Part shown: piece after piece, positions 1 through 64,000 of the stretch
Layout of the letters: every line of letters begins with the position of its first letter
How positions within the stretch are numbered: the first letter of the stretch is position 1
NCBI GenBank assembly: GCA_022562455.1
Contig: JADFPG010000001.1
Coordinates: 1 to 64,000, forward strand
Source: Fidelibacterota bacterium
GTDB taxonomy: Bacteria; Fidelibacterota; Marinisomatia; Marinisomatales; SCKK01
Direction of reading: 5' to 3'
Length of the DNA stretch: 64,000 nucleotides
Notes under the pieces: model-generated
What the model was told of the DNA's origin: nothing
What the model saw: the letters and a program-made list of their open reading frames with translations, nothing else
Databases searched by the model: none
Program-made: the position numbers and the translations under genes

Positions 1-1048
1 CTGTAGGACTAAACCGAACACGTGCGAACAACATCAAAGATTTAAAATCAAACAATTTATGAATCTTTTTTTGCTGAGAACTCGAAATACCCCACTTAGA
101 AAGGTTTGCTAAAAGGGTATTGATCGATTTTTTATCCTTTGGCACCCTACTACCCATGATTGAAATGCGTCTTTCAAGTTCAACCATTAGGTCAAAGAAC
201 TCTTTTAAATCGGCCGTTACCCAAGGGGTGAAGAGCTCGTTTTTTATACCTTCACAGATGTTTTCAATAAGATCAGATGGATCAAGAACAGACTTTGAGA
301 GCTCTGCAAAACCGCCATCCCAAAAGGACGGCCTCAACGGAATTTGAAACTTTGCGATGAGCCTCCTGTTGAAGTCAAGTTCTGACTTGCTTCTATACAG
401 GTAAGTAATTTCTTCGGTACCTACTAAGTAACCTTCTTGATATAAAGGTTTCGAAGCACTTGGCGGAGCAATGCCTAGAAGCCGTATGAGAATAATATCA
501 TGTTCTGAATTGCGAGTAATCCTACCCGTTGCATATGGCAATCCGAACACATAAACGTAGCCATGCTTAGTGTGGTTTGCCCTAGTCGCGAAGGAACAAG
601 CAACCAATAATGATTGGGTAAGATCAAATAACGGTGTTCCACAAACTTGGTAATGTTGGAGAATGCTCCATCTGACTAATTCTCGATCTCGAATCTGTTC
701 ATATCCCTCTATCTTATGGGCCTCAAGTGCCTCTAATAGAAGTCTACCTGATTGCTCAAGAACCATAAATCTTCTATGGATATCGTCTTGGGATAAAATT
801 TTCTTATCGGGCGCAACGCGAAATATTGTTGGGTAAAAGGTTGATGCTCCTCCTTTGTTTTTGTAATCGGCTGTCTGCCCACGAAATAGCATTATATAAT
901 CCTTATTCAGTATGGATAGCTGCGCAACCCTCATTATGAGATCGGTATATGATTTGACCGGAAAAGGATCTGCTTTTGGCAGTGGAGTCTTATCGAAATC
1001 GTAATGTCTCTTAAATTCAGGAGTGAGTGATGCCTTAATTTCGCGCAT
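1..1048 (-). CDS. FRG-domain protein, C-terminus cut by window edge
   Basis: The minus frame is open from an ATG at 1048 to the window start (about 349 codons), so the gene continues to the left. About 55 residues in there is the FRG signature LFRGQ, followed by a serine/proline-rich stretch. About 90 residues further comes ILQHYQVCGTPLFDLTQS, matching the HYGxPTxLLDLTxS block of the FRG domain (PF08867), and then ACSFAT. FRG proteins are poorly characterised and often lie in defence or mobile loci. The frame is open another 20 codons upstream to a TGA at about 1108, with a TTG start possible at 1072, so the exact start is uncertain. It sits head-on beside tRNA-Asn, a common insertion site. 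Confidence 0.75.
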   Translation of the reverse strand, partial: MREIKASLTPEFKRHYDFDKTPLPKADPFPVKSYTDLIMRVAQLSILNKDYIMLFRGQTADYKNKGGASTFYPTIFRVAPDKKILSQDDIHRRFMVLEQSGRLLLEALEAHKIEGYEQIRDRELVRWSILQHYQVCGTPLFDLTQSLLVACSFATRANHTKHGYVYVFGLPYATGRITRNSEHDIILIRLLGIAPPSASKPLYQEGYLVGTEEITYLYRSKSELDFNRRLIAKFQIPLRPSFWDGGFAELSKSVLDPSDLIENICEGIKNELFTPWVTADLKEFFDLMVELERRISIMGSRVPKDKKSINTLLANLSKWGISSSQQKKIHKLFDFKSLMLFARVRFSPT

Positions 1049-1219
1049 TTCCCAAGAACTCAGCCTAGCCAAGTGAACCGTACAGCATGTTCCACAAGTG
1101 TGAGATCATCATAAACGTAATTGCAAAAATTCATCATAAGGAGAAGACAGGAATAATAAAAATAAAGCTACGAAACCTTGTGTCTAAAAACATCGAGTTT
1201 AAGTTTTAACACTCACTTG

Positions 1220-1292
1220 CTCCGGCGGAGGGACTCGAACCCCCGGCCTGGTGGTTAACAGCCACTCGCTCTACCAACTGAGCTACGCCGGA
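1220..1292 (-). tRNA. tRNA-Asn(GTT)
   Basis: A 73-nt cloverleaf reads on the minus strand. The acceptor stem TCCGGCG pairs with CGCCGGA, the discriminator is G, the D-arm is AGCTCAGTTGGTAGAGC, and the anticodon stem GTGG/CCAC encloses the loop CTGTTAA with anticodon GTT. The T-arm GGGGGTTCGAGTCCC is intact. CCA is not encoded. G at the discriminator position agrees with Asn identity. Confidence 0.95.
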
Positions 1293-1414
1293 ATTTTTTT
1301 ATTGATTACAAAGACACAAAGAAAAAAGTAACATCCTTATTATTCTTCCTATCTTTGTGGTTCCAAATTAAAAAGCGCTACGAATTTAGGAAAGAATAAA
1401 AAGTGAAAAAACCT

Positions 1415-3508
1415 TTACATTTCCTTCTCGGCTTCCAAAATTCGACCCTCAACAAACATTCCACTCTTCATCTGAGCCTCAGACATATAAACCACACCAT
1501 TTTCATTATGTGGTATTCCATATATCGAATGAATTGATTTCAGTCCACCAAGCCATTTGCGTTTGTCCATTATATAGACCAAATCTCCTGGATCTGCAGC
1601 CATTCGTGCCATATCCTGTTGAGAAAACCTGATTACATCTTCTTCTCCGTTCCCAATCTGCCATTGAACAATTACTTTTTCACCCTCTGTTTCATTTACT
1701 TTACTGCCCTTAAATTTTTGTTTAGCCTGATCAATAGACCAGGAAGTAAGCCCAGCAGTATGCTCCTCAATATTAAAGGGGACCAGCCAGGTAAATATAA
1801 CAGGAACCAGAAATATTAGAATTACTGCTGATATAACTTGAATCTGTATGGAACCAATCCCCAAAATAACAATTATGAAAGCGACGGAGGCAAATATTCC
1901 CAGACCTAAATAAGTCTGTTTTTTATTGATTAAAGCAACAATCCTATTCTGCCAGGAGGTGGTCAAGACTACAATAACAGCCACACCTGAACAAACCACC
2001 ATATTATACAGAGCTCGAATATAGGAATATGGATGGTCTAGGTTCATGTGGATGCCATGGTCAAAAGGCGCTATTAATATCCCGGGATACCTGGCCCCCA
2101 GAACCATCAGGGCCACACCCCCAATAAAAGTAGTCATAACTGCTGCGGGGCTAAATCTTTTCCAGAAAACACCAAAAAATATGCCCACAACCAGAGGCGG
2201 TGTTAAGGTTGAATGGAAATATCCGTGGGCTTCATAAACCGTAGGAAAATTCTTGAAAGCCAAAACAGATAAAACACCTAGAATGGTGATACCTACAGAA
2301 GCATAGCGCGCGGCGAGTAATTCTCTTTTATCCTGGTCATCTTTAAGGATTGAAGTTGAGGATTTAAAAAATGATTTCAAGGGACGGTAAACATCGTTTA
2401 CAAAAATTGCCGCTGTGGCATTTATCAGAGTATCCACCGTGCTCATCAGGGCGGCTGTCAGGGCGGCCATGATAAAACCGAATACTCCCGGCCTGGAAAC
2501 AATGTTAGCAACGATCACAAAAATCTGATCTGGGGATACGTTGGGTGAAATCACATCAGGGCTAGCCACGGAAATCGCTTTACCTATCCAGCCGGCATTG
2601 CCCACAACTATAGCAGACAGGGGCAGGATAAAAAGAATATTCACCGCCGCAGCCTTGCGCCCTTCATTTACACTACGGCAGGCCATAAAGCGCATGATCA
2701 GCCCCTGATTCATGAATAAAAACCCTATGGATCCGGCAATGGCATCCTGCCAAAATATGCCTACAAAATTGAAATTTGAAGGCTGATTAAAATCCGCAAG
2801 GGGCAGCTTCCAGGTCTCCGGCAAAAGATTCCAAAAGACATCAAAACCTCCTAAGTAGGTTATTCCGAATACAAATAACATGAATCCTGCCAATAAAAGG
2901 ATAAAACCCTGGATTAAATCAGTGAATATGACCGCTGTTTGTCCCCCAAAGGTGATATAGATACCGGTTATAACAGCAATAACGATGATGGCTCCCATTA
3001 AGGTAATCGGAAAGGTAGCACCTAAAATGGTCATAGTTTCCGGGAGCATGGGTATAAGTGCTTTACCCAGAGTTAAAAATCCTATGCCAATATAACCGAT
3101 CATATAGAGTAACAGCAGGATGGTGGCCAAAAATCGTGCCGAGGGACTAAAGCGTTTCTCGAAATATTCAGGGATTGATCTTACTTTGGAATAAACGATG
3201 ATGGGCAGCCAGCCAAACATGAAAAAGGCAATAAAAAACCAATCGTTTAAATAAGTCATGGTGGAGGAAATTCCGTGTTCGAACCCCTTAGCAGAGTATT
3301 TTACAAAGCTATGACTGCCCACGCCTGTGGCCACAATTGACATGGCAATAAGCCACCACGCAAAACGACGTCCTCCAAAGAAAAAATCTGCGGTAGACTT
3401 CGTATATCTACCAAAATAACTTCCGAACAACATGATGACCATAAAATAAATGACCATGACAATCCAATCAGTGCTGGTGCCGATATTATGAAAGGTTGTC
3501 TGTTCCAT
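1415..3508 (-). CDS. Sodium:solute symporter family protein with C-terminal soluble domain
   Basis: A 697-residue SSS-family (LeuT-fold) transporter of the inner membrane, coupling Na+ entry to uptake of an unknown solute. About 13-15 hydrophobic segments fill residues 15-575. Typical SSS features are the N-terminal ADFFFGGRR stretch and the central GGQTAVIFTDLIQG (TM5/6 region). The last ~120 residues, from about 576, are hydrophilic and not part of the transport core; they may be a regulatory domain. The start overlaps by one base (TAATG) the stop of the small 3-TM protein upstream, so the two are probably co-translated. The substrate cannot be told from sequence. Confidence 0.9.
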   Translation of the reverse strand: MEQTTFHNIGTSTDWIVMVIYFMVIMLFGSYFGRYTKSTADFFFGGRRFAWWLIAMSIVATGVGSHSFVKYSAKGFEHGISSTMTYLNDWFFIAFFMFGWLPIIVYSKVRSIPEYFEKRFSPSARFLATILLLLYMIGYIGIGFLTLGKALIPMLPETMTILGATFPITLMGAIIVIAVITGIYITFGGQTAVIFTDLIQGFILLLAGFMLFVFGITYLGGFDVFWNLLPETWKLPLADFNQPSNFNFVGIFWQDAIAGSIGFLFMNQGLIMRFMACRSVNEGRKAAAVNILFILPLSAIVVGNAGWIGKAISVASPDVISPNVSPDQIFVIVANIVSRPGVFGFIMAALTAALMSTVDTLINATAAIFVNDVYRPLKSFFKSSTSILKDDQDKRELLAARYASVGITILGVLSVLAFKNFPTVYEAHGYFHSTLTPPLVVGIFFGVFWKRFSPAAVMTTFIGGVALMVLGARYPGILIAPFDHGIHMNLDHPYSYIRALYNMVVCSGVAVIVVLTTSWQNRIVALINKKQTYLGLGIFASVAFIIVILGIGSIQIQVISAVILIFLVPVIFTWLVPFNIEEHTAGLTSWSIDQAKQKFKGSKVNETEGEKVIVQWQIGNGEEDVIRFSQQDMARMAADPGDLVYIMDKRKWLGGLKSIHSIYGIPHNENGVVYMSEAQMKSGMFVEGRILEAEKEM

Positions 3509-3819
3509 TAAATTCTTCCCTTAATCCGAGAATTAACCCACACAGCGCCGATGATTGATCCCAAGATAACAAAACCGGCAATCCAGCCGGCTGTTTTTTC
3601 ATGACCGAGAGCCGCCAGGGTCATGGTACCATGAAGTGCGAGATACCAGATAAATCCAAAAATAAGAACCCAGAACCATTTTTGATGGCTGGGTCGTTTA
3701 AGATTAAAGGAGCCCGATTTAATAGTAATGATTATTCCCGCCAGAAACAATAAACCACCCAAGCCGTAGAGGTACAAAAAGGGCCACCAAGTATGGGAAT
3801 ATTCAGTAAAAAAACTCAT
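3508..3819 (-). CDS. Small three-TM membrane protein, likely partner of the symporter
   Basis: 103 residues with three predicted membrane spans (about residues 10-33, 48-72 and 76-95) and a short basic C-terminus. I do not recognise a named family. It sits between the HIT gene (4-bp overlap) and the SSS transporter (1-bp overlap), so all three are probably one transcript. Small membrane proteins encoded just before SSS transporters are known elsewhere (for example YjcH with ActP, YhdT with PanF); by analogy this may be an accessory subunit, which is inference. Confidence 0.7.
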   Translation of the reverse strand: MSFFTEYSHTWWPFLYLYGLGGLLFLAGIIITIKSGSFNLKRPSHQKWFWVLIFGFIWYLALHGTMTLAALGHEKTAGWIAGFVILGSIIGAVWVNSRIKGRI

Positions 3820-4313
3820 ATGTTACTCTTTTTTAAACCCTCAAATAAGGGGTAAAGCAGGGACCAGGTTTCTTTTAATCCTTGCACCTGGACTTTCGTA
3901 TGCCCGATCACGGGCATAAAATTCGTGTCCCCTGCCCACCGTGGAACAAGATGATAGTGAACATGCTCTTCAATTCCCGAACCAGCGGTTTTGCCGAAGT
4001 TAGCACCAAAATTGAATCCATCCGGATTTACAGCTTTTTTCAAGACTTTCATTGCGGAATCGGTCAACGACGTTATCTCAGTCTTTGTTTCGATTGATAG
4101 CTGTGAGGGATCTGCAACATGCTCATAAGGAGCAATCATCAGATGAGCGTTGTTGTATGGATAAAGGTTCATCATAATGAATGCCAGATCACCCCTGTGA
4201 AGTATTAACATTTTACGATCATCGTCACGATCGGGTTTATCACAGAAAATACACCCTTCATCCTTGGGTGCTTTCACATATTCAATTCGCCATGGAGCCC
4301 AAAGTGTTTTCAT
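3816..4313 (-). CDS. HIT-family nucleotide hydrolase/transferase
   Basis: 165 residues with the histidine triad HVHYH at 117-121, whose middle His is the expected nucleophile. A CxxC at residues 21-24 (CIFC) and further histidines make the zinc site seen in the Ap4A-phosphorylase/FHIT-like branch. The N-terminal LWAPWRIEYV is typical of that branch in bacteria. It acts in the cytosol on dinucleoside polyphosphates or related adenylated nucleotides. The stop overlaps the next small membrane gene by 4 bp. Repeats occupy the upstream 130 bp. Confidence 0.9.
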   Translation of the reverse strand: MKTLWAPWRIEYVKAPKDEGCIFCDKPDRDDDRKMLILHRGDLAFIMMNLYPYNNAHLMIAPYEHVADPSQLSIETKTEITSLTDSAMKVLKKAVNPDGFNFGANFGKTAGSGIEEHVHYHLVPRWAGDTNFMPVIGHTKVQVQGLKETWSLLYPLFEGLKKSNI

Positions 4314-4320
4314 GGTTGAT

Positions 4321-4440
4321 GGTGATTGGTGAATGGTAACTGGTTAGCGGTGAGTGCCTGCCCCGTAAGGAGCTTGCCTGTCCCGTAGCGAAGGATGAGC
4401 GTATCGGGGCGACTGTACGAGGGTAGCTGGTGAGCGGTCA
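4321..4440. repeat. Low-complexity stretch and 29-bp palindrome copies
   Basis: A degenerate GGTGA/TGGTGAATGG-like stretch (4316-4355) is followed by a partial copy (4354-4372) and a full copy (4382-4409) of the dispersed palindrome whose ends read CCCCG(A/T)TACG and CTACGGGG. The element ends with GTACGAGGGTAGCTGGTGAG (4415-4434), which reappears inverted with one mismatch at 4884-4903 on the other side of the four-helix-bundle gene. Confidence 0.75.
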
Positions 4441-4444
4441 TAGA

Positions 4445-4876
4445 TTATGATTTATATTGATTTCTCTGTTTATTGAGATAGGCAATGTAACCATTAATTT
4501 TTTTCACTAATTCATACCCAGTTTCTTTAAGATGTGTACATTGCTCAATGTCATAATAGTTCTCATCGATACAGATATTGAGATCATCAATAATTTCTTC
4601 AGTTGAACCACGAGCGATACGACAAAACTGGATTGATTCTTTATAATGCCAACGACCATGTGCTTCTGCAATGTTATTTGTAACAGAAATGATCGCGTCT
4701 CGCATTTGACTTGTCAGATTATATTTTTCTCCTTCAGGTAATTTGTTAATAATATGGTATACTCTTTTTCTAAACACTCGTGAATGTTTATATACTTCAA
4801 AATCATCCAACCTATAACGATCAGGTTCGCTGATAAAATCAATTTCAGCTACTTCAACATCTTGATAATCAGCCAT
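4445..4876 (-). CDS. Four-helix-bundle protein (S23/IVP family)
   Basis: 143 residues from ATG 4876; an upstream GTG at 4888 is also in frame but GAGG stands at SD distance before 4876. The sequence FEVYKHSRVFRKRVY, then LTSQMRDAIISVTNNIAEA and GSTEEIIDDL, is the S23 ribosomal protein/four-helix-bundle family (PF05635). The family was first found in intervening sequences of 23S rRNA but is commonly chromosomal in FCB bacteria, function unclear. Here it is not in an rRNA gene. It lies alone between two blocks of repeats that are partly inverted copies of each other, so it may have moved as a unit. Confidence 0.85.
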   Translation of the reverse strand: MADYQDVEVAEIDFISEPDRYRLDDFEVYKHSRVFRKRVYHIINKLPEGEKYNLTSQMRDAIISVTNNIAEAHGRWHYKESIQFCRIARGSTEEIIDDLNICIDENYYDIEQCTHLKETGYELVKKINGYIAYLNKQRNQYKS

Positions 4877-4883
4877 TAAAATC

Positions 4884-4979
4884 CTCACCAGCTACCCCCG
4901 TACGGTCGTTCCTCCCTACGGGGCAGGCATTACACCAGCTACCACTCTACCAGCTACCACTCCACCAGCACCCATCTCC
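4884..4979. repeat. Inverted-repeat arm and 29-bp palindrome copy
   Basis: 4884-4903 is the inverted partner of 4415-4434. 4895-4923 is a copy of the CCCCG..TACGGGG palindrome, followed by GCAGGCA, the usual right flank of this family. The remainder is a degenerate CCAGCTACCAC tandem. The arm also supplies the SD of the four-helix-bundle gene. Confidence 0.7.
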
Positions 4980-7064
4980 CTACTCTTTACCCCCATTTTT
5001 CCCCGCCTTGATAATCTTTTGTTCAAGGTCTTTAGGTACCTCTTCATAATGACTGAATTTCTCTTTATGTATTGCTCTGCCCCCTGTGATGGAACGGAGT
5101 GTTGTAGAATACCGATATAGATTTGCCTGAGGTACATAAGCTTTGATAATCTGGTTTCCATCCTCAGAATCCATCCCGAGGATTTTCCCTCTTCTACCGG
5201 AAATGTCTCCCATAACGTCACCCATATGGACATCAGGAACTTTTACTTCAATTTCATAGATAGGTTCTAAAAGGCAGGGTTTTGCTGATAGAAACGCTTC
5301 TTTAAAAGCGCCTTTCCCTGCAATCTGAAATGCGATGTCTTTTGAATCTACAGAGTGCTGTTTCCCATCGTAGAATTCCACTTTTAGATCAACTATTCTA
5401 TAACCAGCTAAAGCACCCTCTGTAGTTGCAGCATTGACTCCCTTTTCAACAGATGGAACAAAAACACGGTCAACATGTTGCCCCACCAGTGAGTTTGTAA
5501 ATTCCACACCACTTCCACGTTCTTTCGGTTCAACACGCATCCAGACTTCGGCAAATTGTCCAGAGCCACCCGACTGTTTCTTATGGCGAAATTTGGATTC
5601 CCCATGCACTTTAATCGTTTCTCTATATGGGATTCTTGGCTCGATAAGGTCAACCTCTACATGAAATTTTCTTTTTAATTTATCCACTACAACTTCCAAA
5701 TGAAGCTCACCCTGGCCTGATATGATGGTCTGACTGAGTTCGGAGTCCACTTTGAAAATAAAGGTAGGATCCTCCTCATGGAGAGTAGAAAGACCTGTGG
5801 CAATTTTATCTTCGTCCCCCCTGGATTTGGTGACTACAGCAGCATTAATATTTGGTAAAAGAAAATCGATACTGGGAAGTTCTATCTCAAATTTGGGACT
5901 ACACAACGTGTCACCGGTATGAGTGTTCTTCAATTTTACCACAGCGCCTATATCTCCAGCCACCAATTCACCCACATCCTTTCTATCTTTTCCATTCATG
6001 ACGAAAATTTGTCCTAACCTCTCAGTAGTCTGTCGACTGGGATTCCTCAAATCCATCCCCGCTTTTACTTTTCCGGAATAAACACGAAAGAAGGATAACT
6101 CTCCCACACGCGCTTCGCTTAGAGTTTTAAAAACCTGAATACTGGTTCGATTATCCTGTGTTGTTTTTAATTCCACTTCTTCATTAGTACCCACTTTGAA
6201 AACCTGGATTGAAGAAGTATCAGCTGGAGACGGACAATATTTTGTAATAATATCCATCATTCTGGTAACACCGACATTGGTGAATCCGGAAGTACAAACC
6301 AATGGAATAACGGAACCATTTATAATTGCATCATGCATACCGCTACGCAAGTTATCTTCCGTCAATCCGCCCTCATCAAAAAATTTCTCCATCAATGTAT
6401 CATCCGACTCGGCAATATTTTCAATGAGCTCCTCATGCAGTCCATCAATTCTGTCAACCCAATCTGCTGGTAGGTCATTCACTCCATATTTCCCCTGCCC
6501 ATTTGCATCATAGGTGAACATTGCCTTACGAAGGACATCAGCGACTTGATTAAATCCAGGCCCTGCATTAATGGGTAGTGTAAAAGGAAAAATCTTTTTA
6601 GAGAATCTGTTCTTTAGTTTTTCTAAAATGGCTTCGAAGTGGGTATTTTCTTTATCCATCATATTGATGGCAAAAAACTTTGGCAATTTATTTTGTTCAG
6701 CGTAATCCCACACCAATTCCGTTCCAGTCTCGACTCCTGAAACACCCTGTACTACAATCAATGCCAGATCAGAAACGTGAAGAGCGGCTTTTGTGTCCCC
6801 CATAAAATCAAAAAATCCTGGTGTGTCCAAAGAATTTATTTTTTTACCCTCCCAGTTACAATGAAGAGTACTAACACCTATGGAAATGTGGCGGGTAATT
6901 TCATCCTTATGGTAATCTGAGATGGTAGTACCATCCTCAATTTTTCCCAGGCGATTGGTTTTCCCACTGGAATATAGCATCGCTTCTGCCAAGATAGTTT
7001 TCCCAGATGTTCCATGACCTACAATTGCAAGATTACGAATATCTGAAGGTTGAACAAAACTCAT
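4980..7064 (-). CDS. Elongation factor G-like GTPase
   Basis: 694 residues, the length and five-domain order of EF-G: GTPase domain 1-~270, then the OB-fold and domains III-V, ending in an MGDVMGDISGRRGKI domain-V motif. The P-loop is GHGTSGKT (16-23), G3 is DTPG (80-83), but G4 is NMMD (134-137) where canonical EF-G has NKxD. Loss of that Lys is a feature of the EF-G-like (EF-G2) branch, so I call this a paralogue rather than the housekeeping FusA. It is not in a str operon. Its role (translocation, recycling or stress) cannot be read from sequence. Confidence 0.85.
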   Translation of the reverse strand: MSFVQPSDIRNLAIVGHGTSGKTILAEAMLYSSGKTNRLGKIEDGTTISDYHKDEITRHISIGVSTLHCNWEGKKINSLDTPGFFDFMGDTKAALHVSDLALIVVQGVSGVETGTELVWDYAEQNKLPKFFAINMMDKENTHFEAILEKLKNRFSKKIFPFTLPINAGPGFNQVADVLRKAMFTYDANGQGKYGVNDLPADWVDRIDGLHEELIENIAESDDTLMEKFFDEGGLTEDNLRSGMHDAIINGSVIPLVCTSGFTNVGVTRMMDIITKYCPSPADTSSIQVFKVGTNEEVELKTTQDNRTSIQVFKTLSEARVGELSFFRVYSGKVKAGMDLRNPSRQTTERLGQIFVMNGKDRKDVGELVAGDIGAVVKLKNTHTGDTLCSPKFEIELPSIDFLLPNINAAVVTKSRGDEDKIATGLSTLHEEDPTFIFKVDSELSQTIISGQGELHLEVVVDKLKRKFHVEVDLIEPRIPYRETIKVHGESKFRHKKQSGGSGQFAEVWMRVEPKERGSGVEFTNSLVGQHVDRVFVPSVEKGVNAATTEGALAGYRIVDLKVEFYDGKQHSVDSKDIAFQIAGKGAFKEAFLSAKPCLLEPIYEIEVKVPDVHMGDVMGDISGRRGKILGMDSEDGNQIIKAYVPQANLYRYSTTLRSITGGRAIHKEKFSHYEEVPKDLEQKIIKAGKNGGKE

Positions 7065-7159
7065 TGAAATCCTCTCTATAGCAAATGGTTAAAAACAAAA
7101 ATAATTTCTTCTTGATGGATTAATTAATTGTGAATTCAAAGTTGCGGAGTATAAAAAAT

Positions 7160-7435
7160 TCACCGTAGCAAATCAAGACTTTTCCTATCATTTTCTAACT
7201 CAATGAATTCCCTTAAAACCGGAATTAAATACCGATCATGAATTTCTAATTTCCGGAATGATGTTGCCATCACTCGCAATCTTTGACTCAACGGTTTCAC
7301 TTTATTTAATACAATAAACTTGTCCCCATTAATTGTGCAAAATCCTCCGATAAAATCACCCTTACCTTCAAGTAAGGTAACATCCATCTCTTCTGCCAAC
7401 CGTTCAAATTGTTCAAACAACCAATTTTCATCCAT
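7160..7435 (-). CDS. Conserved hypothetical protein, 91 aa
   Basis: A short acidic protein with no membrane segment and no recognised motif; the centre GDFIGGFCTINGDKFIVLNK suggests a beta hairpin, and the rest looks helical. The start overlaps the stop of the GDP-mannose pyrophosphorylase gene, which implies translational coupling. No function is proposed. Confidence 0.65.
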   Translation of the reverse strand: MDENWLFEQFERLAEEMDVTLLEGKGDFIGGFCTINGDKFIVLNKVKPLSQRLRVMATSFRKLEIHDRYLIPVLREFIELENDRKSLDLLR

Positions 7436-8532
7436 TACAGGACCTCTTCTCTCCCAGATTCTTCGAGCAAATTAACCAGTTCCCTCACATCCTCAACTCT
7501 GTCTCTCGATACCACAAGCGTGGCATCTGGTGTATTGATAATTACTACGTTATCTATCCCGATTACTGCCGTCAGTTTCCCATTGGAATGAATCAGGTTA
7601 TTTTCTCCATCCAGTACAATTACATCTCCCTTGACGACATTTCCCATTCCATTTTTCGGTGATAATTCAAAGAACGAATTCCATGATCCCACATCACTCC
7701 ACTGAAATTCTGATTTGACCATATAGATATTATCGCTCTTTTCCAATATACCATAATCGATAGATTCAGGTTTTATTAATTCCCATTGATCCAAAAGAGT
7801 TGAATGATAGTATCTCTTCCCCAGCGCATCATAAATTGCCAACAAAGATTGCGATAGTTCGGGCATATGTAATTCGATAGCACTAAGAATCGATGAGACT
7901 TTCCAAACAAATATCCCGCTATTCCACAGAAATTCTCCACTTCTCACAAACCTTTTTGCAACTCTTTCATTCGGTTTTTCCGCAAAGGTTTTTACCATGT
8001 ATACTTTCCCCGGCACGGTTTCTTTACGCTTGTCAAATTGGATATAGCCGTAACCAGTGTGGGGTGAATTGGGAACAATTCCGAAGGTGATCAAAGCATC
8101 TCTACCAACAGTAAGATTCATTGCCATTCGCAGAGCGCTGGAAAACTTTTGATGACCAATAATGAGATGGTCTGCGGGGAAAACCCCCATGATGGAATCC
8201 GGATTTTTTGCTGCCATGTGTAGAGCTGCAAGCCCAATACAGGGTGCTGTATTCTTCCCAGATGGTTCTACAATTATCCGGTCAGGTGAAATACCTTCAA
8301 TCTCATTTTTTATGATTTCTTCAAGATCAGGTCCTGTAATAATATAAATGTCCTCTACGAAATTGATTTTTCGAAGCCTGTCAACCGTCATCTGAAGCAT
8401 GGAATGATCGCCTAGTATTTTCAAAAGTTGTTTGGGACGTGAATTCCGACTTAAAGGCCAGAATCGAGTACCCCGACCACCTGCCATGATGACACAGACT
8501 ATTTTCCTTTTCCCTTTAACTTTCACCATCAT
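7435..8532 (-). CDS. manC: Mannose-1-phosphate guanylyltransferase
   Basis: 365 residues. The nucleotidyltransferase signature MAGGRGTRFWPLSR (about 16-29) followed by PKQ binds GTP; FPADH (about 116) and VGSWNSF near residue 285 are typical of GDP-mannose pyrophosphorylases. It makes GDP-mannose from GTP and mannose 1-phosphate for cell-surface glycans. It lacks the C-terminal isomerase domain of bifunctional ManC/AlgA enzymes. The ATG follows the stop of the lipoprotein gene directly (TGAATG). Confidence 0.9.
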   Translation of the reverse strand: MMVKVKGKRKIVCVIMAGGRGTRFWPLSRNSRPKQLLKILGDHSMLQMTVDRLRKINFVEDIYIITGPDLEEIIKNEIEGISPDRIIVEPSGKNTAPCIGLAALHMAAKNPDSIMGVFPADHLIIGHQKFSSALRMAMNLTVGRDALITFGIVPNSPHTGYGYIQFDKRKETVPGKVYMVKTFAEKPNERVAKRFVRSGEFLWNSGIFVWKVSSILSAIELHMPELSQSLLAIYDALGKRYYHSTLLDQWELIKPESIDYGILEKSDNIYMVKSEFQWSDVGSWNSFFELSPKNGMGNVVKGDVIVLDGENNLIHSNGKLTAVIGIDNVVIINTPDATLVVSRDRVEDVRELVNLLEESGREEVL

Positions 8533-10245
8533 TCACTCTTCGTCTGGATAGGTAAGTTCAATTCCTTCCACATCCCAATTAGCCCTTACTTCTATTGTAT
8601 CCTGGGTCATTAAAAATGGTTCGGATGGGATGAACGGAATCGCTCTCCCCGGAGTATAACGTCCATTTTTATCCGAATCCTGAAATGCACTTAATATCCA
8701 ATCCTCTGCCGGTAGTTTTTTAAAGTTAAATTCACCCTTCGAATTTACAACTACGCTATAAGAAATAATTGAATTTTCTACCGGTTTTGCCTCAACAATC
8801 GAGCCCAAAACGTATTCCCCAAGTACTTTACCAGAGATCCCTCCTTCTCCCCCATCCAACCTAATTTTGATTGGATAGGTAAAAACGGTATCAGCCATGT
8901 TAATACTGTCTCTTGAAAACAACCGGTTGGCAAACAAATTCAGTCTATACTCCTTATCAGGATCCCACTCCAATCCAGGCATGAGAACCAGACGAGTCGG
9001 ATTTTCCCATTCTAACATCAGCGGCAATTCAACCCCGCCCGTATCTTCCAATGTTGCTACTATACTGTCTGTACTGGACACTGTGACACCGTCGAATTGA
9101 ACATTTATTGGCGTGAATCCCTCAGTTAATTTAATCGTCTTTCCAATTTCAGGGAATATGATTGAGACCCTCAGACTATCCATTTCAGGAACTTGAATTT
9201 CTTTTGACATCGGCTCCAACTCCTGATCCGTTGAATCCCGAAAATCAGAAACATGGGTGGTATATTTGTTACCTGGAATTAAATTTGAAACCTGAAATCT
9301 TATTTCTTCAGAATTCCCTTTAAATTGGTAAATAATATCGGGGATCACTTTGTATTCACTCTCAAAAGAAAATAATAGTATGGGCATATTTTGTGATGAA
9401 AGAGAGACAGGAGTAGTAAAACGAATTAAACCCTGTGCATGGTTTTCCATTTGGATATTTACTACTTTAAAAGGGGGGACTTCTTTAAAAATTCGCATAT
9501 TTATATTGTGGACAGTATCGTTAGGCGCAATCGAAATAGACAGCTTCCAATGAATTCCATAAGGCATCCTCGAAGGGACAACAGGGAATGGGGATCTACC
9601 TCCTGTAAATGCAATCACCAGATACTCACCCGGGGCAAGGTAAGAAAATGAATAGTGACCCTCATCATCTGTTTCCGTTACATAGTCCGGCTGTCTTAGG
9701 AATAAACTATCAGCCATTTCCTCCCTACTTTGATAAAGATAAACCAGACTCGATTTCTCCGGTGAACCATATACCCTACCAGAAATCATTCCTTCAGAGA
9801 TTTTATCCCCCGTACTGAAAGCAAGCTGGTACACACGATCCAGACGGTTACGATGTTCATCCAAAATGTCTCTTGTGAGGGTTAATATGTACGTTTGATT
9901 CGAAGCAAGATTTTCAGGTAATTTAACCGTAACCATTTCTTTTTTAATTTTGAGCTCTACCGGTGTTTTCATAACAGGAAGCAGATTGATTCCATTATCC
10001 AATGAGGTCTCATCAAGTCGCTCCGAAAAAACAAGCAACACAGATAATCCGCCACTGATATGCGTGGTTCCGGAAAGAGGCTCAACTGAAACAAGAGATG
10101 GAGATGTTTTATCGACAGGACCTCCAGGAGGTGGCCCCACGGCAGCACAACCCAACAAGAAAAATAAGAAAAAGCTAAAGCAGAATTTGTAAAGCGGATT
10201 GATGAAGTTATGTTTATCCCGTAGGGAGCATTTCCCAATAGACAT
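8533..10245 (-). CDS. Ig-like domain lipoprotein
   Basis: A lipoprotein signal ends in FFLLGC, followed by AAVGPPPGGPVDKTSP, a common start in FCB proteins with a Big_5 (bacterial Ig-like) domain. That domain follows at about residues 70-170 of the open frame (VLLVFSERLDETSLDNGINLLP), with further beta-sandwich-like stretches and a C-terminal carboxypeptidase-regulatory-like fold (GEFNFKKLPAEDWILSAFQD). The longest frame begins at 10329, but its first 28 codons are translated low-complexity repeat; I use the ATG at 10245, which itself lies in a palindrome copy. It is probably anchored to the outer membrane or periplasmic face. Function unknown. Confidence 0.8.
   Translation of the reverse strand: MSIGKCSLRDKHNFINPLYKFCFSFFLFFLLGCAAVGPPPGGPVDKTSPSLVSVEPLSGTTHISGGLSVLLVFSERLDETSLDNGINLLPVMKTPVELKIKKEMVTVKLPENLASNQTYILTLTRDILDEHRNRLDRVYQLAFSTGDKISEGMISGRVYGSPEKSSLVYLYQSREEMADSLFLRQPDYVTETDDEGHYSFSYLAPGEYLVIAFTGGRSPFPVVPSRMPYGIHWKLSISIAPNDTVHNINMRIFKEVPPFKVVNIQMENHAQGLIRFTTPVSLSSQNMPILLFSFESEYKVIPDIIYQFKGNSEEIRFQVSNLIPGNKYTTHVSDFRDSTDQELEPMSKEIQVPEMDSLRVSIIFPEIGKTIKLTEGFTPINVQFDGVTVSSTDSIVATLEDTGGVELPLMLEWENPTRLVLMPGLEWDPDKEYRLNLFANRLFSRDSINMADTVFTYPIKIRLDGGEGGISGKVLGEYVLGSIVEAKPVENSIISYSVVVNSKGEFNFKKLPAEDWILSAFQDSDKNGRYTPGRAIPFIPSEPFLMTQDTIEVRANWDVEGIELTYPDEE
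10206..10245. repeat. Divergent 29-bp-family palindrome overlapping a gene start
   Basis: The arms CCCGTAGGGAGCAT and GACATCGGG match the ends of the CCCCGATACG..CTACGGGG family, with a longer, altered centre. The element supplies the first codons of the Ig-like lipoprotein. Confidence 0.5.
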
Positions 10246-10316
10246 CGGGAAAAGGGAGAGTGATAGGGTAATGGAGTGACGGAGTGATGGAGTGATGAGA
10301 CACTTTGTTGGACCGT

Positions 10317-10560
10317 TCATTTGAAACAACTCTCAGACTCAATTTTATCCCGGATGATGTACAATTCCATCGATGAGTAATAATCACTGTATACCATTAT
10401 AAACACGTAGTTACGACCTGCCCATACCGTTGATCATCGGGATCAGTCGGGGTAGTTCCATAATAAGCAGAAAAGTATCCGAAGGGTACAACTTAATTCG
10501 GAGATCCTGCGGAAATGAAGCTTCTCCACGGGATGTTTCGGAGATAAAATCGAGTCATAA
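10317..10560 (-). pseudogene. Decayed coding remnant
   Basis: Three minus-strand frames give protein-like text in series: SRGEASFPQDLRIKLYPSDTF, then SAYYGTTPTDPDDQRYGQV, then GRNYVFIMVYSDYYSSMELY ending at a TGA (10317-10319). Joining them needs two frameshifts. The codons look coding-like and the pieces abut without gap, so this may be the end of a lost gene. I do not recognise the family. It fills most of the 330-bp space between the lipoprotein and the toxin gene. Confidence 0.35.
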
Positions 10561-10595
10561 TTCAAATAAAAAAAGTCTCTTGAGTACTCTGTTTG

Positions 10596-10624
10596 CCCCG
10601 TAGGGAAGAATGACCGTATCGGGG
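10596..10624. repeat. 29-bp palindrome copy
   Basis: CCCCGTAGGGAAG..CGTATCGGGG; the reverse complement aligns base for base with the copies at 13845, 4895, 4382 and 35495. Confidence 0.75.
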
Positions 10625-10661
10625 TGCCTCCGCTGTAAATACATAATACGAGATCATTTCT

Positions 10662-11219
10662 TCATCGAATCTGTATGTTTAGTGCTTTTGAAGCATTAAT
10701 CACTACAGACATCTGCTTTTCCAATACAAGAACCTGGTCTTCAATGGAAAGGTATTCGGAAATCCGATTCTCAAACAGAGTTGCGTTGGTCCACGATGCG
10801 TCTAATGTTGACCACCAAGTAAATCCGAAGGCACCTTCATCAAACATGGATCGCGAAATGCTTTGAGTCATTTGTCGATTCATAGTAGCAACCTGAGAAG
10901 GATTTAGCTGGCGCTTTGAGAGTTCTTCGGGATCATCCAGATCGACTAATAACACACTGTCATCGAGGAGGATATGAGCTAACGCTCTCACCTTATTGCC
11001 GGGATAAAGAAAGACCCGATTCGTTAAAAATGTTCCTCTGAACCCCTGTATGACTTCAGCTACGGCAGACACTGGCGATTTCGAGCAGTAAATAACCGCA
11101 GTCCTATCCGGTATATCATGCCTTCCTGACCCCTGTCTACTCCGGGGTGGAAATAGATTCTGCATAATCGCAGATCCATAGGAAGTGCCATCCCATATGA
11201 ACACACGGTAGAGATCCAC
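10662..11219 (-). CDS. RES-domain toxin
   Basis: 185 residues from a GTG start. The RES family (PF08808) is seen in LYRVF at the N-terminus, GSGRHDIPDRTAVIYCSKS around 31-48 and AVAEV with Glu55, matching the conserved Arg, Glu and Ser of RES toxins. Characterised RES toxins are NAD-degrading or NAD-consuming enzymes with an ADP-ribosyltransferase fold. It begins 2 bp after the stop of the antitoxin, the standard order of RES-Xre modules. The usual GRWN reads GRHD here, a modest deviation. Confidence 0.85.
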   Translation of the reverse strand: MDLYRVFIWDGTSYGSAIMQNLFPPRSRQGSGRHDIPDRTAVIYCSKSPVSAVAEVIQGFRGTFLTNRVFLYPGNKVRALAHILLDDSVLLVDLDDPEELSKRQLNPSQVATMNRQMTQSISRSMFDEGAFGFTWWSTLDASWTNATLFENRISEYLSIEDQVLVLEKQMSVVINASKALNIQIR

Positions 11220-11221
11220 CT

Positions 11222-11569
11222 TTAGGTGTATGACCCAAGTTCGGCCTGCTCGATAGCCGAAAGAACCTCTGATATTCGACCTTGGCTTAGAAGTTCAATT
11301 GGCCTTTGATTTGAAAGATGCGCATTAGTACCTTCAAGCCAATTTCTAGAAGTCTCCGGCTCAAAAACCATTTGTAGATGTTGCATGACAAGAACCAGTG
11401 CTGTAATCCGCAATTGGTTATTTCTGTCCGGTAACTCTTTCTTGAGCCAACGAGAAACACTAGATCGATTAACGTTCAATAAATCAGCCACTGAACTTTG
11501 ACTTCCAAGCTCACTCACAAGGAGACTCAGCTCAGCCGAGTTTAGGTTACTGATCAGTTCCTTTACCAT
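11222..11569 (-). CDS. Xre/MbcA/ParS-type antitoxin
   Basis: 115 residues. A helix-turn-helix lies at about 23-44 (SSVADLLNVNRSSVSRWLK). The C-terminal half has WLEGTN and RPIELLSQG (77-97), the toxin-binding domain formerly called DUF2384. It should neutralise the RES protein encoded just downstream and repress the shared promoter. Two matching inverted repeats upstream fit that role. Confidence 0.88.
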   Translation of the reverse strand: MVKELISNLNSAELSLLVSELGSQSSVADLLNVNRSSVSRWLKKELPDRNNQLRITALVLVMQHLQMVFEPETSRNWLEGTNAHLSNQRPIELLSQGRISEVLSAIEQAELGSYT

Positions 11570-11609
11570 GTCATTTACTCCTGCTTATTATTTTATTCAA
11601 CATATTAAC

Positions 11610-11650
11610 AATATAATACAACGATTATTGTTTCACAACAATTATTGTTG
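11610..11650 (-). promoter_or_regulatory. Toxin-antitoxin promoter with two operators
   Basis: Two near-identical inverted repeats lie 17 bp apart: CAACGATTATTGTTT (11619-11633) and CAACAATTATTGTTG (11636-11650, perfect 7-bp arms around one base). On the minus strand, a -35-like TTGTTG (11636-11641) sits in the second repeat and a -10-like TATTAT (11612-11617) follows after 18 bp, so the first repeat fills the spacer. Binding of the antitoxin here would block transcription. Motifs are read directly; use is inferred. Confidence 0.6.
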
Positions 11651-11729
11651 CAAATATTGATCCTACTTCATGCGTACCAGCTTGTGCCTCCTCGCCTATT
11701 TGCCCACCTGCACCCGAACAGTCGTAAAG

Positions 11730-12455
11730 TTAGAATGACGTCAGATCATATGGAACTTCTTCTTTCAACTTAATTGATGGGGGAGATACGCATGCGGAAA
11801 TCACCCAAATTTTTACTCCGGCAGCTTCCGCATTGATTAACGCTTTGGAAAACTTGTGATCTCGATTCCATTGAGGACGGAATTCCACAACATCTGGTCT
11901 CTGACAAACAAACAAAACACCCGTATCTTTTCCCTCATTTGACATTTCCGCTAATGCTTCTAAATGGCGTTTACCTCTAACCGTCACCGCATCGGGAAAC
12001 ATAGCCACCCCGTTTTCCACCAAGGTAACGGATTTCACTTCCAAATAGAACAAGCCATGGGCACCTTCTAATAGAAAATCAAACCGGTGATGACCTACAG
12101 TCACTTCCTGTTTTACTATATGAAAATCTATTAAGAATGGGAGATCACCTTTTTCCAACAACCACCTGACAAACCGATTGGGTAGTGTTGTGTCAATTGA
12201 AACCCATCGGTTGCAGGTTTTTACCATCACTGTCGTCCACTCCGTTTTCCGGTTTGTCATTTGACCATTGTCCGGAGGACCCTGTGGGAAAACATGTCGT
12301 ACCTTGAGCGTGGCACCCGGAAGGAGAAGCTCTTCTAACCTACCTGGATCAGGAAGATGGCTTTTTACCTTTATCCCATCAATTTTAACGATGGTGAGAA
12401 ACCGGTTGGGACGATCGACAAACGTAGCATCGAATAAAGGTCCAACAATTTTCAT
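11730..12455 (-). CDS. sfsA: SfsA family DNA/RNA nuclease-like protein
   Basis: 241 residues matching SfsA across its length: an N-terminal OB-like part with RFLTIVKIDG and SHLPDPGRLEELLLPG, and a C-terminal PD-(D/E)XK-like core with RFDFLLEG, FYLEVKSVTLV and FPDAVTVRGKRHLEAL. E. coli SfsA was named for sugar fermentation stimulation; the fold is that of a nuclease, physiological role uncertain. It lies 13 bp after the PLP-enzyme gene stop and is probably co-transcribed with it. Confidence 0.92.
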   Translation of the reverse strand: MKIVGPLFDATFVDRPNRFLTIVKIDGIKVKSHLPDPGRLEELLLPGATLKVRHVFPQGPPDNGQMTNRKTEWTTVMVKTCNRWVSIDTTLPNRFVRWLLEKGDLPFLIDFHIVKQEVTVGHHRFDFLLEGAHGLFYLEVKSVTLVENGVAMFPDAVTVRGKRHLEALAEMSNEGKDTGVLFVCQRPDVVEFRPQWNRDHKFSKALINAEAAGVKIWVISACVSPPSIKLKEEVPYDLTSF

Positions 12456-12468
12456 TTTATTGATTCAG

Positions 12469-13623
12469 CTACGTCAGCGCCTGTTCAAAATCTTCCATCA
12501 GATCATCCACATTTTCAATTCCCACGGAAAGACGAATCAAGCTATCGGTTATTCCTAATTGCAGGCGTTCTTCGCCTGACATTCCTGAATGTGATGTCAT
12601 GGCTGGAAGGGTAACGAGTGTTTCAACCCCACCCAAACTGGGCGCCACAATGGGAAGTTTCACTTTCTTAATAAAGCGATTCGAGGCTTCCAACCCTCCG
12701 CTTAATTCAAAACTTAACATGCCGCTGAATCCATCAAATAACTTGGAGGCTCTGTCATGATCGGGGTGGTTTTTTAAGCCGGGATAATTGACATGATGAA
12801 CAGCAGGGTGATTTTTCAGGAATACTGCTATTGTCATAGCGTTTGTATTTTGACGTTCCATCCTGATTGCCAGCGTCTTGACACCCCTATGCAATAAAAA
12901 ACAGGCGTGAGGGTCGAGAGTTCCTCCCAGATGGTTCAATGTGTGAGTAATCTTTTCTATTGAATTGGCACTTCCAATCACCGCACCGGCAACAATATCT
13001 GAGTGACCATTCAAATATTTCGTGCAACTATGACACGACAGGTCAAATCCCCACTCTGCAGGTCTGAAGTTAATAGGCGAAGCAAATGTATTGTCAATGA
13101 TAGAGATTAATCCGTGTTTTTTGGCAAAAGCTACTACCGTTTCCAGGTCTGCTACCTGCAACAGGGGATTAGTCATCGTCTCCATATAAATTACTTTAGT
13201 CTCAGGCTTTAACAGATCATTCCATGAATCCGGATCATCACCATTGATGAAATCGTAAGATATTCCCCACTGTCCGATATTATGTGTAATAAAGGTATGC
13301 GTCCCACCATAGAGCGTATCCTGGATCAACAGATGATCCCCTGAGGACAGAAATGAAAGGAGAGAAGTGGTGATAGCTGCCATGCCACTGGATGTGACGA
13401 GAGCAGCTTCTGCATTTTCTAATGCTGACAATTTTTCCTGTAGGGCGATTTGGTTAGGAGTGTTATTCAGGCGAATATATTTAATATCATGGTAACTACC
13501 TTCCCCAGCGGTCTCATACATAGCCGATTGGAAAATTGGCATAGTTACTGCTCCACCAATCCGGGGTTCCGGTTCACCGGAGTGGATGAGCTTTGTTTCA
13601 ATCTTTTTGAAGTTTTTATTCAT
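12469..13623 (-). CDS. PLP-dependent trans-sulfuration enzyme (Cys/Met metabolism family)
   Basis: 384 residues of the Cys/Met metabolism PLP family. The Schiff-base lysine is Lys202 in SCTKYLNGHSD; TSSGMAAI and YGGTHT bind the phosphate and ring, and MTNPLL and DNTFASP are canonical. The usual YSRTxNPT is YIRLNNTPNQ here, so the substrate pocket differs from the second copy 1.5 kb upstream. Cystathionine gamma-synthase, beta-lyase, gamma-lyase or methionine gamma-lyase activity cannot be told apart by eye. Confidence 0.85.
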   Translation of the reverse strand: MNKNFKKIETKLIHSGEPEPRIGGAVTMPIFQSAMYETAGEGSYHDIKYIRLNNTPNQIALQEKLSALENAEAALVTSSGMAAITTSLLSFLSSGDHLLIQDTLYGGTHTFITHNIGQWGISYDFINGDDPDSWNDLLKPETKVIYMETMTNPLLQVADLETVVAFAKKHGLISIIDNTFASPINFRPAEWGFDLSCHSCTKYLNGHSDIVAGAVIGSANSIEKITHTLNHLGGTLDPHACFLLHRGVKTLAIRMERQNTNAMTIAVFLKNHPAVHHVNYPGLKNHPDHDRASKLFDGFSGMLSFELSGGLEASNRFIKKVKLPIVAPSLGGVETLVTLPAMTSHSGMSGEERLQLGITDSLIRLSVGIENVDDLMEDFEQALT

Positions 13624-14044
13624 AATCTGACCTTCTACATGAACAACAATTTTTAAGGTATTAAGACAAAAAAAGTCGAGCTTTTCACACCACCTGTTCT
13701 AAGTTTGATAAAATATCATTCGAAATGAAACACACATCCCGAAACTTCGGGAGAGCATACAGGGGAAGCAGGGAGCAATGAGCAGAGAGCCAGGAGCAAG
13801 AGCTATAAAGTGAATAAGATTTTCCCATCACTCCCACGTACAGTCCCCGATACGATCATCCTTTGCTACGGGGCAGGCAATTCTCCATGCTCCGTACTCC
13901 ATGCTCAAAGCTAATTTCAGGTGAAAAACCTCTACTTCTGTCAATGTTGTGGTTTTGATGATCTTGTTTGCCACAACACTGAGGTTTCCAGTTCAAATTA
14001 TAGATTATTTTTTGAGATATTGACAACATTGATAACGAGGATTA
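13624..14044. repeat. Gap with palindromes and low-complexity stretch
   Basis: No gene seen. It holds TCCCGAAACTTCGGGA (13737-13752), a degenerate GAGCA/AGGGAGC tandem (13755-13800), a copy of the 29-bp palindrome with its GCAGGCA flank (13845-13880), and an 8-bp inverted repeat TGTTGTGG..CCACAACA (about 13942-13977). The last lies downstream of the second PLP gene and has no U-run. Confidence 0.6.
13845..13873. repeat. 29-bp palindrome copy
   Basis: Best-preserved copy of the family: left end CCCCGATACGATCATC, right end CTTTGCTACGGGG, then GCAGGCA. Confidence 0.8.
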
Positions 14045-15187
14045 TTATGCAAATCCGAGAGCTTGCTCCAGGTCTGCCACGATATCTTCTACATCTTCAA
14101 TACCCACAGAAATCCTCACCAGCCCATCAGTAAGTCCCCTGGCATAGCGCTCATCTTTTGGTACATCCACGTGGGTCATGGTGGCGGGGTGTGTAATCAT
14201 TGTCTCCACTGCCCCGAGACTTTCCGCAAGTAAACATAACTTGACATTATTCATCAAATTCTTTCCTGCCGCAATGCCCCCTTTGAGTTCAAATGAAATC
14301 ATACCACTGTATCCCGACATCTGTTTTATTGCTACGGTATACTGGGGATGTGAGGGCAATCCCGGATAGGTAACTTTTGCTATTTTCGGGTGATTCTCGA
14401 GAAATTCCGCCACAACCTGCCCATTTTCAGCATGTCTTGCCATACGAAGGTGCAAAGTTTTTACGCCCAATAATGTAAGCCAACAGTCAAATGGACTGGG
14501 AACCGCACCAATGGTTTTCTGGACAAATTTCATTTCGTCAAAAATATCTTCCCGGTTGGTAATCACAATCCCTCCAATGAGCTGGTTATGTCCACTTAAA
14601 TATTTTGTGGTACTATGGACAACCATATCCGCCCCATATTTCAACGGTCGAAGGAAAACCGGGGTAGCGAAGGTAGAATCCACGGCATACAACAAAGTGT
14701 GTTCCTTTGCAATCACGCCCATTGCTTCAAGGTCAGTCACTTTGAGTAGGGGGTTTGTCGGCGTTTCTATCCACAACATCACCGTTTCAGGGCGAATCGC
14801 TTTCACTACTTGATTCGGGTCCGATGTATCCACATAGGTAAACTTCAAATCATAATTATTAAGAATATTGTTGAAAAGACGGGAAACTCCCCCATAAACA
14901 TCATCTGAACAGACGACATGATCACCGGCTTTCAACAGTTTTAAACAGGCATCCACCGTAGACATGCCGCTGGCAAAACAGACTCCGTATTTTCCCCCTT
15001 CTATGGCAGCCAGGTTTTCTTCTAAAAGCTGCCGGGTAGGATTTGCAGAACGGGTGTAATCAAATCCTTTATCTCTCCCTACTTCTTCAAGCACATAAGT
15101 AGCTGTTTGATAGATAGGTGGAATAATTGCGCCGGTCGTAGGATCCGGATCGATCCCTGCCCGTACCACTTTTGTGTTAAATCTCAT
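14045..15187 (-). CDS. Cystathionine gamma-synthase/lyase-type PLP enzyme
   Basis: 380 residues from ATG 15187, chosen because AAAGGAGATAAT stands directly before it; the frame runs 18 codons further up without support. It has the full family pattern: YTRSANPTR (45-53), FASGMSTVDA, ETPTNPLL, DSTFATP and catalytic Lys195 in HSTTKYLSGH. This is the more canonical of two tandem paralogues, most like cystathionine gamma-synthase/gamma-lyase. No other sulfur genes are adjacent. Confidence 0.88.
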   Translation of the reverse strand: MRFNTKVVRAGIDPDPTTGAIIPPIYQTATYVLEEVGRDKGFDYTRSANPTRQLLEENLAAIEGGKYGVCFASGMSTVDACLKLLKAGDHVVCSDDVYGGVSRLFNNILNNYDLKFTYVDTSDPNQVVKAIRPETVMLWIETPTNPLLKVTDLEAMGVIAKEHTLLYAVDSTFATPVFLRPLKYGADMVVHSTTKYLSGHNQLIGGIVITNREDIFDEMKFVQKTIGAVPSPFDCWLTLLGVKTLHLRMARHAENGQVVAEFLENHPKIAKVTYPGLPSHPQYTVAIKQMSGYSGMISFELKGGIAAGKNLMNNVKLCLLAESLGAVETMITHPATMTHVDVPKDERYARGLTDGLVRISVGIEDVEDIVADLEQALGFA

Positions 15188-15386
15188 ATTATCTCCTTTT
15201 TTTATAGTTACGAAGGCACTAAGAAACACGAAGCAACACACCTGTCTGCCGATAAGCAGGAAGATATGAAAAATAAATTATTATGGGGAACATATCATCG
15301 CACAGATTTTACGAAGTTTGGAACATTCGTCAGTTATCTAAGATAAATATGCGTAGCATCCTGTGGAAAAACATTAGCGTAACTTC

Positions 15387-15402
15387 CCCCGAATATTCGG
15401 GG
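15387..15402. repeat. 16-bp perfect palindrome
   Basis: CCCCGAATATTCGGGG with an extra C on the left. The same 17 bases occur inside grpE at 53080-53096. Confidence 0.8.
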
Positions 15403-15421
15403 TTAGCAGCTGATGAATAGA

Positions 15422-15496
15422 TCAAGCTAATATATGAGGAGGTTTTAAAGGTCTAAAAACTCCTTTTTCATAAATTGCATTTAATGTTTCTTTCAT
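15422..15496 (-). pseudogene. Truncated DUF104/AF2212-like antitoxin
   Basis: A 24-residue ORF with a good SD (AGAGGAAATGAT) reads MKETLNAIYEKGVFRPLKPP. That is the N-terminal half of the DUF104 antitoxin family (typical start: xAxYExGVFxPLxP, usual length about 60-70). It stops at HILA-TGA 20 bp before the palindrome at 15387. No PIN-domain partner is next to it. Probably a remnant of a lost toxin-antitoxin pair; the short peptide may still be translated. Confidence 0.55.
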
Positions 15497-15692
15497 ATCA
15501 TTTCCTCTTGTATGTATAACAATAAAATATATGGAATAAATGTATTTTATGGATAAGATGCATTTATGATCAATAAGTCTACTCCGAAAAGGTTTCACAC
15601 AACCGATACGTGGGTAATGATTTCATCTATCTGTCGTTAGGGACGAAAGACAGGTCAATTCTAACAAAAATAACCTTTTCGGATACGATTCA

Positions 15693-16442
15693 TCAATTAT
15701 TATCAACAGATTCCGAATCACCTTTTGATTTTTTCTCATTATTAGTATTGATAAAGAAATGCAAACGAATAGATAGCCCTGTAATTCGTGCATGTTCAGT
15801 TGGAAATCCAAAATCTGAAGTTAGGGGATACTGATTATATCGGTCGTCCCAGTCGGGATTAGTTTCATCAAATTTAGGAGTAAATATCTGTGTTATTGGA
15901 ATACCGGCAGAGTCGTGAAAGTAACCGATCTCATATCCAAATTTACCTTTGAGGTTTGATCCAAGCAGTAATCCAATTCTTAAACTTCGACCCCCCGTAA
16001 TTCCTTTGGGTATGAACATCCCTCTTAAACCCCAGTATGTAACAACGCCAGGGCGTTTTTTCTTTTCAGTGAATTTATAATATGTAAAATCGAAGTTGGA
16101 ATTGGGTGTCCACGACCAGGCAATATTTAAGACATCTCTCTTTTGTCCGCTTTGGAATAAAATTCTGGAGTAATCGACTCCGCTACCATATATGGGCAGA
16201 CCCAAACGAAAACCAACGTCACTGATCTCTGAGATTCCGTATCGATAAAAAAGAACAGGAAAAACATTCTCAATGGAAAAAGAGTAACCGTAAAGCTTTT
16301 CCCCCTTTTTCATGGTTTTATAGGCTACCGTTGGGTGAGCAGCACAGCCAAACAGGAAAAACACTAATATGATAAAAATAAGTTTCTGGCGACTAATAAT
16401 AGATATTAAGTAACTCAAGTTTCGCATATAATAACTATCCAT
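15693..16442 (-). CDS. Hypothetical lipoprotein, beta-rich
   Basis: 249 residues with a lipoprotein signal (FFLFGC, Cys33). The mature part alternates aromatic and polar residues (RILFQSGQ, NIAWSWTPNSNFDFTYYKF, LRIGLLLGSN, GKFGYEIGYF), as expected of a small outer-membrane barrel or lipocalin-like fold. The C-terminal 15 residues are polar and disordered-looking. No family recognised. It stands alone, with repeat-rich gaps on both sides. Confidence 0.65.
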   Translation of the reverse strand: MDSYYMRNLSYLISIISRQKLIFIILVFFLFGCAAHPTVAYKTMKKGEKLYGYSFSIENVFPVLFYRYGISEISDVGFRLGLPIYGSGVDYSRILFQSGQKRDVLNIAWSWTPNSNFDFTYYKFTEKKKRPGVVTYWGLRGMFIPKGITGGRSLRIGLLLGSNLKGKFGYEIGYFHDSAGIPITQIFTPKFDETNPDWDDRYNQYPLTSDFGFPTEHARITGLSIRLHFFINTNNEKKSKGDSESVDNN

Positions 16443-16756
16443 CTAGGGAGACAGAATAGGGGTGTGGGGAATAAGTTATATGGTATGGGGATATAGTCAG
16501 GCACAGTATCCATCCTTCGTTTTTCCAAAAAATTCATTTTATTTGTTCAAGTGATCGGGGATTAAGTCTAACAGATTCCATTTCTTCAACTTGTCTCTTA
16601 TACCGTTTACCTTATCCACAGGATGCCCTAAGGATCCTGCGGACAGGACGCTGTGCGTAGACTTCATATATCCTTTTTAATAGTGACATCCTGACGAAAT
16701 GGAATTGCAAAATATGAGGTAAGTGTTCACGAAGTCTCATTGACAAACAATAAATC
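16443..16756. other. Gap without recognised gene
   Basis: No gene seen. AGGATCCTGCGGACA at 16631-16645 belongs to a recurring GGATCC..GGACA repeat type, and GTAAGTGTTCACG near 16722 matches text at 35425 and 43185. Confidence 0.5.
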
Positions 16757-17293
16757 TTATCCACCTTCTGGGCGTTGTTGGGCAACCCGCATGGGGTCGG
16801 GAGGTAAATTCATAATCTCGTCAGAATAATAGACCGCTAAATGACTGATGATATCCAATATTCCCACAATTCCTATGGGTTTATGATCGGTGTCTATAAT
16901 TGGAACGTGTCGGTAACCACCATCATACATTCGATTTAATGCGTACGCAATGGGATCGTCTATGAACAGGAAGTGAGGATCTGGTGTCATGTAGTCATCC
17001 ACAATTTCCCGGGTATGATCAAGACCTCTCCCCACTAATTTTCGGATAACATCCCTCTCGGTGAATATTCCAACAAGTTTTCCTTGATCCGTAACCAGAA
17101 CACATGCGACCCCTTCAGTCTGGATCAATTTAACAACATCAGCAACCGTTGTTCCCAAATCCACCGTAATCATCTTCTGGAGTTGTAGACTGCTTATGGG
17201 GGCTTCAATGGAAACTGCTGTACACATTATGTGTTCTGTTTCAAATTCCCTCTCGTCCATCTGTTGGAATTCATCATTAAAATTTTCTGTCAT
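16757..17293 (-). CDS. Tandem CBS-domain protein
   Basis: 178 residues with two CBS domains, at about 38-98 (VADVVKLIQTEGVACVLVTD, GIFTERDVIRKLV) and 106-165 (YMTPDPHFLFIDD, GYRHVPIIDTDHKPIGIVG). Paired CBS domains usually sense adenosine nucleotides. No catalytic domain is attached and there is no membrane segment, so it is probably a stand-alone cytosolic regulator. It lies 25 bp after the T9SS protein gene. Confidence 0.85.
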   Translation of the reverse strand: MTENFNDEFQQMDEREFETEHIMCTAVSIEAPISSLQLQKMITVDLGTTVADVVKLIQTEGVACVLVTDQGKLVGIFTERDVIRKLVGRGLDHTREIVDDYMTPDPHFLFIDDPIAYALNRMYDGGYRHVPIIDTDHKPIGIVGILDIISHLAVYYSDEIMNLPPDPMRVAQQRPEGG

Positions 17294-17318
17294 ATCTTTA
17301 TATCCGGATTTCCGAATT

Positions 17319-18734
17319 CTATTTTAAATATACCATCTTCCTCGAATCTACAAATACTTCATACTCACCCACAATGGCTTTGAGGGAGAAGAAATAGATA
17401 CCGCTACTGTAATTCTCTCCTTTCCAATTAAAACTATAATGCCCTGGAGATAAATTTTCCTCGTTAATTAATACGCCTACTTCATGACCCGTTGCATCAA
17501 CTACAATCAGTGTTATCAGACCCTCTTCCAACAAATCGAAGCGGATCGTCGTCTCGTTATTAAATGGATTGGGATAATTCTGATAGAGGGCAAAGACTTC
17601 CGGAACTTCAGGTGTATCATCCAAAACAAGAATCGAATCCTGATTCTCATAAGAAAAAATTTGGGGTTCTAATTCCTCTAACCAGGTTTGAAGAATAAAA
17701 TGTAAATCAGTCTCTAATTTACCTCCATCATTGATATTTATAGATTCGGTATGAATTTGTGGATTCAGGATTAAATATGTTCTTTCAATATAATCGGCAA
17801 CTTGTGGGGTTAGTCCTTCTTCCAAAATATTAGTCAAGTTTTCTTTGAGAATTCTGGTTGTAGAAAAAGATAAGTCTTCCCAATACAAAGTACCTACTTC
17901 CCCTTTATAATGAAGTTCTTCGAAGTATTGATCGTATCCGTAAAAACCCAAGTCATCAACTAACCTTGATAAGAGAGCTTCTGTTCCTGAATCTGGTAAA
18001 ACCTGGGTCTGTACTGAAAATAGCCCTAGATGGCGTCGGTCTAACTGAATCCATTGGATAGATTCATTCTCCAAAACAAAAGGAGATGAATAGATTAAGG
18101 GATGGATAAAAATATAATGGAAAAGGTCATGAAGGTTTTGGACAGGTTTAAGGAATAATTCACTGCTATCACTTTTCAGGATAATATCCGACTGTATACT
18201 ATCATTTAAAAAAATTTCTCCTTGAAAGATCTGAGTATCAATTTGGGTGGAAATAAGTACAAGTCCGTTTTGTTCTGTAGATAGGTCGAGGGGAAACTCG
18301 CTATCCGGTTTCATGGTTAAATTTAAAATGGATAAATTATCCGGTAAAGGCAATGGAGATGCCAGAGGAGGCGTTTTTTCTGATGTGGCAAATGTATTTC
18401 CAAACGGATCTTCCCATATTAACCGGTAAAAATAAACATTGTCTACTTCAACATCCCAATCTCTCCATAATGAAATATCATCCTCGACTTGAGCGATCAT
18501 TTCAAACTCACCCTTTAAGTCTTCACTTCTTTTAATGGATATTTTCCCAGGTCCAATTTGATGCTCAATGCTCCAACGTAGTAAAATTGATTGATAATGA
18601 TCTATTGCAATAAATAAATCAAATCCAGGAAGGACAACACTTTCCTCTCCTGATAGAGATAAACTATCTATTTGGCCTTCCAATCTCATGAGCAATAGTA
18701 GGAAGACACACTGTGTCAGTAATGTCTTTTTCAT
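17319..18734 (-). CDS. Secreted protein with T9SS type A sorting domain
   Basis: 471 residues from ATG 18734 (an in-frame TTG lies 4 codons earlier). A signal peptide MKKTLLTQCVFLLLLMRLEG is followed by a fibronectin-III-like stretch (about 45-115) and a long unrecognised middle. The end carries YQNYPNPFNNETTIRFDL and SSGIYFFSLK, the type A C-terminal sorting domain used by the type IX secretion system to export and anchor cargo. Function of the middle unknown. Confidence 0.82.
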   Translation of the reverse strand: MKKTLLTQCVFLLLLMRLEGQIDSLSLSGEESVVLPGFDLFIAIDHYQSILLRWSIEHQIGPGKISIKRSEDLKGEFEMIAQVEDDISLWRDWDVEVDNVYFYRLIWEDPFGNTFATSEKTPPLASPLPLPDNLSILNLTMKPDSEFPLDLSTEQNGLVLISTQIDTQIFQGEIFLNDSIQSDIILKSDSSELFLKPVQNLHDLFHYIFIHPLIYSSPFVLENESIQWIQLDRRHLGLFSVQTQVLPDSGTEALLSRLVDDLGFYGYDQYFEELHYKGEVGTLYWEDLSFSTTRILKENLTNILEEGLTPQVADYIERTYLILNPQIHTESININDGGKLETDLHFILQTWLEELEPQIFSYENQDSILVLDDTPEVPEVFALYQNYPNPFNNETTIRFDLLEEGLITLIVVDATGHEVGVLINEENLSPGHYSFNWKGENYSSGIYFFSLKAIVGEYEVFVDSRKMVYLK

Positions 18735-19319
18735 TGGGTAATTCAAAATTTGAGGTAATTCTCTGAGTTAATCAAGTGGTTTCCATCATTTGAAGTATTT
18801 ACCTTTGAGCCACTAATCCCGAAGGTTCGGGATAAGGAACATCGGCATGCTCCTGTGGACAAAGATTGAAGAAATATAGGAAATTACTCTTGCACAAATC
18901 TATTACCTTTTAGGACAAGTAATTCTTCTTGAAATCTTACTACAGAACTCCTTACATAGGCACAAAAATTAATGCAACGAAATGACATGTTTTATGTCAT
19001 CCGTCGGCTGACGGATTTATTATATACAACTATATTAATCTATAAAGTTACAAGTTTTAATATCAATAGCCCAGCCCTTTCCCGACCCCGACTTGTCGGG
19101 GGGAGGGTTTGAATGCACCAAAATTCCAGCAGGGCATTCATGCCCTTATCATTTGGAGTATCATATATTTAAAACGACGTGCCTGCCTGTCGGCAGACAG
19201 GAACGGCGTCAGGACATTTTTTTTATCTTTTACCCCGCCATGAATGACGGGGCTACGAAGAAAGAAGTCCCGACATTATAGACAGACTCTAAATAGTCGT
19301 ACATCAGCAATTAAACTTT
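18735..19319. repeat. Long repeat-rich gap
   Basis: No gene seen in about 585 bp. Palindromes found: TCCCGAAGGTTCGGGA (18817-18832), ATCCGTCGGCTGACGGAT (18999-19016), CCCCGACTTGTCGGGG (19086-19101), GCCTGCCTGTCGGCAGACAGG (about 19181-19201), and CCCGCCATGAATGACGGGG (about 19233-19252). They belong to five distinct arm types set side by side. Confidence 0.7.
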
Positions 19320-20093
19320 TTATTCACCGGATCCCGCAAACAGGTATTCGTTGAGAAACCTCCTGAGTGCAAATTTGTCTAAATTTAGATGAAATACGCC
19401 ATTCATCGCCACAGATATTCGCTTTTTCTCTTCGGAAACCACAACGACGATGACATCTGTTTCTTCACTTAATCCTAAAGCAGCACGGTGTCGCGTACCC
19501 ATATCCGGGTCAACTAATTCACTTTCTGTCAGGGGTAAAATACATTGAGCGGCTTCGATAACATCGTTTTGAATAATCACTGCTCCATCGTGAAGAGGAG
19601 AAGATGGATTGAATAAAGAAACCAAAAGTGGTGCTGTGACCTCTGCTTTTAAAGGTGTTCCTGCTTCTTTTAAACTCTTGAGTCCTGTATCCCTTTGAAG
19701 TACGATCAATCCTCCCCACCCATGTTCTTTTAACGACAAACTTGCTTCTACTACCGAATCAATCGTTTTGGAAGTTCCCACCCTGAATATTTTACTGAAA
19801 ATGCGAGTTCTGCCCACATAGATTAAAAGACGCCGTAGTTCCGGTTGGAATAAAATGACAAACGCCACCACCCAAACCGTTTGAAGGCTATCAATAATCC
19901 ATGACATACCACTCATCCCAATAGCTCGAAATACAAATGATGCCACAAGTATAATAACCAGACCCACCAACATATGGCCTGCACGAGTACCTTTAAAATA
20001 AAAATATAACTTTACAAACAGCCAACTCACTAATAAGATATCAATAATATCCACCAAAGTGATGGTTAAAAAACCGATTTTAAAAAGTGTCAT
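19320..20093 (-). CDS. cdaA: Diadenylate cyclase
   Basis: 257 residues. Three N-terminal membrane spans (about 12-32, 40-58, 68-84) precede the DAC/DisA_N domain with DGA at 169-171 and RHR at 201-203, the ATP-binding and catalytic motifs that make cyclic di-AMP. This is the CdaA architecture. CdaR, its usual partner in Firmicutes, is absent; instead the gene overlaps folP by 4 bp, an arrangement common outside Firmicutes. Confidence 0.93.
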   Translation of the reverse strand: MTLFKIGFLTITLVDIIDILLVSWLFVKLYFYFKGTRAGHMLVGLVIILVASFVFRAIGMSGMSWIIDSLQTVWVVAFVILFQPELRRLLIYVGRTRIFSKIFRVGTSKTIDSVVEASLSLKEHGWGGLIVLQRDTGLKSLKEAGTPLKAEVTAPLLVSLFNPSSPLHDGAVIIQNDVIEAAQCILPLTESELVDPDMGTRHRAALGLSEETDVIVVVVSEEKKRISVAMNGVFHLNLDKFALRRFLNEYLFAGSGE

Positions 20094-20923
20094 GGCTGTT
20101 GTCCATTCCGGAGGATTAAATCTGCGATAGTAACAACCCTCTTCATCTCTTTTACATCATGAACTCTCACAATTTTTGCACCATTTAATATGGATGCTGT
20201 CACTGCAGCTGCTGTTCCCTCTACCCTTTGATTTGGCGGCAATTTAAGCGTTAACCCAATAAACGATTTCCTGGAAGGACCAACTAACATAGGGTAACCT
20301 AAATCTGCTAACTTTTGCAGGGAATTCAAAAGCACAAAATTATCAGCAATCCGTTTCCCGAAACCAATACCTGGATCTAAAATAATCCTGTTTTTTTGTA
20401 TTCCTGAATTAACGGCAAATTGGATCTGCCTGTTGAAAAATTCAATAATTTCCTCCAGGAGATTATCATAATATGGATTATCCTGCATGTTTTTAGGTGT
20501 GCCTTTCATGTGCATGATGATAACGAAGGCTTTATATTCGGAAATGATTTTACCCATCTCAGGATCACTCCTCAGTCCACTGATATCATTGACAATTTCT
20601 ACCCCTACTTTTAAAGCTTTTTGAGCTACCTTTGATTTATAAGTGTCTATGGATAACGGGACACTAATGTTGTCAATTAGCGCTTCAATGATTGGTAAAA
20701 CGCGATTTACTTCCTCCTCAATTGATACCGGATCTGATCCAGGTCTGGAAGATTCTCCCCCAATATCAATAATATCAGCCCCCTCTTCAACCATTTTGTA
20801 GACATGTTCAATTGCCGGTAATGGAGAGAGAAATTTCCCACCATCTGAAAAAGAATCTGGGGTAACATTAAGTACTCCCATGATCAATGTTCTATCTTGT
20901 GCCAGCAGTTTATGAATACTCAT
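20090..20923 (-). CDS. folP: Dihydropteroate synthase
   Basis: 277 residues. GVLNVTPDSFSDGG (about 16-29) and DIGGESSRPGS (about 57-67) are the two DHPS signatures; DPGIGFGK and GPSRKSFIG follow. It joins p-aminobenzoate to the pterin diphosphate in folate synthesis. The stop overlaps cdaA by 4 bp. Confidence 0.95.
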   Translation of the reverse strand: MSIHKLLAQDRTLIMGVLNVTPDSFSDGGKFLSPLPAIEHVYKMVEEGADIIDIGGESSRPGSDPVSIEEEVNRVLPIIEALIDNISVPLSIDTYKSKVAQKALKVGVEIVNDISGLRSDPEMGKIISEYKAFVIIMHMKGTPKNMQDNPYYDNLLEEIIEFFNRQIQFAVNSGIQKNRIILDPGIGFGKRIADNFVLLNSLQKLADLGYPMLVGPSRKSFIGLTLKLPPNQRVEGTAAAVTASILNGAKIVRVHDVKEMKRVVTIADLILRNGQQP

Positions 20924-21298
20924 TTAATCCAAAGTGAATGTAGCGCCCCGACAAGTCGGGGGTATCTTGCGAACCACCTTAGGAAACAACTCCATAATGT
21001 TTAAGTATCCAAACAAATAGAATGAAAATTCCTATTATGATTGAATTAAAAAATAACCACTCAAAAAAATCAATGAGTGGTTATTTCAATTCAAACAATA
21101 ATTTTACCTAATTTGAACGTTTTTATGCAAATTATGGAAGATAATGCGACTTCCTATTGGGTTGCTACCATTCATAGGTATTCCAAGCATCATTGCGAAG
21201 ACAATCCCGAAGGTTTGGGACTACTTTCAGCTTTTCCCGCTGGGATCCGTCAGCTGACGGACGGCTTTGTCCAATTTAGGTAGATATAAATTTTGTAG
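20924..21298. other. Gap with palindromes and ftsH terminator
   Basis: No gene. It contains CCCCGACAAGTCGGGG (20946-20961, the reverse complement of the copy at 19086), a degenerate TCCCGAAGGTTTGGGA (about 21215-21230), CCGTCAGCTGACGG (21247-21260), and the terminator listed separately. Confidence 0.6.
21052..21085 (-). terminator. Intrinsic terminator downstream of ftsH
   Basis: On the minus strand a perfect 12-bp stem AATAACCACTCA/TGAGTGGTTATT encloses a 10-base loop and runs straight into TTTTAATTC. It lies 214 bp past the ftsH stop. Confidence 0.7.
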
Positions 21299-23362
21299 TT
21301 ATCCGACCTCTTCCACTTCTTTCTTCACTTGCTTTGCCCGGTTTTTGGAAGCATTCTTCCGACCGTGATTGCTATTTGAGGAATTTTTTGTTCTTCTCCT
21401 TTTTCTCAGCTTTTTCCCGGCAATAATCTTGTCAATCTCATCTCCTGTAAGCGTCTCATGTTCAATCAGTTCATTTGCTATTCTGTTAAGTATGTCAATA
21501 TTATCCTTTAAAAGTTCGTTTGATTTTTTCTCGGCATCCATTACAATTTTTGTGACTTCCTGATCTATTGTTTGAGCAGTTTTTTCGCTATAATCACGGT
21601 GAGTCTGTATTTCTCTACCTAAAAATATTTCTTCCTCCTTTTTGCCAAAAGACAAAGGACCCATTGTAGCACTCATTCCCCATTCACATACCATTTTTCT
21701 TGCTAATTCTGTAGCAATTTCAATATCATTACTTGCACCGGTTGACAATTCATTAAAAATGAGTTTTTCCGCAACCCGACCTCCTAATAAAACATAAAGT
21801 CGTGCTTCGATGTGGGATTTAGAGTAATTATGTTTCTCATCGATGGGTAATTGAGATGTAAGCCCCAATGACCGTCCTCGAGGGATAATGGTTACTTTAT
21901 GGACCGGATCAGCTTTCGGTAACAGGTTTGCCATCAAGGCGTGACCTGATTCGTGATAAGCTGTCAGTTTCTTTTCTTCATCGCTTAAAATTAAACTTCT
22001 CCGCTCTACACCCATCATCACCTTATCTTTCGCGTCTTCAAAATCCTCCATACATACTTTTTTCCTTTTTTTACGGGCAGCCAACAACGATGCTTCATTA
22101 ACCAGATTTGCCAAATCCGCCCCAACTAATCCTGGGGTCCCTCTCGCCAAAGTTTCGAGATCTATATCTTTATCAAGGGGTGTTTTTCTTGTGTGGACTT
22201 TTAAAATACCGATTCGTCCTCTGAGATCGGGTACATCTACTACGATCTGTCTATCAAACCTCCCAGGACGGAGTAATGCAGTATCAAGCACATCCGGACG
22301 GTTCGTAGCTGCCAGAAGAATGACATTCTGATTGTCTTCAAATCCGTCCATCTCCACCAATAATGCATTAAGAGTTTGCTCCCTTTCGTCGTGCCCACCC
22401 CCGATACCAGCTCCACGGTGTCGACCTACAGCATCTATCTCATCTATAAAAATAATGCTTGGTGCATGTTTTTTCCCCTGTTCAAATAAATCTCTAACCC
22501 GGGAGGCTCCAACACCTACAAACATTTCCACAAAATCCGCTCCACTCAGACTGAAAAACGGAACATCTGCTTCCCCTGCTACAGCTCGTGCCAGCAATGT
22601 TTTACCTGTGCCAGGTGGTCCTAATAAAAGTACTCCTTTAGGAATTTTCCCCCCCAGTTTCTGGTATCGTTTGGGATGTTTAAGAAAATTAATAACTTCT
22701 TGGAGTTCTTCCTTTGCTTCCACACATCCTGCCACATCTTTAAAGGATGTCTGAGGTTTTTCGGAAGACCACAACCTTGCCCGACTTTTCCCAAAATTAA
22801 ATATCCCGCGTCCTCCCATTCCACCTTGCATTCTACGCATAATAAAAATCCAGAATACAATCAATAAAAGCCAAGGCGCCATACTGAGCAAGTAAGACTT
22901 CCAGTCAACCTTTTTTTCTTCAAAACTGTACCTAAGATCATATTCATCCCATTCTTTGATAACCGCCTTATCAACATCGTAGGGGAGTGTTACTACGAAG
23001 CGATCCACCATTACTGTTACCTTATTATTCAATTTCGTTTCTGTCGGAGTTACCAGTTTTCCATGTGCTTCCCTCTCAATAATTTTGAGTTCATCAATAA
23101 TATTTGACATCAGGAATTCATAGTATTCCGGGTATTCTATTCTTATTTCATGCTTATCTCTACTGGTAAATAGACCAGACAAAAGGATGGCTGAAATAAG
23201 TATTGCAATCCATACAATTGAAGTTTTACCCGCTTGCTTCCACTGGAATATATTTTTATCCTTTTTACTACTATTAATATTCTTACGGGAACTACCCTGC
23301 TTTTTACCTGGAAATTTTCGCAGTTTTTTCTTTTTATTTTCAGACATATATGTTTTTTTCAT
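21299..23362 (-). CDS. ftsH: ATP-dependent zinc metalloprotease FtsH
   Basis: 687 residues. A basic N-terminus, TM1 (about 48-64), a periplasmic FtsH_ext domain and TM2 (about 158-176) precede the AAA+ module with Walker A GPPGTGKT (248-255) and Walker [12 protein letters not shown]. The second region of homology [20 protein letters not shown] and the protease motif HESGH complete it. It is a membrane-anchored hexamer that degrades misfolded membrane and regulatory proteins. The C-terminus is unusually rich in Lys/Arg/Asn. An in-frame ATG five codons in could be the true start. Confidence 0.96.
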
Positions 23363-23467
23363 TAATATCTAATCTCATTAATTCATCAGCCACCAAGACT
23401 CCTCCTCCATCGGAGACCCTATCGGGTCGCTGGAGTCCCTTAGTGGCGAATTATTCAGGGCAAATAC

Positions 23468-23974
23468 CTACTGTTCAATTCGAAATATGGATTTAAGGTT
23501 CCTTTTTTTCTGATTTAAATCGAGACCATAACCAACGACATATTCCGAAGATATCTCAAACCCGACAAAATCTATCATGAAATTTAGCCTTGCTACCTCT
23601 TTTTTAAAAAGTAAAGTTGTAATTGCTAAGGAAGCAGGATTTGCACCTTCCAGTCTCGTTTTAAGAAAATTCATAGTCAATCCGGAGTCTATGATATCCT
23701 CAATAATAATAATATCCCGACCTGTAATATCGGCTGATATATCTTTCAAAAGGTGAACTGTTCCGACGGATCGTGTTCCTTCATAACTCGAAATTTTGAT
23801 AAAATCCACTTCACATTCAATGGTAAGTTCCCTTACCAGGTCTGCTAAAAAGATGAAGCTGCCATTCAGCACTCCTATTAATATCGGAGTTTTTCCTCTA
23901 TATTTATCTGATATCTCTTTAGCAAGTTCTTTAACTCGAGATTTAATCTGTTTTTCTGAAATAAGCTCTTTCAT
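23468..23974 (-). CDS. hpt: Hypoxanthine phosphoribosyltransferase
   Basis: 168 residues. The PRPP-binding loop is IIIIEDIIDSGLTMNFL (about 94-110), with GVLNGSFIFLADLVR near the N-terminus and the C-terminal FVGFEISSEYVVGYGLDLNQ typical of Hpt. It salvages hypoxanthine/guanine to IMP/GMP. In many bacteria hpt lies between tilS and ftsH, as here. Confidence 0.94.
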   Translation of the reverse strand: MKELISEKQIKSRVKELAKEISDKYRGKTPILIGVLNGSFIFLADLVRELTIECEVDFIKISSYEGTRSVGTVHLLKDISADITGRDIIIIEDIIDSGLTMNFLKTRLEGANPASLAITTLLFKKEVARLNFMIDFVGFEISSEYVVGYGLDLNQKKRNLKSIFRIEQ

Positions 23975-24036
23975 TCAGTATTACCTAACCTTGACAAGCC
24001 CCTCCCCACGACTAGTTGGGGGGATCATAGTTATGT

Positions 24037-25434
24037 TTATATTAGAGATAACCACCCTAATTGCAAAATCCTTTTTGTCGATTCATGAACTTTATATCTA
24101 TCATCTAATTGTACGCCACACAACCAAATAATATTATTATTCACTGTTAATACGTATTGGTCGGCTTTTTTAAACCGGTCAACTTTATGATCAATTAATA
24201 TATCACTGACCTTTTTAAAGCTCCTCAATCCCAACGGTTTCATTCGATCACCCGGTTGCCACAAGCGTAATTTTAAATATTCCCCTGACAACTTATCAAA
24301 ATTAACATACTCCAACCGTGGATCTTCACTATAATAAATTGATTCGGACATCAGGTCCAATGATAATAAGTATTCCCCTGCAATCACGCTGCTATGGTCA
24401 ACATTATCTATTTTAAAATCGACAATATTCGGATATGATTTACTCTCTTTTAACCTTTTCAAAAGATAATTTTTCCGATCTCTTAACAAAGTCCATCCTT
24501 GGGGGAGAGAAAATGTGTCACCCGTTGTGGACTTCTCTAAAAACTGCTCCAAGTTTTGCCACACATAATGCCTCATGTTAATTACTTTATTTTCCACAGC
24601 AGTTACATTAAAAATAATCCGTTTCTGAAGATAAATGGGATAAGAAGCCAAAAGGTCTTTATCCAACTTTATGTATTCGGAATTTTGGTCTTCTACAACA
24701 GCGCCGCGGCACCAGGAAATAACCGTTCGTGTAAGGTCTTCCATCTCTTCCATATTTTGGGTCAACCGCCGAATACTTTTATTTAATCCGGGATTGAACT
24801 TTTGTAGAAGGGGAATAACTTGATGTCTTAAATAGTTACGGGGATGATTAAGAAAACGGTTTGTCACATCCTCTTTGAACTTAATATCTTTCTCCTTTGA
24901 GTATAGAATAATTTGCTCCTTAGAAAAAATCAACAACGGTCTGATAATTGCACCTACCTGCTCTCTAATCCCTTGCAATCCTTCCACTCCTGACCCTTGA
25001 AGAACCCTCAACAAAATAGTCTCAGTCTGATCATCTGCATGGTGGGCAGTAGCAATCCAGTCAAACTTTTCGTTCTGTTTGATTTTCTCCAAAAACGCAT
25101 ACCTTTGTCGGCGAGCATAAGCTTCCCAGCTTTCTCGACTCTGACTATCTAGTAGAGGCATAGATTCTCGATAAAATGGAAGTCCAAAAGTTGTTGCGAT
25201 ATTGTGAACGAATTTTTCATCCTCATCTGCTTCTACTCCTCGAATCTGATGATTATAATGAGCAACACCTAATTTTAGATTGAACCGGTTCGAGAGGTCA
25301 TGCAAGAGATGAAGAAGTACAACAGAATCTACTCCACCTGAAACAGCGATTAGTCCTCTTGAATCATGTGGAATAAGAGATGATTTTTTTAAATACAGCT
25401 CAAATAATTCGGATAATAATTTACCAGTTTCCAT
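24037..25434 (-). CDS. tilS: tRNA(Ile)-lysidine synthase
   Basis: 465 residues. The N-type ATP pyrophosphatase loop SGGVDS is at 32-37, with AHYNHQIRG, HHADDQTETILLRVLQGSG and a C-terminal domain ending in LWQPGDRMKPLG..KKVSDILIDHKV. It modifies C34 of the CAU tRNA to lysidine so that it reads AUA. The tilS-hpt-ftsH order is conserved widely. Confidence 0.95.
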   Translation of the reverse strand: METGKLLSELFELYLKKSSLIPHDSRGLIAVSGGVDSVVLLHLLHDLSNRFNLKLGVAHYNHQIRGVEADEDEKFVHNIATTFGLPFYRESMPLLDSQSRESWEAYARRQRYAFLEKIKQNEKFDWIATAHHADDQTETILLRVLQGSGVEGLQGIREQVGAIIRPLLIFSKEQIILYSKEKDIKFKEDVTNRFLNHPRNYLRHQVIPLLQKFNPGLNKSIRRLTQNMEEMEDLTRTVISWCRGAVVEDQNSEYIKLDKDLLASYPIYLQKRIIFNVTAVENKVINMRHYVWQNLEQFLEKSTTGDTFSLPQGWTLLRDRKNYLLKRLKESKSYPNIVDFKIDNVDHSSVIAGEYLLSLDLMSESIYYSEDPRLEYVNFDKLSGEYLKLRLWQPGDRMKPLGLRSFKKVSDILIDHKVDRFKKADQYVLTVNNNIIWLCGVQLDDRYKVHESTKRILQLGWLSLI

Positions 25435-25450
25435 CTTCTTATTTATATGG

Positions 25451-26398
25451 TTATTTAAATTCAGAAACCACTTTTAAAACAGATTTAGCACTTTGCATGA
25501 TATAAAAATGGATACAAGGAACTTTCATTTCCAAAAGTTCCTGGCATTGATTAAGAGCCCATTTAACCCCAATACTTTTCACATCTTTTGGGTCTGAGTT
25601 TTTGACCTGGCTTACCAAATCATCAGGAATTGTTACATGGAATCTTTCAGGTAATAATTTTAAATGCGACTTCGATGATAAAATCTTCAATCCGGGGATA
25701 ATTGGGATATCAATCCCGGCTTTTCTTACTCTTTCTACAAAATGGATGAAATTTGAATTATCAAAAAACATCTGGGTGACAATATAATCTGCACCTGCAT
25801 TAACCTTTTGTGCCAGATAATGCGTATCCGTTTCAAAGTCAGGAGAATCCTCGTGGAGTTCAGGATATCCACCTACACCTATGCAAAAATCAGTAGGGTA
25901 GCTATCCTCGAGATTTTCCAGATAGAGTCCGGAATTCAAAGCTACAATCTGCTCAACCAATTCATTTGCAAATTTGTTTTTGTTTCTCTTTTCATAACGA
26001 TTTTTCTCTCTCTCAGTATCATCTCCTGTCACTGCCAATACATTATTTATTCCGAGATAATTCAATTCAATAAGAGCATCTTCAGTCTCTTCTTTAGTAA
26101 ACCCATGACAGAGAAGGTGGGGCACCGTCTCCACATTAAATCTATTTTTAATAGCAGCACAAAGTCCTAATGTTCCCGGTCTTTTCCGGCGCACCCGTCG
26201 TATCTGGGTTGAGTGATAACTATCTTCATAATAGACTTCTGCCGCTCGACTTGTTACATCGATAAATGGTGGATCGAAAGGCATTAACACTTCTACAAGA
26301 TTAAATATCTTTTGCGCTGTGCCCCCCCTCAATGGTGGAATAATCTCGTAACTAAACGTGGTCGTACTCGATTTTTCCAGATATTCAACAACTTTCAT
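25451..26398 (-). CDS. metF: Methylenetetrahydrofolate reductase
   Basis: 315 residues with the MTHFR barrel: FSYEIIPPLRGG near the N-terminus, FIDVTSRAAE, LTGD-like LAVTGDD, and FCIGVGGYPELHEDSP followed by KVNAGADYIVTQMFFDN. It reduces 5,10-methylene-THF to 5-methyl-THF for methionine synthesis. It is 16 bp upstream of tilS in the same direction. The insert around 125-145 (TEREKNRYEKRNKNK) is a charged loop. Confidence 0.93.
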   Translation of the reverse strand: MKVVEYLEKSSTTTFSYEIIPPLRGGTAQKIFNLVEVLMPFDPPFIDVTSRAAEVYYEDSYHSTQIRRVRRKRPGTLGLCAAIKNRFNVETVPHLLCHGFTKEETEDALIELNYLGINNVLAVTGDDTEREKNRYEKRNKNKFANELVEQIVALNSGLYLENLEDSYPTDFCIGVGGYPELHEDSPDFETDTHYLAQKVNAGADYIVTQMFFDNSNFIHFVERVRKAGIDIPIIPGLKILSSKSHLKLLPERFHVTIPDDLVSQVKNSDPKDVKSIGVKWALNQCQELLEMKVPCIHFYIMQSAKSVLKVVSEFK

Positions 26399-26421
26399 AA
26401 TATAGTCCTATTCAAGTGGAA

Positions 26422-27486
26422 TTATACCTCTGAAAAAAAGAGATGAGAAAGGCGCTGAATTTTATCTTCCCATGAGTTTGGATAAAGAAAATACTCCGAA
26501 GCAGCAATGGAACTTAACAGTGAATTACCGTCCTGAGGCGTAAAACAAAACCCAATTATATCCCGATTATGGATAGCAAGAGTCGGGACAGAAACTACCG
26601 TCTGATTTAATATCCTTCCGTAATGCCCATGATCCCTGCCGAAGGAAAAAACCGTGCTTGCACTCGTTTTTTCCGTTAATGCGATGAGTGGATTGTTTTC
26701 CAATTTATCCAATACATTTTGTAGAGTTATTTGGTATTTCAGACGGATATTAAACCATATGATGTGCATATATTGTGAATTGACTTTCATTGCAGATGAA
26801 AAAAGGTTCGGAGTATAATTAATCGTTTGAAACAACTGAACTGCATCGCGAGCATGATGTGTTCCATATCCTTTCAATCCATGCCTTCCCACATCCGGAG
26901 ATGACACAAATGCACTGGTTTGACTAATATCTGACGCACGCCGGATACAGACAAACTTTCCTTCTTCTAAGACATCTTCACCGTCGATCATACCAAGCGT
27001 TTTGGTTAACGAGGCAATATTATGTGTATTGCATGAAACAATCTGCACAAAATTATTGGTATTTCTTTTTAATGCAATATCGTTAATCCCTCTTGCATAC
27101 TTAAGTCCAAAACCATGTTCACTTCCTTGGGCAAGAAACCCTCTTACTGTCTTTGAAAATTTTTCATAATACTTATGCTTATTCTGATGACCAATTCCTT
27201 TTGGAGTACAGTCTATCACAACCGCTGCTCTTGCAATTGCTTCTTCTGCTTCAAACTCGGGATTTATGCCTATTTTTTCAAATCCTTCCCAAGCTTCTTT
27301 ATAAACTGTTAATCTTGCGCCTCGAGCAATCATATCTCTAACCTTTGCTCTTTCATAAGTTAAAGGCGAGTTTTTATGAAAGGTAACCTCGTCAATCCCC
27401 AATGGTGTGCTGTAGTCGCTCAAAAGCCCAATTAAAGGTTCACCTATAGTACCTGTCCCAATAACATGGACAATTTTTCTTCCCAT
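26422..27486 (-). CDS. Type II (archaeal-type) GAPDH-like protein
   Basis: 354 residues resembling archaeal type II glyceraldehyde-3-phosphate dehydrogenase along the whole length: Rossmann start GTGTIGEPL, VVIDCTPKGIGHQNK (archaeal form VVDTTPNGVG), IVSCNTHNIASL around the catalytic Cys (archaeal VSCNTTALLRT), CIRRASDISQ and THHARDAVQLFQTINY (archaeal HHAKDVNSVI). The ordinary bacterial GAPDH signature (ASCTTN) is absent. It would act in the cytosol on a phosphorylated aldehyde with NAD(P); the true substrate is unproven. It begins 3 bp after the ccmD-like ORF, so it is read with the ccm genes. Confidence 0.75.
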   Translation of the reverse strand: MGRKIVHVIGTGTIGEPLIGLLSDYSTPLGIDEVTFHKNSPLTYERAKVRDMIARGARLTVYKEAWEGFEKIGINPEFEAEEAIARAAVVIDCTPKGIGHQNKHKYYEKFSKTVRGFLAQGSEHGFGLKYARGINDIALKRNTNNFVQIVSCNTHNIASLTKTLGMIDGEDVLEEGKFVCIRRASDISQTSAFVSSPDVGRHGLKGYGTHHARDAVQLFQTINYTPNLFSSAMKVNSQYMHIIWFNIRLKYQITLQNVLDKLENNPLIALTEKTSASTVFSFGRDHGHYGRILNQTVVSVPTLAIHNRDIIGFCFTPQDGNSLLSSIAASEYFLYPNSWEDKIQRLSHLFFSEV

Positions 27487-27489
27487 AAA

Positions 27490-27645
27490 TTACTTATCCC
27501 AATTATTGTTAGTAGATTTTTTTAAATATGTCAACTTATCCAATATCGATTTTTCCTTTTTGAACATTACGATTACCCAGCCACTTATGGAAAACATAAT
27601 GATTATTAATACACTTATGAAATATCCAAAATATTTATATTCCAT
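27490..27645 (-). CDS. CcmD-like small membrane protein
   Basis: A 51-residue ORF starting inside the end of ccmC (11-bp overlap) and ending 3 bp before the GAPDH-like gene. It has one membrane span (about residues 7-28) followed by a basic, charged tail: FKKEKSILDKL. That size, topology and position just after ccmC match CcmD, which helps release haem-loaded CcmE from CcmABC. Sequence conservation in CcmD is low, so the call rests on context. Confidence 0.6.
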   Translation of the reverse strand: MEYKYFGYFISVLIIIMFSISGWVIVMFKKEKSILDKLTYLKKSTNNNWDK

Positions 27646-28354
27646 GTTCTAACTCCGTCAGTTTTGTATCCAGTTCAAGCACATGCATACGGTAGCGTAT
27701 CATATAGCTTAGTAGTATTGTGAAAGTAAGTAGCATAAACAGGAACGTTCCTAATACATCCGTTGGTTGTCCTCCCATGTCCGATTGTGGATGAACTTGA
27801 TCCCTTTCAGCCCACAAATTGATTGAAAAATATATAAACGGAACGTCGATAAAAGCAATTATCCCAATAATGGCAGAAAGTCTGGCAATTTGTTTTCTAT
27901 CTCCTCCGTATTGCCGTAGCATAAAATATCCGATATAAATTAAGAAAAGGATTAGTGTGGTTGTCAATCGTGGCTCCCAACTCCAAGGCGTCCCCCATAT
28001 TGGTGTTGCCCAGATGGGACCCGTGATAAGCACCAACACACAGAATAAAGTCCCTACTTCAGCCGATGCTAATCCAAACCTATCCCATTTTTCAGCTCGA
28101 GTTCGTAAATATTGAATACCTGCAATCAGCACAAGAAAATAAGCCAAAAACATACTCCATGCAGAAGGAACATGAAAATAAAAAATCTTCTGTGCCATTT
28201 GTTGTTCGGCATCGACTCTTGTAACTACCAAAACAAGATAAAGCCCAAAAGCAAACATGACAATAATTAAGCCAAATAGCAATTTATTGACAGGTATACT
28301 TATCTGAAGATTAAATATATTTAATTTTATACTTTTTGAATGAAATTTCCCCAT
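27635..28354 (-). CDS. ccmC: Haem exporter / cytochrome c biogenesis protein CcmC
   Basis: 239 residues, six membrane spans. The tryptophan-rich haem-handling loop is WGTPWSWEPRLT (about 117-128), flanked by FYFHVPSAW with its conserved His and by WAERDQVHPQ with the second His. CcmC loads haem onto CcmE in the periplasm. Start follows ccmB directly. Confidence 0.93.
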   Translation of the reverse strand: MGKFHSKSIKLNIFNLQISIPVNKLLFGLIIVMFAFGLYLVLVVTRVDAEQQMAQKIFYFHVPSAWSMFLAYFLVLIAGIQYLRTRAEKWDRFGLASAEVGTLFCVLVLITGPIWATPIWGTPWSWEPRLTTTLILFLIYIGYFMLRQYGGDRKQIARLSAIIGIIAFIDVPFIYFSINLWAERDQVHPQSDMGGQPTDVLGTFLFMLLTFTILLSYMIRYRMHVLELDTKLTELEHGI

Positions 28355-29017
28355 TTACTCCTCACTTACGTAATCAAAGATTAAATACCCTGTCACCCCA
28401 AATACAAGAACAAAAGTGACCATAATTTGAAACCAAATTTTCCATTCCTCAAACAATAATCCATTAAACAATCCATGGGTGCATTTTACAACGCTTATTA
28501 AAAGAGGTGTTACTAATGGAAATAACAGAATGGGTAAAATCACTTCACTCATCCGAACTCGCATAGCGATACCCGATACAAGACTTCCTAATGCAGTAAT
28601 ACCCAAGTCAGCTATTAAAAACACTAAAATCCAGAGTAACCACTCCTTTGGAATTGACACATTTAAAAAGAGGAAAAAAATTGGAAGAACGATTATTTGG
28701 GACATCAATAGGAACAAAAAACTGCTTATCCATTTACTGAGGAAAATATCCGAACGACTCACCGGGGCGGATAAGAGTAACCCAAACGCATCAAATTCCT
28801 TTTCAATGGAAAATGATCGATGTAAACCAAGAACAGAAATAAAAAGGAACATCATCCAAAGGAGTCCAGGAGAAAACTTTAAAAATTCCTCAGACGAAGC
28901 ATTGAAACCTAAGGCATAAAGCACGATGACTGAAATTCCAAATGCAGCCATGGAAACCACGATCTCTTTACTTCGAAATTCAAGGAGTAGGTCCTTTTTG
29001 ATTAGTACTCTAAGCAT
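28355..29017 (-). CDS. ccmB: Haem exporter protein CcmB
   Basis: 220 residues with six hydrophobic segments. It has the CcmB pattern: KKDLLLEFRSKE at the N-terminus, EKEFDAFGLLLSAPVSRSDIFLSKW (central loop), and SEVILPILLFPLVTPLL. It is the membrane subunit of the CcmABC ABC transporter. It abuts ccmC but is separated from ccmA by 417 bp of repeat and pseudogene debris. Confidence 0.92.
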   Translation of the reverse strand: MLRVLIKKDLLLEFRSKEIVVSMAAFGISVIVLYALGFNASSEEFLKFSPGLLWMMFLFISVLGLHRSFSIEKEFDAFGLLLSAPVSRSDIFLSKWISSFLFLLMSQIIVLPIFFLFLNVSIPKEWLLWILVFLIADLGITALGSLVSGIAMRVRMSEVILPILLFPLVTPLLISVVKCTHGLFNGLLFEEWKIWFQIMVTFVLVFGVTGYLIFDYVSEE

Positions 29018-29434
29018 AAAATCCCAAGGAAAAAATTGTGTTGTTCACTCATTCCTTATATTTTTTTTCTCGTTGGTAACTATTCAGCCTATTTGCCGGA
29101 AAAAGGCAAAGGCATAGGCTAAGGCTCCTCCACATGGAGTCCCCTTGGGACAACGAATGAATAAGAGCATTAAGCTCCTCCCTGCCTGCGGCAGGCAGGA
29201 ATGATATTTCTTGTCCAAAGGATCCTGCGGACAAGCCAGGGCCTAAAGTCCTATGAACTTTTAAAAATATATTAACTAATATTTTTGCAATTTCGTTTTC
29301 TGTCATAAATATTCTCTTTGCGTTCTTGGCGTCCCTGCCTGCCGGCAGGCAGGTTTGCGAGAGACATTTTTTAATCAATTTACTCCAAAGGAGATCCTCT
29401 GGATCGAAGCTATGTTCTTACTCTCGTTGTTGAA
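29018..29434. repeat. Repeat and debris block splitting the ccm operon
   Basis: Between ccmB and ccmA lie CCTGCCTGCGGCAGGCAGG (29181-29199), CCTGCCTGCCGGCAGGCAGG (29334-29353), an inverted pair TTGTCC..GGACAA around GGATCCTGC (29210-29235), CTCCACATGGAG and TCCAAAGGAGATCC-type fragments, and the GxxExxY remnant at 29232-29306. In related operons ccmA and ccmB are adjacent. Confidence 0.7.
29232..29306 (-). pseudogene. GxxExxY protein remnant
   Basis: MTENEIAKILVNIFLKVHRT followed by LGPGL is the N-terminus of the GxxExxY family (usual length about 125). After GPGL the expected LESVYE is replaced by codons of the GGATCCTGCGGACA and GCAGGCAGG repeats, and the frame runs on to 29049 as unrelated sequence. 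The namesake motif and the rest of the domain are gone. Confidence 0.7.
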
Positions 29435-30064
29435 TTAAATGATACCATTTTCCAAATGCAGTATTTGATGACAATATTTCTCTAACCACAATTTCTGGTG
29501 TGAAACCATGAGTAAAGTTTTTTCTTCCTGTTGCCATTTTTCGATAAATTGCTGAAGCAAAACCACTCCGGATTCATCTAATCCAGCCATGGGTTCATCA
29601 AGAAGTAGTAACTCCCAAGGAGTTACCAATGCCTTTGCCAACACCAATCGCTGAAGCATTCCTCTTGAGTAATTGCGAATAAGTTTCCATTTGTGTTGTT
29701 TTAGTCCTACTGTTGAGAGCGCAGTATCAATATCCATAACTGAATCGGAAGCGCCAAATAATGACATAACAAATTTCAAGTTCTCTTCCCCACTTAACCC
29801 AGGGTACATGTTAGGAGAATGTCCCAAATAAAGCAGTTTTCGTCTGAGTTCATGGTTATTTTTTTTCAAAAGAGGTTTGTCATCAAGCAAAATATCTCCC
29901 CCATCAGAGGAAACAATACAGGCTATAATCCGGAGAAGGGTTGTTTTACCCGCACCGTTTTTACCGCTTATTCCAGTAGTTCCCCCTTTTTCTATCGAAA
30001 AAGTGATATCTTTTAAAATAGGCTGATTTTGAAAGGACTTAGATAAGTGAGAGATTTTCAGCAT
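29435..30064 (-). CDS. ccmA: Haem exporter ATP-binding protein CcmA
   Basis: 209 residues from ATG 30064; the open frame runs 23 codons further into the preceding gene without support. Walker A is GKNGAGKT, the signature is YSRGMLQRLVLAKAL, and Walker B is LLLLDEPMAGLD. The short single-domain form with FQNQPILKDITF is CcmA-like. It energises CcmABC for release of haem-bound CcmE. Confidence 0.9.
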   Translation of the reverse strand: MLKISHLSKSFQNQPILKDITFSIEKGGTTGISGKNGAGKTTLLRIIACIVSSDGGDILLDDKPLLKKNNHELRRKLLYLGHSPNMYPGLSGEENLKFVMSLFGASDSVMDIDTALSTVGLKQHKWKLIRNYSRGMLQRLVLAKALVTPWELLLLDEPMAGLDESGVVLLQQFIEKWQQEEKTLLMVSHQKLWLEKYCHQILHLENGII

Positions 30065-30119
30065 TGATACAGATAACAAAACAGAATAGCGGAATTTTAA
30101 AGGAGAAGAATTATCTACC

Positions 30120-30398
30120 TTATTTCTTCTCAATAGTTTTAATCACAGACGAAGCTTCTTCCTTCAAAGAATTACGTGTTCTAATATAATCCTCCTCTGA
30201 AAGATTCCCCATCTCATATTCCATCTCTGCTTCTTTAATTTGTTTATATATTACCTTTTTTCTTAACTTTAAAGTTTCTAATGTAATATCTTCGTCGTCT
30301 GGTCTATCAACTTTTTTCAGGAGCAAAGGCTGGATAATAAATCCTACCATTATTACAAAAGTTATCAACAGCATAAACTCGGCATACATTTTACACAC
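30120..30398 (-). CDS. Small CcmI-like cytochrome c biogenesis protein
   Basis: 92 residues: a membrane span (about 8-28), then a charged helix with LRKKVIYKQIKEAEMEYEMG and LSEEDYIRTRNSLKEEA. This matches the N-terminal part of CcmI (one TM plus the LxxxxxxL...DFxxGxLSxEDYxxL block) without the TPR domain that binds apocytochrome. It overlaps the ccmF stop by 8 bp. Confidence 0.7.
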   Translation of the reverse strand: MCKMYAEFMLLITFVIMVGFIIQPLLLKKVDRPDDEDITLETLKLRKKVIYKQIKEAEMEYEMGNLSEEDYIRTRNSLKEEASSVIKTIEKK

Positions 30399-32355
30399 TC
30401 AATTTAGAGGGCCATAAAGCAATCACTGTACCTATAAGTAGTAAGTATCCCCCAATCCAAACCATCATAATGAGACGATTAACCATGATTTTAAGGGAAA
30501 TGACATCCGTTTCTGTGTCGATACTGCCAAATATGGAATATATGTCCTCCTTAAATGAAGAATAAATATCCACTTCACTGTGAGGTTGCCGTCTATTGGG
30601 ATCAGGATTATTATGGAAGTAGATCCGTTTTTCAGGGTAAAGGTCTGTAAAATGCTCACCATTTTTTTCTATTTTCAGAGAAGCAATCCATGCATAATGA
30701 TTCGGTCGTTCTTCTTCCTCCACATTGGTCAGTGTTATAGAATATCCGGCAAGTTCCACCTGATCCCCAACTTTCAATGCCCACTCATTATCTTCATCAA
30801 AAGCTTTTCCCACAAAACCAATAAACATCAATACAATTCCTAAATGGACAATATAACCGCCATAACGGCTTCTGTTCTTGGAGATTATTCGTATGAATGC
30901 AGCAAAAGGATTTTCATCAAACTTTTTCACTCGGACTCGAATCCCTCGATAAAATTCCATGACTAGCGTTCCGGTAACAAACCCCGATATTCCGATAGTC
31001 ATAAGTGGATATAATGAGCGAATCCCAAAAAGGAAAGATATTAAAAAAGTAATAAGACCAACAACAACAGGTATGGAAAAATTCCGAACTAAGCTCTTTC
31101 TCGAAGTGTGTCTCCAAGCAAGAAGCGGACCTATTCCAGTCAGGAGTAGCAGAATAATACCCATCGGGACTGCAATTTGATTAAAGAATGGTGCACCGAC
31201 CGTTACTTTTGTACCGCGAACTGCTTCTGATATCACTGGGAAAAGTGTACCCCAAAATACGGCGAAACAGAGACTCACAAAGATCACGTTATTAAAAAGA
31301 AAACCACTCTCTCTGGAAATAAATGATTCCATTTTTTTCTCCGAGCGGAGATCTTTCAGACGTAATATTATTAAAAAGACCGAAACAGCAATGATTAACA
31401 ATAAAAACCATAAAAACATGGGTCCAAGGGAAGATTCTGTAAAGGAGTGTACCGATGACACGATACCACTGCGAGTCAAAAAAGTGCCAAATATCACCAA
31501 AACGAATGTGGTGATGATGAGTACCATGTTCCAAACACGGAGCATATTTTTCTTTTCTTGAATAATGATACTGTGGACAAAAGCAGTCCCTGTAAGCCAG
31601 GGCATAAGCGAGGCATTTTCAACAGGATCCCAAGCCCAATATCCCCCCCAACCAAGTTCCAAATATGCCCACCAGCCACCTAAAATGATTCCACACCCCA
31701 ACGCCAGCCAGGCAAAGAGAGTCCAGCGTCGGATACTCCGCACCCACATGGCATCTAACCTATTGGAAAAAAGCGCTGCTAAGGCAAATGCGAAAGGAAC
31801 AGAAAATCCCACATAACCTAAGTACAATATCGGTGGGTGAATTGCCATCGTGGGATTTTGCAATAATGGATTTAACCCCATTCCGTCAATAACTGGAACA
31901 ACTGCATCGATAGGATTGAAGGGATTTGCAACAAAATTTACCATCAGGAGAAAAAACAATTGAATGGTTGCCATTACCGAAATCACATAAGGCATTAATT
32001 GATGATACCGAAATCTATTTTGAAGGACCACGATTGTGGCATAAACGGATAATATAAACAGCCAGAATAATAGTGACCCGGATTGACCTGCCCAAAGGGC
32101 GGTTAACTTATAAACGAATGGAGTTTCCAGACTGGTATACTTCGCTACGTAGTCAATGCTAAAATTACTCTTTAACAAGTTGGATACAAGAACAATCGTA
32201 GCCAAAAATACCAAAAACGAAATCCCCAATGCAGTTCGCTGGCCAGTCAAAAATAGACGGTAATCTCCCTTACGTAAATAGACAACCATAAGACCGATTG
32301 TTAAAACAGCTAAGCCTAAAGCTATATTAAGTAATGTTGCCCCGTAAACTACCAT
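30391..32355 (-). CDS. ccmF: Cytochrome c haem lyase subunit CcmF
   Basis: 654 residues with about 15 membrane spans. The haem-handling WWD loop is WGGYWAWDPVENASLMPWL (about 227-245), next to GGWWAYLELGW; conserved NPFNP and GTFLTRSG blocks are present. It joins haem from CcmE to CxxCH apocytochromes. CcmH, its usual partner, is not found in the cluster. Confidence 0.95.
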   Translation of the reverse strand: MVVYGATLLNIALGLAVLTIGLMVVYLRKGDYRLFLTGQRTALGISFLVFLATIVLVSNLLKSNFSIDYVAKYTSLETPFVYKLTALWAGQSGSLLFWLFILSVYATIVVLQNRFRYHQLMPYVISVMATIQLFFLLMVNFVANPFNPIDAVVPVIDGMGLNPLLQNPTMAIHPPILYLGYVGFSVPFAFALAALFSNRLDAMWVRSIRRWTLFAWLALGCGIILGGWWAYLELGWGGYWAWDPVENASLMPWLTGTAFVHSIIIQEKKNMLRVWNMVLIITTFVLVIFGTFLTRSGIVSSVHSFTESSLGPMFLWFLLLIIAVSVFLIILRLKDLRSEKKMESFISRESGFLFNNVIFVSLCFAVFWGTLFPVISEAVRGTKVTVGAPFFNQIAVPMGIILLLLTGIGPLLAWRHTSRKSLVRNFSIPVVVGLITFLISFLFGIRSLYPLMTIGISGFVTGTLVMEFYRGIRVRVKKFDENPFAAFIRIISKNRSRYGGYIVHLGIVLMFIGFVGKAFDEDNEWALKVGDQVELAGYSITLTNVEEEERPNHYAWIASLKIEKNGEHFTDLYPEKRIYFHNNPDPNRRQPHSEVDIYSSFKEDIYSIFGSIDTETDVISLKIMVNRLIMMVWIGGYLLLIGTVIALWPSKLSV

Positions 32356-32585
32356 ACTTATATTTTACTGGCTCGCCTGCCCGTCCTCCCTGCCTGCTAC
32401 AGGCAAGCGTCGGACGGGCAGGCAGGGAATTTCTCCATAGGTCCCGAAGTTTCGTGGTAGGATAATCCCGAAACTTCGGGATTGTCCTCGTTATTACCCT
32501 GAAATTTCATAACAATATCGATAACCCAATAAGTAAACAAATAATCATCAATTGCGTGAAGAGAATCGCTTAATTTAGGATCTAA
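32356..32585. repeat. Nested palindromes between ccmE and ccmF
   Basis: CCCGTCC..CCTGCCTG..CAGGCAAG..GGACGGGCAGGCAGG (about 32379-32427) is a palindrome within a palindrome. A damaged TCCCGAAGTTTCGTGG (about 32442) and a perfect TCCCGAAACTTCGGGA (32466-32481) follow. Confidence 0.7.
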
Positions 32586-32999
32586 TTATAATTTAGTTTC
32601 GGTCATCTGGGTCTGCCGGATGTCACCTTCATAACGGGAAGCACATTTTGTCATGAGATTATCCGCCTGAAAAGTACCATTGACAAACTCCCCTTCCACA
32701 ATGACTTCCACGCCATCTTTGAACATATCGGGAGTAATCTTATGATAATTTACCGGAAGCGTCTCCTCTCCTTGTTCAATGATGAATTCCACAAGAAGAG
32801 GGTTTGTTTTATCTCGCACTATTGAACCCTCTTGCACATTCCCCCCAAGCCGAAATCTTTTCCCATCTAACTTCCCCTGATAATTTTCTAGTTCACCTAT
32901 AGTTGCATAGGGAAGCTCGTTCCTCTCAACCCCCATCGCAACCCAAAAAACCACCAGTAAAACCACAGCCACAATGACAACCGTAAATTTCTTATTCAC
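32586..32999 (-). CDS. ccmE: Cytochrome c maturation chaperone CcmE, CxxxY type
   Basis: 137 residues: N-terminal anchor (about 5-23), then an OB-fold beta barrel (FRLGGNVQEGSIVRD, VEFIIEQ, VIVEGEF). At the haem-binding site canonical CcmE has HxxxY; here LMTKCASRYEG places Cys at 119 and Tyr at 123. CxxxY CcmE is known from archaea and sulfate-reducing deltaproteobacteria as part of System I*, which lacks CcmH, and no ccmH is seen here. It lies 26 bp downstream of the mutase gene. Confidence 0.9.
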   Translation of the reverse strand: MNKKFTVVIVAVVLLVVFWVAMGVERNELPYATIGELENYQGKLDGKRFRLGGNVQEGSIVRDKTNPLLVEFIIEQGEETLPVNYHKITPDMFKDGVEVIVEGEFVNGTFQADNLMTKCASRYEGDIRQTQMTETKL

Positions 33000-33025
33000 T
33001 TAATTTATTCTCCAAAATAGGCTTG

Positions 33026-34702
33026 TTAAATTACAGGATTTTCTTGCCATTCACCAAAGACCTTTTTCATAACAACCACAATTTCTCCCAACGTGGCATT
33101 GGCTTTTGCAGCTTCTACAATTGGGGGTACCACATTCTCGTTATTACGGCAAGCCGCTTCAACTCTGTTCAATGTTTTTTCCACAGATTCAGAGTCCCTA
33201 ACTTTCCTTAATTCTGATAATTTTGTGACTTGTTCCTGTTCCGCTTCTTTACCTATTTCCAGGATTGGGATGTCTACCTCTTCATTATCTTTGATAAACT
33301 CATTTACACCTACCACGATTCGCTGCTTATTATTCACTTTTTTTTCGTATTCGAATGCAGCTCTTGCAATTTCCCTCTGGAAAAATCCCTTCTCTATGGC
33401 GGTAATCACTCCCCCCATTTTCTCGACCTTATCAAAATATGCTTCCGCTTCTTCTTCTATTTTATCTGTCAATGATTCTACATACCATGATCCTCCCAAC
33501 GGATCCACTACATTTGTAACACCGCTTTCAAATGCAATCAATTGCTGGGTTCTGAGCGCAATCTCCGCAGCTTTTTCAGAAGGTAATGCCAGAGTCTCAT
33601 CCATTGAATTTGTGTGCAATGATTGCGTACCTCCCAACACACCAGCCATTGCCTGAAAGGCTGTTCTTGCTATATTTATTTCCGGTTGTTGCGCGGTAAG
33701 AGAACACCCTGCAGTTTGGGTATGAAACCTCATTTTCCATGAACGCTCAGATTTTGCACCGTATTTTTCTCTCATATAACGTGCCCAAATACGTCGAGCC
33801 GCACGGAATTTTGCTATCTCCTCAAAGAAATCTAAATGAGAGTTAAAGAAAAAAGAAATTCTGGGTGCAAAATCATCTACATTGATCCCTCTATCAAGAG
33901 CATGTTCGATATAGGTAAAACCATCCAACAACGTAAAAGCTAATTCTTGCGCTGCTGTGGATCCCGCCTCTCTAATATGGTATCCACTTACTGAAATGGT
34001 ATTGAATTGCGGCATTTTCTCTGTGCAGAATTCGATGATATCGGTAATAATTCTCATATGCGGTTTGGGTGGAAAAATCCATTCTTTCTGTGCGATGAAT
34101 TCTTTCAATATATCATTTTGAAGGGTACCACGAAGTTTTTCTATAGGAATACCCCGATTTTCAGCCACTGCAATATAAAACGCAAACAGTATGACAGCGG
34201 GACCATTAATCGTCTGGGATACACTCACAGCCCCCAGATCAATTCCATCAAATAAAATATCCATATCCTGCAAAGTACAGACAGACACACCGCACTTTCC
34301 TGTTTCTCCTGCCGCTATGGAATCATCAGAGTCATAACCCATCAGGGTGGGCATATCGTAAGCAACAGAAAGACCCGTTTGACCTTCTTCTAACAAAAAT
34401 TGGAAACGCTCATTTGTCTCTTTCGGGGTTCCAAAACCGGAAAACTGACGCATGGTCCAAAGTTTTCCTCTATACATATTCGCATGAATCCCCCTTGTAT
34501 AGGGATATTGTCCGGGAAACCCCAAATCAGTCATGTACTTTTCATCTGGGGTATCAGGATAATAAAGAAGGTCTACACTTTCTCCGCTTATAGTTTCAAA
34601 ACTGTAATCTCGTTTAGAAGACAAATCGACTTCTTCAGTCCACTGCTTTTTCTGATCCTCAAAGAGGTTGAGTTGAGGGTCTTCAGATGATTTGTTTTTC
34701 AT
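33026..34702 (-). CDS. Methylmalonyl-CoA mutase, large (catalytic) subunit
   Basis: 558 residues, the acyl-CoA mutase TIM-barrel without the C-terminal B12-binding domain, as in the split archaeal/actinobacterial type. YTRGIHANMYRGKLWTMRQF and GFGTPKETNERF line the CoA channel; FHTQTAGCSLTAQQPEINI and GGTQSLHTNSMDETL are conserved. It interconverts succinyl-CoA and R-methylmalonyl-CoA in propionate metabolism. The B12-binding small subunit must be elsewhere. The start overlaps the 3' end of the cstA pseudogene by 20 bp. Confidence 0.88.
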   Translation of the reverse strand: MKNKSSEDPQLNLFEDQKKQWTEEVDLSSKRDYSFETISGESVDLLYYPDTPDEKYMTDLGFPGQYPYTRGIHANMYRGKLWTMRQFSGFGTPKETNERFQFLLEEGQTGLSVAYDMPTLMGYDSDDSIAAGETGKCGVSVCTLQDMDILFDGIDLGAVSVSQTINGPAVILFAFYIAVAENRGIPIEKLRGTLQNDILKEFIAQKEWIFPPKPHMRIITDIIEFCTEKMPQFNTISVSGYHIREAGSTAAQELAFTLLDGFTYIEHALDRGINVDDFAPRISFFFNSHLDFFEEIAKFRAARRIWARYMREKYGAKSERSWKMRFHTQTAGCSLTAQQPEINIARTAFQAMAGVLGGTQSLHTNSMDETLALPSEKAAEIALRTQQLIAFESGVTNVVDPLGGSWYVESLTDKIEEEAEAYFDKVEKMGGVITAIEKGFFQREIARAAFEYEKKVNNKQRIVVGVNEFIKDNEEVDIPILEIGKEAEQEQVTKLSELRKVRDSESVEKTLNRVEAACRNNENVVPPIVEAAKANATLGEIVVVMKKVFGEWQENPVI

Positions 34703-35312
34703 ATTTCCCAGGTATCAATGACGACCGTATTCTCTGAACAGCAAGTACCCCTTCGACGATCATCCACACTATTAAAATCATTAATATACAATTGATGACA
34801 AATAAAACATTATTGTTCCCGAGAAAATCACTCAATTTTATAATAAATGAAACAAGAGTTACCACCATAATAAATATCATGGGAAATGCCAATAATAACA
34901 CTGGTTTTTTCCTACGCCAGAAATACAACGTCAGTACAATAAGTGTCAATGCAGCTAACATTTGATTACTGGCACCAAATATGGGCTATAAAATCCAACC
35001 CACATGTTTTACCACTCCACTCGCTGGATCCAGAAATTTCCATAGTGGTAAAAAAATGCATACAACTCAGCCCCAGAATGCCGCAACACAAGGACCGATG
35101 ATAGGAGCTGCTCCAGCTATGGAAATATAATGGTGCCCGAAATGGATGTGTCTTTTGGTTGGTAAATAATCGATATCATCTCTTAACTCATAAGCAGGAG
35201 TAACAATATCATTTCCGAGGTTATATATTTTTTTTGCAATCATCTTTGAATAATAACAGTATCCAAGTAGAAAACAAATTAATCCGGTAACAGCTAACAG
35301 GGCAGAAATCAT
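34683..35312 (-). pseudogene. cstA: Carbon starvation protein A, internally deleted
   Basis: One frame holds both ends of a CstA peptide transporter. The N-terminal part runs from ATG 35312 and includes TPAYELRDDIDYLPTKRHIH, FGHHYISIAGAAPIIGP and AFWG. The C-terminal part has PIFGASNQMLAALTL then three spans. The ~250-350 central residues of normal CstA are missing. Two in-frame stops, TGA (35067-35069) after AFWG and TAG just before PIFGASNQ, both stand where the family has Trp. Clearly inactive; the frame is otherwise intact, so the decay looks recent. Confidence 0.85.
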
Positions 35313-35538
35313 GATGAAGGATACACAGGCGCTTAGTAGATAATTACTTGTCCTGTCCGTCGGCTGACGGATCCCTTTGAGATAGGGACTCCAACAAGTT
35401 TCTCCAGAGGAGTCCTTTGGACAAGTGTTCAAGTGTTCACGTTTTCATGCTTCACGTTTCAAGTTTCAAGTGACAAGTGACAAGTGACAAGTTTCCCCAA
35501 TACGCTCCTTCGTCGCTATGGGGTAGGCGTATCACGTT
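35313..35538. repeat. Repeats upstream of cstA remnant
   Basis: CCGTCGGCTGACGG (35357-35370), CTCCAGAGGAGTCCTTTGGA fragments (about 35390-35410), a degenerate AAGTG(T)TCAC/AAGTGACAAG tandem (35424-35492) and a copy of the 29-bp palindrome (35495-35523). The block continues into the dxs 3' end. Confidence 0.7.
35495..35523. repeat. 29-bp palindrome copy
   Basis: CCCCAATACGCTCC..CGCTATGGGG, with paired changes in both arms (CCCCA/TGGGG) that keep the stem intact compared with CCCCG/CGGGG elsewhere. Confidence 0.8.
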
Positions 35539-37506
35539 TCAAGTTTCCCCGACACTTCGTGTACGGGATCTCCCTGCCTGGTCGGCAGACAGGCGCTTCG
35601 CTTCGACAAGTTTCAACCCACTGGTTTTTCCTGTTAAAATAGAGTTAATTTTTTCAGCAATCCCTCGACCAGATAAATTCATTGCATCTAACAGTTTCAT
35701 TCGATTTCCATGGTCAACAAACTCATCCGGAATTGCCATAATTTCCACTGTACCTGAATACTTTTTAGCGTTTAACCAAGAAAGCACAGACCCACCAAAT
35801 CCTCCCGTCAAAATACCTTCTTCAACAGTAATAATGTGAGAAAAATCGAACATGAGGTTTGATAACATTTTCTCGTCCAGCGGTTTAATAAATCGAGCAT
35901 TGATAACTTGAGGTCTGACTGTATCAGTATTTAATAACCCTATTGCCACTTCAGCTTGCTCTACCATACTTCCCACAGCCAAAACCGCAATTTCTTCTCC
36001 TGGTGAAATCACATCCCATGATCCGATGGTTAGAGAGTTAGCTTGCGTTTTGGGATCAAACCGTATGCTCGATGACTTTGGGTACCGGATGGAAAAGGGT
36101 CCATTGTAGTAATAGAGTCCTGTATATAACAAATCCCGGAATTCATTACCATCTTTAGGAGCAGTTACTACGAGACCCGGTATGTTTTGAAGAAATGCAA
36201 GATCAAAGGTACCGTGGTGTGTCGGACCATCCGGACCTACCACCCCTGCACGATCAAGTGTGAACACAACATGCAAATTCTGAAGAGCAACGTCATGGAT
36301 AATCATGTCGTAAGCTCGTTGTAAAAAAGTAGAATAAATCGAGACTACCGGTTTGATACCTGAAATTGAAAGACCCGCAGCGAATGTAACGGCATGTCCC
36401 TCAGCAATCCCAGTATCGAAAAATCGTTCAGGAAATTTTTTAGCAAAATCCAAAAGACCAGTACCTTCCCGCATTGCGGCAACAATACAGCAGATATCCT
36501 CATCTTTTTTGGCCAAATCACAGATAATTTTGCCAAATACATTACTGTAATCCGGGGCTTCATCTTTTCTCTTCTTTTTACCAACCGACTCTTTATCAGG
36601 TAAGCTGTAATATTTCAGAGGGTCAGCTTCCGCTTGCAATTTTCCACTTCCCTTTAATGTCAGAACATGTACCACAGCCGGATGAGGGAAATCCCTGAGG
36701 TTTTCAAAAGTCTCGATCAATTCATTAAGGTCATGTCCATCAATTGGACCGAAATAACGAAGTCCCAATTCTTCAAAAATCATCCCAGGAACAAGAAACG
36801 ACTTTAATGCCTCTTGAAGACTGTGAAAAACTCTCCGGATAGCTGTAGAACCCGCGGGTACTTTTCCAGTTAACTTCCAAATTTTATCCCGGATACGATT
36901 GTAAATAGGATTGGTGACTATTTTTGTCAGATAATAAGATAACGCTCCAACAGTGGGTGAAATAGACATTTTGTTGTCATTTAGGACAATAAGAAATTGT
37001 CCATTAATATTAGAGGCATTGTTGAGACCTTCATACGCCAACCCTCCTGACATTGCCCCGTCACCAATTATGGAGATAATGCGATGAGTTTTTCCCTGGA
37101 GATCTCGAGCTTTTGCCATTCCCACACCTGCGGATATTGAAGTACTCGCATGACCAGCACCAAAGGCATCATATTCACTTTCCGAACGCTTGCAAAATCC
37201 ACTGATGCCACCTTCCTGACGTAATGTTGGAAACTGATCCCTTCTACCAGTAAGTATCTTGTGGGGATAGCACTGGTGACCCACATCCCAGATCATGAGA
37301 TCATCCGGTGCGTCGAAAACCCTGTGGAGAGCTACTGTCAAATCCACTACTCCTAGAGGCGAAGAAAAGTGCCCACCCTTCTCTTCAACAACATCAATGA
37401 TATATTGTTTTAATTCGTCACAGACCAGATTTAATTCCTCAATCGAGAGATCTTTCAGATCTGCAGGGGAATTTATTCTGTGTAGAATCTTGAAACTATT
37501 CTGCAA
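35539..37506 (-). CDS. dxs: 1-deoxy-D-xylulose-5-phosphate synthase
   Basis: 655 residues. The thiamine diphosphate motif is GDGAMSGGLAYEGLNNA (about 148-164); FDTGIAEGHAVTFAAGL holds the catalytic Glu, and DRAGVVGPDGPTHHG (about 425) is typical. It condenses pyruvate and glyceraldehyde 3-phosphate, first step of the MEP isoprenoid pathway, which IspH 1.5 kb upstream completes. The last ~25 residues (from about LVEAKRL) are translated intergenic repeat, including a CCTGCCTG..CAGACAGG palindrome. The normal family C-terminus falls near KTSGLK. Confidence 0.95.
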   Translation of the reverse strand: MQNSFKILHRINSPADLKDLSIEELNLVCDELKQYIIDVVEEKGGHFSSPLGVVDLTVALHRVFDAPDDLMIWDVGHQCYPHKILTGRRDQFPTLRQEGGISGFCKRSESEYDAFGAGHASTSISAGVGMAKARDLQGKTHRIISIIGDGAMSGGLAYEGLNNASNINGQFLIVLNDNKMSISPTVGALSYYLTKIVTNPIYNRIRDKIWKLTGKVPAGSTAIRRVFHSLQEALKSFLVPGMIFEELGLRYFGPIDGHDLNELIETFENLRDFPHPAVVHVLTLKGSGKLQAEADPLKYYSLPDKESVGKKKRKDEAPDYSNVFGKIICDLAKKDEDICCIVAAMREGTGLLDFAKKFPERFFDTGIAEGHAVTFAAGLSISGIKPVVSIYSTFLQRAYDMIIHDVALQNLHVVFTLDRAGVVGPDGPTHHGTFDLAFLQNIPGLVVTAPKDGNEFRDLLYTGLYYYNGPFSIRYPKSSSIRFDPKTQANSLTIGSWDVISPGEEIAVLAVGSMVEQAEVAIGLLNTDTVRPQVINARFIKPLDEKMLSNLMFDFSHIITVEEGILTGGFGGSVLSWLNAKKYSGTVEIMAIPDEFVDHGNRMKLLDAMNLSGRGIAEKINSILTGKTSGLKLVEAKRLSADQAGRSRTRSVGET

Positions 37507-38083
37507 GGACGGGTTCCCAAATCATGGAAATAAGGAGATCATGAATGGCGCAACTATTTGACAATTCGGGATGAAATGAGGTTGCCATATGAAGTCCTTG
37601 ACGAACAAATACAGGTTCGTTATACAATTCAGCAAGTACTTCCACATTTCCACCGATTGATTTAATCTTGGGCGCTCTTATAAAAACGCCCTTAATAACT
37701 TCTACACCAAATTGGGTTTTAAACTCAATTTCTTCAACAAATGAGTCAACCTGTCTGCCATATGCATTACGTACAATCGTAATATCAAGTAATCCCAACG
37801 GTTTTACTCTGGAATCTCCCCCTCGATTTGCCATCAAAATCATTCCAGCACAGGTACCCATCACAGGATGCGTTTGAGCAAATGTTAAAATTTCATCACG
37901 AATACCGATGTGATCCATCAGTTTGGACATGGTTGTTGATTCACCGCCTGGGATAATGAGCGCATCGCAATTTAATAGGTCATCAGGGTATCGAACAGAT
38001 CGAGTATCTACATTCCTTTTTCTCAGGACCTGTGCGTGCTTATCATAATCTCCCTGGAGAGTTAAAATCCCAACTGTTTGCAT
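37496..38083 (-). CDS. pdxT: Pyridoxal 5'-phosphate synthase glutaminase subunit
   Basis: 195 residues from ATG 38083, which shares one base with the pdxS stop (TAATG). Class I glutamine amidotransferase with IPGGESTTMSKL, nucleophile Cys in GTCAGMILMA (about residue 78) and SFHPELS for the His/Glu pair. It supplies ammonia to PdxS in the DXP-independent PLP pathway. Confidence 0.95.
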   Translation of the reverse strand: MQTVGILTLQGDYDKHAQVLRKRNVDTRSVRYPDDLLNCDALIIPGGESTTMSKLMDHIGIRDEILTFAQTHPVMGTCAGMILMANRGGDSRVKPLGLLDITIVRNAYGRQVDSFVEEIEFKTQFGVEVIKGVFIRAPKIKSIGGNVEVLAELYNEPVFVRQGLHMATSFHPELSNSCAIHDLLISMIWEPVLAE

Positions 38084-38964
38084 TACCACCCTCGTTCCTG
38101 TAGTCGCTGATCTTCCGGTATTTCCGCTATATCGAGACCCTTCATCGCTTTCCGGAGATCATAGGATACTTCCGCCAATTTTTCCGGATTGTCGAAGTAA
38201 GTTACAGCTGCCACAATGGCTCTTGCCCTATTGGGTGGATCTTCCGATTTATAAATACCTGAACCTACAAATACACTCTCAGCACCCAATTGCATCATGA
38301 GGGACGCATCTGCCGGCGTGGCAATTCCACCTGCAGCAAAGTTCGGTACCGGTAGTTTACCCAATTTAGCTACTTGTTTTACCAAGCTGAAGGGTGCTCC
38401 CAATTCCTTAGACTTTGCCATTAACTCTTCTTCATCGAGGATTGTCAGCACCTTCATCTCATTCTGAACTTTACGCATATGCCGAACCGCTTCCACAATA
38501 TTTCCGCTTCCTGCTTCACCCTTTGTCCGAATCAAAGCAGCCCCCTCTCCTATCCTTCTTAATGCTTCACCTAAGTCTCGACACCCGCACACAAAAGGAA
38601 CTTTAAAAGCATGTTTATTGATATGGTTAGCATCATCGGCTGGGGTTAACACTTCACTTTCATCAAGAAAATCAACATCTAATGATTCCAAAATCTGTGC
38701 TTCTGCAAAATGCCCGATCCGGCATTTTGCCATCACAGGAATTGAAACAATGTTCTGGATATCCTTGATCATTTTAGGGGCAGACATGCGGGCTATACCC
38801 CCTTCTGATCTGATATCTGCCGGTATCCGTTCAAGAGCCATGACTGCAACTGCGCCTGCATCTTCCGCAATTTTTGCCTGCTCCGCTGTAGTGACGTCCA
38901 TAATGACGCCACCTTTCAGCATTTCTGCCAAGCCGACTTTTACTTCAAATGATCCTTTTTCCAT
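38083..38964 (-). CDS. pdxS: Pyridoxal 5'-phosphate synthase, lyase subunit
   Basis: 293 residues of the highly conserved PdxS barrel: [53 protein letters not shown] with Lys for the ribose 5-phosphate adduct, and [16 protein letters not shown]. It forms a dodecamer with PdxT and makes PLP from ribose 5-phosphate, glyceraldehyde 3-phosphate and glutamine. It starts 3 bp after ispH. Confidence 0.97.
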
Positions 38965-38967
38965 CTC

Positions 38968-39819
38968 TTATTCCTCCTCAAAAACTAATGATATTTCCTC
39001 AATTTTTTCTTTCACTTCCTGAATAAGATAATCCGGAGTTGACGCCCCTGCTGAGATACCAACTTTTTCCGCATCATCGAACCAGTAAGGTTGAATTTCT
39101 TCGGCAGAATTCACTTGATACGTGTTGAGATTGACCTGTTTCGATAAGAGCGTAAGCCGTTTTGAATTGGCGCTTGTGAAAGAACCTATTATAATCATCA
39201 CATCATTTTCTAATGCCAATTCCTTTATCTGGCTTTGGTTTCTTTTCGTCGGAAAACAAATCGTGTTAACAAACCGGAGGTCAAAAACCTTTGTCATGAT
39301 AATATTGATAATTTTCTGAACATTCTCGATAGTCTGTGTAGACTGTGAAACAACCCCTACCCGTTTCATTTTTCTTAATTCTTTCGCTTCTTGAGGGGTT
39401 GCAATTATGATGGGATTTTCTACCTGACTGGCAATTCCTACAACTTCATCATGACCGTGGTCACCGATAATAATGATAGGACGACCCTCCGCTTCAAGCT
39501 TCTTCACTTCATCATGGATGTCCTTCACTAACGGACATGTAGCATCGATGATATTCATCCCTTTAATATGCGCTTCATCCCACACCGCTACTGCTGTTCC
39601 ATGAGCTCTGAATAAAACGGGAGAGCCTTCCGGAATATCGTCCAAATTCTTTACTACCTTTGTTCCAACATCAGCGAGATCCCTGACCACACGTTCATTA
39701 TGTACGATGTCTCCTAACATATAGACTTGACCATTTTCATTGGTATTGTCGTAAGCCAGATTAACAGCATCCCTTACACCAAAGCAATATCCGGCATCTT
39801 TTGCTATGGTGATTTTCAT
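38968..39819 (-). CDS. ispH: 4-hydroxy-3-methylbut-2-enyl diphosphate reductase
   Basis: 283 residues. The three Fe-S cysteines are Cys12 (GYCFGV), Cys95 (DATCPLV) and Cys188 (TICFPTKRNQ); His40, His73 and His121 line the diphosphate pocket. Last enzyme of the MEP pathway, giving IPP and DMAPP. It overlaps the upstream phosphoesterase gene by 4 bp. Confidence 0.96.
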   Translation of the reverse strand: MKITIAKDAGYCFGVRDAVNLAYDNTNENGQVYMLGDIVHNERVVRDLADVGTKVVKNLDDIPEGSPVLFRAHGTAVAVWDEAHIKGMNIIDATCPLVKDIHDEVKKLEAEGRPIIIIGDHGHDEVVGIASQVENPIIIATPQEAKELRKMKRVGVVSQSTQTIENVQKIINIIMTKVFDLRFVNTICFPTKRNQSQIKELALENDVMIIIGSFTSANSKRLTLLSKQVNLNTYQVNSAEEIQPYWFDDAEKVGISAGASTPDYLIQEVKEKIEEISLVFEEE

Positions 39820-40868
39820 TTACCACCCCCCATATTGGATTGCGATTTGATAACATCTAACGTTTCTGATACCACGTATTTTATCGCTTTATCCAATTCC
39901 ATTTCCAAAGTAGAGCCTGCTGCAAAAGGGTGCCCGCCTCCGCCCAATCTACGAGCCAATTCATCAATTCGAATTTTACCTTTTGAACGAAAATTCGCTT
40001 TGCAACGGTTATTATCGATTTCATGAATCATGAGCGTGACTTCAACACCTCCGATAGTCCTTACCAGATCAGTAAAACCTGAGACATCTGCATGGGTTGC
40101 GCCTGCTTCTTTGATCATTTTCATCGTAACGGGAAACCATGCCAACTGACCCCCTCCTTCAATCTTGATATTTCTAAGAGCGGTTCCCATCAGTCGCATT
40201 TTCTCTACGGAATTTACCTCATATACTTCTTTATAAACCTCGTGTGGAAGAACCCCTAATCTTATCATCTCACTTGCCATGTCATGTGCCTCAGGAGATG
40301 TATTATTAAATCTGAAAGAACCTGTATCCGTCATAACAGCTATGTACAATCCATGAGCAATTTTTGAATTCAGTTCGAATTTACCATTAAGCATCATCGT
40401 ATATTGAAGGTATTCCCATATAAGATAACCTGTGGCACAGGCTGAAATGTCGTGCATTGTGTAGTCAAATCCATTGGGTTCATCCTGGGGGTGATGGTCG
40501 ATGGACAGCGATTGGAGACCAAAAGTTTGAATATCTTCACCAAGTTCATTGAGACGTTTAAAATCACCAATATCCAGGATGACTGCAAGGTCTGAGCTTT
40601 TCACCCAATCCGAATGTAATGATCGATCATATACTTCAAACTCACAATATTCCGCCATGAATTTGTACTCACTCGGGAGAACTGATGGATTCAATATGCG
40701 GCATTCTTTCCCCTGGTTTTTCAAATAGCGAACCAATGCCAACTGGGAGCCAAGTCCGTCTCCATCCGGATTGAAGTGGGTGGAGCAGACAATCCTCTCC
40801 GCCTGAGAAAGAAGTCTATGAGCTTCATCCCAACGATATTGTAATCTTTTTTTATCCATGAATGACAT
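39816..40868 (-). CDS. DHH/DHHA1 phosphoesterase, NrnA-like
   Basis: 350 residues. The DHH domain has STHFNPDGDGLGSQLAL (about 33-49), VILDIGD and IDHHPQDEP; the DHHA1 domain has GGGGHPFAAGS near residue 312. This is the NrnA layout: oligoribonuclease and 3',5'-bisphosphate nucleotide (pAp) phosphatase, possibly also acting on pApA from c-di-AMP made by CdaA here. Exact substrate is inferred. Confidence 0.9.
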   Translation of the reverse strand: MSFMDKKRLQYRWDEAHRLLSQAERIVCSTHFNPDGDGLGSQLALVRYLKNQGKECRILNPSVLPSEYKFMAEYCEFEVYDRSLHSDWVKSSDLAVILDIGDFKRLNELGEDIQTFGLQSLSIDHHPQDEPNGFDYTMHDISACATGYLIWEYLQYTMMLNGKFELNSKIAHGLYIAVMTDTGSFRFNNTSPEAHDMASEMIRLGVLPHEVYKEVYEVNSVEKMRLMGTALRNIKIEGGGQLAWFPVTMKMIKEAGATHADVSGFTDLVRTIGGVEVTLMIHEIDNNRCKANFRSKGKIRIDELARRLGGGGHPFAAGSTLEMELDKAIKYVVSETLDVIKSQSNMGGGK

Positions 40869-41022
40869 TATTATGTTAGTCTATTTTACCGAATTTCCGG
40901 AATTCAAATTTACATTTATCATTCGAATTTAACCAATAATTACCCCACCAAAAAGTAACCCCTTAATCATAGGTAGATTTGATGAAAAAGTTTCAAGTTT
41001 CTCCCGAGAATCGGGATAAGTT

Positions 41023-42117
41023 TTATGCCCTGACAAATTGCTTTCCACTTAACTGCCTTACAACACCTTTCAATTCCATGGTTAAAAGTAATGTGAGTAC
41101 TTTTGGAGAATCAAAATCGACTTGTTCCACAATATCATCCACATATTTAGGGTCATCGGTCAATATTTGATATAACTTCATTTCCTCCTTCGATAAGTCC
41201 AACTTTATTTCCGTTTGGACTGGTTTCGGGGGATGCATTAGTCTGGATTTAATTACTTCCACGATTTGACTTGTATTTTCCACAGGGATGGCTCCATGTC
41301 GAATGAGGCGCAAACACCCTACACTCTTTTTATCCGTTAAACGACCGGGAACCGCAAAAACATCTCTATTCTGGTCAACCGCATAAATCGCTGTCAACAA
41401 GGCACCGCTTCGGTTCCCCGCTTCCACTACAATCGTACCATGACTCAAGCCACTGATAATTCGATTTCTCTGTGGAAAATTTCCCGCATCCGGATTCGTC
41501 CCGAATGGAAATTCCGTGAGGATTACTCCGTTCTCTCTGAACATAGGTAATATTTTTCTATTTTCCGCAGGATAAACAATATCCAATCCATTTCCCAAAA
41601 CCGCAATAGTTCGACCCCCTGCAGATAAGGCTGCAACATGGGCAATTGTATCAATTCCCTTCGCAAACCCGCTGATAATTGTTAACCCGGATTTTGCCAA
41701 TTCAGTTGACAGGAGATGCGCATACCTTTTGCCATAGGTTGTTGGAGTACGAGTACCTATTATGGAAATTGAATCAAAATCCTTTTCACAAATTTCTCCT
41801 TTAATAAAGAGTAGAATTGGAGGATCATATATTTTCTTCAGTAATGTTGGATAATCTTGATCCCACAGCGATATAATTTTTACACTCAGTTTGCTCCCCA
41901 TTTCTAATTGATTCTCTGGAAATGAAGTTGGGGTGTAGGATTTGATATTCTGAGCTAACTTGAGATTAATTCTCTCGACTCGGCACAAGTCTGTGATGGA
42001 AACTTTGAAAACTGATTCAGGTTCGCCAAATTTTGCAATCAAAGACCTGATACGGGTAGATCCCAATCCCTGAATTTCCATTAATCTTAAAATTGGTATT
42101 AAACTATCATGTTTCAT
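41023..42117 (-). CDS. dprA: DNA processing protein DprA
   Basis: 364 residues: an N-terminal SAM/HhH-like segment (IQGLGSTRIRSLIAKFG), the Rossmann-like DprA core with IIGTRTPTTYGK, SGFAKGIDTIAH, LGNGLDIVYPAENRKI and VVEAGNRSGAL, and a C-terminal winged helix (DDIVEQVDF..LTLLLTMELKG). It loads RecA on incoming single-stranded DNA during transformation. With comEA at 51 kb it suggests competence. Confidence 0.94.
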   Translation of the reverse strand: MKHDSLIPILRLMEIQGLGSTRIRSLIAKFGEPESVFKVSITDLCRVERINLKLAQNIKSYTPTSFPENQLEMGSKLSVKIISLWDQDYPTLLKKIYDPPILLFIKGEICEKDFDSISIIGTRTPTTYGKRYAHLLSTELAKSGLTIISGFAKGIDTIAHVAALSAGGRTIAVLGNGLDIVYPAENRKILPMFRENGVILTEFPFGTNPDAGNFPQRNRIISGLSHGTIVVEAGNRSGALLTAIYAVDQNRDVFAVPGRLTDKKSVGCLRLIRHGAIPVENTSQIVEVIKSRLMHPPKPVQTEIKLDLSKEEMKLYQILTDDPKYVDDIVEQVDFDSPKVLTLLLTMELKGVVRQLSGKQFVRA

Positions 42118-43084
42118 TCAGTATGCCGTACAATTTGTGAATTAAATTATCCAATCCGTCGCCTGTGACGGCAGAAATAGTAAGTGTTTCATTTCCGGAT
42201 ATTTGGGGAGGAAGTTTGGACATATCACCACTTAACAAATCGGACTTTGTGAAAACGACTATTCTCGGTTTTTCAAGCAAAATTGGATTAAAACTATCCA
42301 ATTCTCCCAACAAAGTATTGAATATTTCATTTAGGTTTTCTTCCGTGGAATCAATTAAGAAGAGTAGAATGGAAGTTCGCTCAATATGTTTAAGGAACCG
42401 GATACCTAATCCCTTTCCCTGGCTTGCCCCTTCGATAAGCCCTGGTATATCTGCCATAACAAAAGAGGTAAAATCTTTATACTTCACGATGCCAAGATGA
42501 GGCTGGAGTGTCGTAAAAGGATAATCTGCTATTTTAGGCTTTGCTGAAGTCAGCCTCGAAAGTAAAGTCGATTTGCCTGCATTAGGAAGACCCACGAGTC
42601 CCACGTCTGCAAGAACCTTTAACTCAACAATAAATTCAAATTTCTGTCCCGGTTGTCCCGGCTGGGCAAAGTCGGGAGTCTGCCTTGTAGCAGTAGCAAA
42701 TTCCGAATTGCCTTTACCTCCCTTCCCTCCTTTAGCGGCGAGAAATTCATCACCATGATTTATCAGGTCTACTACAATAATCTCCTTACTATTTCGCCGT
42801 AAAACGGTTCCCTTGGGTACGGGAATGTAAATATCTTTTCCGTTTTTTCCAGTTTTCCTCCCTCCAGAACCGTCCATTCCGTTTTCAGCTTTATATTGCT
42901 TCCGGTATTTGACATCCTGTAATGTATGAAGTTGACGATCGACTTTAAAAAATACATGACCACCCCGCCCTCCATTACCCCCATCAGGACCCCCTTTGGG
43001 AACATACTTCTCCCTGCGGAAACTGACACAACCGTTCCCACCATGACCGGAGGTCACCTTGATTTTTGCGTAATCAACAAACAT
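42107..43084 (-). CDS. obgE: GTPase Obg/CgtA
   Basis: 325 residues. The glycine-rich Obg domain (1-~158) has GGNGCVSFRREKYVPKGGPD; the GTPase domain has GLPNAGKSTLLS, DIPGLIEGAS and TKSD. It associates with the 50S subunit and links ribosome assembly with growth control. The stop overlaps dprA by 11 bp. Confidence 0.96.
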   Translation of the reverse strand: MFVDYAKIKVTSGHGGNGCVSFRREKYVPKGGPDGGNGGRGGHVFFKVDRQLHTLQDVKYRKQYKAENGMDGSGGRKTGKNGKDIYIPVPKGTVLRRNSKEIIVVDLINHGDEFLAAKGGKGGKGNSEFATATRQTPDFAQPGQPGQKFEFIVELKVLADVGLVGLPNAGKSTLLSRLTSAKPKIADYPFTTLQPHLGIVKYKDFTSFVMADIPGLIEGASQGKGLGIRFLKHIERTSILLFLIDSTEENLNEIFNTLLGELDSFNPILLEKPRIVVFTKSDLLSGDMSKLPPQISGNETLTISAVTGDGLDNLIHKLYGILNET

Positions 43085-43270
43085 AATTCACAACAAATTT
43101 ATGGCTAATGAACGGATTTGGCTATTTTAACAATTTTTAAACGCAAATTTTTACTTGCATTGTAGCAAGTAGATAGTGCTCAAGTGTATAAGTGTTCACG
43201 GATTGAGGTAAATTCAAGATGCAATAACAAAAACAGTTAATATACAGATATGGAAAACATGCTTTATGTA

Positions 43271-43657
43271 TTACCAAACCACATCAATGTTGTATAAGGA
43301 AAATATCTTGTCTCTACTGAGTAAAGAAAACTGCTCGATCTGACACTGAGAGACAAGAAGACGATCAAACGGATCCCGATGATGGAATGGTAGCGATGCC
43401 ACCTGATATACATGACGTAACTTAATAGGTAATATTTTAATACTATTTATTTCCATTTGTTTGCTAATGAACTGTTCAAGAGGAATCGACAGAGTTAATT
43501 TATCCATACTTTTTTTTAAGCTCATCTCCCAGATGCTGGCAATGCTCAGATATCGCGTATTATTCAAATTTTCTATTGCTGCTCTGGCTAGACGACTTAT
43601 TCTAGGATTCCCCTCGCAAAACCAGATAAACGCATGAGTATCTAATAATAAATTCAC
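43271..43657 (-). CDS. vapC: PIN-domain toxin VapC
   Basis: 128 residues. The acidic site of PIN-domain RNases is complete: Asp6 (LLLDTHAF), Glu44 (IWEM), Asp95/Asp98 (HRDPFDRLL) and Asp116. The SIASIWEMSLK block is typical of VapC proteins paired with Phd/YefM-type antitoxins. Start overlaps the antitoxin stop by one base. Confidence 0.92.
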   Translation of the reverse strand: MNLLLDTHAFIWFCEGNPRISRLARAAIENLNNTRYLSIASIWEMSLKKSMDKLTLSIPLEQFISKQMEINSIKILPIKLRHVYQVASLPFHHRDPFDRLLVSQCQIEQFSLLSRDKIFSLYNIDVVW

Positions 43658-43878
43658 TACATATATTCTTTGAAATCTTCCAAAGGTTCATCAAAGTCCT
43701 CTGACATCTTGATAATTCCTTTTGCACTACCAAATAAAGGTTTTTTTCGTTGGTCAGCCGGAACAAGCTTCACAACGGGTGTTTTTCCCTTGGCAATAAC
43801 GACTTCTCCACCCTCCAGTACCTCACGAATTAGTTTGGACAAGTGTGTCTTCGCTTCATGAATTGTGACTTGATGCAT
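43657..43878 (-). CDS. Phd/YefM-type VapB antitoxin
   Basis: 73 residues from ATG 43878, which has AAGGAG six bases upstream; a TTG at 43893 is only an open-frame extension. The sequence HQVTIHEAKTHLSKLIREVL and GGEVVIAKGKTPVVKLVP is the Phd/YefM antitoxin fold. It binds its own promoter with VapC. It is followed directly by vapC. Confidence 0.92.
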   Translation of the reverse strand: MHQVTIHEAKTHLSKLIREVLEGGEVVIAKGKTPVVKLVPADQRKKPLFGSAKGIIKMSEDFDEPLEDFKEYM

Positions 43879-44174
43879 TATCTTCTCCTTCAAAATATTT
43901 TAATTTATATAATTCTTATAAAAATTAAGTAAGAAATATGAATTAGTCAAGTTTCTTAGCTAATTAGAAAATCAAAGATGTTATTCTCCATTTGGCGGAT
44001 ATTCCCATTACATTTAAGAATCCAATCACATCCAGATACTGAGACATTCTGCTTAGGAACTTTCTTCACATTGGTCTGTTTTAATTTGAAAAAGTATTCA
44101 ATTTGACTCTATATGTCATTAAAATTGGAAATACTAATAATATCTCACATTATCCATGTTAAGAAATAAGAAAA
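43879..44174. promoter_or_regulatory. Divergent intergenic region between vapBC and msrBA
   Basis: The only place where transcription diverges. AT-rich, 296 bp, with a TTGACT hexamer at 44103-44108 on the plus strand but no well-spaced -10. No gene seen and no clear operator palindrome for VapB. Confidence 0.35.
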
Positions 44175-45092
44175 ATGAAGAAATTAATAATATTATTTTC
44201 TATAATTCCATTTCTACTCCAAATTGGTAAAGGACAACAGACAATGACATACAACAAACTGACACCCGAAGAAGAAGACGTGATCCTTCAAAAAGGGACA
44301 GAGCGACCTTACTCCGGTAAATACGCAAACCAGCACGAAACAGGGATTTACACTTGCAAGCAATGCAATGTGCAATTGTATCGATCAGAAGATAAATTTG
44401 ATTCCCATTGTGGCTGGCCCAGTTTTGACAATGAAATTGAAGGAGCGGTTAAACGAGTTCCTGATGCAGATGGTGTTCGCACCGAAATAGTTTGTAACAA
44501 TTGCGGCGCTCATTTAGGGCATGTTTTTTTAGGGGAAAGATTCACATCGAAAAATACGAGGCATTGTATCAATTCAATATCAATGAATTTTGTAGCAGCA
44601 GATAAAGTTAAAACTCAACGTGCTGTATTTGCTTCGGGATGCTTCTGGGGGACTGAATATCACTTATCAAAAGTAGACGGGGTCATTTCTACCACCGTAG
44701 GGTACACTGGCGGACATAAAGACAACCCAACATATAAAGAAGTCTGCACGGGAACGACAGGTCATGCTGAAGCGATAGAAGTCATCTATGATCCGGAAAA
44801 AGTAACTTATAAGGAATTAGCCAAGTTATTTTTTGAGACTCATGACCCAACCCAGTTAAACCGGCAGGGACCTGATATTGGATACCAGTATAGATCTGAA
44901 ATATTCTATTTGAATGACGAGCAGAGGGAAACAGCTGAAAAATTGATTACCATTCTGAAGAAAAAAGGATACGGTGTAGTCACAAAAGTTACTCATGCAA
45001 ATACTTTCTGGGAAGCTGAGGATTACCATCAGGATTATTACGATAAAAAGAGGACTCTCCCCTATTGCCATTTCTACATGAAGAAGTTTTAA
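44175..45092 (+). CDS. msrBA: Secreted bifunctional methionine sulfoxide reductase MsrB-MsrA
   Basis: 305 residues and the only plus-strand gene. A signal peptide (MKKLIILFSIIPFLLQIG) precedes an MsrB domain (about 25-143) with zinc Cys61/64 and Cys107/110 and catalytic Cys131 in RHCINSISMNF. An MsrA domain (about 148-305) follows with catalytic Cys156 in GCFWG. It repairs both R and S methionine sulfoxide, and the signal peptide places it in the periplasm. The B-then-A order is the reverse of some Neisseria-type fusions. Confidence 0.94.
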   Translation: MKKLIILFSIIPFLLQIGKGQQTMTYNKLTPEEEDVILQKGTERPYSGKYANQHETGIYTCKQCNVQLYRSEDKFDSHCGWPSFDNEIEGAVKRVPDADGVRTEIVCNNCGAHLGHVFLGERFTSKNTRHCINSISMNFVAADKVKTQRAVFASGCFWGTEYHLSKVDGVISTTVGYTGGHKDNPTYKEVCTGTTGHAEAIEVIYDPEKVTYKELAKLFFETHDPTQLNRQGPDIGYQYRSEIFYLNDEQRETAEKLITILKKKGYGVVTKVTHANTFWEAEDYHQDYYDKKRTLPYCHFYMKKF

Positions 45093-45096
45093 GAGG

Positions 45097-45169
45097 TTCT
45101 TAAACAGATGCGACGCACTTTGATCCAAAGGAATCTTTTACAGGGAAAGTGCGTCGCATCTGTTAAGAA
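45097..45169. terminator. Long hairpin between convergent msrBA and icd
   Basis: The arm TTCTTAAACAGATGCGACGC (continuing ACTTT, 45097-45121) is matched by AAAGTGCGTCGCATCTGTTA (continuing AGAA, 45146-45169), 24 pairs with a single-base bulge. The 24-base loop itself holds the imperfect palindrome GATCCAAAGGAATC. It lies 4 bp after the msrBA stop and 2 bp before the icd stop, so it can fold in both transcripts. Neither side has a long U-run. Confidence 0.65.
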
Positions 45170-45171
45170 AT

Positions 45172-46488
45172 TTATATATTGGCTATAATTGCATCTGCGA
45201 ACTTAGATGTCGACACTTTTGTTGCCCCTTCCATTTGCCGCTCCAAGTCATAAGTAACTGTCTTTTGAAGGATAGTTTCTTCCATTGCCCGGACAACCAT
45301 ATCAGCCGCATCCTGCCAGCCCAGGTATTCTAACATCATCACTCCCGATAGAATAAGCGAACCGGGATTCACCTTATCCTGACCCGCATATTTAGGTGCT
45401 GTTCCATGAGTTGCTTCGAATAGTGCAACATAATCACCGATATTAGCGCCTGGTGCCAACCCTAATCCACCTACTTGAGCTGCGGCTGCATCCGAAATGT
45501 AATCACCGTTTAGATTTAGAGTACATACCACATCGTATTCATCCGTCCGGGTAAGAATCTGTTGGAACATGGAATCTGCTATTCGGTCTTTCACAATGAT
45601 TCGATTACCTGGATCACCAGCAGGTTTTCCTCCTCTCAAATTTGAAAATGCACCAGGTTTGGTGACAGGTGTGACGCCATCCTCTGCCCTTGTTTCATCC
45701 CACAATTCAGCTTCAGTGATTATCTGATCTCTAAACTCTTCTAATGCCAGTTCATACCCCCAATCTTTAAATGCACCTTCTGTATATTTCATTATATTAC
45801 CTTTATGCATAAGAGTAATAGACTTCCTTCCCCGATCGATGGCATAGTTGATGGCTTTTCTAACAAGGCGTTTTGAACCGAATGGACTGATGGGCTTGAT
45901 GCCAATACCAGACTTTTCACGAATTTCTTTGTTTAAATCATTTTTGATAAACTCGATGATTCTTTCCGCCTCTTCACTCCCGCTTTGCCACTCAATACCT
46001 GCATAAACATCTTCGGTATTCTCACGAAAGATAACAATATCCATTTTCTCCGGGTGTTTAACCGGGGATGGAACCCCTTTCAGCCACCTTACCGGACGAA
46101 CACAAGCATAAAGGTCAAGGAGTTGACGAAGTGAAACATTTAGACTTCGGATTCCCCCACCTACCGGAGTTGTAAGGGGTCCTTTAATGGCAATGTAAAA
46201 TTCTCCGATTGCATCCACAGTCTCCTGAGGCAACCATTCCCCCGTCTTGTCAAATGCTTTTTGACCTGCGAAAACTTCCATCCATGCAATTTTCTTCTTT
46301 CCTTTGTACGATTTATCTACAGCCGCATCCCAAACCCGAACTGAAGCACTCCATAAGTCCGGACCAATTCCATCTCCTTCTATAAATGGAATAATGGGAT
46401 TATCCGGTATAGAAAGAATACCGTTAGTCAGAACTATCATTTCACCTTCTGTTGGAACTTCGATATAATTATACTTTCCCATTTTCAA
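45172..46488 (-). CDS. icd: Isocitrate dehydrogenase (NADP+)
   Basis: 438 residues of the E. coli-type dimeric enzyme. [12 protein letters not shown] is at the N-terminus, [20 protein letters not shown] contains the substrate-binding Ser that is the phosphorylation site in E. coli, and [26 protein letters not shown] and [13 protein letters not shown] are present. It oxidises isocitrate to 2-oxoglutarate in the TCA cycle. The start overlaps the fmdB-type gene by 4 bp. Confidence 0.95.
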
Positions 46489-46760
46489 TCATCATTACCT
46501 TTCTTTTCTTTTGTATTTTTTATTTTATCTCCACTATTTCCTAACTTTGTAGTTTTTCCTTTTTTTGATTTATCTCCGGCATTTTTGTAATCTGTGATAT
46601 AGAACCCGGAACCCTTAAATATCAAACCTGCACCACCTCCTATCAATCGACGTATCTTTCCTCTACAAAGGGGGCATTCTTTCAACGGCTCATCAGCAAA
46701 ACTTTGTAATTTCTCAAAAATATGTCCGCACTCATTACATTTATATTCGTATGTTGGCAT
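46485..46760 (-). CDS. FmdB-family zinc-ribbon protein
   Basis: 91 residues. [15 protein letters not shown] and LKECPLC give the zinc ribbon (Cys8/11 and Cys29/32). [13 protein letters not shown] follows, then a Lys-rich disordered tail. This is the FmdB regulatory-protein family, small nucleic-acid or protein binding proteins of unknown role. Confidence 0.9.
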
Positions 46761-46913
46761 TACTCTCCTATTATTTTTCTATATCGCCTGTCTGTTGACA
46801 GGCAGGCCTGTCCGACTGCGTCACGCAGGCGGGGAATTTTTCCTCCATCCCGACGCGTCGGGACGAAGGTCACAATGGACTCCCACAGAGAGTCCCGAAA
46901 CTTCGGGACGTAG
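46761..46913. repeat. Composite nested palindromes
   Basis: In 150 bp: CCTGTCTG..CAGGCAGG (about 46789-46806), GCCTG..GCGTCACGCAGGC, the 26-bp text at 46821-46846 that recurs inverted at 56157-56182, TCCCGACGCGTCGGGA (46848-46863) and TCCCGAAACTTCGGGA (46893-46908). Confidence 0.8.
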
Positions 46914-47882
46914 CTATGTTCTTAAAATGGCGCAAATTGCTGCTATATCCACAATATCATCAACACTACAACTCCTGGATAAGTCCATCATAGGCTTATT
47001 CAGTCCTTGTAACAATGGTCCCCATGCTTTAAAACGTCCAAATCTTTGCGCAATCTTATATCCAAGGTTTCCTGCATCCAGATCAGGGAAAATCAAAACA
47101 TTGGCTTCCCCTTTCAGGGGAGAATCAGGCGCTTTTACTTCAGCTACCGATGGAATAATAGCAGCATCAAACTGAAGTTCTCCATCACTTTTGTATTCGG
47201 GATAAGTATCCAAAAAAAGGGTTGCAGCTTTTCGAACTTTATCAACCATTACATGGTTTGCACTCCCTTTAGTAGAATATGAAAGAAACCCGATTTTCGG
47301 TTTTTGTTCAGTCAATTTTTCATGAGTTTGAGTAGAATCATAAGCAATCGTAACAAGCTGCTCAACAGTCGGATTTGGAACTACTCCACAGTCGGCGAAA
47401 GTATAAGATTTGTCTCCATTGGGACTTGTCATTAAAAAACTGCTGGAAACCAGTTCGGATGATTCCGACATCCCGATGAGTTTGATAGCTGCTTTAATCA
47501 CATCACTGGATGATGTTACTGCTCCACAAACACATCCGTCTGCATATCCCTGTTCCACCATCAATGCACCAAAATTCAATGTGTTTTTCATGAACACTTC
47601 AGGTTCGTCGATATCAAGATTTTTTTCTTGATTTATTGTCAAAAAACGATCTTTTAATTTACCAAAGAAATCACAATTTTCCGGATAAAGAATTTCTAAA
47701 TTTTTGGGTAAATCATATTCGTTTATACTATTTATATTTCCGAGAAGGATTACATCAGCAATTCCCAACTCTTTAATCTTTTTTGCTGCAACAACAATTC
47801 TTTTTTCACGTCCTTCAGGAAAAACAAGGGTACGATTTAAGCGAGCCGCCCTATCACGAATTCGCTCCTGAATTGTATTCAA
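46914..47882 (-). CDS. pta: Phosphate acetyltransferase
   Basis: 322 residues, the catalytic PTA_PTB domain alone. LVFPEGREKRIVVAA, GALMVEQGYADGCVCGAV, FADCGVVPNPTVEQL and FLSYSTKGSANH are family blocks. It interconverts acetyl-CoA and acetyl phosphate. No acetate kinase lies nearby. It is followed upstream by coaD with a 4-bp overlap. Confidence 0.93.
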   Translation of the reverse strand: MNTIQERIRDRAARLNRTLVFPEGREKRIVVAAKKIKELGIADVILLGNINSINEYDLPKNLEILYPENCDFFGKLKDRFLTINQEKNLDIDEPEVFMKNTLNFGALMVEQGYADGCVCGAVTSSSDVIKAAIKLIGMSESSELVSSSFLMTSPNGDKSYTFADCGVVPNPTVEQLVTIAYDSTQTHEKLTEQKPKIGFLSYSTKGSANHVMVDKVRKAATLFLDTYPEYKSDGELQFDAAIIPSVAEVKAPDSPLKGEANVLIFPDLDAGNLGYKIAQRFGRFKAWGPLLQGLNKPMMDLSRSCSVDDIVDIAAICAILRT

Positions 47883-48358
47883 TTCTGAAATTTTTCTTTC
47901 AGTTTCACTAATACAATTGGAGGGACAAACTTTTCAATATCACCACCAAGTTGTGCCACTTCCCGAATAACGGTAGAATTTAAATGAGTATATCTTCCAT
48001 GAGGCATAACAAAAACGGTAATAATTTCTTCATTTAGATGCCTGTTCATCCAAGACATTTGAAATTCAATTTCAAAATCAGAAACAAATCTCAATCCACG
48101 AATAAGTACAGTTGCTCCTTTCTTTTTCGCATAGTCAACAATAAGTCCGGAGGTATAGGTTACCTCTACTTGCGATAACGCCTCTGTGGACTTCCTAATC
48201 ATATCTAATCTTTCATCCAATGTAAAGACGGTACTCTTTATTTGATTTACCGCCACAGTAACATAAATCTTTTCAAAAAGTTTACAACTTCTTTCAATGA
48301 TATCCAGATGCCCCATTGTGATGGGATCAAACGTTCCAGGGTAAATTGCCTTTATCAT
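47879..48358 (-). CDS. coaD: Pantetheine-phosphate adenylyltransferase
   Basis: 159 residues. The nucleotidyltransferase motif is YPGTFDPITMGHLDII (TxGH type), with RGLRFVSDFEIEFQMSWMNR and a C-terminal SSTVIRE-like STVIREVA. Fourth step of coenzyme A synthesis. It overlaps rsmD by 4 bp, a very common pairing. Confidence 0.96.
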   Translation of the reverse strand: MIKAIYPGTFDPITMGHLDIIERSCKLFEKIYVTVAVNQIKSTVFTLDERLDMIRKSTEALSQVEVTYTSGLIVDYAKKKGATVLIRGLRFVSDFEIEFQMSWMNRHLNEEIITVFVMPHGRYTHLNSTVIREVAQLGGDIEKFVPPIVLVKLKEKFQN

Positions 48359-48888
48359 GATCTTTTATAGAAGTAGGATATTAATGTATCACCATATTTT
48401 TTTGTAGTAATCGAATTTTCTCTATTCCACTTCTCATATACTGAATATTCAATCACTAATGTACTGCCAATAGTTAAAAGTTTAAATACTGAAGAATACA
48501 AACAATCAAGATCTACCTTATTGTATGGGGGATCCGCAAATATCAAATCATAAGGCAAATTGCTCTTCTTTTTTAAAAAGGATAACACATCTTCCCTAAT
48601 TATTTTGATATTACTTCCATTAAAATGACGACAATTATCTTTCAAAATATTAATTGACCTTATACTTTTATCAACGAATGTTACAGATGAAGCTCCTCGG
48701 CTGATTGCTTCAAATCCAAGAGTACCCACACCTGCGAAAAGATCAAGAACCGTCACACCTGAAAGGTCCGGAAGTGTGTCGAAAATTCCTTTTCTAACCC
48801 ATGATTGAGTTGGACGGATTTGACTTCGATTACCCGTTTTTAGTCTAGTTCCTTTAAAACTACCGGCAATAATCGAAGTATAACTCAC
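48355..48888 (-). CDS. rsmD: 16S rRNA (guanine(966)-N2)-methyltransferase
   Basis: 177 residues. IIAGSFKGTRLKT and RPTQSWVRKGIFDTL at the N-terminus, the SAM loop VLDLFAGVGTLGFEAISRGA and the catalytic FADPPYN are diagnostic of RsmD. It methylates G966 of 16S rRNA. Confidence 0.95.
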   Translation of the reverse strand: MSYTSIIAGSFKGTRLKTGNRSQIRPTQSWVRKGIFDTLPDLSGVTVLDLFAGVGTLGFEAISRGASSVTFVDKSIRSINILKDNCRHFNGSNIKIIREDVLSFLKKKSNLPYDLIFADPPYNKVDLDCLYSSVFKLLTIGSTLVIEYSVYEKWNRENSITTKKYGDTLISYFYKRS

Positions 48889-48905
48889 GGGTTCCCCGAA
48901 TTGAC

Positions 48906-49220
48906 TTATGTGATCAATTTATAGGTTACCAGCTCCTGATCGAAAGCATTCTGATTTTCTTTAATCACACTGTCTTTATACTGTCTTGGTGTTAATTCCT
49001 CTATTTCTGATCTTATATGTGACTTCATATAGAAATACCAAACAAGCGCCAATATCACACATAAAGATATAAGAGCAGCAAGAATTTCCTCTAATCGAAT
49101 CCTGGTGGACTTTTTCTTACTTGGCGTCTCACTCTTTTCAGGTTCCGTTTTTTCCTCAAGTACCTTTTCAACAATGATTTCCTGAAGACCCTGTTCTCCC
49201 ATTATATTTATCTCAGGCAT
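48906..49220 (-). CDS. Single-TM hypothetical protein
   Basis: 104 residues: an acidic/Lys-rich N-terminal half (1-45), one membrane span (about 47-66), then a coiled-coil-like tail with a charged helix. It overlaps the upstream PilM-like gene by 8 bp. Position and topology (one short cytoplasmic part, one span, a short helical outside part) recall PilN of type IV pilus clusters, but the sequence is too short and divergent for a firm call. Confidence 0.55.
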   Translation of the reverse strand: MPEINIMGEQGLQEIIVEKVLEEKTEPEKSETPSKKKSTRIRLEEILAALISLCVILALVWYFYMKSHIRSEIEELTPRQYKDSVIKENQNAFDQELVTYKLIT

Positions 49221-50130
49221 GGTTACCCCTCCGGAGCAGAAGTCCTAGAATATCCACATCCCAGGATCCATTTGAAGAATCCGGGAATTGTACTGTTTTA
49301 CTCTCCATCATACGATATGGATCTACTATTTGTATTTTATTGGTTTCAATACGATTTATCCATTTGTTTAATTGAATATCAGAAAATTCACCAATTAAAA
49401 AAATACTGAATTCTTTTTCCTCCTTATCCTCTCCGACAAAATTAAATATTTGTAGAAATTGGGACATATTTTCTTTGTTCCCCTTGATTTGAGATAACAT
49501 CATTTTCTCATCTTTAACACTGATAATAGCCATGGATTGCAATTCATTATTAATCAGAATTCTACCAAGAAAATGTCTCCCCTCCGGCTCAATAAGGACT
49601 GCTGGAGAATCTACAGTGTCACAACATCCTGCTATTGCCCGTATCGACGATTGCACGGAAGGCTCCACCCAAACCGGGATACTGCCAATCCCATAAACTG
49701 CTTCCTTTATGGATTCTAATACATTCTTTTGGATAACACATAGAAATACCTGCAAGTCATTGTTGCCAGAAATATTTTGGAAAAATGGGACAAGATCATC
49801 CCATATATTGCCATAACGAAGTCTAAGAGTCCACATTAAAAACTCTTCTTTTTCCTTGTCAGTCAAATCTCTATCTACAGAAAGTATATCAGTCTCAATC
49901 CAATTTTCTCCAAGTGATAAATAGATTTCTCTGTCAGGTACAGAAAGAGAATCATTGATAGACTGGAAAAGACTATCAAAGGCAACTTTCAAATCATTCT
50001 CGTTTTTCCCTGAAGCAGCAAGGTTTTCAGGAAGGGGAAAAACTTGAAGTTGATTAATTATGATAGAATGTCCTGATACATCTGCCTGTGCGAATCTGAC
50101 CTGATTATTCTTTATGGAAATAGCTAACAT
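49213..50130 (-). CDS. Hypothetical protein, possibly PilM/actin-fold-like
   Basis: 305 residues, soluble. The start LAISIKNNQVRFAQADVSG resembles the phosphate-1 strand pair of the actin-fold PilM/FtsA group (VGIDIGxxxVKxAxL). EIYLSLGENWIETDILSV, a WVEPS stretch and AVLIEPEGRHFLGRILINNE echo PilM, but key ATP-binding glycines are not evident. With the single-TM protein downstream this would be a pilM-pilN-like pair. Treat as hypothetical. Confidence 0.5.
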   Translation of the reverse strand: MLAISIKNNQVRFAQADVSGHSIIINQLQVFPLPENLAASGKNENDLKVAFDSLFQSINDSLSVPDREIYLSLGENWIETDILSVDRDLTDKEKEEFLMWTLRLRYGNIWDDLVPFFQNISGNNDLQVFLCVIQKNVLESIKEAVYGIGSIPVWVEPSVQSSIRAIAGCCDTVDSPAVLIEPEGRHFLGRILINNELQSMAIISVKDEKMMLSQIKGNKENMSQFLQIFNFVGEDKEEKEFSIFLIGEFSDIQLNKWINRIETNKIQIVDPYRMMESKTVQFPDSSNGSWDVDILGLLLRRGNHA

Positions 50131-50444
50131 TATAATTTAGTCTGATCTAAGCATCAGCGCTTATATTGACATAAAATGTTCGTATCCTGTACGTATTCCG
50201 ATTGTGAGGATGCAAAGAGTAATGGATCGAACCTGACACTTGAATTGTCCACTTAATACTGTATGTGTCCATTCGAAGGGTCCTTCGGACAGAACATTTT
50301 GAGTGAAATCATCCTGAATTATCGAGAAATAGTCGAAATGTCCTTGATAAGAGGTCCCATTTCTGATAGTTTCGCGGATTAAAATATTTACGGATAGTTG
50401 TATACAAAAACCTATTGATTACAAGTCATTCCTAATAATTCAAG
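50131..50444. other. Gap with a possible 41-residue ORF
   Basis: A minus-strand ORF at 50147-50272 reads MDTYSIKWTIQVSGSIHYSL and ends 17 bp before the PilM-like start. It may be a small gene or the tail of a decayed one (confidence about 0.2). A GTCC..GGGTCC..GGAC palindrome (about 50268-50291) overlaps its start. Nothing else seen. Confidence 0.35.
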
Positions 50445-51206
50445 TCAGAACCTGGCCCAACTCTTTTCCCCATTCGTAATTGATCCATGAGAATTAGACC
50501 TGAAAGAAAAAATAAGGTAGCGTCTATCCACATAAGAATCCTTAATAGGACTTTCTACTTTTAAATCACCATCCTCCACATCTATTTCATATAGTTTATT
50601 TGTCAATGGACAGTAAAACATTGAAGAATCCGGCATATAAGAATCATAATAGGAAATAACCTCAACGTGCGAGGAAATAACCGTGTCGTATATACTAATA
50701 AATAAACTGTCATTTAAAAAAGGTCCAACCATATTTAATCGAACAAAAGTCGTGTCAACCGTATTCTGCTCTACATTTTGGGTGAGTACTGTGAAGACAG
50801 TATCGATCAATGTATCTTTCCGACTTTTAATAAATCCAAATGATGTATCATATACCACATCGAAATTTCTAAATATATCAACTTCTACAACTTTGTCATG
50901 TAGATAAATTTTTTGTTTTCCTAAATATGTAGAATCTGCGGTCAATGAATCACGAGCAGCATTAACAACATTCATAGCCCATAGTCCATCATCAGCATTC
51001 TCACCTACAATACGATTATAATAAGAAAGCACCTCATAAATATTTTCCATACGAAAATGACTATCATCCTGAATGGCATCTTCCTCATCCCAGATAACAC
51101 GAGGAGTATAAATGACTACAATTAACATTATTATCCCGACAAGTATTCCTAATTCGAGCAGATCACGAATCCACCATTTATTTACTCTTTTTTTTTGTTG
51201 TTCCAT
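50445..51206 (-). CDS. Single-TM hypothetical protein
   Basis: 253 residues from ATG 51206, preceded by GGGAGAAAGT; an in-frame GTG lies 4 codons up. One membrane span (about 12-34) is followed by a long extracytoplasmic beta-rich part with many Asp/Thr/Tyr residues (FGFIKSRKDTLIDTVFTVL, DSSMFYCPLTNKLYEIDVED). No family recognised. It is 37 bp after comEA. Confidence 0.6.
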   Translation of the reverse strand: MEQQKKRVNKWWIRDLLELGILVGIIMLIVVIYTPRVIWDEEDAIQDDSHFRMENIYEVLSYYNRIVGENADDGLWAMNVVNAARDSLTADSTYLGKQKIYLHDKVVEVDIFRNFDVVYDTSFGFIKSRKDTLIDTVFTVLTQNVEQNTVDTTFVRLNMVGPFLNDSLFISIYDTVISSHVEVISYYDSYMPDSSMFYCPLTNKLYEIDVEDGDLKVESPIKDSYVDRRYLIFSFRSNSHGSITNGEKSWARF

Positions 51207-51242
51207 ACTTTCTCCCACTCGTAATGAAATAATCAGTTACAT

Positions 51243-51692
51243 TTACAGGGTAACTAAATCTCGGATTTTCCCCAACTTTGTCTTGCCAATACCTTTCACC
51301 TTCGTAATATCTTCCACTTTTTTGAAATGACCATGGTCATCTCTGTAAATTATTATCCTTTCTGCAATAGACGGCCCAATGCCAGGAAGGGACATCAATT
51401 CTGTTTTTGTTGAATTGTTTAAATTTACCTTGCCAGTGGGAATAATTGAACTATCTTTCACGTTAATTTCAGTTTTCTCGTTTCCTTGAACTATCTCATC
51501 TTTTAAATTTATATTTTCGTTTTTGATATTAGTAACAATAGCCTCAATCTCCCCTGCCATCTTTGATGCTTCTTCCACATCTAACAGGGTATCAGAAAAC
51601 CATTCTCGCCGAACAAATCCAGTAACCAAACCAACAATCAGAGCGGTAAGTAAAAATCTAAATATCAGTTTTTCCTGCGGTGTCATTGCCAA
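51243..51692 (-). CDS. comEA: ComEA-like helix-hairpin-helix DNA-binding protein
   Basis: 149 residues: an N-terminal span (about 9-25), a linker, and a C-terminal pair of HhH motifs, VNLNNSTKTELMSLPGIGPS and VEDITKVKGIGKTKLGKI. ComEA binds transforming DNA outside the membrane; the fold is also found in other exported DNA-binding proteins. It follows dnaJ immediately. Confidence 0.85.
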   Translation of the reverse strand: MAMTPQEKLIFRFLLTALIVGLVTGFVRREWFSDTLLDVEEASKMAGEIEAIVTNIKNENINLKDEIVQGNEKTEINVKDSSIIPTGKVNLNNSTKTELMSLPGIGPSIAERIIIYRDDHGHFKKVEDITKVKGIGKTKLGKIRDLVTL

Positions 51693-52808
51693 TTATGATT
51701 TTACTTTTCGTACGGATATTTTTTCAGCTCTCCCGTTAGAAGCTTTTAGTTGCTCAAAAAGCGCCTTTTGTTTTTTATTTAAAGAAGTAGGCGTTTTCAC
51801 CTGGATTCGCACGAATTGATCTCCTCTCCGGCTCCCCCTTAGCTGTGTGAAACCTTTTCCACGCATTCTCAAAATCTTACCGGACTGGATGCCTGGTGGA
51901 ATTGTCAATTTAGCTTTTCCTGTAAGGGTTGGTATTTCAACAGCATCCCCGAGAACTGCTTGATAAATAGGAACTTCCAATTCAGTTAATACATCATTCC
52001 CATGGCGTGTAAAATATTTGTGTTCTTTCTCTTCAAAAACAACGTAAAGATCACCTGCTGGTTGACCTCTTTCACCTTTACTACCCTGTCCTGTTAATGT
52101 CATATAATTCCCAGTAGATACTCCCGCTGGAACTTTTATAGTTATTTCCACCTTTTTACTGATACGACCCGCACCGGCGCATTTACGACATGGATTTGAA
52201 ATGATTTCACCCGTCCCATTACAGCGGGGACATTCAGTTACATTAACAAATTGTCCAAGTATAGATCTTGTAACTTGACGCAATTCACCAGAACCATTAC
52301 AGGTAATACACCTGGACGGCATGTGTCCTGAAGCTGCACCCAACCCAATACATTCTTTACATGTTTCGTATCGCTTAACTTTAATTGTTTTGGTGACCCC
52401 CGAGTAAATCTCTTCAAGGTCTACGGGAAGAGAAATTCTTAAATCACCTCCTTTTCGACTTCTACTCCTCGCTCTTCGCCCACCACCAAAAAAGTCTTCG
52501 AATGAGCCGAATCCATCCATAAAGGTGCGCAATGCATCAGAAAGATCGAAGTCCTGAAATCCAAATCCTCCAAAACCACCCGCTTCCTCTATACCTGAAT
52601 GCCCAAACTGATTATATTGTGTTCGTTTTTGGGAATTACTAAGTACCGAATAAGCTTCTGCTGCCTCTTTAAATTGTATTTCTGCCTCATTATTTCCGGG
52701 ATTTCTATCCGGATGATATTTCATTGCCAATTTACGATAAGCCCTTTTAATTTCGGATTCATCAGCGTTTCGATCAACGCCCAATACATCATAGTAGTCT
52801 CGTTTCAT
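51693..52808 (-). CDS. dnaJ: Chaperone DnaJ
   Basis: 371 residues. The J domain (1-~70) has YHPDRN; a Gly/Phe-rich stretch with GFGGFGFQDFD follows. The zinc region has four CxxCxGxG-type repeats (CKECIGLG, CITCNGSG, CPRCNGTG, CRKCAGAG), then the C-terminal substrate-binding domains. It stimulates DnaK, which is not in this window. It overlaps grpE by 4 bp. Confidence 0.96.
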   Translation of the reverse strand: MKRDYYDVLGVDRNADESEIKRAYRKLAMKYHPDRNPGNNEAEIQFKEAAEAYSVLSNSQKRTQYNQFGHSGIEEAGGFGGFGFQDFDLSDALRTFMDGFGSFEDFFGGGRRARSRSRKGGDLRISLPVDLEEIYSGVTKTIKVKRYETCKECIGLGAASGHMPSRCITCNGSGELRQVTRSILGQFVNVTECPRCNGTGEIISNPCRKCAGAGRISKKVEITIKVPAGVSTGNYMTLTGQGSKGERGQPAGDLYVVFEEKEHKYFTRHGNDVLTELEVPIYQAVLGDAVEIPTLTGKAKLTIPPGIQSGKILRMRGKGFTQLRGSRRGDQFVRIQVKTPTSLNKKQKALFEQLKASNGRAEKISVRKVKS

Positions 52809-53386
52809 TTCACAGATTTCTCTTTTTTCTGTTGTCCAGTACTCACCACAACTTTTGCATGTCGAATCACTCTATCCTTATATTGATATCCTTTCTCAAA
52901 CTCTGATATTACTTCGTGTTCTCCGTGCTTTTCAGAAGGTTGCATCATAAGGGCATCATGTAAATCAGGATCAAATTGCGATCCAATTGAGTCAAACGGT
53001 TTTACCCCGACTTCTCTTAAATTCTTCAATAATTTTCCCAATATCATAGTCATACCATCAGCAATGGAAACAACATTCTCCCCCGAATATTCGGGGTCAC
53101 CATTTACCGAATCTAACATTCTTTCCAAGTCATCGATCACAGGAAGAAATAACTTTATTATGTTTTCTCCCTTATATTCCAAAATCCTTATGATTTCACG
53201 GTCTTTCCTTTTGCGATAATTATCAAACTCCGCTTTGAGCCGAAGATGCCGGTTTTCAATATTAGTCAAAGATTCCTTTAACACCTTTATCTCTTTTGTA
53301 AGGAGTACAGTTTCTTTCTTTTTTACCGGCTTTTTCTTTTTAGATGTCGCCGTTTTTTTACTGTTTGTTGATTTTTTAGTCGGCAT
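52805..53386 (-). CDS. grpE: Nucleotide exchange factor GrpE
   Basis: 193 residues. A Lys-rich N-terminus (1-25), long coiled coil (30-~92, RLKAEFDNYRKRKDRE) and C-terminal beta domain (FDSIGSQFDPDLHDALM, GYQYKDRVIRHAKVVVS) fit GrpE. It releases ADP from DnaK. Residues 97-102 (DPEYSG) in the four-helix linker are encoded by a palindrome that also occurs between genes at 15387. Confidence 0.95.
   Translation of the reverse strand: MPTKKSTNSKKTATSKKKKPVKKKETVLLTKEIKVLKESLTNIENRHLRLKAEFDNYRKRKDREIIRILEYKGENIIKLFLPVIDDLERMLDSVNGDPEYSGENVVSIADGMTMILGKLLKNLREVGVKPFDSIGSQFDPDLHDALMMQPSEKHGEHEVISEFEKGYQYKDRVIRHAKVVVSTGQQKKEKSVK
53081..53096. repeat. Intergenic-type palindrome inside grpE
   Basis: CCCCGAATATTCGGGG, perfect over 16 bp and identical with one flanking C to 15386-15402. 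It keeps the reading frame and encodes PEYSG in a loop of GrpE. Confidence 0.85.
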
Positions 53387-53399
53387 TAGATTAATAGTT

Positions 53400-54434
53400 T
53401 TACACCTGCTTTAATACATTTGTTAATAGGGTGATTACCGCATATGCCTGACGGTATGCCATTCTAGTGGGTCCGATAATGCCCATTCGACCATTCAAAT
53501 CGCCTAGTTTAAACTTACTTGTCACAATAGAGCAATCTTGAATTGCCTCTTCTTCATTTTCTTGACCAATCAATGATTCCGTTTCCATTTCACTTAACTC
53601 ATTGGATAATGATTGAATGAAAAATTCATCATTATCCAGAACAGATACCACCGATTGAATAAATTGTGACTCATTGAATTCGGGATTTTGTAACAACAGA
53701 TCTTTATTAGAGGTATATACTTTCCCCTGTTCTTCCGTAATGAAAATAGAATTCACATTCCTGATCAGAAATGATACCAATTCATCCTTGGATACTTCAC
53801 TTTCCTTTAATCGATCACCTATTGTTTGGTGAATTTCCTCGATTGATAGTCCGAGAAGCCGTTCCCTAAGGATTGATGCTGTAAATACTAACTGTGATGA
53901 ACGAATTTCAGATTCGAGTTCGAGTATAATGGATTTTACGTTGTCGGATTGAAAACCCAGTATCAATAATATTTTACCAGAGCTTAACAGGACCAAATCC
54001 AGATCAGTAAGGACAATATTTTGAGAAAGTGAAAAAAAAGCGAATCCAAATAAGTACGAAATCGCAGATAAAGAATCTGCTGTCTTCTGCAAGATTTTTT
54101 CGACATTAAACGCTACTTCCTCAAGCTCCCTTTTGAAATGTAATATCTCGTTTTTTAGCGGGGGTTCTATTTCCATCAATTCGTCCACATAAAACCGATA
54201 TCCAAGGTTAGTTGGAACACGACCGGAAGAGCTATGAAGATGATCTAAAAGACCAACCCCTTCCAGAGAATGTAAGGTGTGACGGATAGAAGCTGTACTC
54301 AAATTTATCTGGAATTTATTCTTCAGCCTAATTGACGGTACGGGTGCAGCATTTTCAATAAAATCTTCAATAACATATTTCAAAATGTTTTTTCCCCTCT
54401 GAGAAAGGTCTGATTTTGTTTCAAATTTTGTCAT
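53400..54434 (-). CDS. hrcA: Heat-inducible transcription repressor HrcA
   Basis: 344 residues with the N-terminal winged helix (LSTASIRHTLHSLEGVGLLDH) and SSGRVPTNLGYRFYVDELM, then a GAF-like domain and the C-terminal MGIIGPTRMAYRQAYAVITLL. HrcA represses heat-shock operons through CIRCE elements. I see no TTAGCACTC-type inverted repeat in the 80 bp upstream of this gene, so autoregulation is not evident here. Confidence 0.94.
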   Translation of the reverse strand: MTKFETKSDLSQRGKNILKYVIEDFIENAAPVPSIRLKNKFQINLSTASIRHTLHSLEGVGLLDHLHSSSGRVPTNLGYRFYVDELMEIEPPLKNEILHFKRELEEVAFNVEKILQKTADSLSAISYLFGFAFFSLSQNIVLTDLDLVLLSSGKILLILGFQSDNVKSIILELESEIRSSQLVFTASILRERLLGLSIEEIHQTIGDRLKESEVSKDELVSFLIRNVNSIFITEEQGKVYTSNKDLLLQNPEFNESQFIQSVVSVLDNDEFFIQSLSNELSEMETESLIGQENEEEAIQDCSIVTSKFKLGDLNGRMGIIGPTRMAYRQAYAVITLLTNVLKQV

Positions 54435-54513
54435 AATCCCATTCTTATAGTTATTAAAAATTAAGATATGGAATATGTAGAATCAAGGTCTTATGTTCGT
54501 CCGGAAGAGCATA

Positions 54514-55383
54514 TTACTTTAAAAATTTTCTTACCGCTTGACGACTGGCAATTAATGAAAATAGAACCATAAGCCCAACAAATTGCCACATAACCTGCCA
54601 ATCCCAATGAATTTTATATCGTGTAAATACGGCAAGAAAATAATTAGAGACTCTTATAAATCCATAAGCGAAACTCCCAGCAAGCATTGCAGCAATAAAT
54701 CCTTCAATCATTCCCTCTACCATAAATGGAAACCGGACAAATCGATTGGTTGCACCTACTAATTTTAACGCTCGAATCAGGTCCCGGCGAGAATAGATAG
54801 TCAGTCTGATTGTGTTAAAAATTAAGATCATGGTACCAAAAAGTATAATCACAAAAATCCCGGTGACGATGGTAAAAAAACCCTGATAGTATCTCTCAAT
54901 TATGGTTATTAGTCTCCCCTGATACCGTACTTCCTCAACGTCCTTAATCATTTTTATCTGATTCACGATGGGATGAACATCAAACTTTTTTTTCACATTC
55001 TCATCAAATTTTACCACACAACTGGATGGTAGTGGATTTTCTCTAAGAAGATCAAACAGGTTTTCCCCGAATTCCCGTTCGAATATTTCCGCTGCCTCCT
55101 GTTTGGTTACCAGATTGGCAGATTTTACGCCTCTTATTTTTATGATTTCATCCACATGACGACTCGCCTCACTGTCACTAATCACAGGAGAGAAAAATAC
55201 CTGGAGTTCATATTGGGAGCGTGCAACTTTTATTATTCTTGAAAAATCCTGCCCTGTTATCCCTCCAAAAACAACGAAACTCATGGCTATAGAAATAGCA
55301 AAAATCGATGCAAATACTGATAATTTTTCGCGCCAGAGGTTTTTAAAGCCTTCTGCAATCAAGTATAGAAAAGTTTCCATCAT
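54514..55383 (-). CDS. ftsX: Cell division ABC transporter permease FtsX
   Basis: 289 residues with four spans (about 22-42, 168-190, 220-240, 258-278) and the large outside loop between spans 1 and 2 typical of FtsX (VTKQEAAEIFEREFGENLFD). With FtsE it activates peptidoglycan hydrolases at the septum. It overlaps ftsE by 4 bp. Confidence 0.92.
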   Translation of the reverse strand: MMETFLYLIAEGFKNLWREKLSVFASIFAISIAMSFVVFGGITGQDFSRIIKVARSQYELQVFFSPVISDSEASRHVDEIIKIRGVKSANLVTKQEAAEIFEREFGENLFDLLRENPLPSSCVVKFDENVKKKFDVHPIVNQIKMIKDVEEVRYQGRLITIIERYYQGFFTIVTGIFVIILFGTMILIFNTIRLTIYSRRDLIRALKLVGATNRFVRFPFMVEGMIEGFIAAMLAGSFAYGFIRVSNYFLAVFTRYKIHWDWQVMWQFVGLMVLFSLIASRQAVRKFLK

Positions 55384-56030
55384 CCACTAACACGGCCATC
55401 CACAACTTCAATAAATCGATGACCGCGATCTTTTATAAGATTATAGTTGTGCGATGCCATGATTACAGCCGTACCCTCTTTATTAATTTGTTCTAATAAT
55501 GTCAATATCTTAAAGGATGAAACAGGATCAAGATTTCCTGTAGGTTCATCCGCAAGAATTACAATTGGATCTTTTACAATAGCTCTAGCGAGAGATACTA
55601 TCTGCTGTTCGCCCCCTGACAGCTCAGAAGGGTAGTGACTCGCCTTATTGGAAATATCAAGTTCATCTAAAACGTGATAAACTTTTGATTTGATTTCCCT
55701 TTTCTTTTCCCCTCTAACCCTTAATGGCAGCGCAATATTCTCAAAAACATTTCTATCCGAAAGTAACTCAAATTCCTGAAAAACCATCCCTACTTTTCTT
55801 CTTAATAAAGGAATCTGCCTTTGTTTTATTTTTGAGGAATTATACTTGTCTACAACTACCTTCCCTTTCTCAGGAAATATTTCCATATAAACTAATTTTA
55901 ATAGAATTGTTTTTCCTGCACCTGTAGGTCCAATCACAAAGACAAATTCTCCTTTTTCTATTTCAAATGTAGCATCGAACAACCCTGCACCTTTTACAAA
56001 GGTACAAGTAACATTATCGAACCAAATCAT
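55380..56030 (-). CDS. ftsE: Cell division ATP-binding protein FtsE
   Basis: 216 residues. Walker A GPTGAGKT (about 33-40), signature LSGGEQQIVSLARAI, Walker B VILADEPTGNLD, and the Q-loop VFQEFELL are complete. It powers FtsX at the division site. Confidence 0.94.
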   Translation of the reverse strand: MIWFDNVTCTFVKGAGLFDATFEIEKGEFVFVIGPTGAGKTILLKLVYMEIFPEKGKVVVDKYNSSKIKQRQIPLLRRKVGMVFQEFELLSDRNVFENIALPLRVRGEKKREIKSKVYHVLDELDISNKASHYPSELSGGEQQIVSLARAIVKDPIVILADEPTGNLDPVSSFKILTLLEQINKEGTAVIMASHNYNLIKDRGHRFIEVVDGRVSG

Positions 56031-56348
56031 TGCTTATTACAACGAATAAGTGGGTACGACATAGCCGTAAGATTCCTCGACAACACGAAAAAAACATACC
56101 TACATCCCGAAAAGTTTCGGGACTCTCCGTGACCTATGATCCAAAGGGTCTCCTATGGAGGAAAAATTCCCCGCCTGCGTGATCCCGAAGTTTCGGGAGG
56201 CAGGCCTACCTGATAGTAGGCAGGTAATACAGCAAAATAGACTATGCATTTGATCACGAACACACCACTGATGTTCTATAATTCCATAAGAGGAATTCTC
56301 TCAGTTCCTTTCCAGTTCAACAGTTTTGAAAAACATATTCACTTTATC
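56031..56348. repeat. Composite nested palindromes upstream of ftsEX
   Basis: No gene. TCCCGAAAAGTTTCGGGA (56105-56122) is followed by GATCCAAAGGGTCTCCTATGG, the 26-bp text shared with 46821-46846 (56157-56182), and TCCCGAAGTTTCGGGA (56183-56198) set inside GCCTGCGTGA..GGCAGGC, then CCTACCTGATAGTAGGCAGG. Confidence 0.8.
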
Positions 56349-57269
56349 TTACCAGAAAGTATAAATCCAACGGCTCAACCCAATGATCACTAGCACGACT
56401 CCTTCTCTTCGGGAAATAACCCATCCTGTGCGCATGAAAATTAACACCAGTATAACCATTAGAGTCAGAAGAATCAGATTAGATCTGGCATCGGCATCAA
56501 CAGGAAGATTTCTCAGAATTGCTGCCAATCCCAGAACGCCAAAAAGATTAAAAATATCACTGCCAATGAGGTTGCCGACTGAAATGCCGTAGCGACCACG
56601 GAGGGCAGCCACCAATGACGTGGCAAATTCAGGCGCCGAAGTCCCGGCTGCTACAATGGTTGTCCCTATTACCCATTCAGAAACTCCCATGATTTTTGCC
56701 AAGCTAACTGCTGAAATCACCAGGAAGTGGGATCCACCCAACACCATTCCCATTCCCAACAATAATAACATTGGATCCTGCCATCTAAACTTTCCTATGG
56801 TTACCTCAACTCCCGCAGGCTCCCTTTTAAAATATAGGTAAGAAAGATAAACAATGAGGAGAACAAAGAGGATTATGCCCTCAGTTCGGTTCAGACTCAA
56901 GTTCCACAAAAAACCAACCAATAGGATTGCCCCGAACAGCAAAAAAAAACCATCCCTCTGAATAATAGTTTTATTAGTTTTGAGACTATGGATGATTGCT
57001 GTGCCTCCAAGGATAAATCCCAGATTGAATATGTTGGAACCAACAATATTTCCTACTGAAATATCAGACATTCCTCTGAAGGCGGCTAAAATTGTCACCC
57101 CAAACTCCGGTGCGGAAGTGCCAAATGCCACTATTGTCAGCCCGATCACTAACTCCGAAACTCCCAGACGGTTTGCAACTCTAATCGCTGCATCAACCAG
57201 CCATGTAGCCCCTTTCCCAATAACTACAATAGTAAGAAGAATAATTGTAATATCTTTTAGAATTTCCAT
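56349..57269 (-). CDS. Calcium/sodium antiporter (CaCA family)
   Basis: 306 residues, about ten spans in two inverted halves. Each half carries the alpha-repeat: GTSAPEFGVTILAAFRG (about 51-67) then GNIVGSNIFNLGF, and GTSAPEFATSLVAALRG (about 206-222) then GNLIGSDIFNLFG. This is the YrbG-like bacterial branch, exchanging cations across the inner membrane; the ion is inferred. Confidence 0.93.
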   Translation of the reverse strand: MEILKDITIILLTIVVIGKGATWLVDAAIRVANRLGVSELVIGLTIVAFGTSAPEFGVTILAAFRGMSDISVGNIVGSNIFNLGFILGGTAIIHSLKTNKTIIQRDGFFLLFGAILLVGFLWNLSLNRTEGIILFVLLIVYLSYLYFKREPAGVEVTIGKFRWQDPMLLLLGMGMVLGGSHFLVISAVSLAKIMGVSEWVIGTTIVAAGTSAPEFATSLVAALRGRYGISVGNLIGSDIFNLFGVLGLAAILRNLPVDADARSNLILLTLMVILVLIFMRTGWVISRREGVVLVIIGLSRWIYTFW

Positions 57270-57488
57270 TATTTCCTAACTTGATTGTACCTGCCTCCCG
57301 ATCCCAACGCTGTCGGGAGGATCGTTCCCGCCACAAAGAAGGCGGACAGGCAGGCGGGTAGGCATTTTCATTTTTTTCCGTCGGTGATTCCGTCAGCTGA
57401 CGGATCGCCGATCGGGACTTCTACCATCCGATCACCGACCCGTTTCCCGACAAGCTTGTCGGGACGACGTCTTAACTTGATCTATTCA
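57270..57488. repeat. Palindrome cluster
   Basis: CCTGCCTCCCGA..TCGGGAGG nested in CCTGCC..GGCAGG (about 57292-57356), CCGTCAGCTGACGG (57390-57403), and the 20-bp perfect palindrome TCCCGACAAGCTTGTCGGGA (57445-57464). Confidence 0.75.
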
Positions 57489-58076
57489 TCACTGAAGATA
57501 CAATTCTTTTTCCTTAATGTATTCAAGTACTGAATCCAGGACGAGGTATTTAATGCTCAACCCGGAATGGACCCGCTGTCGAATTTGACTTGATGAGATT
57601 TCAACTTGTAATACATTAGAAAACCAGATTTTTGAAAGATATTCCTGAGAGATTTTACTGGGACGAAAACCGGGACGCAATGCAACAATAACCTGACTCT
57701 CCCGCAAAATTTTTTCGGGATTTTTCCAATTATGAAATTCAATCAGACTGTCACTACCAATAAGGAAATAGATTTCTTCCCTGGTTAGCTCAAATTCTTC
57801 CTTTATTTCTCGGATAGTTTCAATCGAATAAGATACGCCGCCTCTCTTTATTTCTATGTTCGATAATTCAAAATTATCTGTTTCTATTAACGAAAGTTTG
57901 AGCATTTTCAATCTATCCTCGACCGATGAAAATTCTGACGCCTCTTTATGCGGGGGTAAAAAGGCAGGGACAAAAATCATCCTGTCAATATTCTCGGATT
58001 CCTTAATAGCTTCAGCAATAATTAAATGTCCGATATGAGGGGGATCGAATGTTCCACCAAAAATGCAGACTTTCAT
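57489..58076 (-). CDS. nadD: Nicotinate-nucleotide adenylyltransferase
   Basis: 195 residues. IFGGTFDPPHIGHLIIAEA carries the HxGH motif; FVPAFLPPHKE, FLIGSDSLIEFHNWK and the C-terminal ISSSQIRQRVHSG complete the NadD pattern. It makes nicotinate adenine dinucleotide in NAD synthesis. It overlaps bamD by 4 bp. Confidence 0.95.
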   Translation of the reverse strand: MKVCIFGGTFDPPHIGHLIIAEAIKESENIDRMIFVPAFLPPHKEASEFSSVEDRLKMLKLSLIETDNFELSNIEIKRGGVSYSIETIREIKEEFELTREEIYFLIGSDSLIEFHNWKNPEKILRESQVIVALRPGFRPSKISQEYLSKIWFSNVLQVEISSSQIRQRVHSGLSIKYLVLDSVLEYIKEKELYLQ

Positions 58077-58843
58077 GAACCGCCCTTGGAACGTTTTTTT
58101 GACTGACCATCCGCAATAAGGGATTTCGCCGTTTTCAGAAGTTTCTTATCCTGGAACTTCGACTCATTTTGATCCAAAAATTTCTGTGCATCCTCAAGAC
58201 TATTTTCCTTAATATAAACCTCTATTATTTTTACCCGTGCTTGATCTGCCAATAAAGTATCGTAATAGGTCAAAAGGAGATCTTCAAAATAGGATATCGC
58301 TGATTTATATTCCTCAAGTTTTATATAAAGAATTCCGGATTCATATACTTTTTTTGCTAATTTATCTCTTAAAGTTCCTATCGTTTCAACAGAAGTTTCT
58401 CGATAGTCAGAATTTGGATAATCCTCAATAAATTCCTGAAGTTTATCAATAGCTTTTACGGTATAATCCTGATCGTGATAATATTTAGGTGATTTTTTAA
58501 AATAACTCTGGCAAATCCGCCATCTTGCTTCTTCCACGAAAGGACTATAAGTCATCTGTCTGACTAACCTTTCGTACTCTGAAATCGCAAGTATATATTC
58601 TTTATTTAAAAAGTAAGATTCTGCCAGATAAAATTGGGCATCATCCCCAAGCTCTGTATGCTTTCCCCGCAATAAAACATATTCGAATTCTTCCTGGGCT
58701 CGATAATATTTTTTCTTTTCAAAGTAACCCATTCCCTTATTAAACCGTTTTTCAAGATCTTTACCAGACAAATCCACCTTTGTGGATGAACAACCAAAGA
58801 ATACAATTACGGCTCCTGCTATGAAAAGAAAAAACCTGTTCAT
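58073..58843 (-). CDS. bamD: Outer membrane assembly lipoprotein BamD
   Basis: 256 residues. Lipoprotein signal ending FFGC (Cys18), then TPR-like repeats: KRFNKGMGYFEKKKYYRAQE, DAQFYLAESYFLNKEYILAISEYERLV, ARWRICQSYF, and AISYFEDLLLTYYDT. BamD helps BamA insert barrels in the outer membrane. The last 15 residues are basic. Confidence 0.9.
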   Translation of the reverse strand: MNRFFLFIAGAVIVFFGCSSTKVDLSGKDLEKRFNKGMGYFEKKKYYRAQEEFEYVLLRGKHTELGDDAQFYLAESYFLNKEYILAISEYERLVRQMTYSPFVEEARWRICQSYFKKSPKYYHDQDYTVKAIDKLQEFIEDYPNSDYRETSVETIGTLRDKLAKKVYESGILYIKLEEYKSAISYFEDLLLTYYDTLLADQARVKIIEVYIKENSLEDAQKFLDQNESKFQDKKLLKTAKSLIADGQSKKRSKGGS

Positions 58844-58857
58844 ACAAAAAGAAGTCG

Positions 58858-59727
58858 TTACCAGAGCAGAGAGACCTTTATTCCACCAATTCCTGTGGAA
58901 CTATAAGGAGAAAAAAACAAGTTTGTGGTCACATCAATCTTTTTCTTGGAAGACGATTTTTTGACTTCCCAGACTGCATCAACTGCACTGAATAGATGGT
59001 TAAACATGACAGCTGTGATTGAATATTTAGCAAATTTTAACAACTCATTATGTCTGGCGCGCTTGTTTAAATAATCATTTTTATTATACGTCATAAAAAT
59101 ATTTTCAATATTATTACCTATTTTCTTATCTTCCCGCCACCATTCCGTACTTCCTGTTGAATCAATCCATCCTGAAACGAATTGATTATATTTCCCGATG
59201 TTCTCATAGAATTCAAGATCACGTACCACCCTGGAGCCCTCGATCAGACCTGCTGTTAAAGTATCTGAAGTTACATAGGTACCATCTTCCAGAAGTAGCT
59301 GAAGGTGATGCGTACCCTTAATACTTACTTCGGGAAATAAACCAATCCAGTCAACCCAACTTTTTAATGACCAAAAACGGTCTGCAAAATTCTCAAAAGA
59401 GATTCGTGCATTCTCCCCTCTATTGGTATAATCACGCCACATCAACCATCCGCCAATTTCTACTGCGAAAAAGAGAGCCGATTTCAATTTCGAACCGGCA
59501 TACAGTTGACCTCCACCTGGAACAACTAATGATAACATAAGCCCTCGTGCCGGATATTTGTTCAGCTTTGTAACAACTGCTACTGAGTCCGTATCATTCA
59601 TCACTTCCGTCAGATTAAGCATAGGTCCATGAAAATCCGGTCGATAATGAAAAATACCGTTACCCGCTTCAACCGAGACCACAGATAACAACCCTAAAAT
59701 GATGAGATGTGTTATTATTTTTTTCAT
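58858..59727 (-). CDS. DUF5683-like envelope protein
   Basis: 289 residues from ATG 59727. A signal peptide is followed by PARGLMLSLVVPGGGQLYAG and LKSALFFAVEIGGWLMW (about 55-95), the block of the DUF5683 family common in FCB genomes (PxKALxxSxxxPGxGQxYxG). A second hydrophobic stretch lies near 245-262, and the end GGIKVSLLW has a terminal aromatic residue as in outer-membrane proteins. It stands between bamD and a large barrel protein. Function unknown. Confidence 0.7.
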   Translation of the reverse strand: MKKIITHLIILGLLSVVSVEAGNGIFHYRPDFHGPMLNLTEVMNDTDSVAVVTKLNKYPARGLMLSLVVPGGGQLYAGSKLKSALFFAVEIGGWLMWRDYTNRGENARISFENFADRFWSLKSWVDWIGLFPEVSIKGTHHLQLLLEDGTYVTSDTLTAGLIEGSRVVRDLEFYENIGKYNQFVSGWIDSTGSTEWWREDKKIGNNIENIFMTYNKNDYLNKRARHNELLKFAKYSITAVMFNHLFSAVDAVWEVKKSSSKKKIDVTTNLFFSPYSSTGIGGIKVSLLW

Positions 59728-59728
59728 A

Positions 59729-62692
59729 CTAAAACCCAAATAATATTGTGAAATAAGTTCTTATTTCTTCACCAAACGAAGTTTCTGCTGTCGAGAATTT
59801 ATTCAATCCTTTATGAACTTCCACAGCAATTCCTGTTGGATAATTATAAAAAGAAAATCCACCAAAACGAAATTGCAGACCCACAGACTTTTTCCCGTCA
59901 AACTTACCGCCATCGCCATTCCATGCGTCCCCATACTGTCCAATCAACCCTACCACCACATTTTGAAGAATAAATGGCCCAAATGGGATGTGTTTCTCCA
60001 TCATTACAGGAATACGAAGCGTAAAGTTTCCTTGAACCAATCTGTTCCCTTCTATACTGTAATATGGATATCCTTTTATTCCAGGCAATCCACCTCCAAA
60101 GAAATTGAAAAATGAATCAACTTCAGTTTCAGACATCCATCCGGATCTTATACCGAATGAGGCTGTCCATCTCTGCGTTCGAGGGATTGTGTAATGATAA
60201 TCGGCATTCGCAGAAAGTCGCCAAAATTCAAAGGGTGTAAAAACCTCTTGCAGAGTGGAATAATCTTCGTTGATTTTGAAACCTTCAAAAAACTTGTTTT
60301 TCTCATACTTCCCATCAAAGAACAGATGAAATCCATGTCCTGGATTAATGTCTGCATCTACCGTTCTTTTTACGATGTGAGTGTTCCAACTGATTCCCAG
60401 ATGTTTTCCAATATAATAATCAAGACCTACTTTACCGAACTGCCCTTCAACCCGCTCTTTGAAATTCTCATGAAATTTCTGATATGAGCCATACAACTTT
60501 AGCTCATGAGACCCACGAATTGGGATTCTCAAACCGGCATCCCACTGGAAAAGGCGAAACTGAATATCATAATCCAGATCATAAACTTCTATATACTTAG
60601 TACTTTCCGATATGTTTCTCGTAATATAAAATATTTCAGAGAATAGGGTTGGGTAAAATTTTCTGAACTCGAATAGCAAGAAAAGATCCACGTCAAAGAT
60701 ACTGTTTGTAGATGCTCCTCCAAATATGTTGAGTTTGTTCAGGATTTCACTGGAGTAAAAGTAAAATCCTGGTTTTACTGTTCCATAGTCCATCATGATC
60801 TTCGGAAAGATAAACATCGGTGAAAACAGATCATGATAATTCTTAGCCTCTGACCCATCCTGACTATCAGTCTGCTCAGGGAGATGAGCAAACTTCTTAA
60901 AATAGTTTGGACTATACCCTACAACTTCTTCGCTTATCAACGTAAATGTATCTATTAAGGCAATTTTATATCCGCCATCCTCATAAAGGGAGTATAGTAT
61001 TTGTCCTTCACTATTGACATCCGGCATAAATGCTCCCCCAATAACATTAGTGATGTATCCCTGTTCACCTGTGGATTCATTTACAAAATAAAGGTTGAAG
61101 ATACCGGTTTTGTCATTTGAGAAAACGGTTATACCATCGGATGTTGTTATGTCGCGTTCATCCCATTCCATAGTAGCCATATAGTTACCCAATGTAGTAT
61201 CCGTTAAGCTGAGAAATGCCGTGTTACGAAAGTGATTTTCTACATAATCGAAAAGGAGCCAATTATTTTTCTGGTCGTAAGCCAAACTGAAAATCTGTTT
61301 CCCATTATTAAAATCCGTAATCTGTTCCGACTCTTTTGAGATAAGGTTTATTAAAACCACATTATGCGTGCCATCATTTACAGCCAGATACGCTAATAAA
61401 CTATCACCAGGAAGAAGAACGGGTGAAAAAGCACGGCTTCCATGAGTAAGCCTTATCTCTTTATCATTTTCGAAATTATATTCATACAAATCAAACCACT
61501 TCGATCCACGTTTGTCCGGCTTTGATTTTTTACAGTAGTAGATAATTTCACCTGTAGATTTCCAAGTCGCTGCAGAGATAACACCTTCAGTGATCATCTC
61601 TGATATATCCGAATCGAGGTCGTAAATATATAAATCTGTCTGGCTAAAATAATCGTTTTTATTGTTGGATAGATAAGCAAATCTTCTGCCATCAGGCGCC
61701 CATACCGGGTGTATGTTTGTCGTTCCATTATTCAATAAAACTGTTCCCTTGAATTCTTCTTTGATACTTGCCAATAGTTTTTCATAACGTGCTTCCAGAG
61801 CATTTTTAAATTCATGATAAACTTGATTCCCTGACAGTCCGATAGCCATTTTAATAGCGCGATCAACAGAATAACGAAAAGGATTGGAAAGATTCGTCAA
61901 GATTTTTTTAAGGGACGATTCTCCATATTTAAAAACAATGTACCTCACTAAAGCAAAACCGGCATTGTACGTCGATTCATTTCCAATGCCACTTTTTCCG
62001 AACGTATTCATTTCATTGAGAGTGTGGAGATGACCGTGAATGACATGATCTCTCAATATCATATCCCTGTGTGTATCCCAAAAATCGTGAGTAGCTCCTT
62101 CATACATATATTGTGCTACACCTTCTGCCAACCAGGGTGGTACCGTTGCACCGGGAATTGGATACGAAATCAATGTGTGAGGGTAGCCGTAGAGAACATC
62201 TTCCCTCGTCTCCTTCTCATATCCTATCCATTGGATATAGGCTCCTGGGATGTTATTCCCGAATTTGAATGATTTTTGAAGCGATATAATGTGAACGAAT
62301 TCATGAGTAATCACACCCTGAAGCCAGCGATGACTTCCTCTAAGTTCAAAATCCAATGGAGAAGCCCAGATTTCAATCTTATTGTCATAATAATATGTGA
62401 TACCATTCGAATAATCATCGGTATCCAGAAAAATGAGGTGCGTTTTTGTGGGTGGTTCATAATCATATACTTTGGTGACATGGGGATAAATTGATTCAGC
62501 CACAAATGCTCCTTCCCTCGCTGTTCGCTCCGTCTCTTGCGTAAAATGAATCATAAAATGAGGCGTTTCAAATGTCTGCCAGTCTAATTCAGGATGGTTG
62601 TAACTAACTTGAGGATAAACAGTAGTAGATATTAGCCCTATCATCCATAAAAAATGGAATTCACTCTTTATGGTTTTAAAAAATTGAAGCAT
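59729..62692 (-). CDS. Large surface protein: gluzincin peptidase, TolB-like propeller, C-terminal barrel
   Basis: 987 residues from ATG 62692; an in-frame TTG 17 codons earlier overlaps the next gene. A signal peptide precedes a zinc peptidase domain with HEFVH (about 130-134) and WLAEGVAQY (Glu about 190), the ligand set of gluzincins. TolB/PD40-like blades follow (HPVWAPDGRRFAYLSNN, DLYIYDLDS). The last ~350 residues are aromatic, alternating beta strands ending in FTILFGF, as for an outer-membrane barrel. Probably a surface-exposed or barrel-anchored protease; the combination is known in FCB genomes but uncharacterised. Confidence 0.75.
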   Translation of the reverse strand: MLQFFKTIKSEFHFLWMIGLISTTVYPQVSYNHPELDWQTFETPHFMIHFTQETERTAREGAFVAESIYPHVTKVYDYEPPTKTHLIFLDTDDYSNGITYYYDNKIEIWASPLDFELRGSHRWLQGVITHEFVHIISLQKSFKFGNNIPGAYIQWIGYEKETREDVLYGYPHTLISYPIPGATVPPWLAEGVAQYMYEGATHDFWDTHRDMILRDHVIHGHLHTLNEMNTFGKSGIGNESTYNAGFALVRYIVFKYGESSLKKILTNLSNPFRYSVDRAIKMAIGLSGNQVYHEFKNALEARYEKLLASIKEEFKGTVLLNNGTTNIHPVWAPDGRRFAYLSNNKNDYFSQTDLYIYDLDSDISEMITEGVISAATWKSTGEIIYYCKKSKPDKRGSKWFDLYEYNFENDKEIRLTHGSRAFSPVLLPGDSLLAYLAVNDGTHNVVLINLISKESEQITDFNNGKQIFSLAYDQKNNWLLFDYVENHFRNTAFLSLTDTTLGNYMATMEWDERDITTSDGITVFSNDKTGIFNLYFVNESTGEQGYITNVIGGAFMPDVNSEGQILYSLYEDGGYKIALIDTFTLISEEVVGYSPNYFKKFAHLPEQTDSQDGSEAKNYHDLFSPMFIFPKIMMDYGTVKPGFYFYSSEILNKLNIFGGASTNSIFDVDLFLLFEFRKFYPTLFSEIFYITRNISESTKYIEVYDLDYDIQFRLFQWDAGLRIPIRGSHELKLYGSYQKFHENFKERVEGQFGKVGLDYYIGKHLGISWNTHIVKRTVDADINPGHGFHLFFDGKYEKNKFFEGFKINEDYSTLQEVFTPFEFWRLSANADYHYTIPRTQRWTASFGIRSGWMSETEVDSFFNFFGGGLPGIKGYPYYSIEGNRLVQGNFTLRIPVMMEKHIPFGPFILQNVVVGLIGQYGDAWNGDGGKFDGKKSVGLQFRFGGFSFYNYPTGIAVEVHKGLNKFSTAETSFGEEIRTYFTILFGF

Positions 62693-62726
62693 TTGTGAAG
62701 TATTCTGTGAAAAATTCGGACCCAAC

Positions 62727-64000
62727 TCAGTGTACAACTGCAATTTTCAGAATCTTATTTTCAGATTTACTCCCTTTTATTGCCATAATGTTAGCAAAAT
62801 AGACTCCGCTTTCCACATTTGTCACATCCCAAACCACTTCGTTCACCTCCCCTTGAATGGGAGCATCCATCCTAAACCGCTTGACAAAATAACCAGCCAG
62901 ATCATAGATATTGATTTCCACTTTTTCTGCCGATTCCACAAATACTCTTAGGGTAGTTTCGCCATTTTCTGCAGGGTTGGGATAATTGTAAGTGCGTTTT
63001 GTATCGATTAATTTAGATTCATCAGAAGTTTTAAACTCCAAAGTTGTTTTAAAAATTCTACGATTTGAAGGATCATGATGAATATATGGCCATTCATTGC
63101 TGTTTGTTTCCGTTGCCTCATCGAAGAGCCAGATGGATGATTCAGTTGCGATGCAGTTCCGCCCTTTATACTGACTCAGCATTCGAAGTTCACTCTCCTT
63201 CGGATTAGACAGACGATACTGTTCTCTCCCCTGCCAGTCAAGGACAACTACATCACCATTCTCAATTTGAACTACTACTTCAGGATGTTCATCTCCATAT
63301 AAGTCTCTTGTAAGTACTAACGAGGTTGTATTTAGTTCAACAGGGAAACCAGACTCAAAGGTGAAGTTTGTGTTAATTGCATAAACAAAACCGTCTTTAT
63401 CTGTCGATAAAATCTCAGGACTCCCATCTAAGTCGATATCTGCCAAACTTATTGTAGAGAAAACTATATGTTCAAGTCCCAATGATTGGATTGCATCAGA
63501 AAATATGAAAATTCCGCCCCCCACTTGGGCACCAACGCTACCGCTATCTATTTCTGAAGATACAGCGTCGGTGAAAGACCAAAATGCCTCGGTTGCCGCA
63601 TAAAGAGAATCAACAATTATAAGAGGCTCATGCCATTGAACTAAATCTTCTGTCACGTACGCCCATGAATCCAAGTAATCCAGCACTACCATTTGAGAAT
63701 CAGGAGCACCATATATACGATTTGGTGGAGAAGCCTTAATAGATTTAGTCCAGAGAACCCCAAAAATTCCATTATCAGATTTTTGAAACATCAGAACAAC
63801 AAGAGAGTCACCAACGCTTTCAACCAGAGCAAGTATAGGATATCTGTGATAGTTCGTAACGCAGAGTTGAAAGGAGTTAGATTGGAGTTTATAAAACGGT
63901 ACCGGATCAAAAGAATCACTGAAAGACCACCATAACGAATCCTGACCCCCGATAATATCCGGCACGCCATCTCCCGTGAAATCGTAGAAAAAATGAATGT
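62727..64000 (-). CDS. Secreted beta-propeller protein with T9SS sorting domain, N-terminus cut
   Basis: The minus frame is open to the window end, so the gene continues to the right; 424 codons are visible. FYDFTGDGVPDIIGGQD and LADIDLDGSPEILSTDKDGF are FG-GAP/VCBS calcium-binding propeller blades. The C-terminus has YNYPNPAENGETTLRVF and ESGVYFANIMA, a type A sorting domain for type IX secretion. It lies 35 bp upstream of the peptidase gene and may be in one transcript with it. Confidence 0.82.
   Translation of the reverse strand, partial: IHFFYDFTGDGVPDIIGGQDSLWWSFSDSFDPVPFYKLQSNSFQLCVTNYHRYPILALVESVGDSLVVLMFQKSDNGIFGVLWTKSIKASPPNRIYGAPDSQMVVLDYLDSWAYVTEDLVQWHEPLIIVDSLYAATEAFWSFTDAVSSEIDSGSVGAQVGGGIFIFSDAIQSLGLEHIVFSTISLADIDLDGSPEILSTDKDGFVYAINTNFTFESGFPVELNTTSLVLTRDLYGDEHPEVVVQIENGDVVVLDWQGREQYRLSNPKESELRMLSQYKGRNCIATESSIWLFDEATETNSNEWPYIHHDPSNRRIFKTTLEFKTSDESKLIDTKRTYNYPNPAENGETTLRVFVESAEKVEINIYDLAGYFVKRFRMDAPIQGEVNEVVWDVTNVESGVYFANIMAIKGSKSENKILKIAVVH

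Follow-up and report, generated by a model that had tools for sequence, protein, structure and literature searches.

The gene under study lies on the minus strand at positions 26422..27486 of the window, meaning the whole 64,000-nucleotide stretch of a Fidelibacterota (SAR406) genome that was analysed. It is an open frame with an ATG start that encodes a divergent type II GAPDH-like dehydrogenase of 354 amino acids, and we coined the name GAPX for the family of this protein. Conservation of the frame at ~60% identity in 185 of the 245 genomes of its own phylum is far above chance expectation, and the ORF is therefore real. Upstream on the same strand are ccmC (27635..28354, minus), recognized by a Cytochrom_C_asm match, and, between ccmC and GAPX, a 51-codon ORF whose translation has a single transmembrane segment (27490..27645, minus) and which is ccmD-like by its position. 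The latter ends 3 bp ahead of the GAPX ATG, as the preliminary description had claimed. Downstream, gene order places metF (MTHFR, PF02219; 25451..26398, minus) and then tilS (PF01171 and PF11734; 24037..25434, minus), which opens the tilS-hpt-ftsH block found after GAPX in most relatives. A methylmalonyl-CoA mutase gene (PF01642; 33026..34702, minus) is, from gene order, often the upstream neighbour in relatives.

The same description had placed the gene at the end of the ccm operon, which holds in the window genome but fails as a general rule, since many relatives have no ccm genes at the locus. In these relatives GAPX still has the mutase or GCS2-family genes on one side and tilS on the other. 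The upstream order is strongly conserved in SAR406, running (pdxS-pdxT-dxs), methylmalonyl-CoA mutase, (ccm genes or a GCS2-family gene) and GAPX, while the downstream order is GAPX, (a metallo-beta-lactamase-fold gene), (metF), tilS, hpt, ftsH, folP and cdaA. The constant neighbours are thus the mutase or ccm genes on one side and tilS-hpt-ftsH on the other. A functional tie to cytochrome c maturation was rejected because ccm genes are missing beside GAPX in many relatives; the ccm association is local and incidental.

Within Acidobacteriota the gene sits between an HPr kinase/RapZ/HPr/enzyme I cluster and a fab cluster, the gene names being those obtained by reading the sequences. At the loci viewed there (L183-L194) GAPX is usually divergent from the HPr kinase cluster, a neighbourhood hinting at regulation by carbon status. 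The GAPX copy of genome G064 (L013 / G064:C14:143960-145021) contains three in-frame TGA codons in a gene that is otherwise conserved (66% identity); these may represent frame damage, an assembly error or recoding. Elsewhere in the window, positions 17319-18746 (minus) encode a 475-aa protein with a weak match to the Por-secretion C-terminal tail; the match falls slightly short of the Pfam threshold and hints at type IX-like secretion.

Relationship of GAPX to type II GAPDH

Three sequence blocks had been named in the preliminary description as collinear with archaeal type II GAPDH, and the bacterial ASCTTN signature had been reported missing. VIDCTPKGIG (residues 90-99), VSCNTHN (150-156) and THHARD (209-214) are indeed present and ASCTTN is absent. 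The blocks are collinear with those of the type II enzymes of Sulfolobus, Methanothermus, Pyrococcus and Methanocaldococcus (phmmer E 1e-12 to 3e-10), and these four structures were the only source of meaningful phmmer E-values. A Pfam search gave no match (best value 0.13, noise), and the window protein specifically matches none of PF02800, PF02774/PF01118 or PF00171. The NCBIfam type II GAPDH model, on the other hand, matches at E 6e-27 with about half of its curated cut-off. Both curated type II cut-offs are missed, with 94.5 of 185 bits for NF003251 and 74.5 of 232.9 bits for TIGR01546, although the E-values are highly significant.

A profile built from 24 relatives lifts the PDB match to 1e-20. 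The AlphaFold2 model (pLDDT 87, pTM 0.88) has archaeal type II GAPDH as all six of its best PDB matches, at TM 0.72-0.77, with type I GAPDH/E4PDH ranking behind. Profile-profile comparison with hhalign gave a probability of 99.4% for type II, 13% for type I and 2.5% for one aspartate-semialdehyde dehydrogenase (Asd) sequence. With the NCBIfam profile, the best PDB folds and the profile-profile comparison all in agreement, the proposed kinship was right; no family other than type II GAPDH resembles GAPX convincingly in profile and fold.

The maximum-likelihood tree, which is unrooted and includes one archaeal sequence, places GAPX as sister to the type II clade (100/99 support) on a long branch. 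In this tree GAPX thus lies outside type II. GAPX proteins share 56–100% identity within Fidelibacterota and 51–60% with those of Acidobacteriota, and about 20-25% with type II GAPDH. On these sequence comparisons GAPX is best classed as a distinct subfamily in the type II superfamily, outside the curated type II equivalog. Recent transfer of an ordinary type II GAPDH was rejected from the tree and from two Acidobacteriota genomes (G282 and G308), in each of which GAPX coexists with a true type II GAPDH. Searching the open-access literature, we found no bacterial GAPX-like family.

All features of the putative active site lie on the minus strand. The Rossmann dinucleotide-binding motif GTGTIG (residues 10-15; 27442..27459) is invariant in alignment A1 and aligns with GYGxIG of type II enzymes. 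Following strand beta-2 (residues 33-37 in the model) is Lys38, within TFHK (27373..27375), found in 137 of 137 GAPX sequences. An invariant lysine here, with no acidic residue at the end of beta-2, suggests a preference for NADP(H), which is probably the cofactor. The putative catalytic residue Cys152 of VSCNTH (27031..27033) aligns with Methanothermus Cys140, and the putative base His241 (26764..26766), also invariant, aligns with Methanothermus His219; we take Cys140 and His219 to be the catalytic residues of that enzyme, with His219 as the base. That the catalytic cysteine is kept, as had been proposed from the window protein, holds for all sequences compared, 137 distinct ones of GAPX and 11 of type II. 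Across the same set Asn153, Asp186, Asp214 and His241 are invariant, as are Arg182 and Arg183 (26938..26943), a putative substrate- or phosphate-binding pair. Of the His210-His211 pair in THHARD (26854..26859), the first is invariant in GAPX and type II, and GAPX shares the second with some archaeal type II sequences. Invariants specific to GAPX are Lys38, three residues inserted after CNT, the FSFGRD block and a block of the FTPQDGN type.

Coexistence with type I GAPDH and the pathway gap in streamlined genomes

Our survey covered two phyla, and GAPX was found in 185/245 Fidelibacterota and about 57/247 Acidobacteriota genomes; the latter count led us to reject GAPX as a SAR406-only gene. Most carriers own a canonical GapA. 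This includes the window genome, where an ordinary type I gapA, a matter raised in the preliminary description, does exist elsewhere, in tandem with a type I paralogue whose catalytic Cys is replaced by Ser. This tandem partner is at L001:2433-3452 (contig C36 of the same genome), and orthologues were seen at L181, L223-L228, L236 and L240. The altered copy is conserved across SAR406, with Ser or Ala in place of Cys wherever the motif is readable (SSTTQ, SATTN and similar), while the altered copies of Acidobacteriota mostly retain Cys (SCTAN/SCTAH), SGTAH also being seen. A Cys-replaced type I paralogue is possibly a non-catalytic subunit or a regulator.

Among 94 high-quality genomes of the phylum, 62 carry GAPX and type I GAPDH, 13 only GAPX, 18 only type I and one neither, so that type I is present in 18 of the 19 that lack GAPX. 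In Acidobacteriota, complementarity between GapA and GAPX was rejected, as type I was present in all 57 GAPX-carrying genomes searched. Counting full-length matches, 46 of these 57 have at least two type I genes, often as a tandem of a canonical and an altered copy, and the GAPX-lacking Acidobacteriota searched (n=23) have at most one. We treat this association of GAPX with a type I pair as a lead only, because lineage confounds it and some GAPX-carrying SAR406 have a single type I gene. Bona fide type II GAPDH genes were also noticed on four public bacterial plasmids (L153, L154, L155 and L156); two of them have copper or heavy-metal P-type ATPases nearby, and three have glgP or fructose-bisphosphate aldolase nearby. 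The plasmid genes may supply a spare, metal-tolerant glycolysis.

The 13 genomes without type I GAPDH, out of 75 high-quality GAPX-carrying SAR406 genomes, are mostly streamlined and 0.8-1 Mb in size. Their weak PF02800 matches (16.7-23.2 bits) are at the scores that GAPX itself receives. PGK and TPI are kept in all 13, usually adjacent. GAPN or GAPOR as a substitute was rejected: an AFOR/GAPOR gene was found in 0/36 genomes tested (the GAPX-only genomes, the window genome and its sister), and the two ALDHs read from one GAPX-only genome, a P5C dehydrogenase and an MdlD-like ALDH, are not GAPN. One GAPX-only genome of 1.02 Mb in two contigs (G058) was read end to end. There GAPX was the sole match (E 2e-19) of a type II profile from which GAPX sequences had been left out, a type I GAPDH profile matched nothing, and the gluconeogenic set of pck, eno, pgk, tpi and a glpX-type FBPase is present. 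PFK (PF00365) was absent from all 14 streamlined genomes tested. Because PGK without a GAPDH would be stranded, 1,3-bisphosphoglycerate is most likely both formed and consumed by GAPX, which in GAPX-only genomes most likely works mainly toward gluconeogenesis. In characterised prokaryotes, a reversible NADP-GAPDH found beside another GAP-oxidising enzyme serves mainly gluconeogenesis (PMC4518329), and GAPX would be so placed in the window genome.

Proposed function and alternative readings

We consider it likely that GAPX is a phosphorylating GAPDH on a deep new bacterial branch of the type II family, gluconeogenic and NADPH-linked, serving as sole GAPDH or as a second isozyme. We infer its substrate, cofactor, direction and single-residue roles from homology, fold, conservation, phyletic pattern and the pathway gap. 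Cys152 would form a thioester with the triose by way of a hemithioacetal, hydride transfer to NAD(P) and phosphorolysis. His241 would act as the base, and the phosphates would be held by Arg182/Arg183 and His210. The predominant direction would be toward G3P, with NADPH reducing 1,3-bisphosphoglycerate in gluconeogenesis. In the window organism GAPX would be a second isozyme next to an NAD-type GapA, and in streamlined SAR406 lacking GapA the only GAPDH. Weighing against this reading are the missed type II cut-offs, the 20-25% identity, the GAPX-specific features and the GapA already present in most carriers.

These same points, namely the large divergence, the motif insertions and the retention of GAPX beside canonical GapA, favour an enzyme whose substrate is a different phosphorylated or acyl-phosphate aldehyde, such as erythrose-4-phosphate or a lineage-specific sugar phosphate, with the streamlined genomes relying on an unrecognised GAPDH. 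The insertion after CNT together with the FSFGRD block could indeed mean a different substrate, and the preliminary description had leaned this way from the altered residues around the cysteine. That argument loses force since no type II catalytic position has changed in GAPX: the Cys and its His partner, both Arg, the Asp and the leading His of HH are all retained. It also sits poorly with the GAPX-only genomes examined, which keep pgk and tpi and in which no second GAPDH, GAPOR or GAPN was seen. The PdxST pathway makes PLP without oxidation of erythrose-4-phosphate, and pdxS/pdxT lie near the GAPX locus in many relatives, so that such an oxidation would be unneeded for PLP there. A genuine GAPDH is more likely than a substrate shift, and we regard this alternative as a whole as unlikely.

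The main rival reading, though in our judgement quite unlikely, is that GAPX is a non-orthologous replacement of a missing Asd, using the same Cys chemistry to reduce and dephosphorylate aspartyl phosphate. Nearly all GAPX-carrying SAR406 tested, the window genome and its sister among them, lack PF02774 (Asd/ArgC), with only fragments in two, and a true Asd is found in both GAPX-lacking genomes of family f23 that were tested. However, GAPX has no profile similarity to Asd, and in G058 lysC, dapA, dapB, argB and argC went undetected by tblastn and phmmer with E. coli queries, while pgk and tpi are present. Such queries can miss non-orthologous replacements, fbaA and gpmM having likewise been missed, and the lysC/dap search covers G058; as far as it goes, the result leaves no pathway for an Asd in that genome. 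Together with the profile result it weakens the replacement. One cultured member of the phylum is unable to make DAP or lysine (PMC11652737), which offers a simpler reason for the loss of Asd. Synthesis of DAP and lysine has probably been lost in the GAPX-carrying SAR406 tested, and where lysC and the dap genes persist GAPX could in principle fill this second gap. As side observations, PF02774 was sought in G000, G070 and the GAPX-only set, G058 retains murC, murE and murF, and the Asd of one GAPX-lacking f23 genome (L307, G003) exceeds the threshold of TIGR00978 asd_EA, a model of the archaeal/eukaryal type. A non-catalytic or moonlighting relative with a regulatory role seems very improbable. 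Type I paralogues with a replaced catalytic Cys in the same genomes indicate that inactive GAPDH homologues do occur in the lineage, yet Cys152 and His241 are found in 137 of 137 GAPX sequences, and the gene is kept in genomes of 0.8-1 Mb.

Building on the GAPDH reading, we tentatively suggest, while thinking it somewhat doubtful, that an NADPH-dependent, gluconeogenic GAPX replaces GapA in streamlined SAR406 and elsewhere forms a split two-way system with the tandem type I pair. If true, carbon-metabolism surveys that rely on Pfam would fail to see a split two-way GAPDH system, its type I pair consisting of a canonical copy and one whose Cys is altered or missing. The GAPDH step is among the most conserved in central metabolism, and the window protein passes no Pfam model and no NCBIfam cut-off. 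If confirmed, GAPX would represent a deep GAPDH branch, not described before, that many uncultured marine SAR406/Fidelibacterota and some Acidobacteriota carry, and would close an apparent hole in the gluconeogenesis of streamlined SAR406. It would also offer a clear case on which to trace the early course of the archaeal/bacterial GAPDH split and to test NADPH- against NADH-linked triose metabolism.

Comparison with known GAPDH families

The closest known enzymes are the archaeal type II GAPDHs (Sulfolobus 1b7g, Methanothermus 1cf2, Pyrococcus 2czc and Methanocaldococcus 2yyy; NF003251, TIGR01546), whose fold GAPX shares at TM 0.72-0.77. Common to both are the Rossmann and GAPDH catalytic folds, Cys-Asn, the RR pair, the Asp, the His, the base His and a DCTPxGxG block. 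GAPX differs from them in the CNTHN insertion, TFHKN after beta-2, the invariant FSFGRDHG and FTPQDGN blocks, an identity of about 20-25%, scores below both NCBIfam cut-offs and a clade of its own (100/99). The plasmid type II GAPDHs (Pontibacter WP_025603927, Corynebacterium WP_042622826) are bacterial as well and share the superfamily and the catalytic residues with GAPX. Unlike GAPX, they score above the cut-off for type II (Pontibacter, 453.7 bits) and cluster with the archaeal type II enzymes. In the examples seen they are accessory and linked to metal resistance; GAPX, by contrast, lies on the chromosome in a conserved gene order. Type I GAPDH (GapA/GapB/Epd) has in common with GAPX the superfamily fold and the presumed reaction, but GAPX lacks ASCTTN, the window protein has no PF02800 match, and the hhalign probability is 13%. 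Aspartate-semialdehyde dehydrogenase has a related Cys dehydrogenase fold, but the window protein has no PF02774 match, and no profile similarity between the two could be detected (probability 2.5%).
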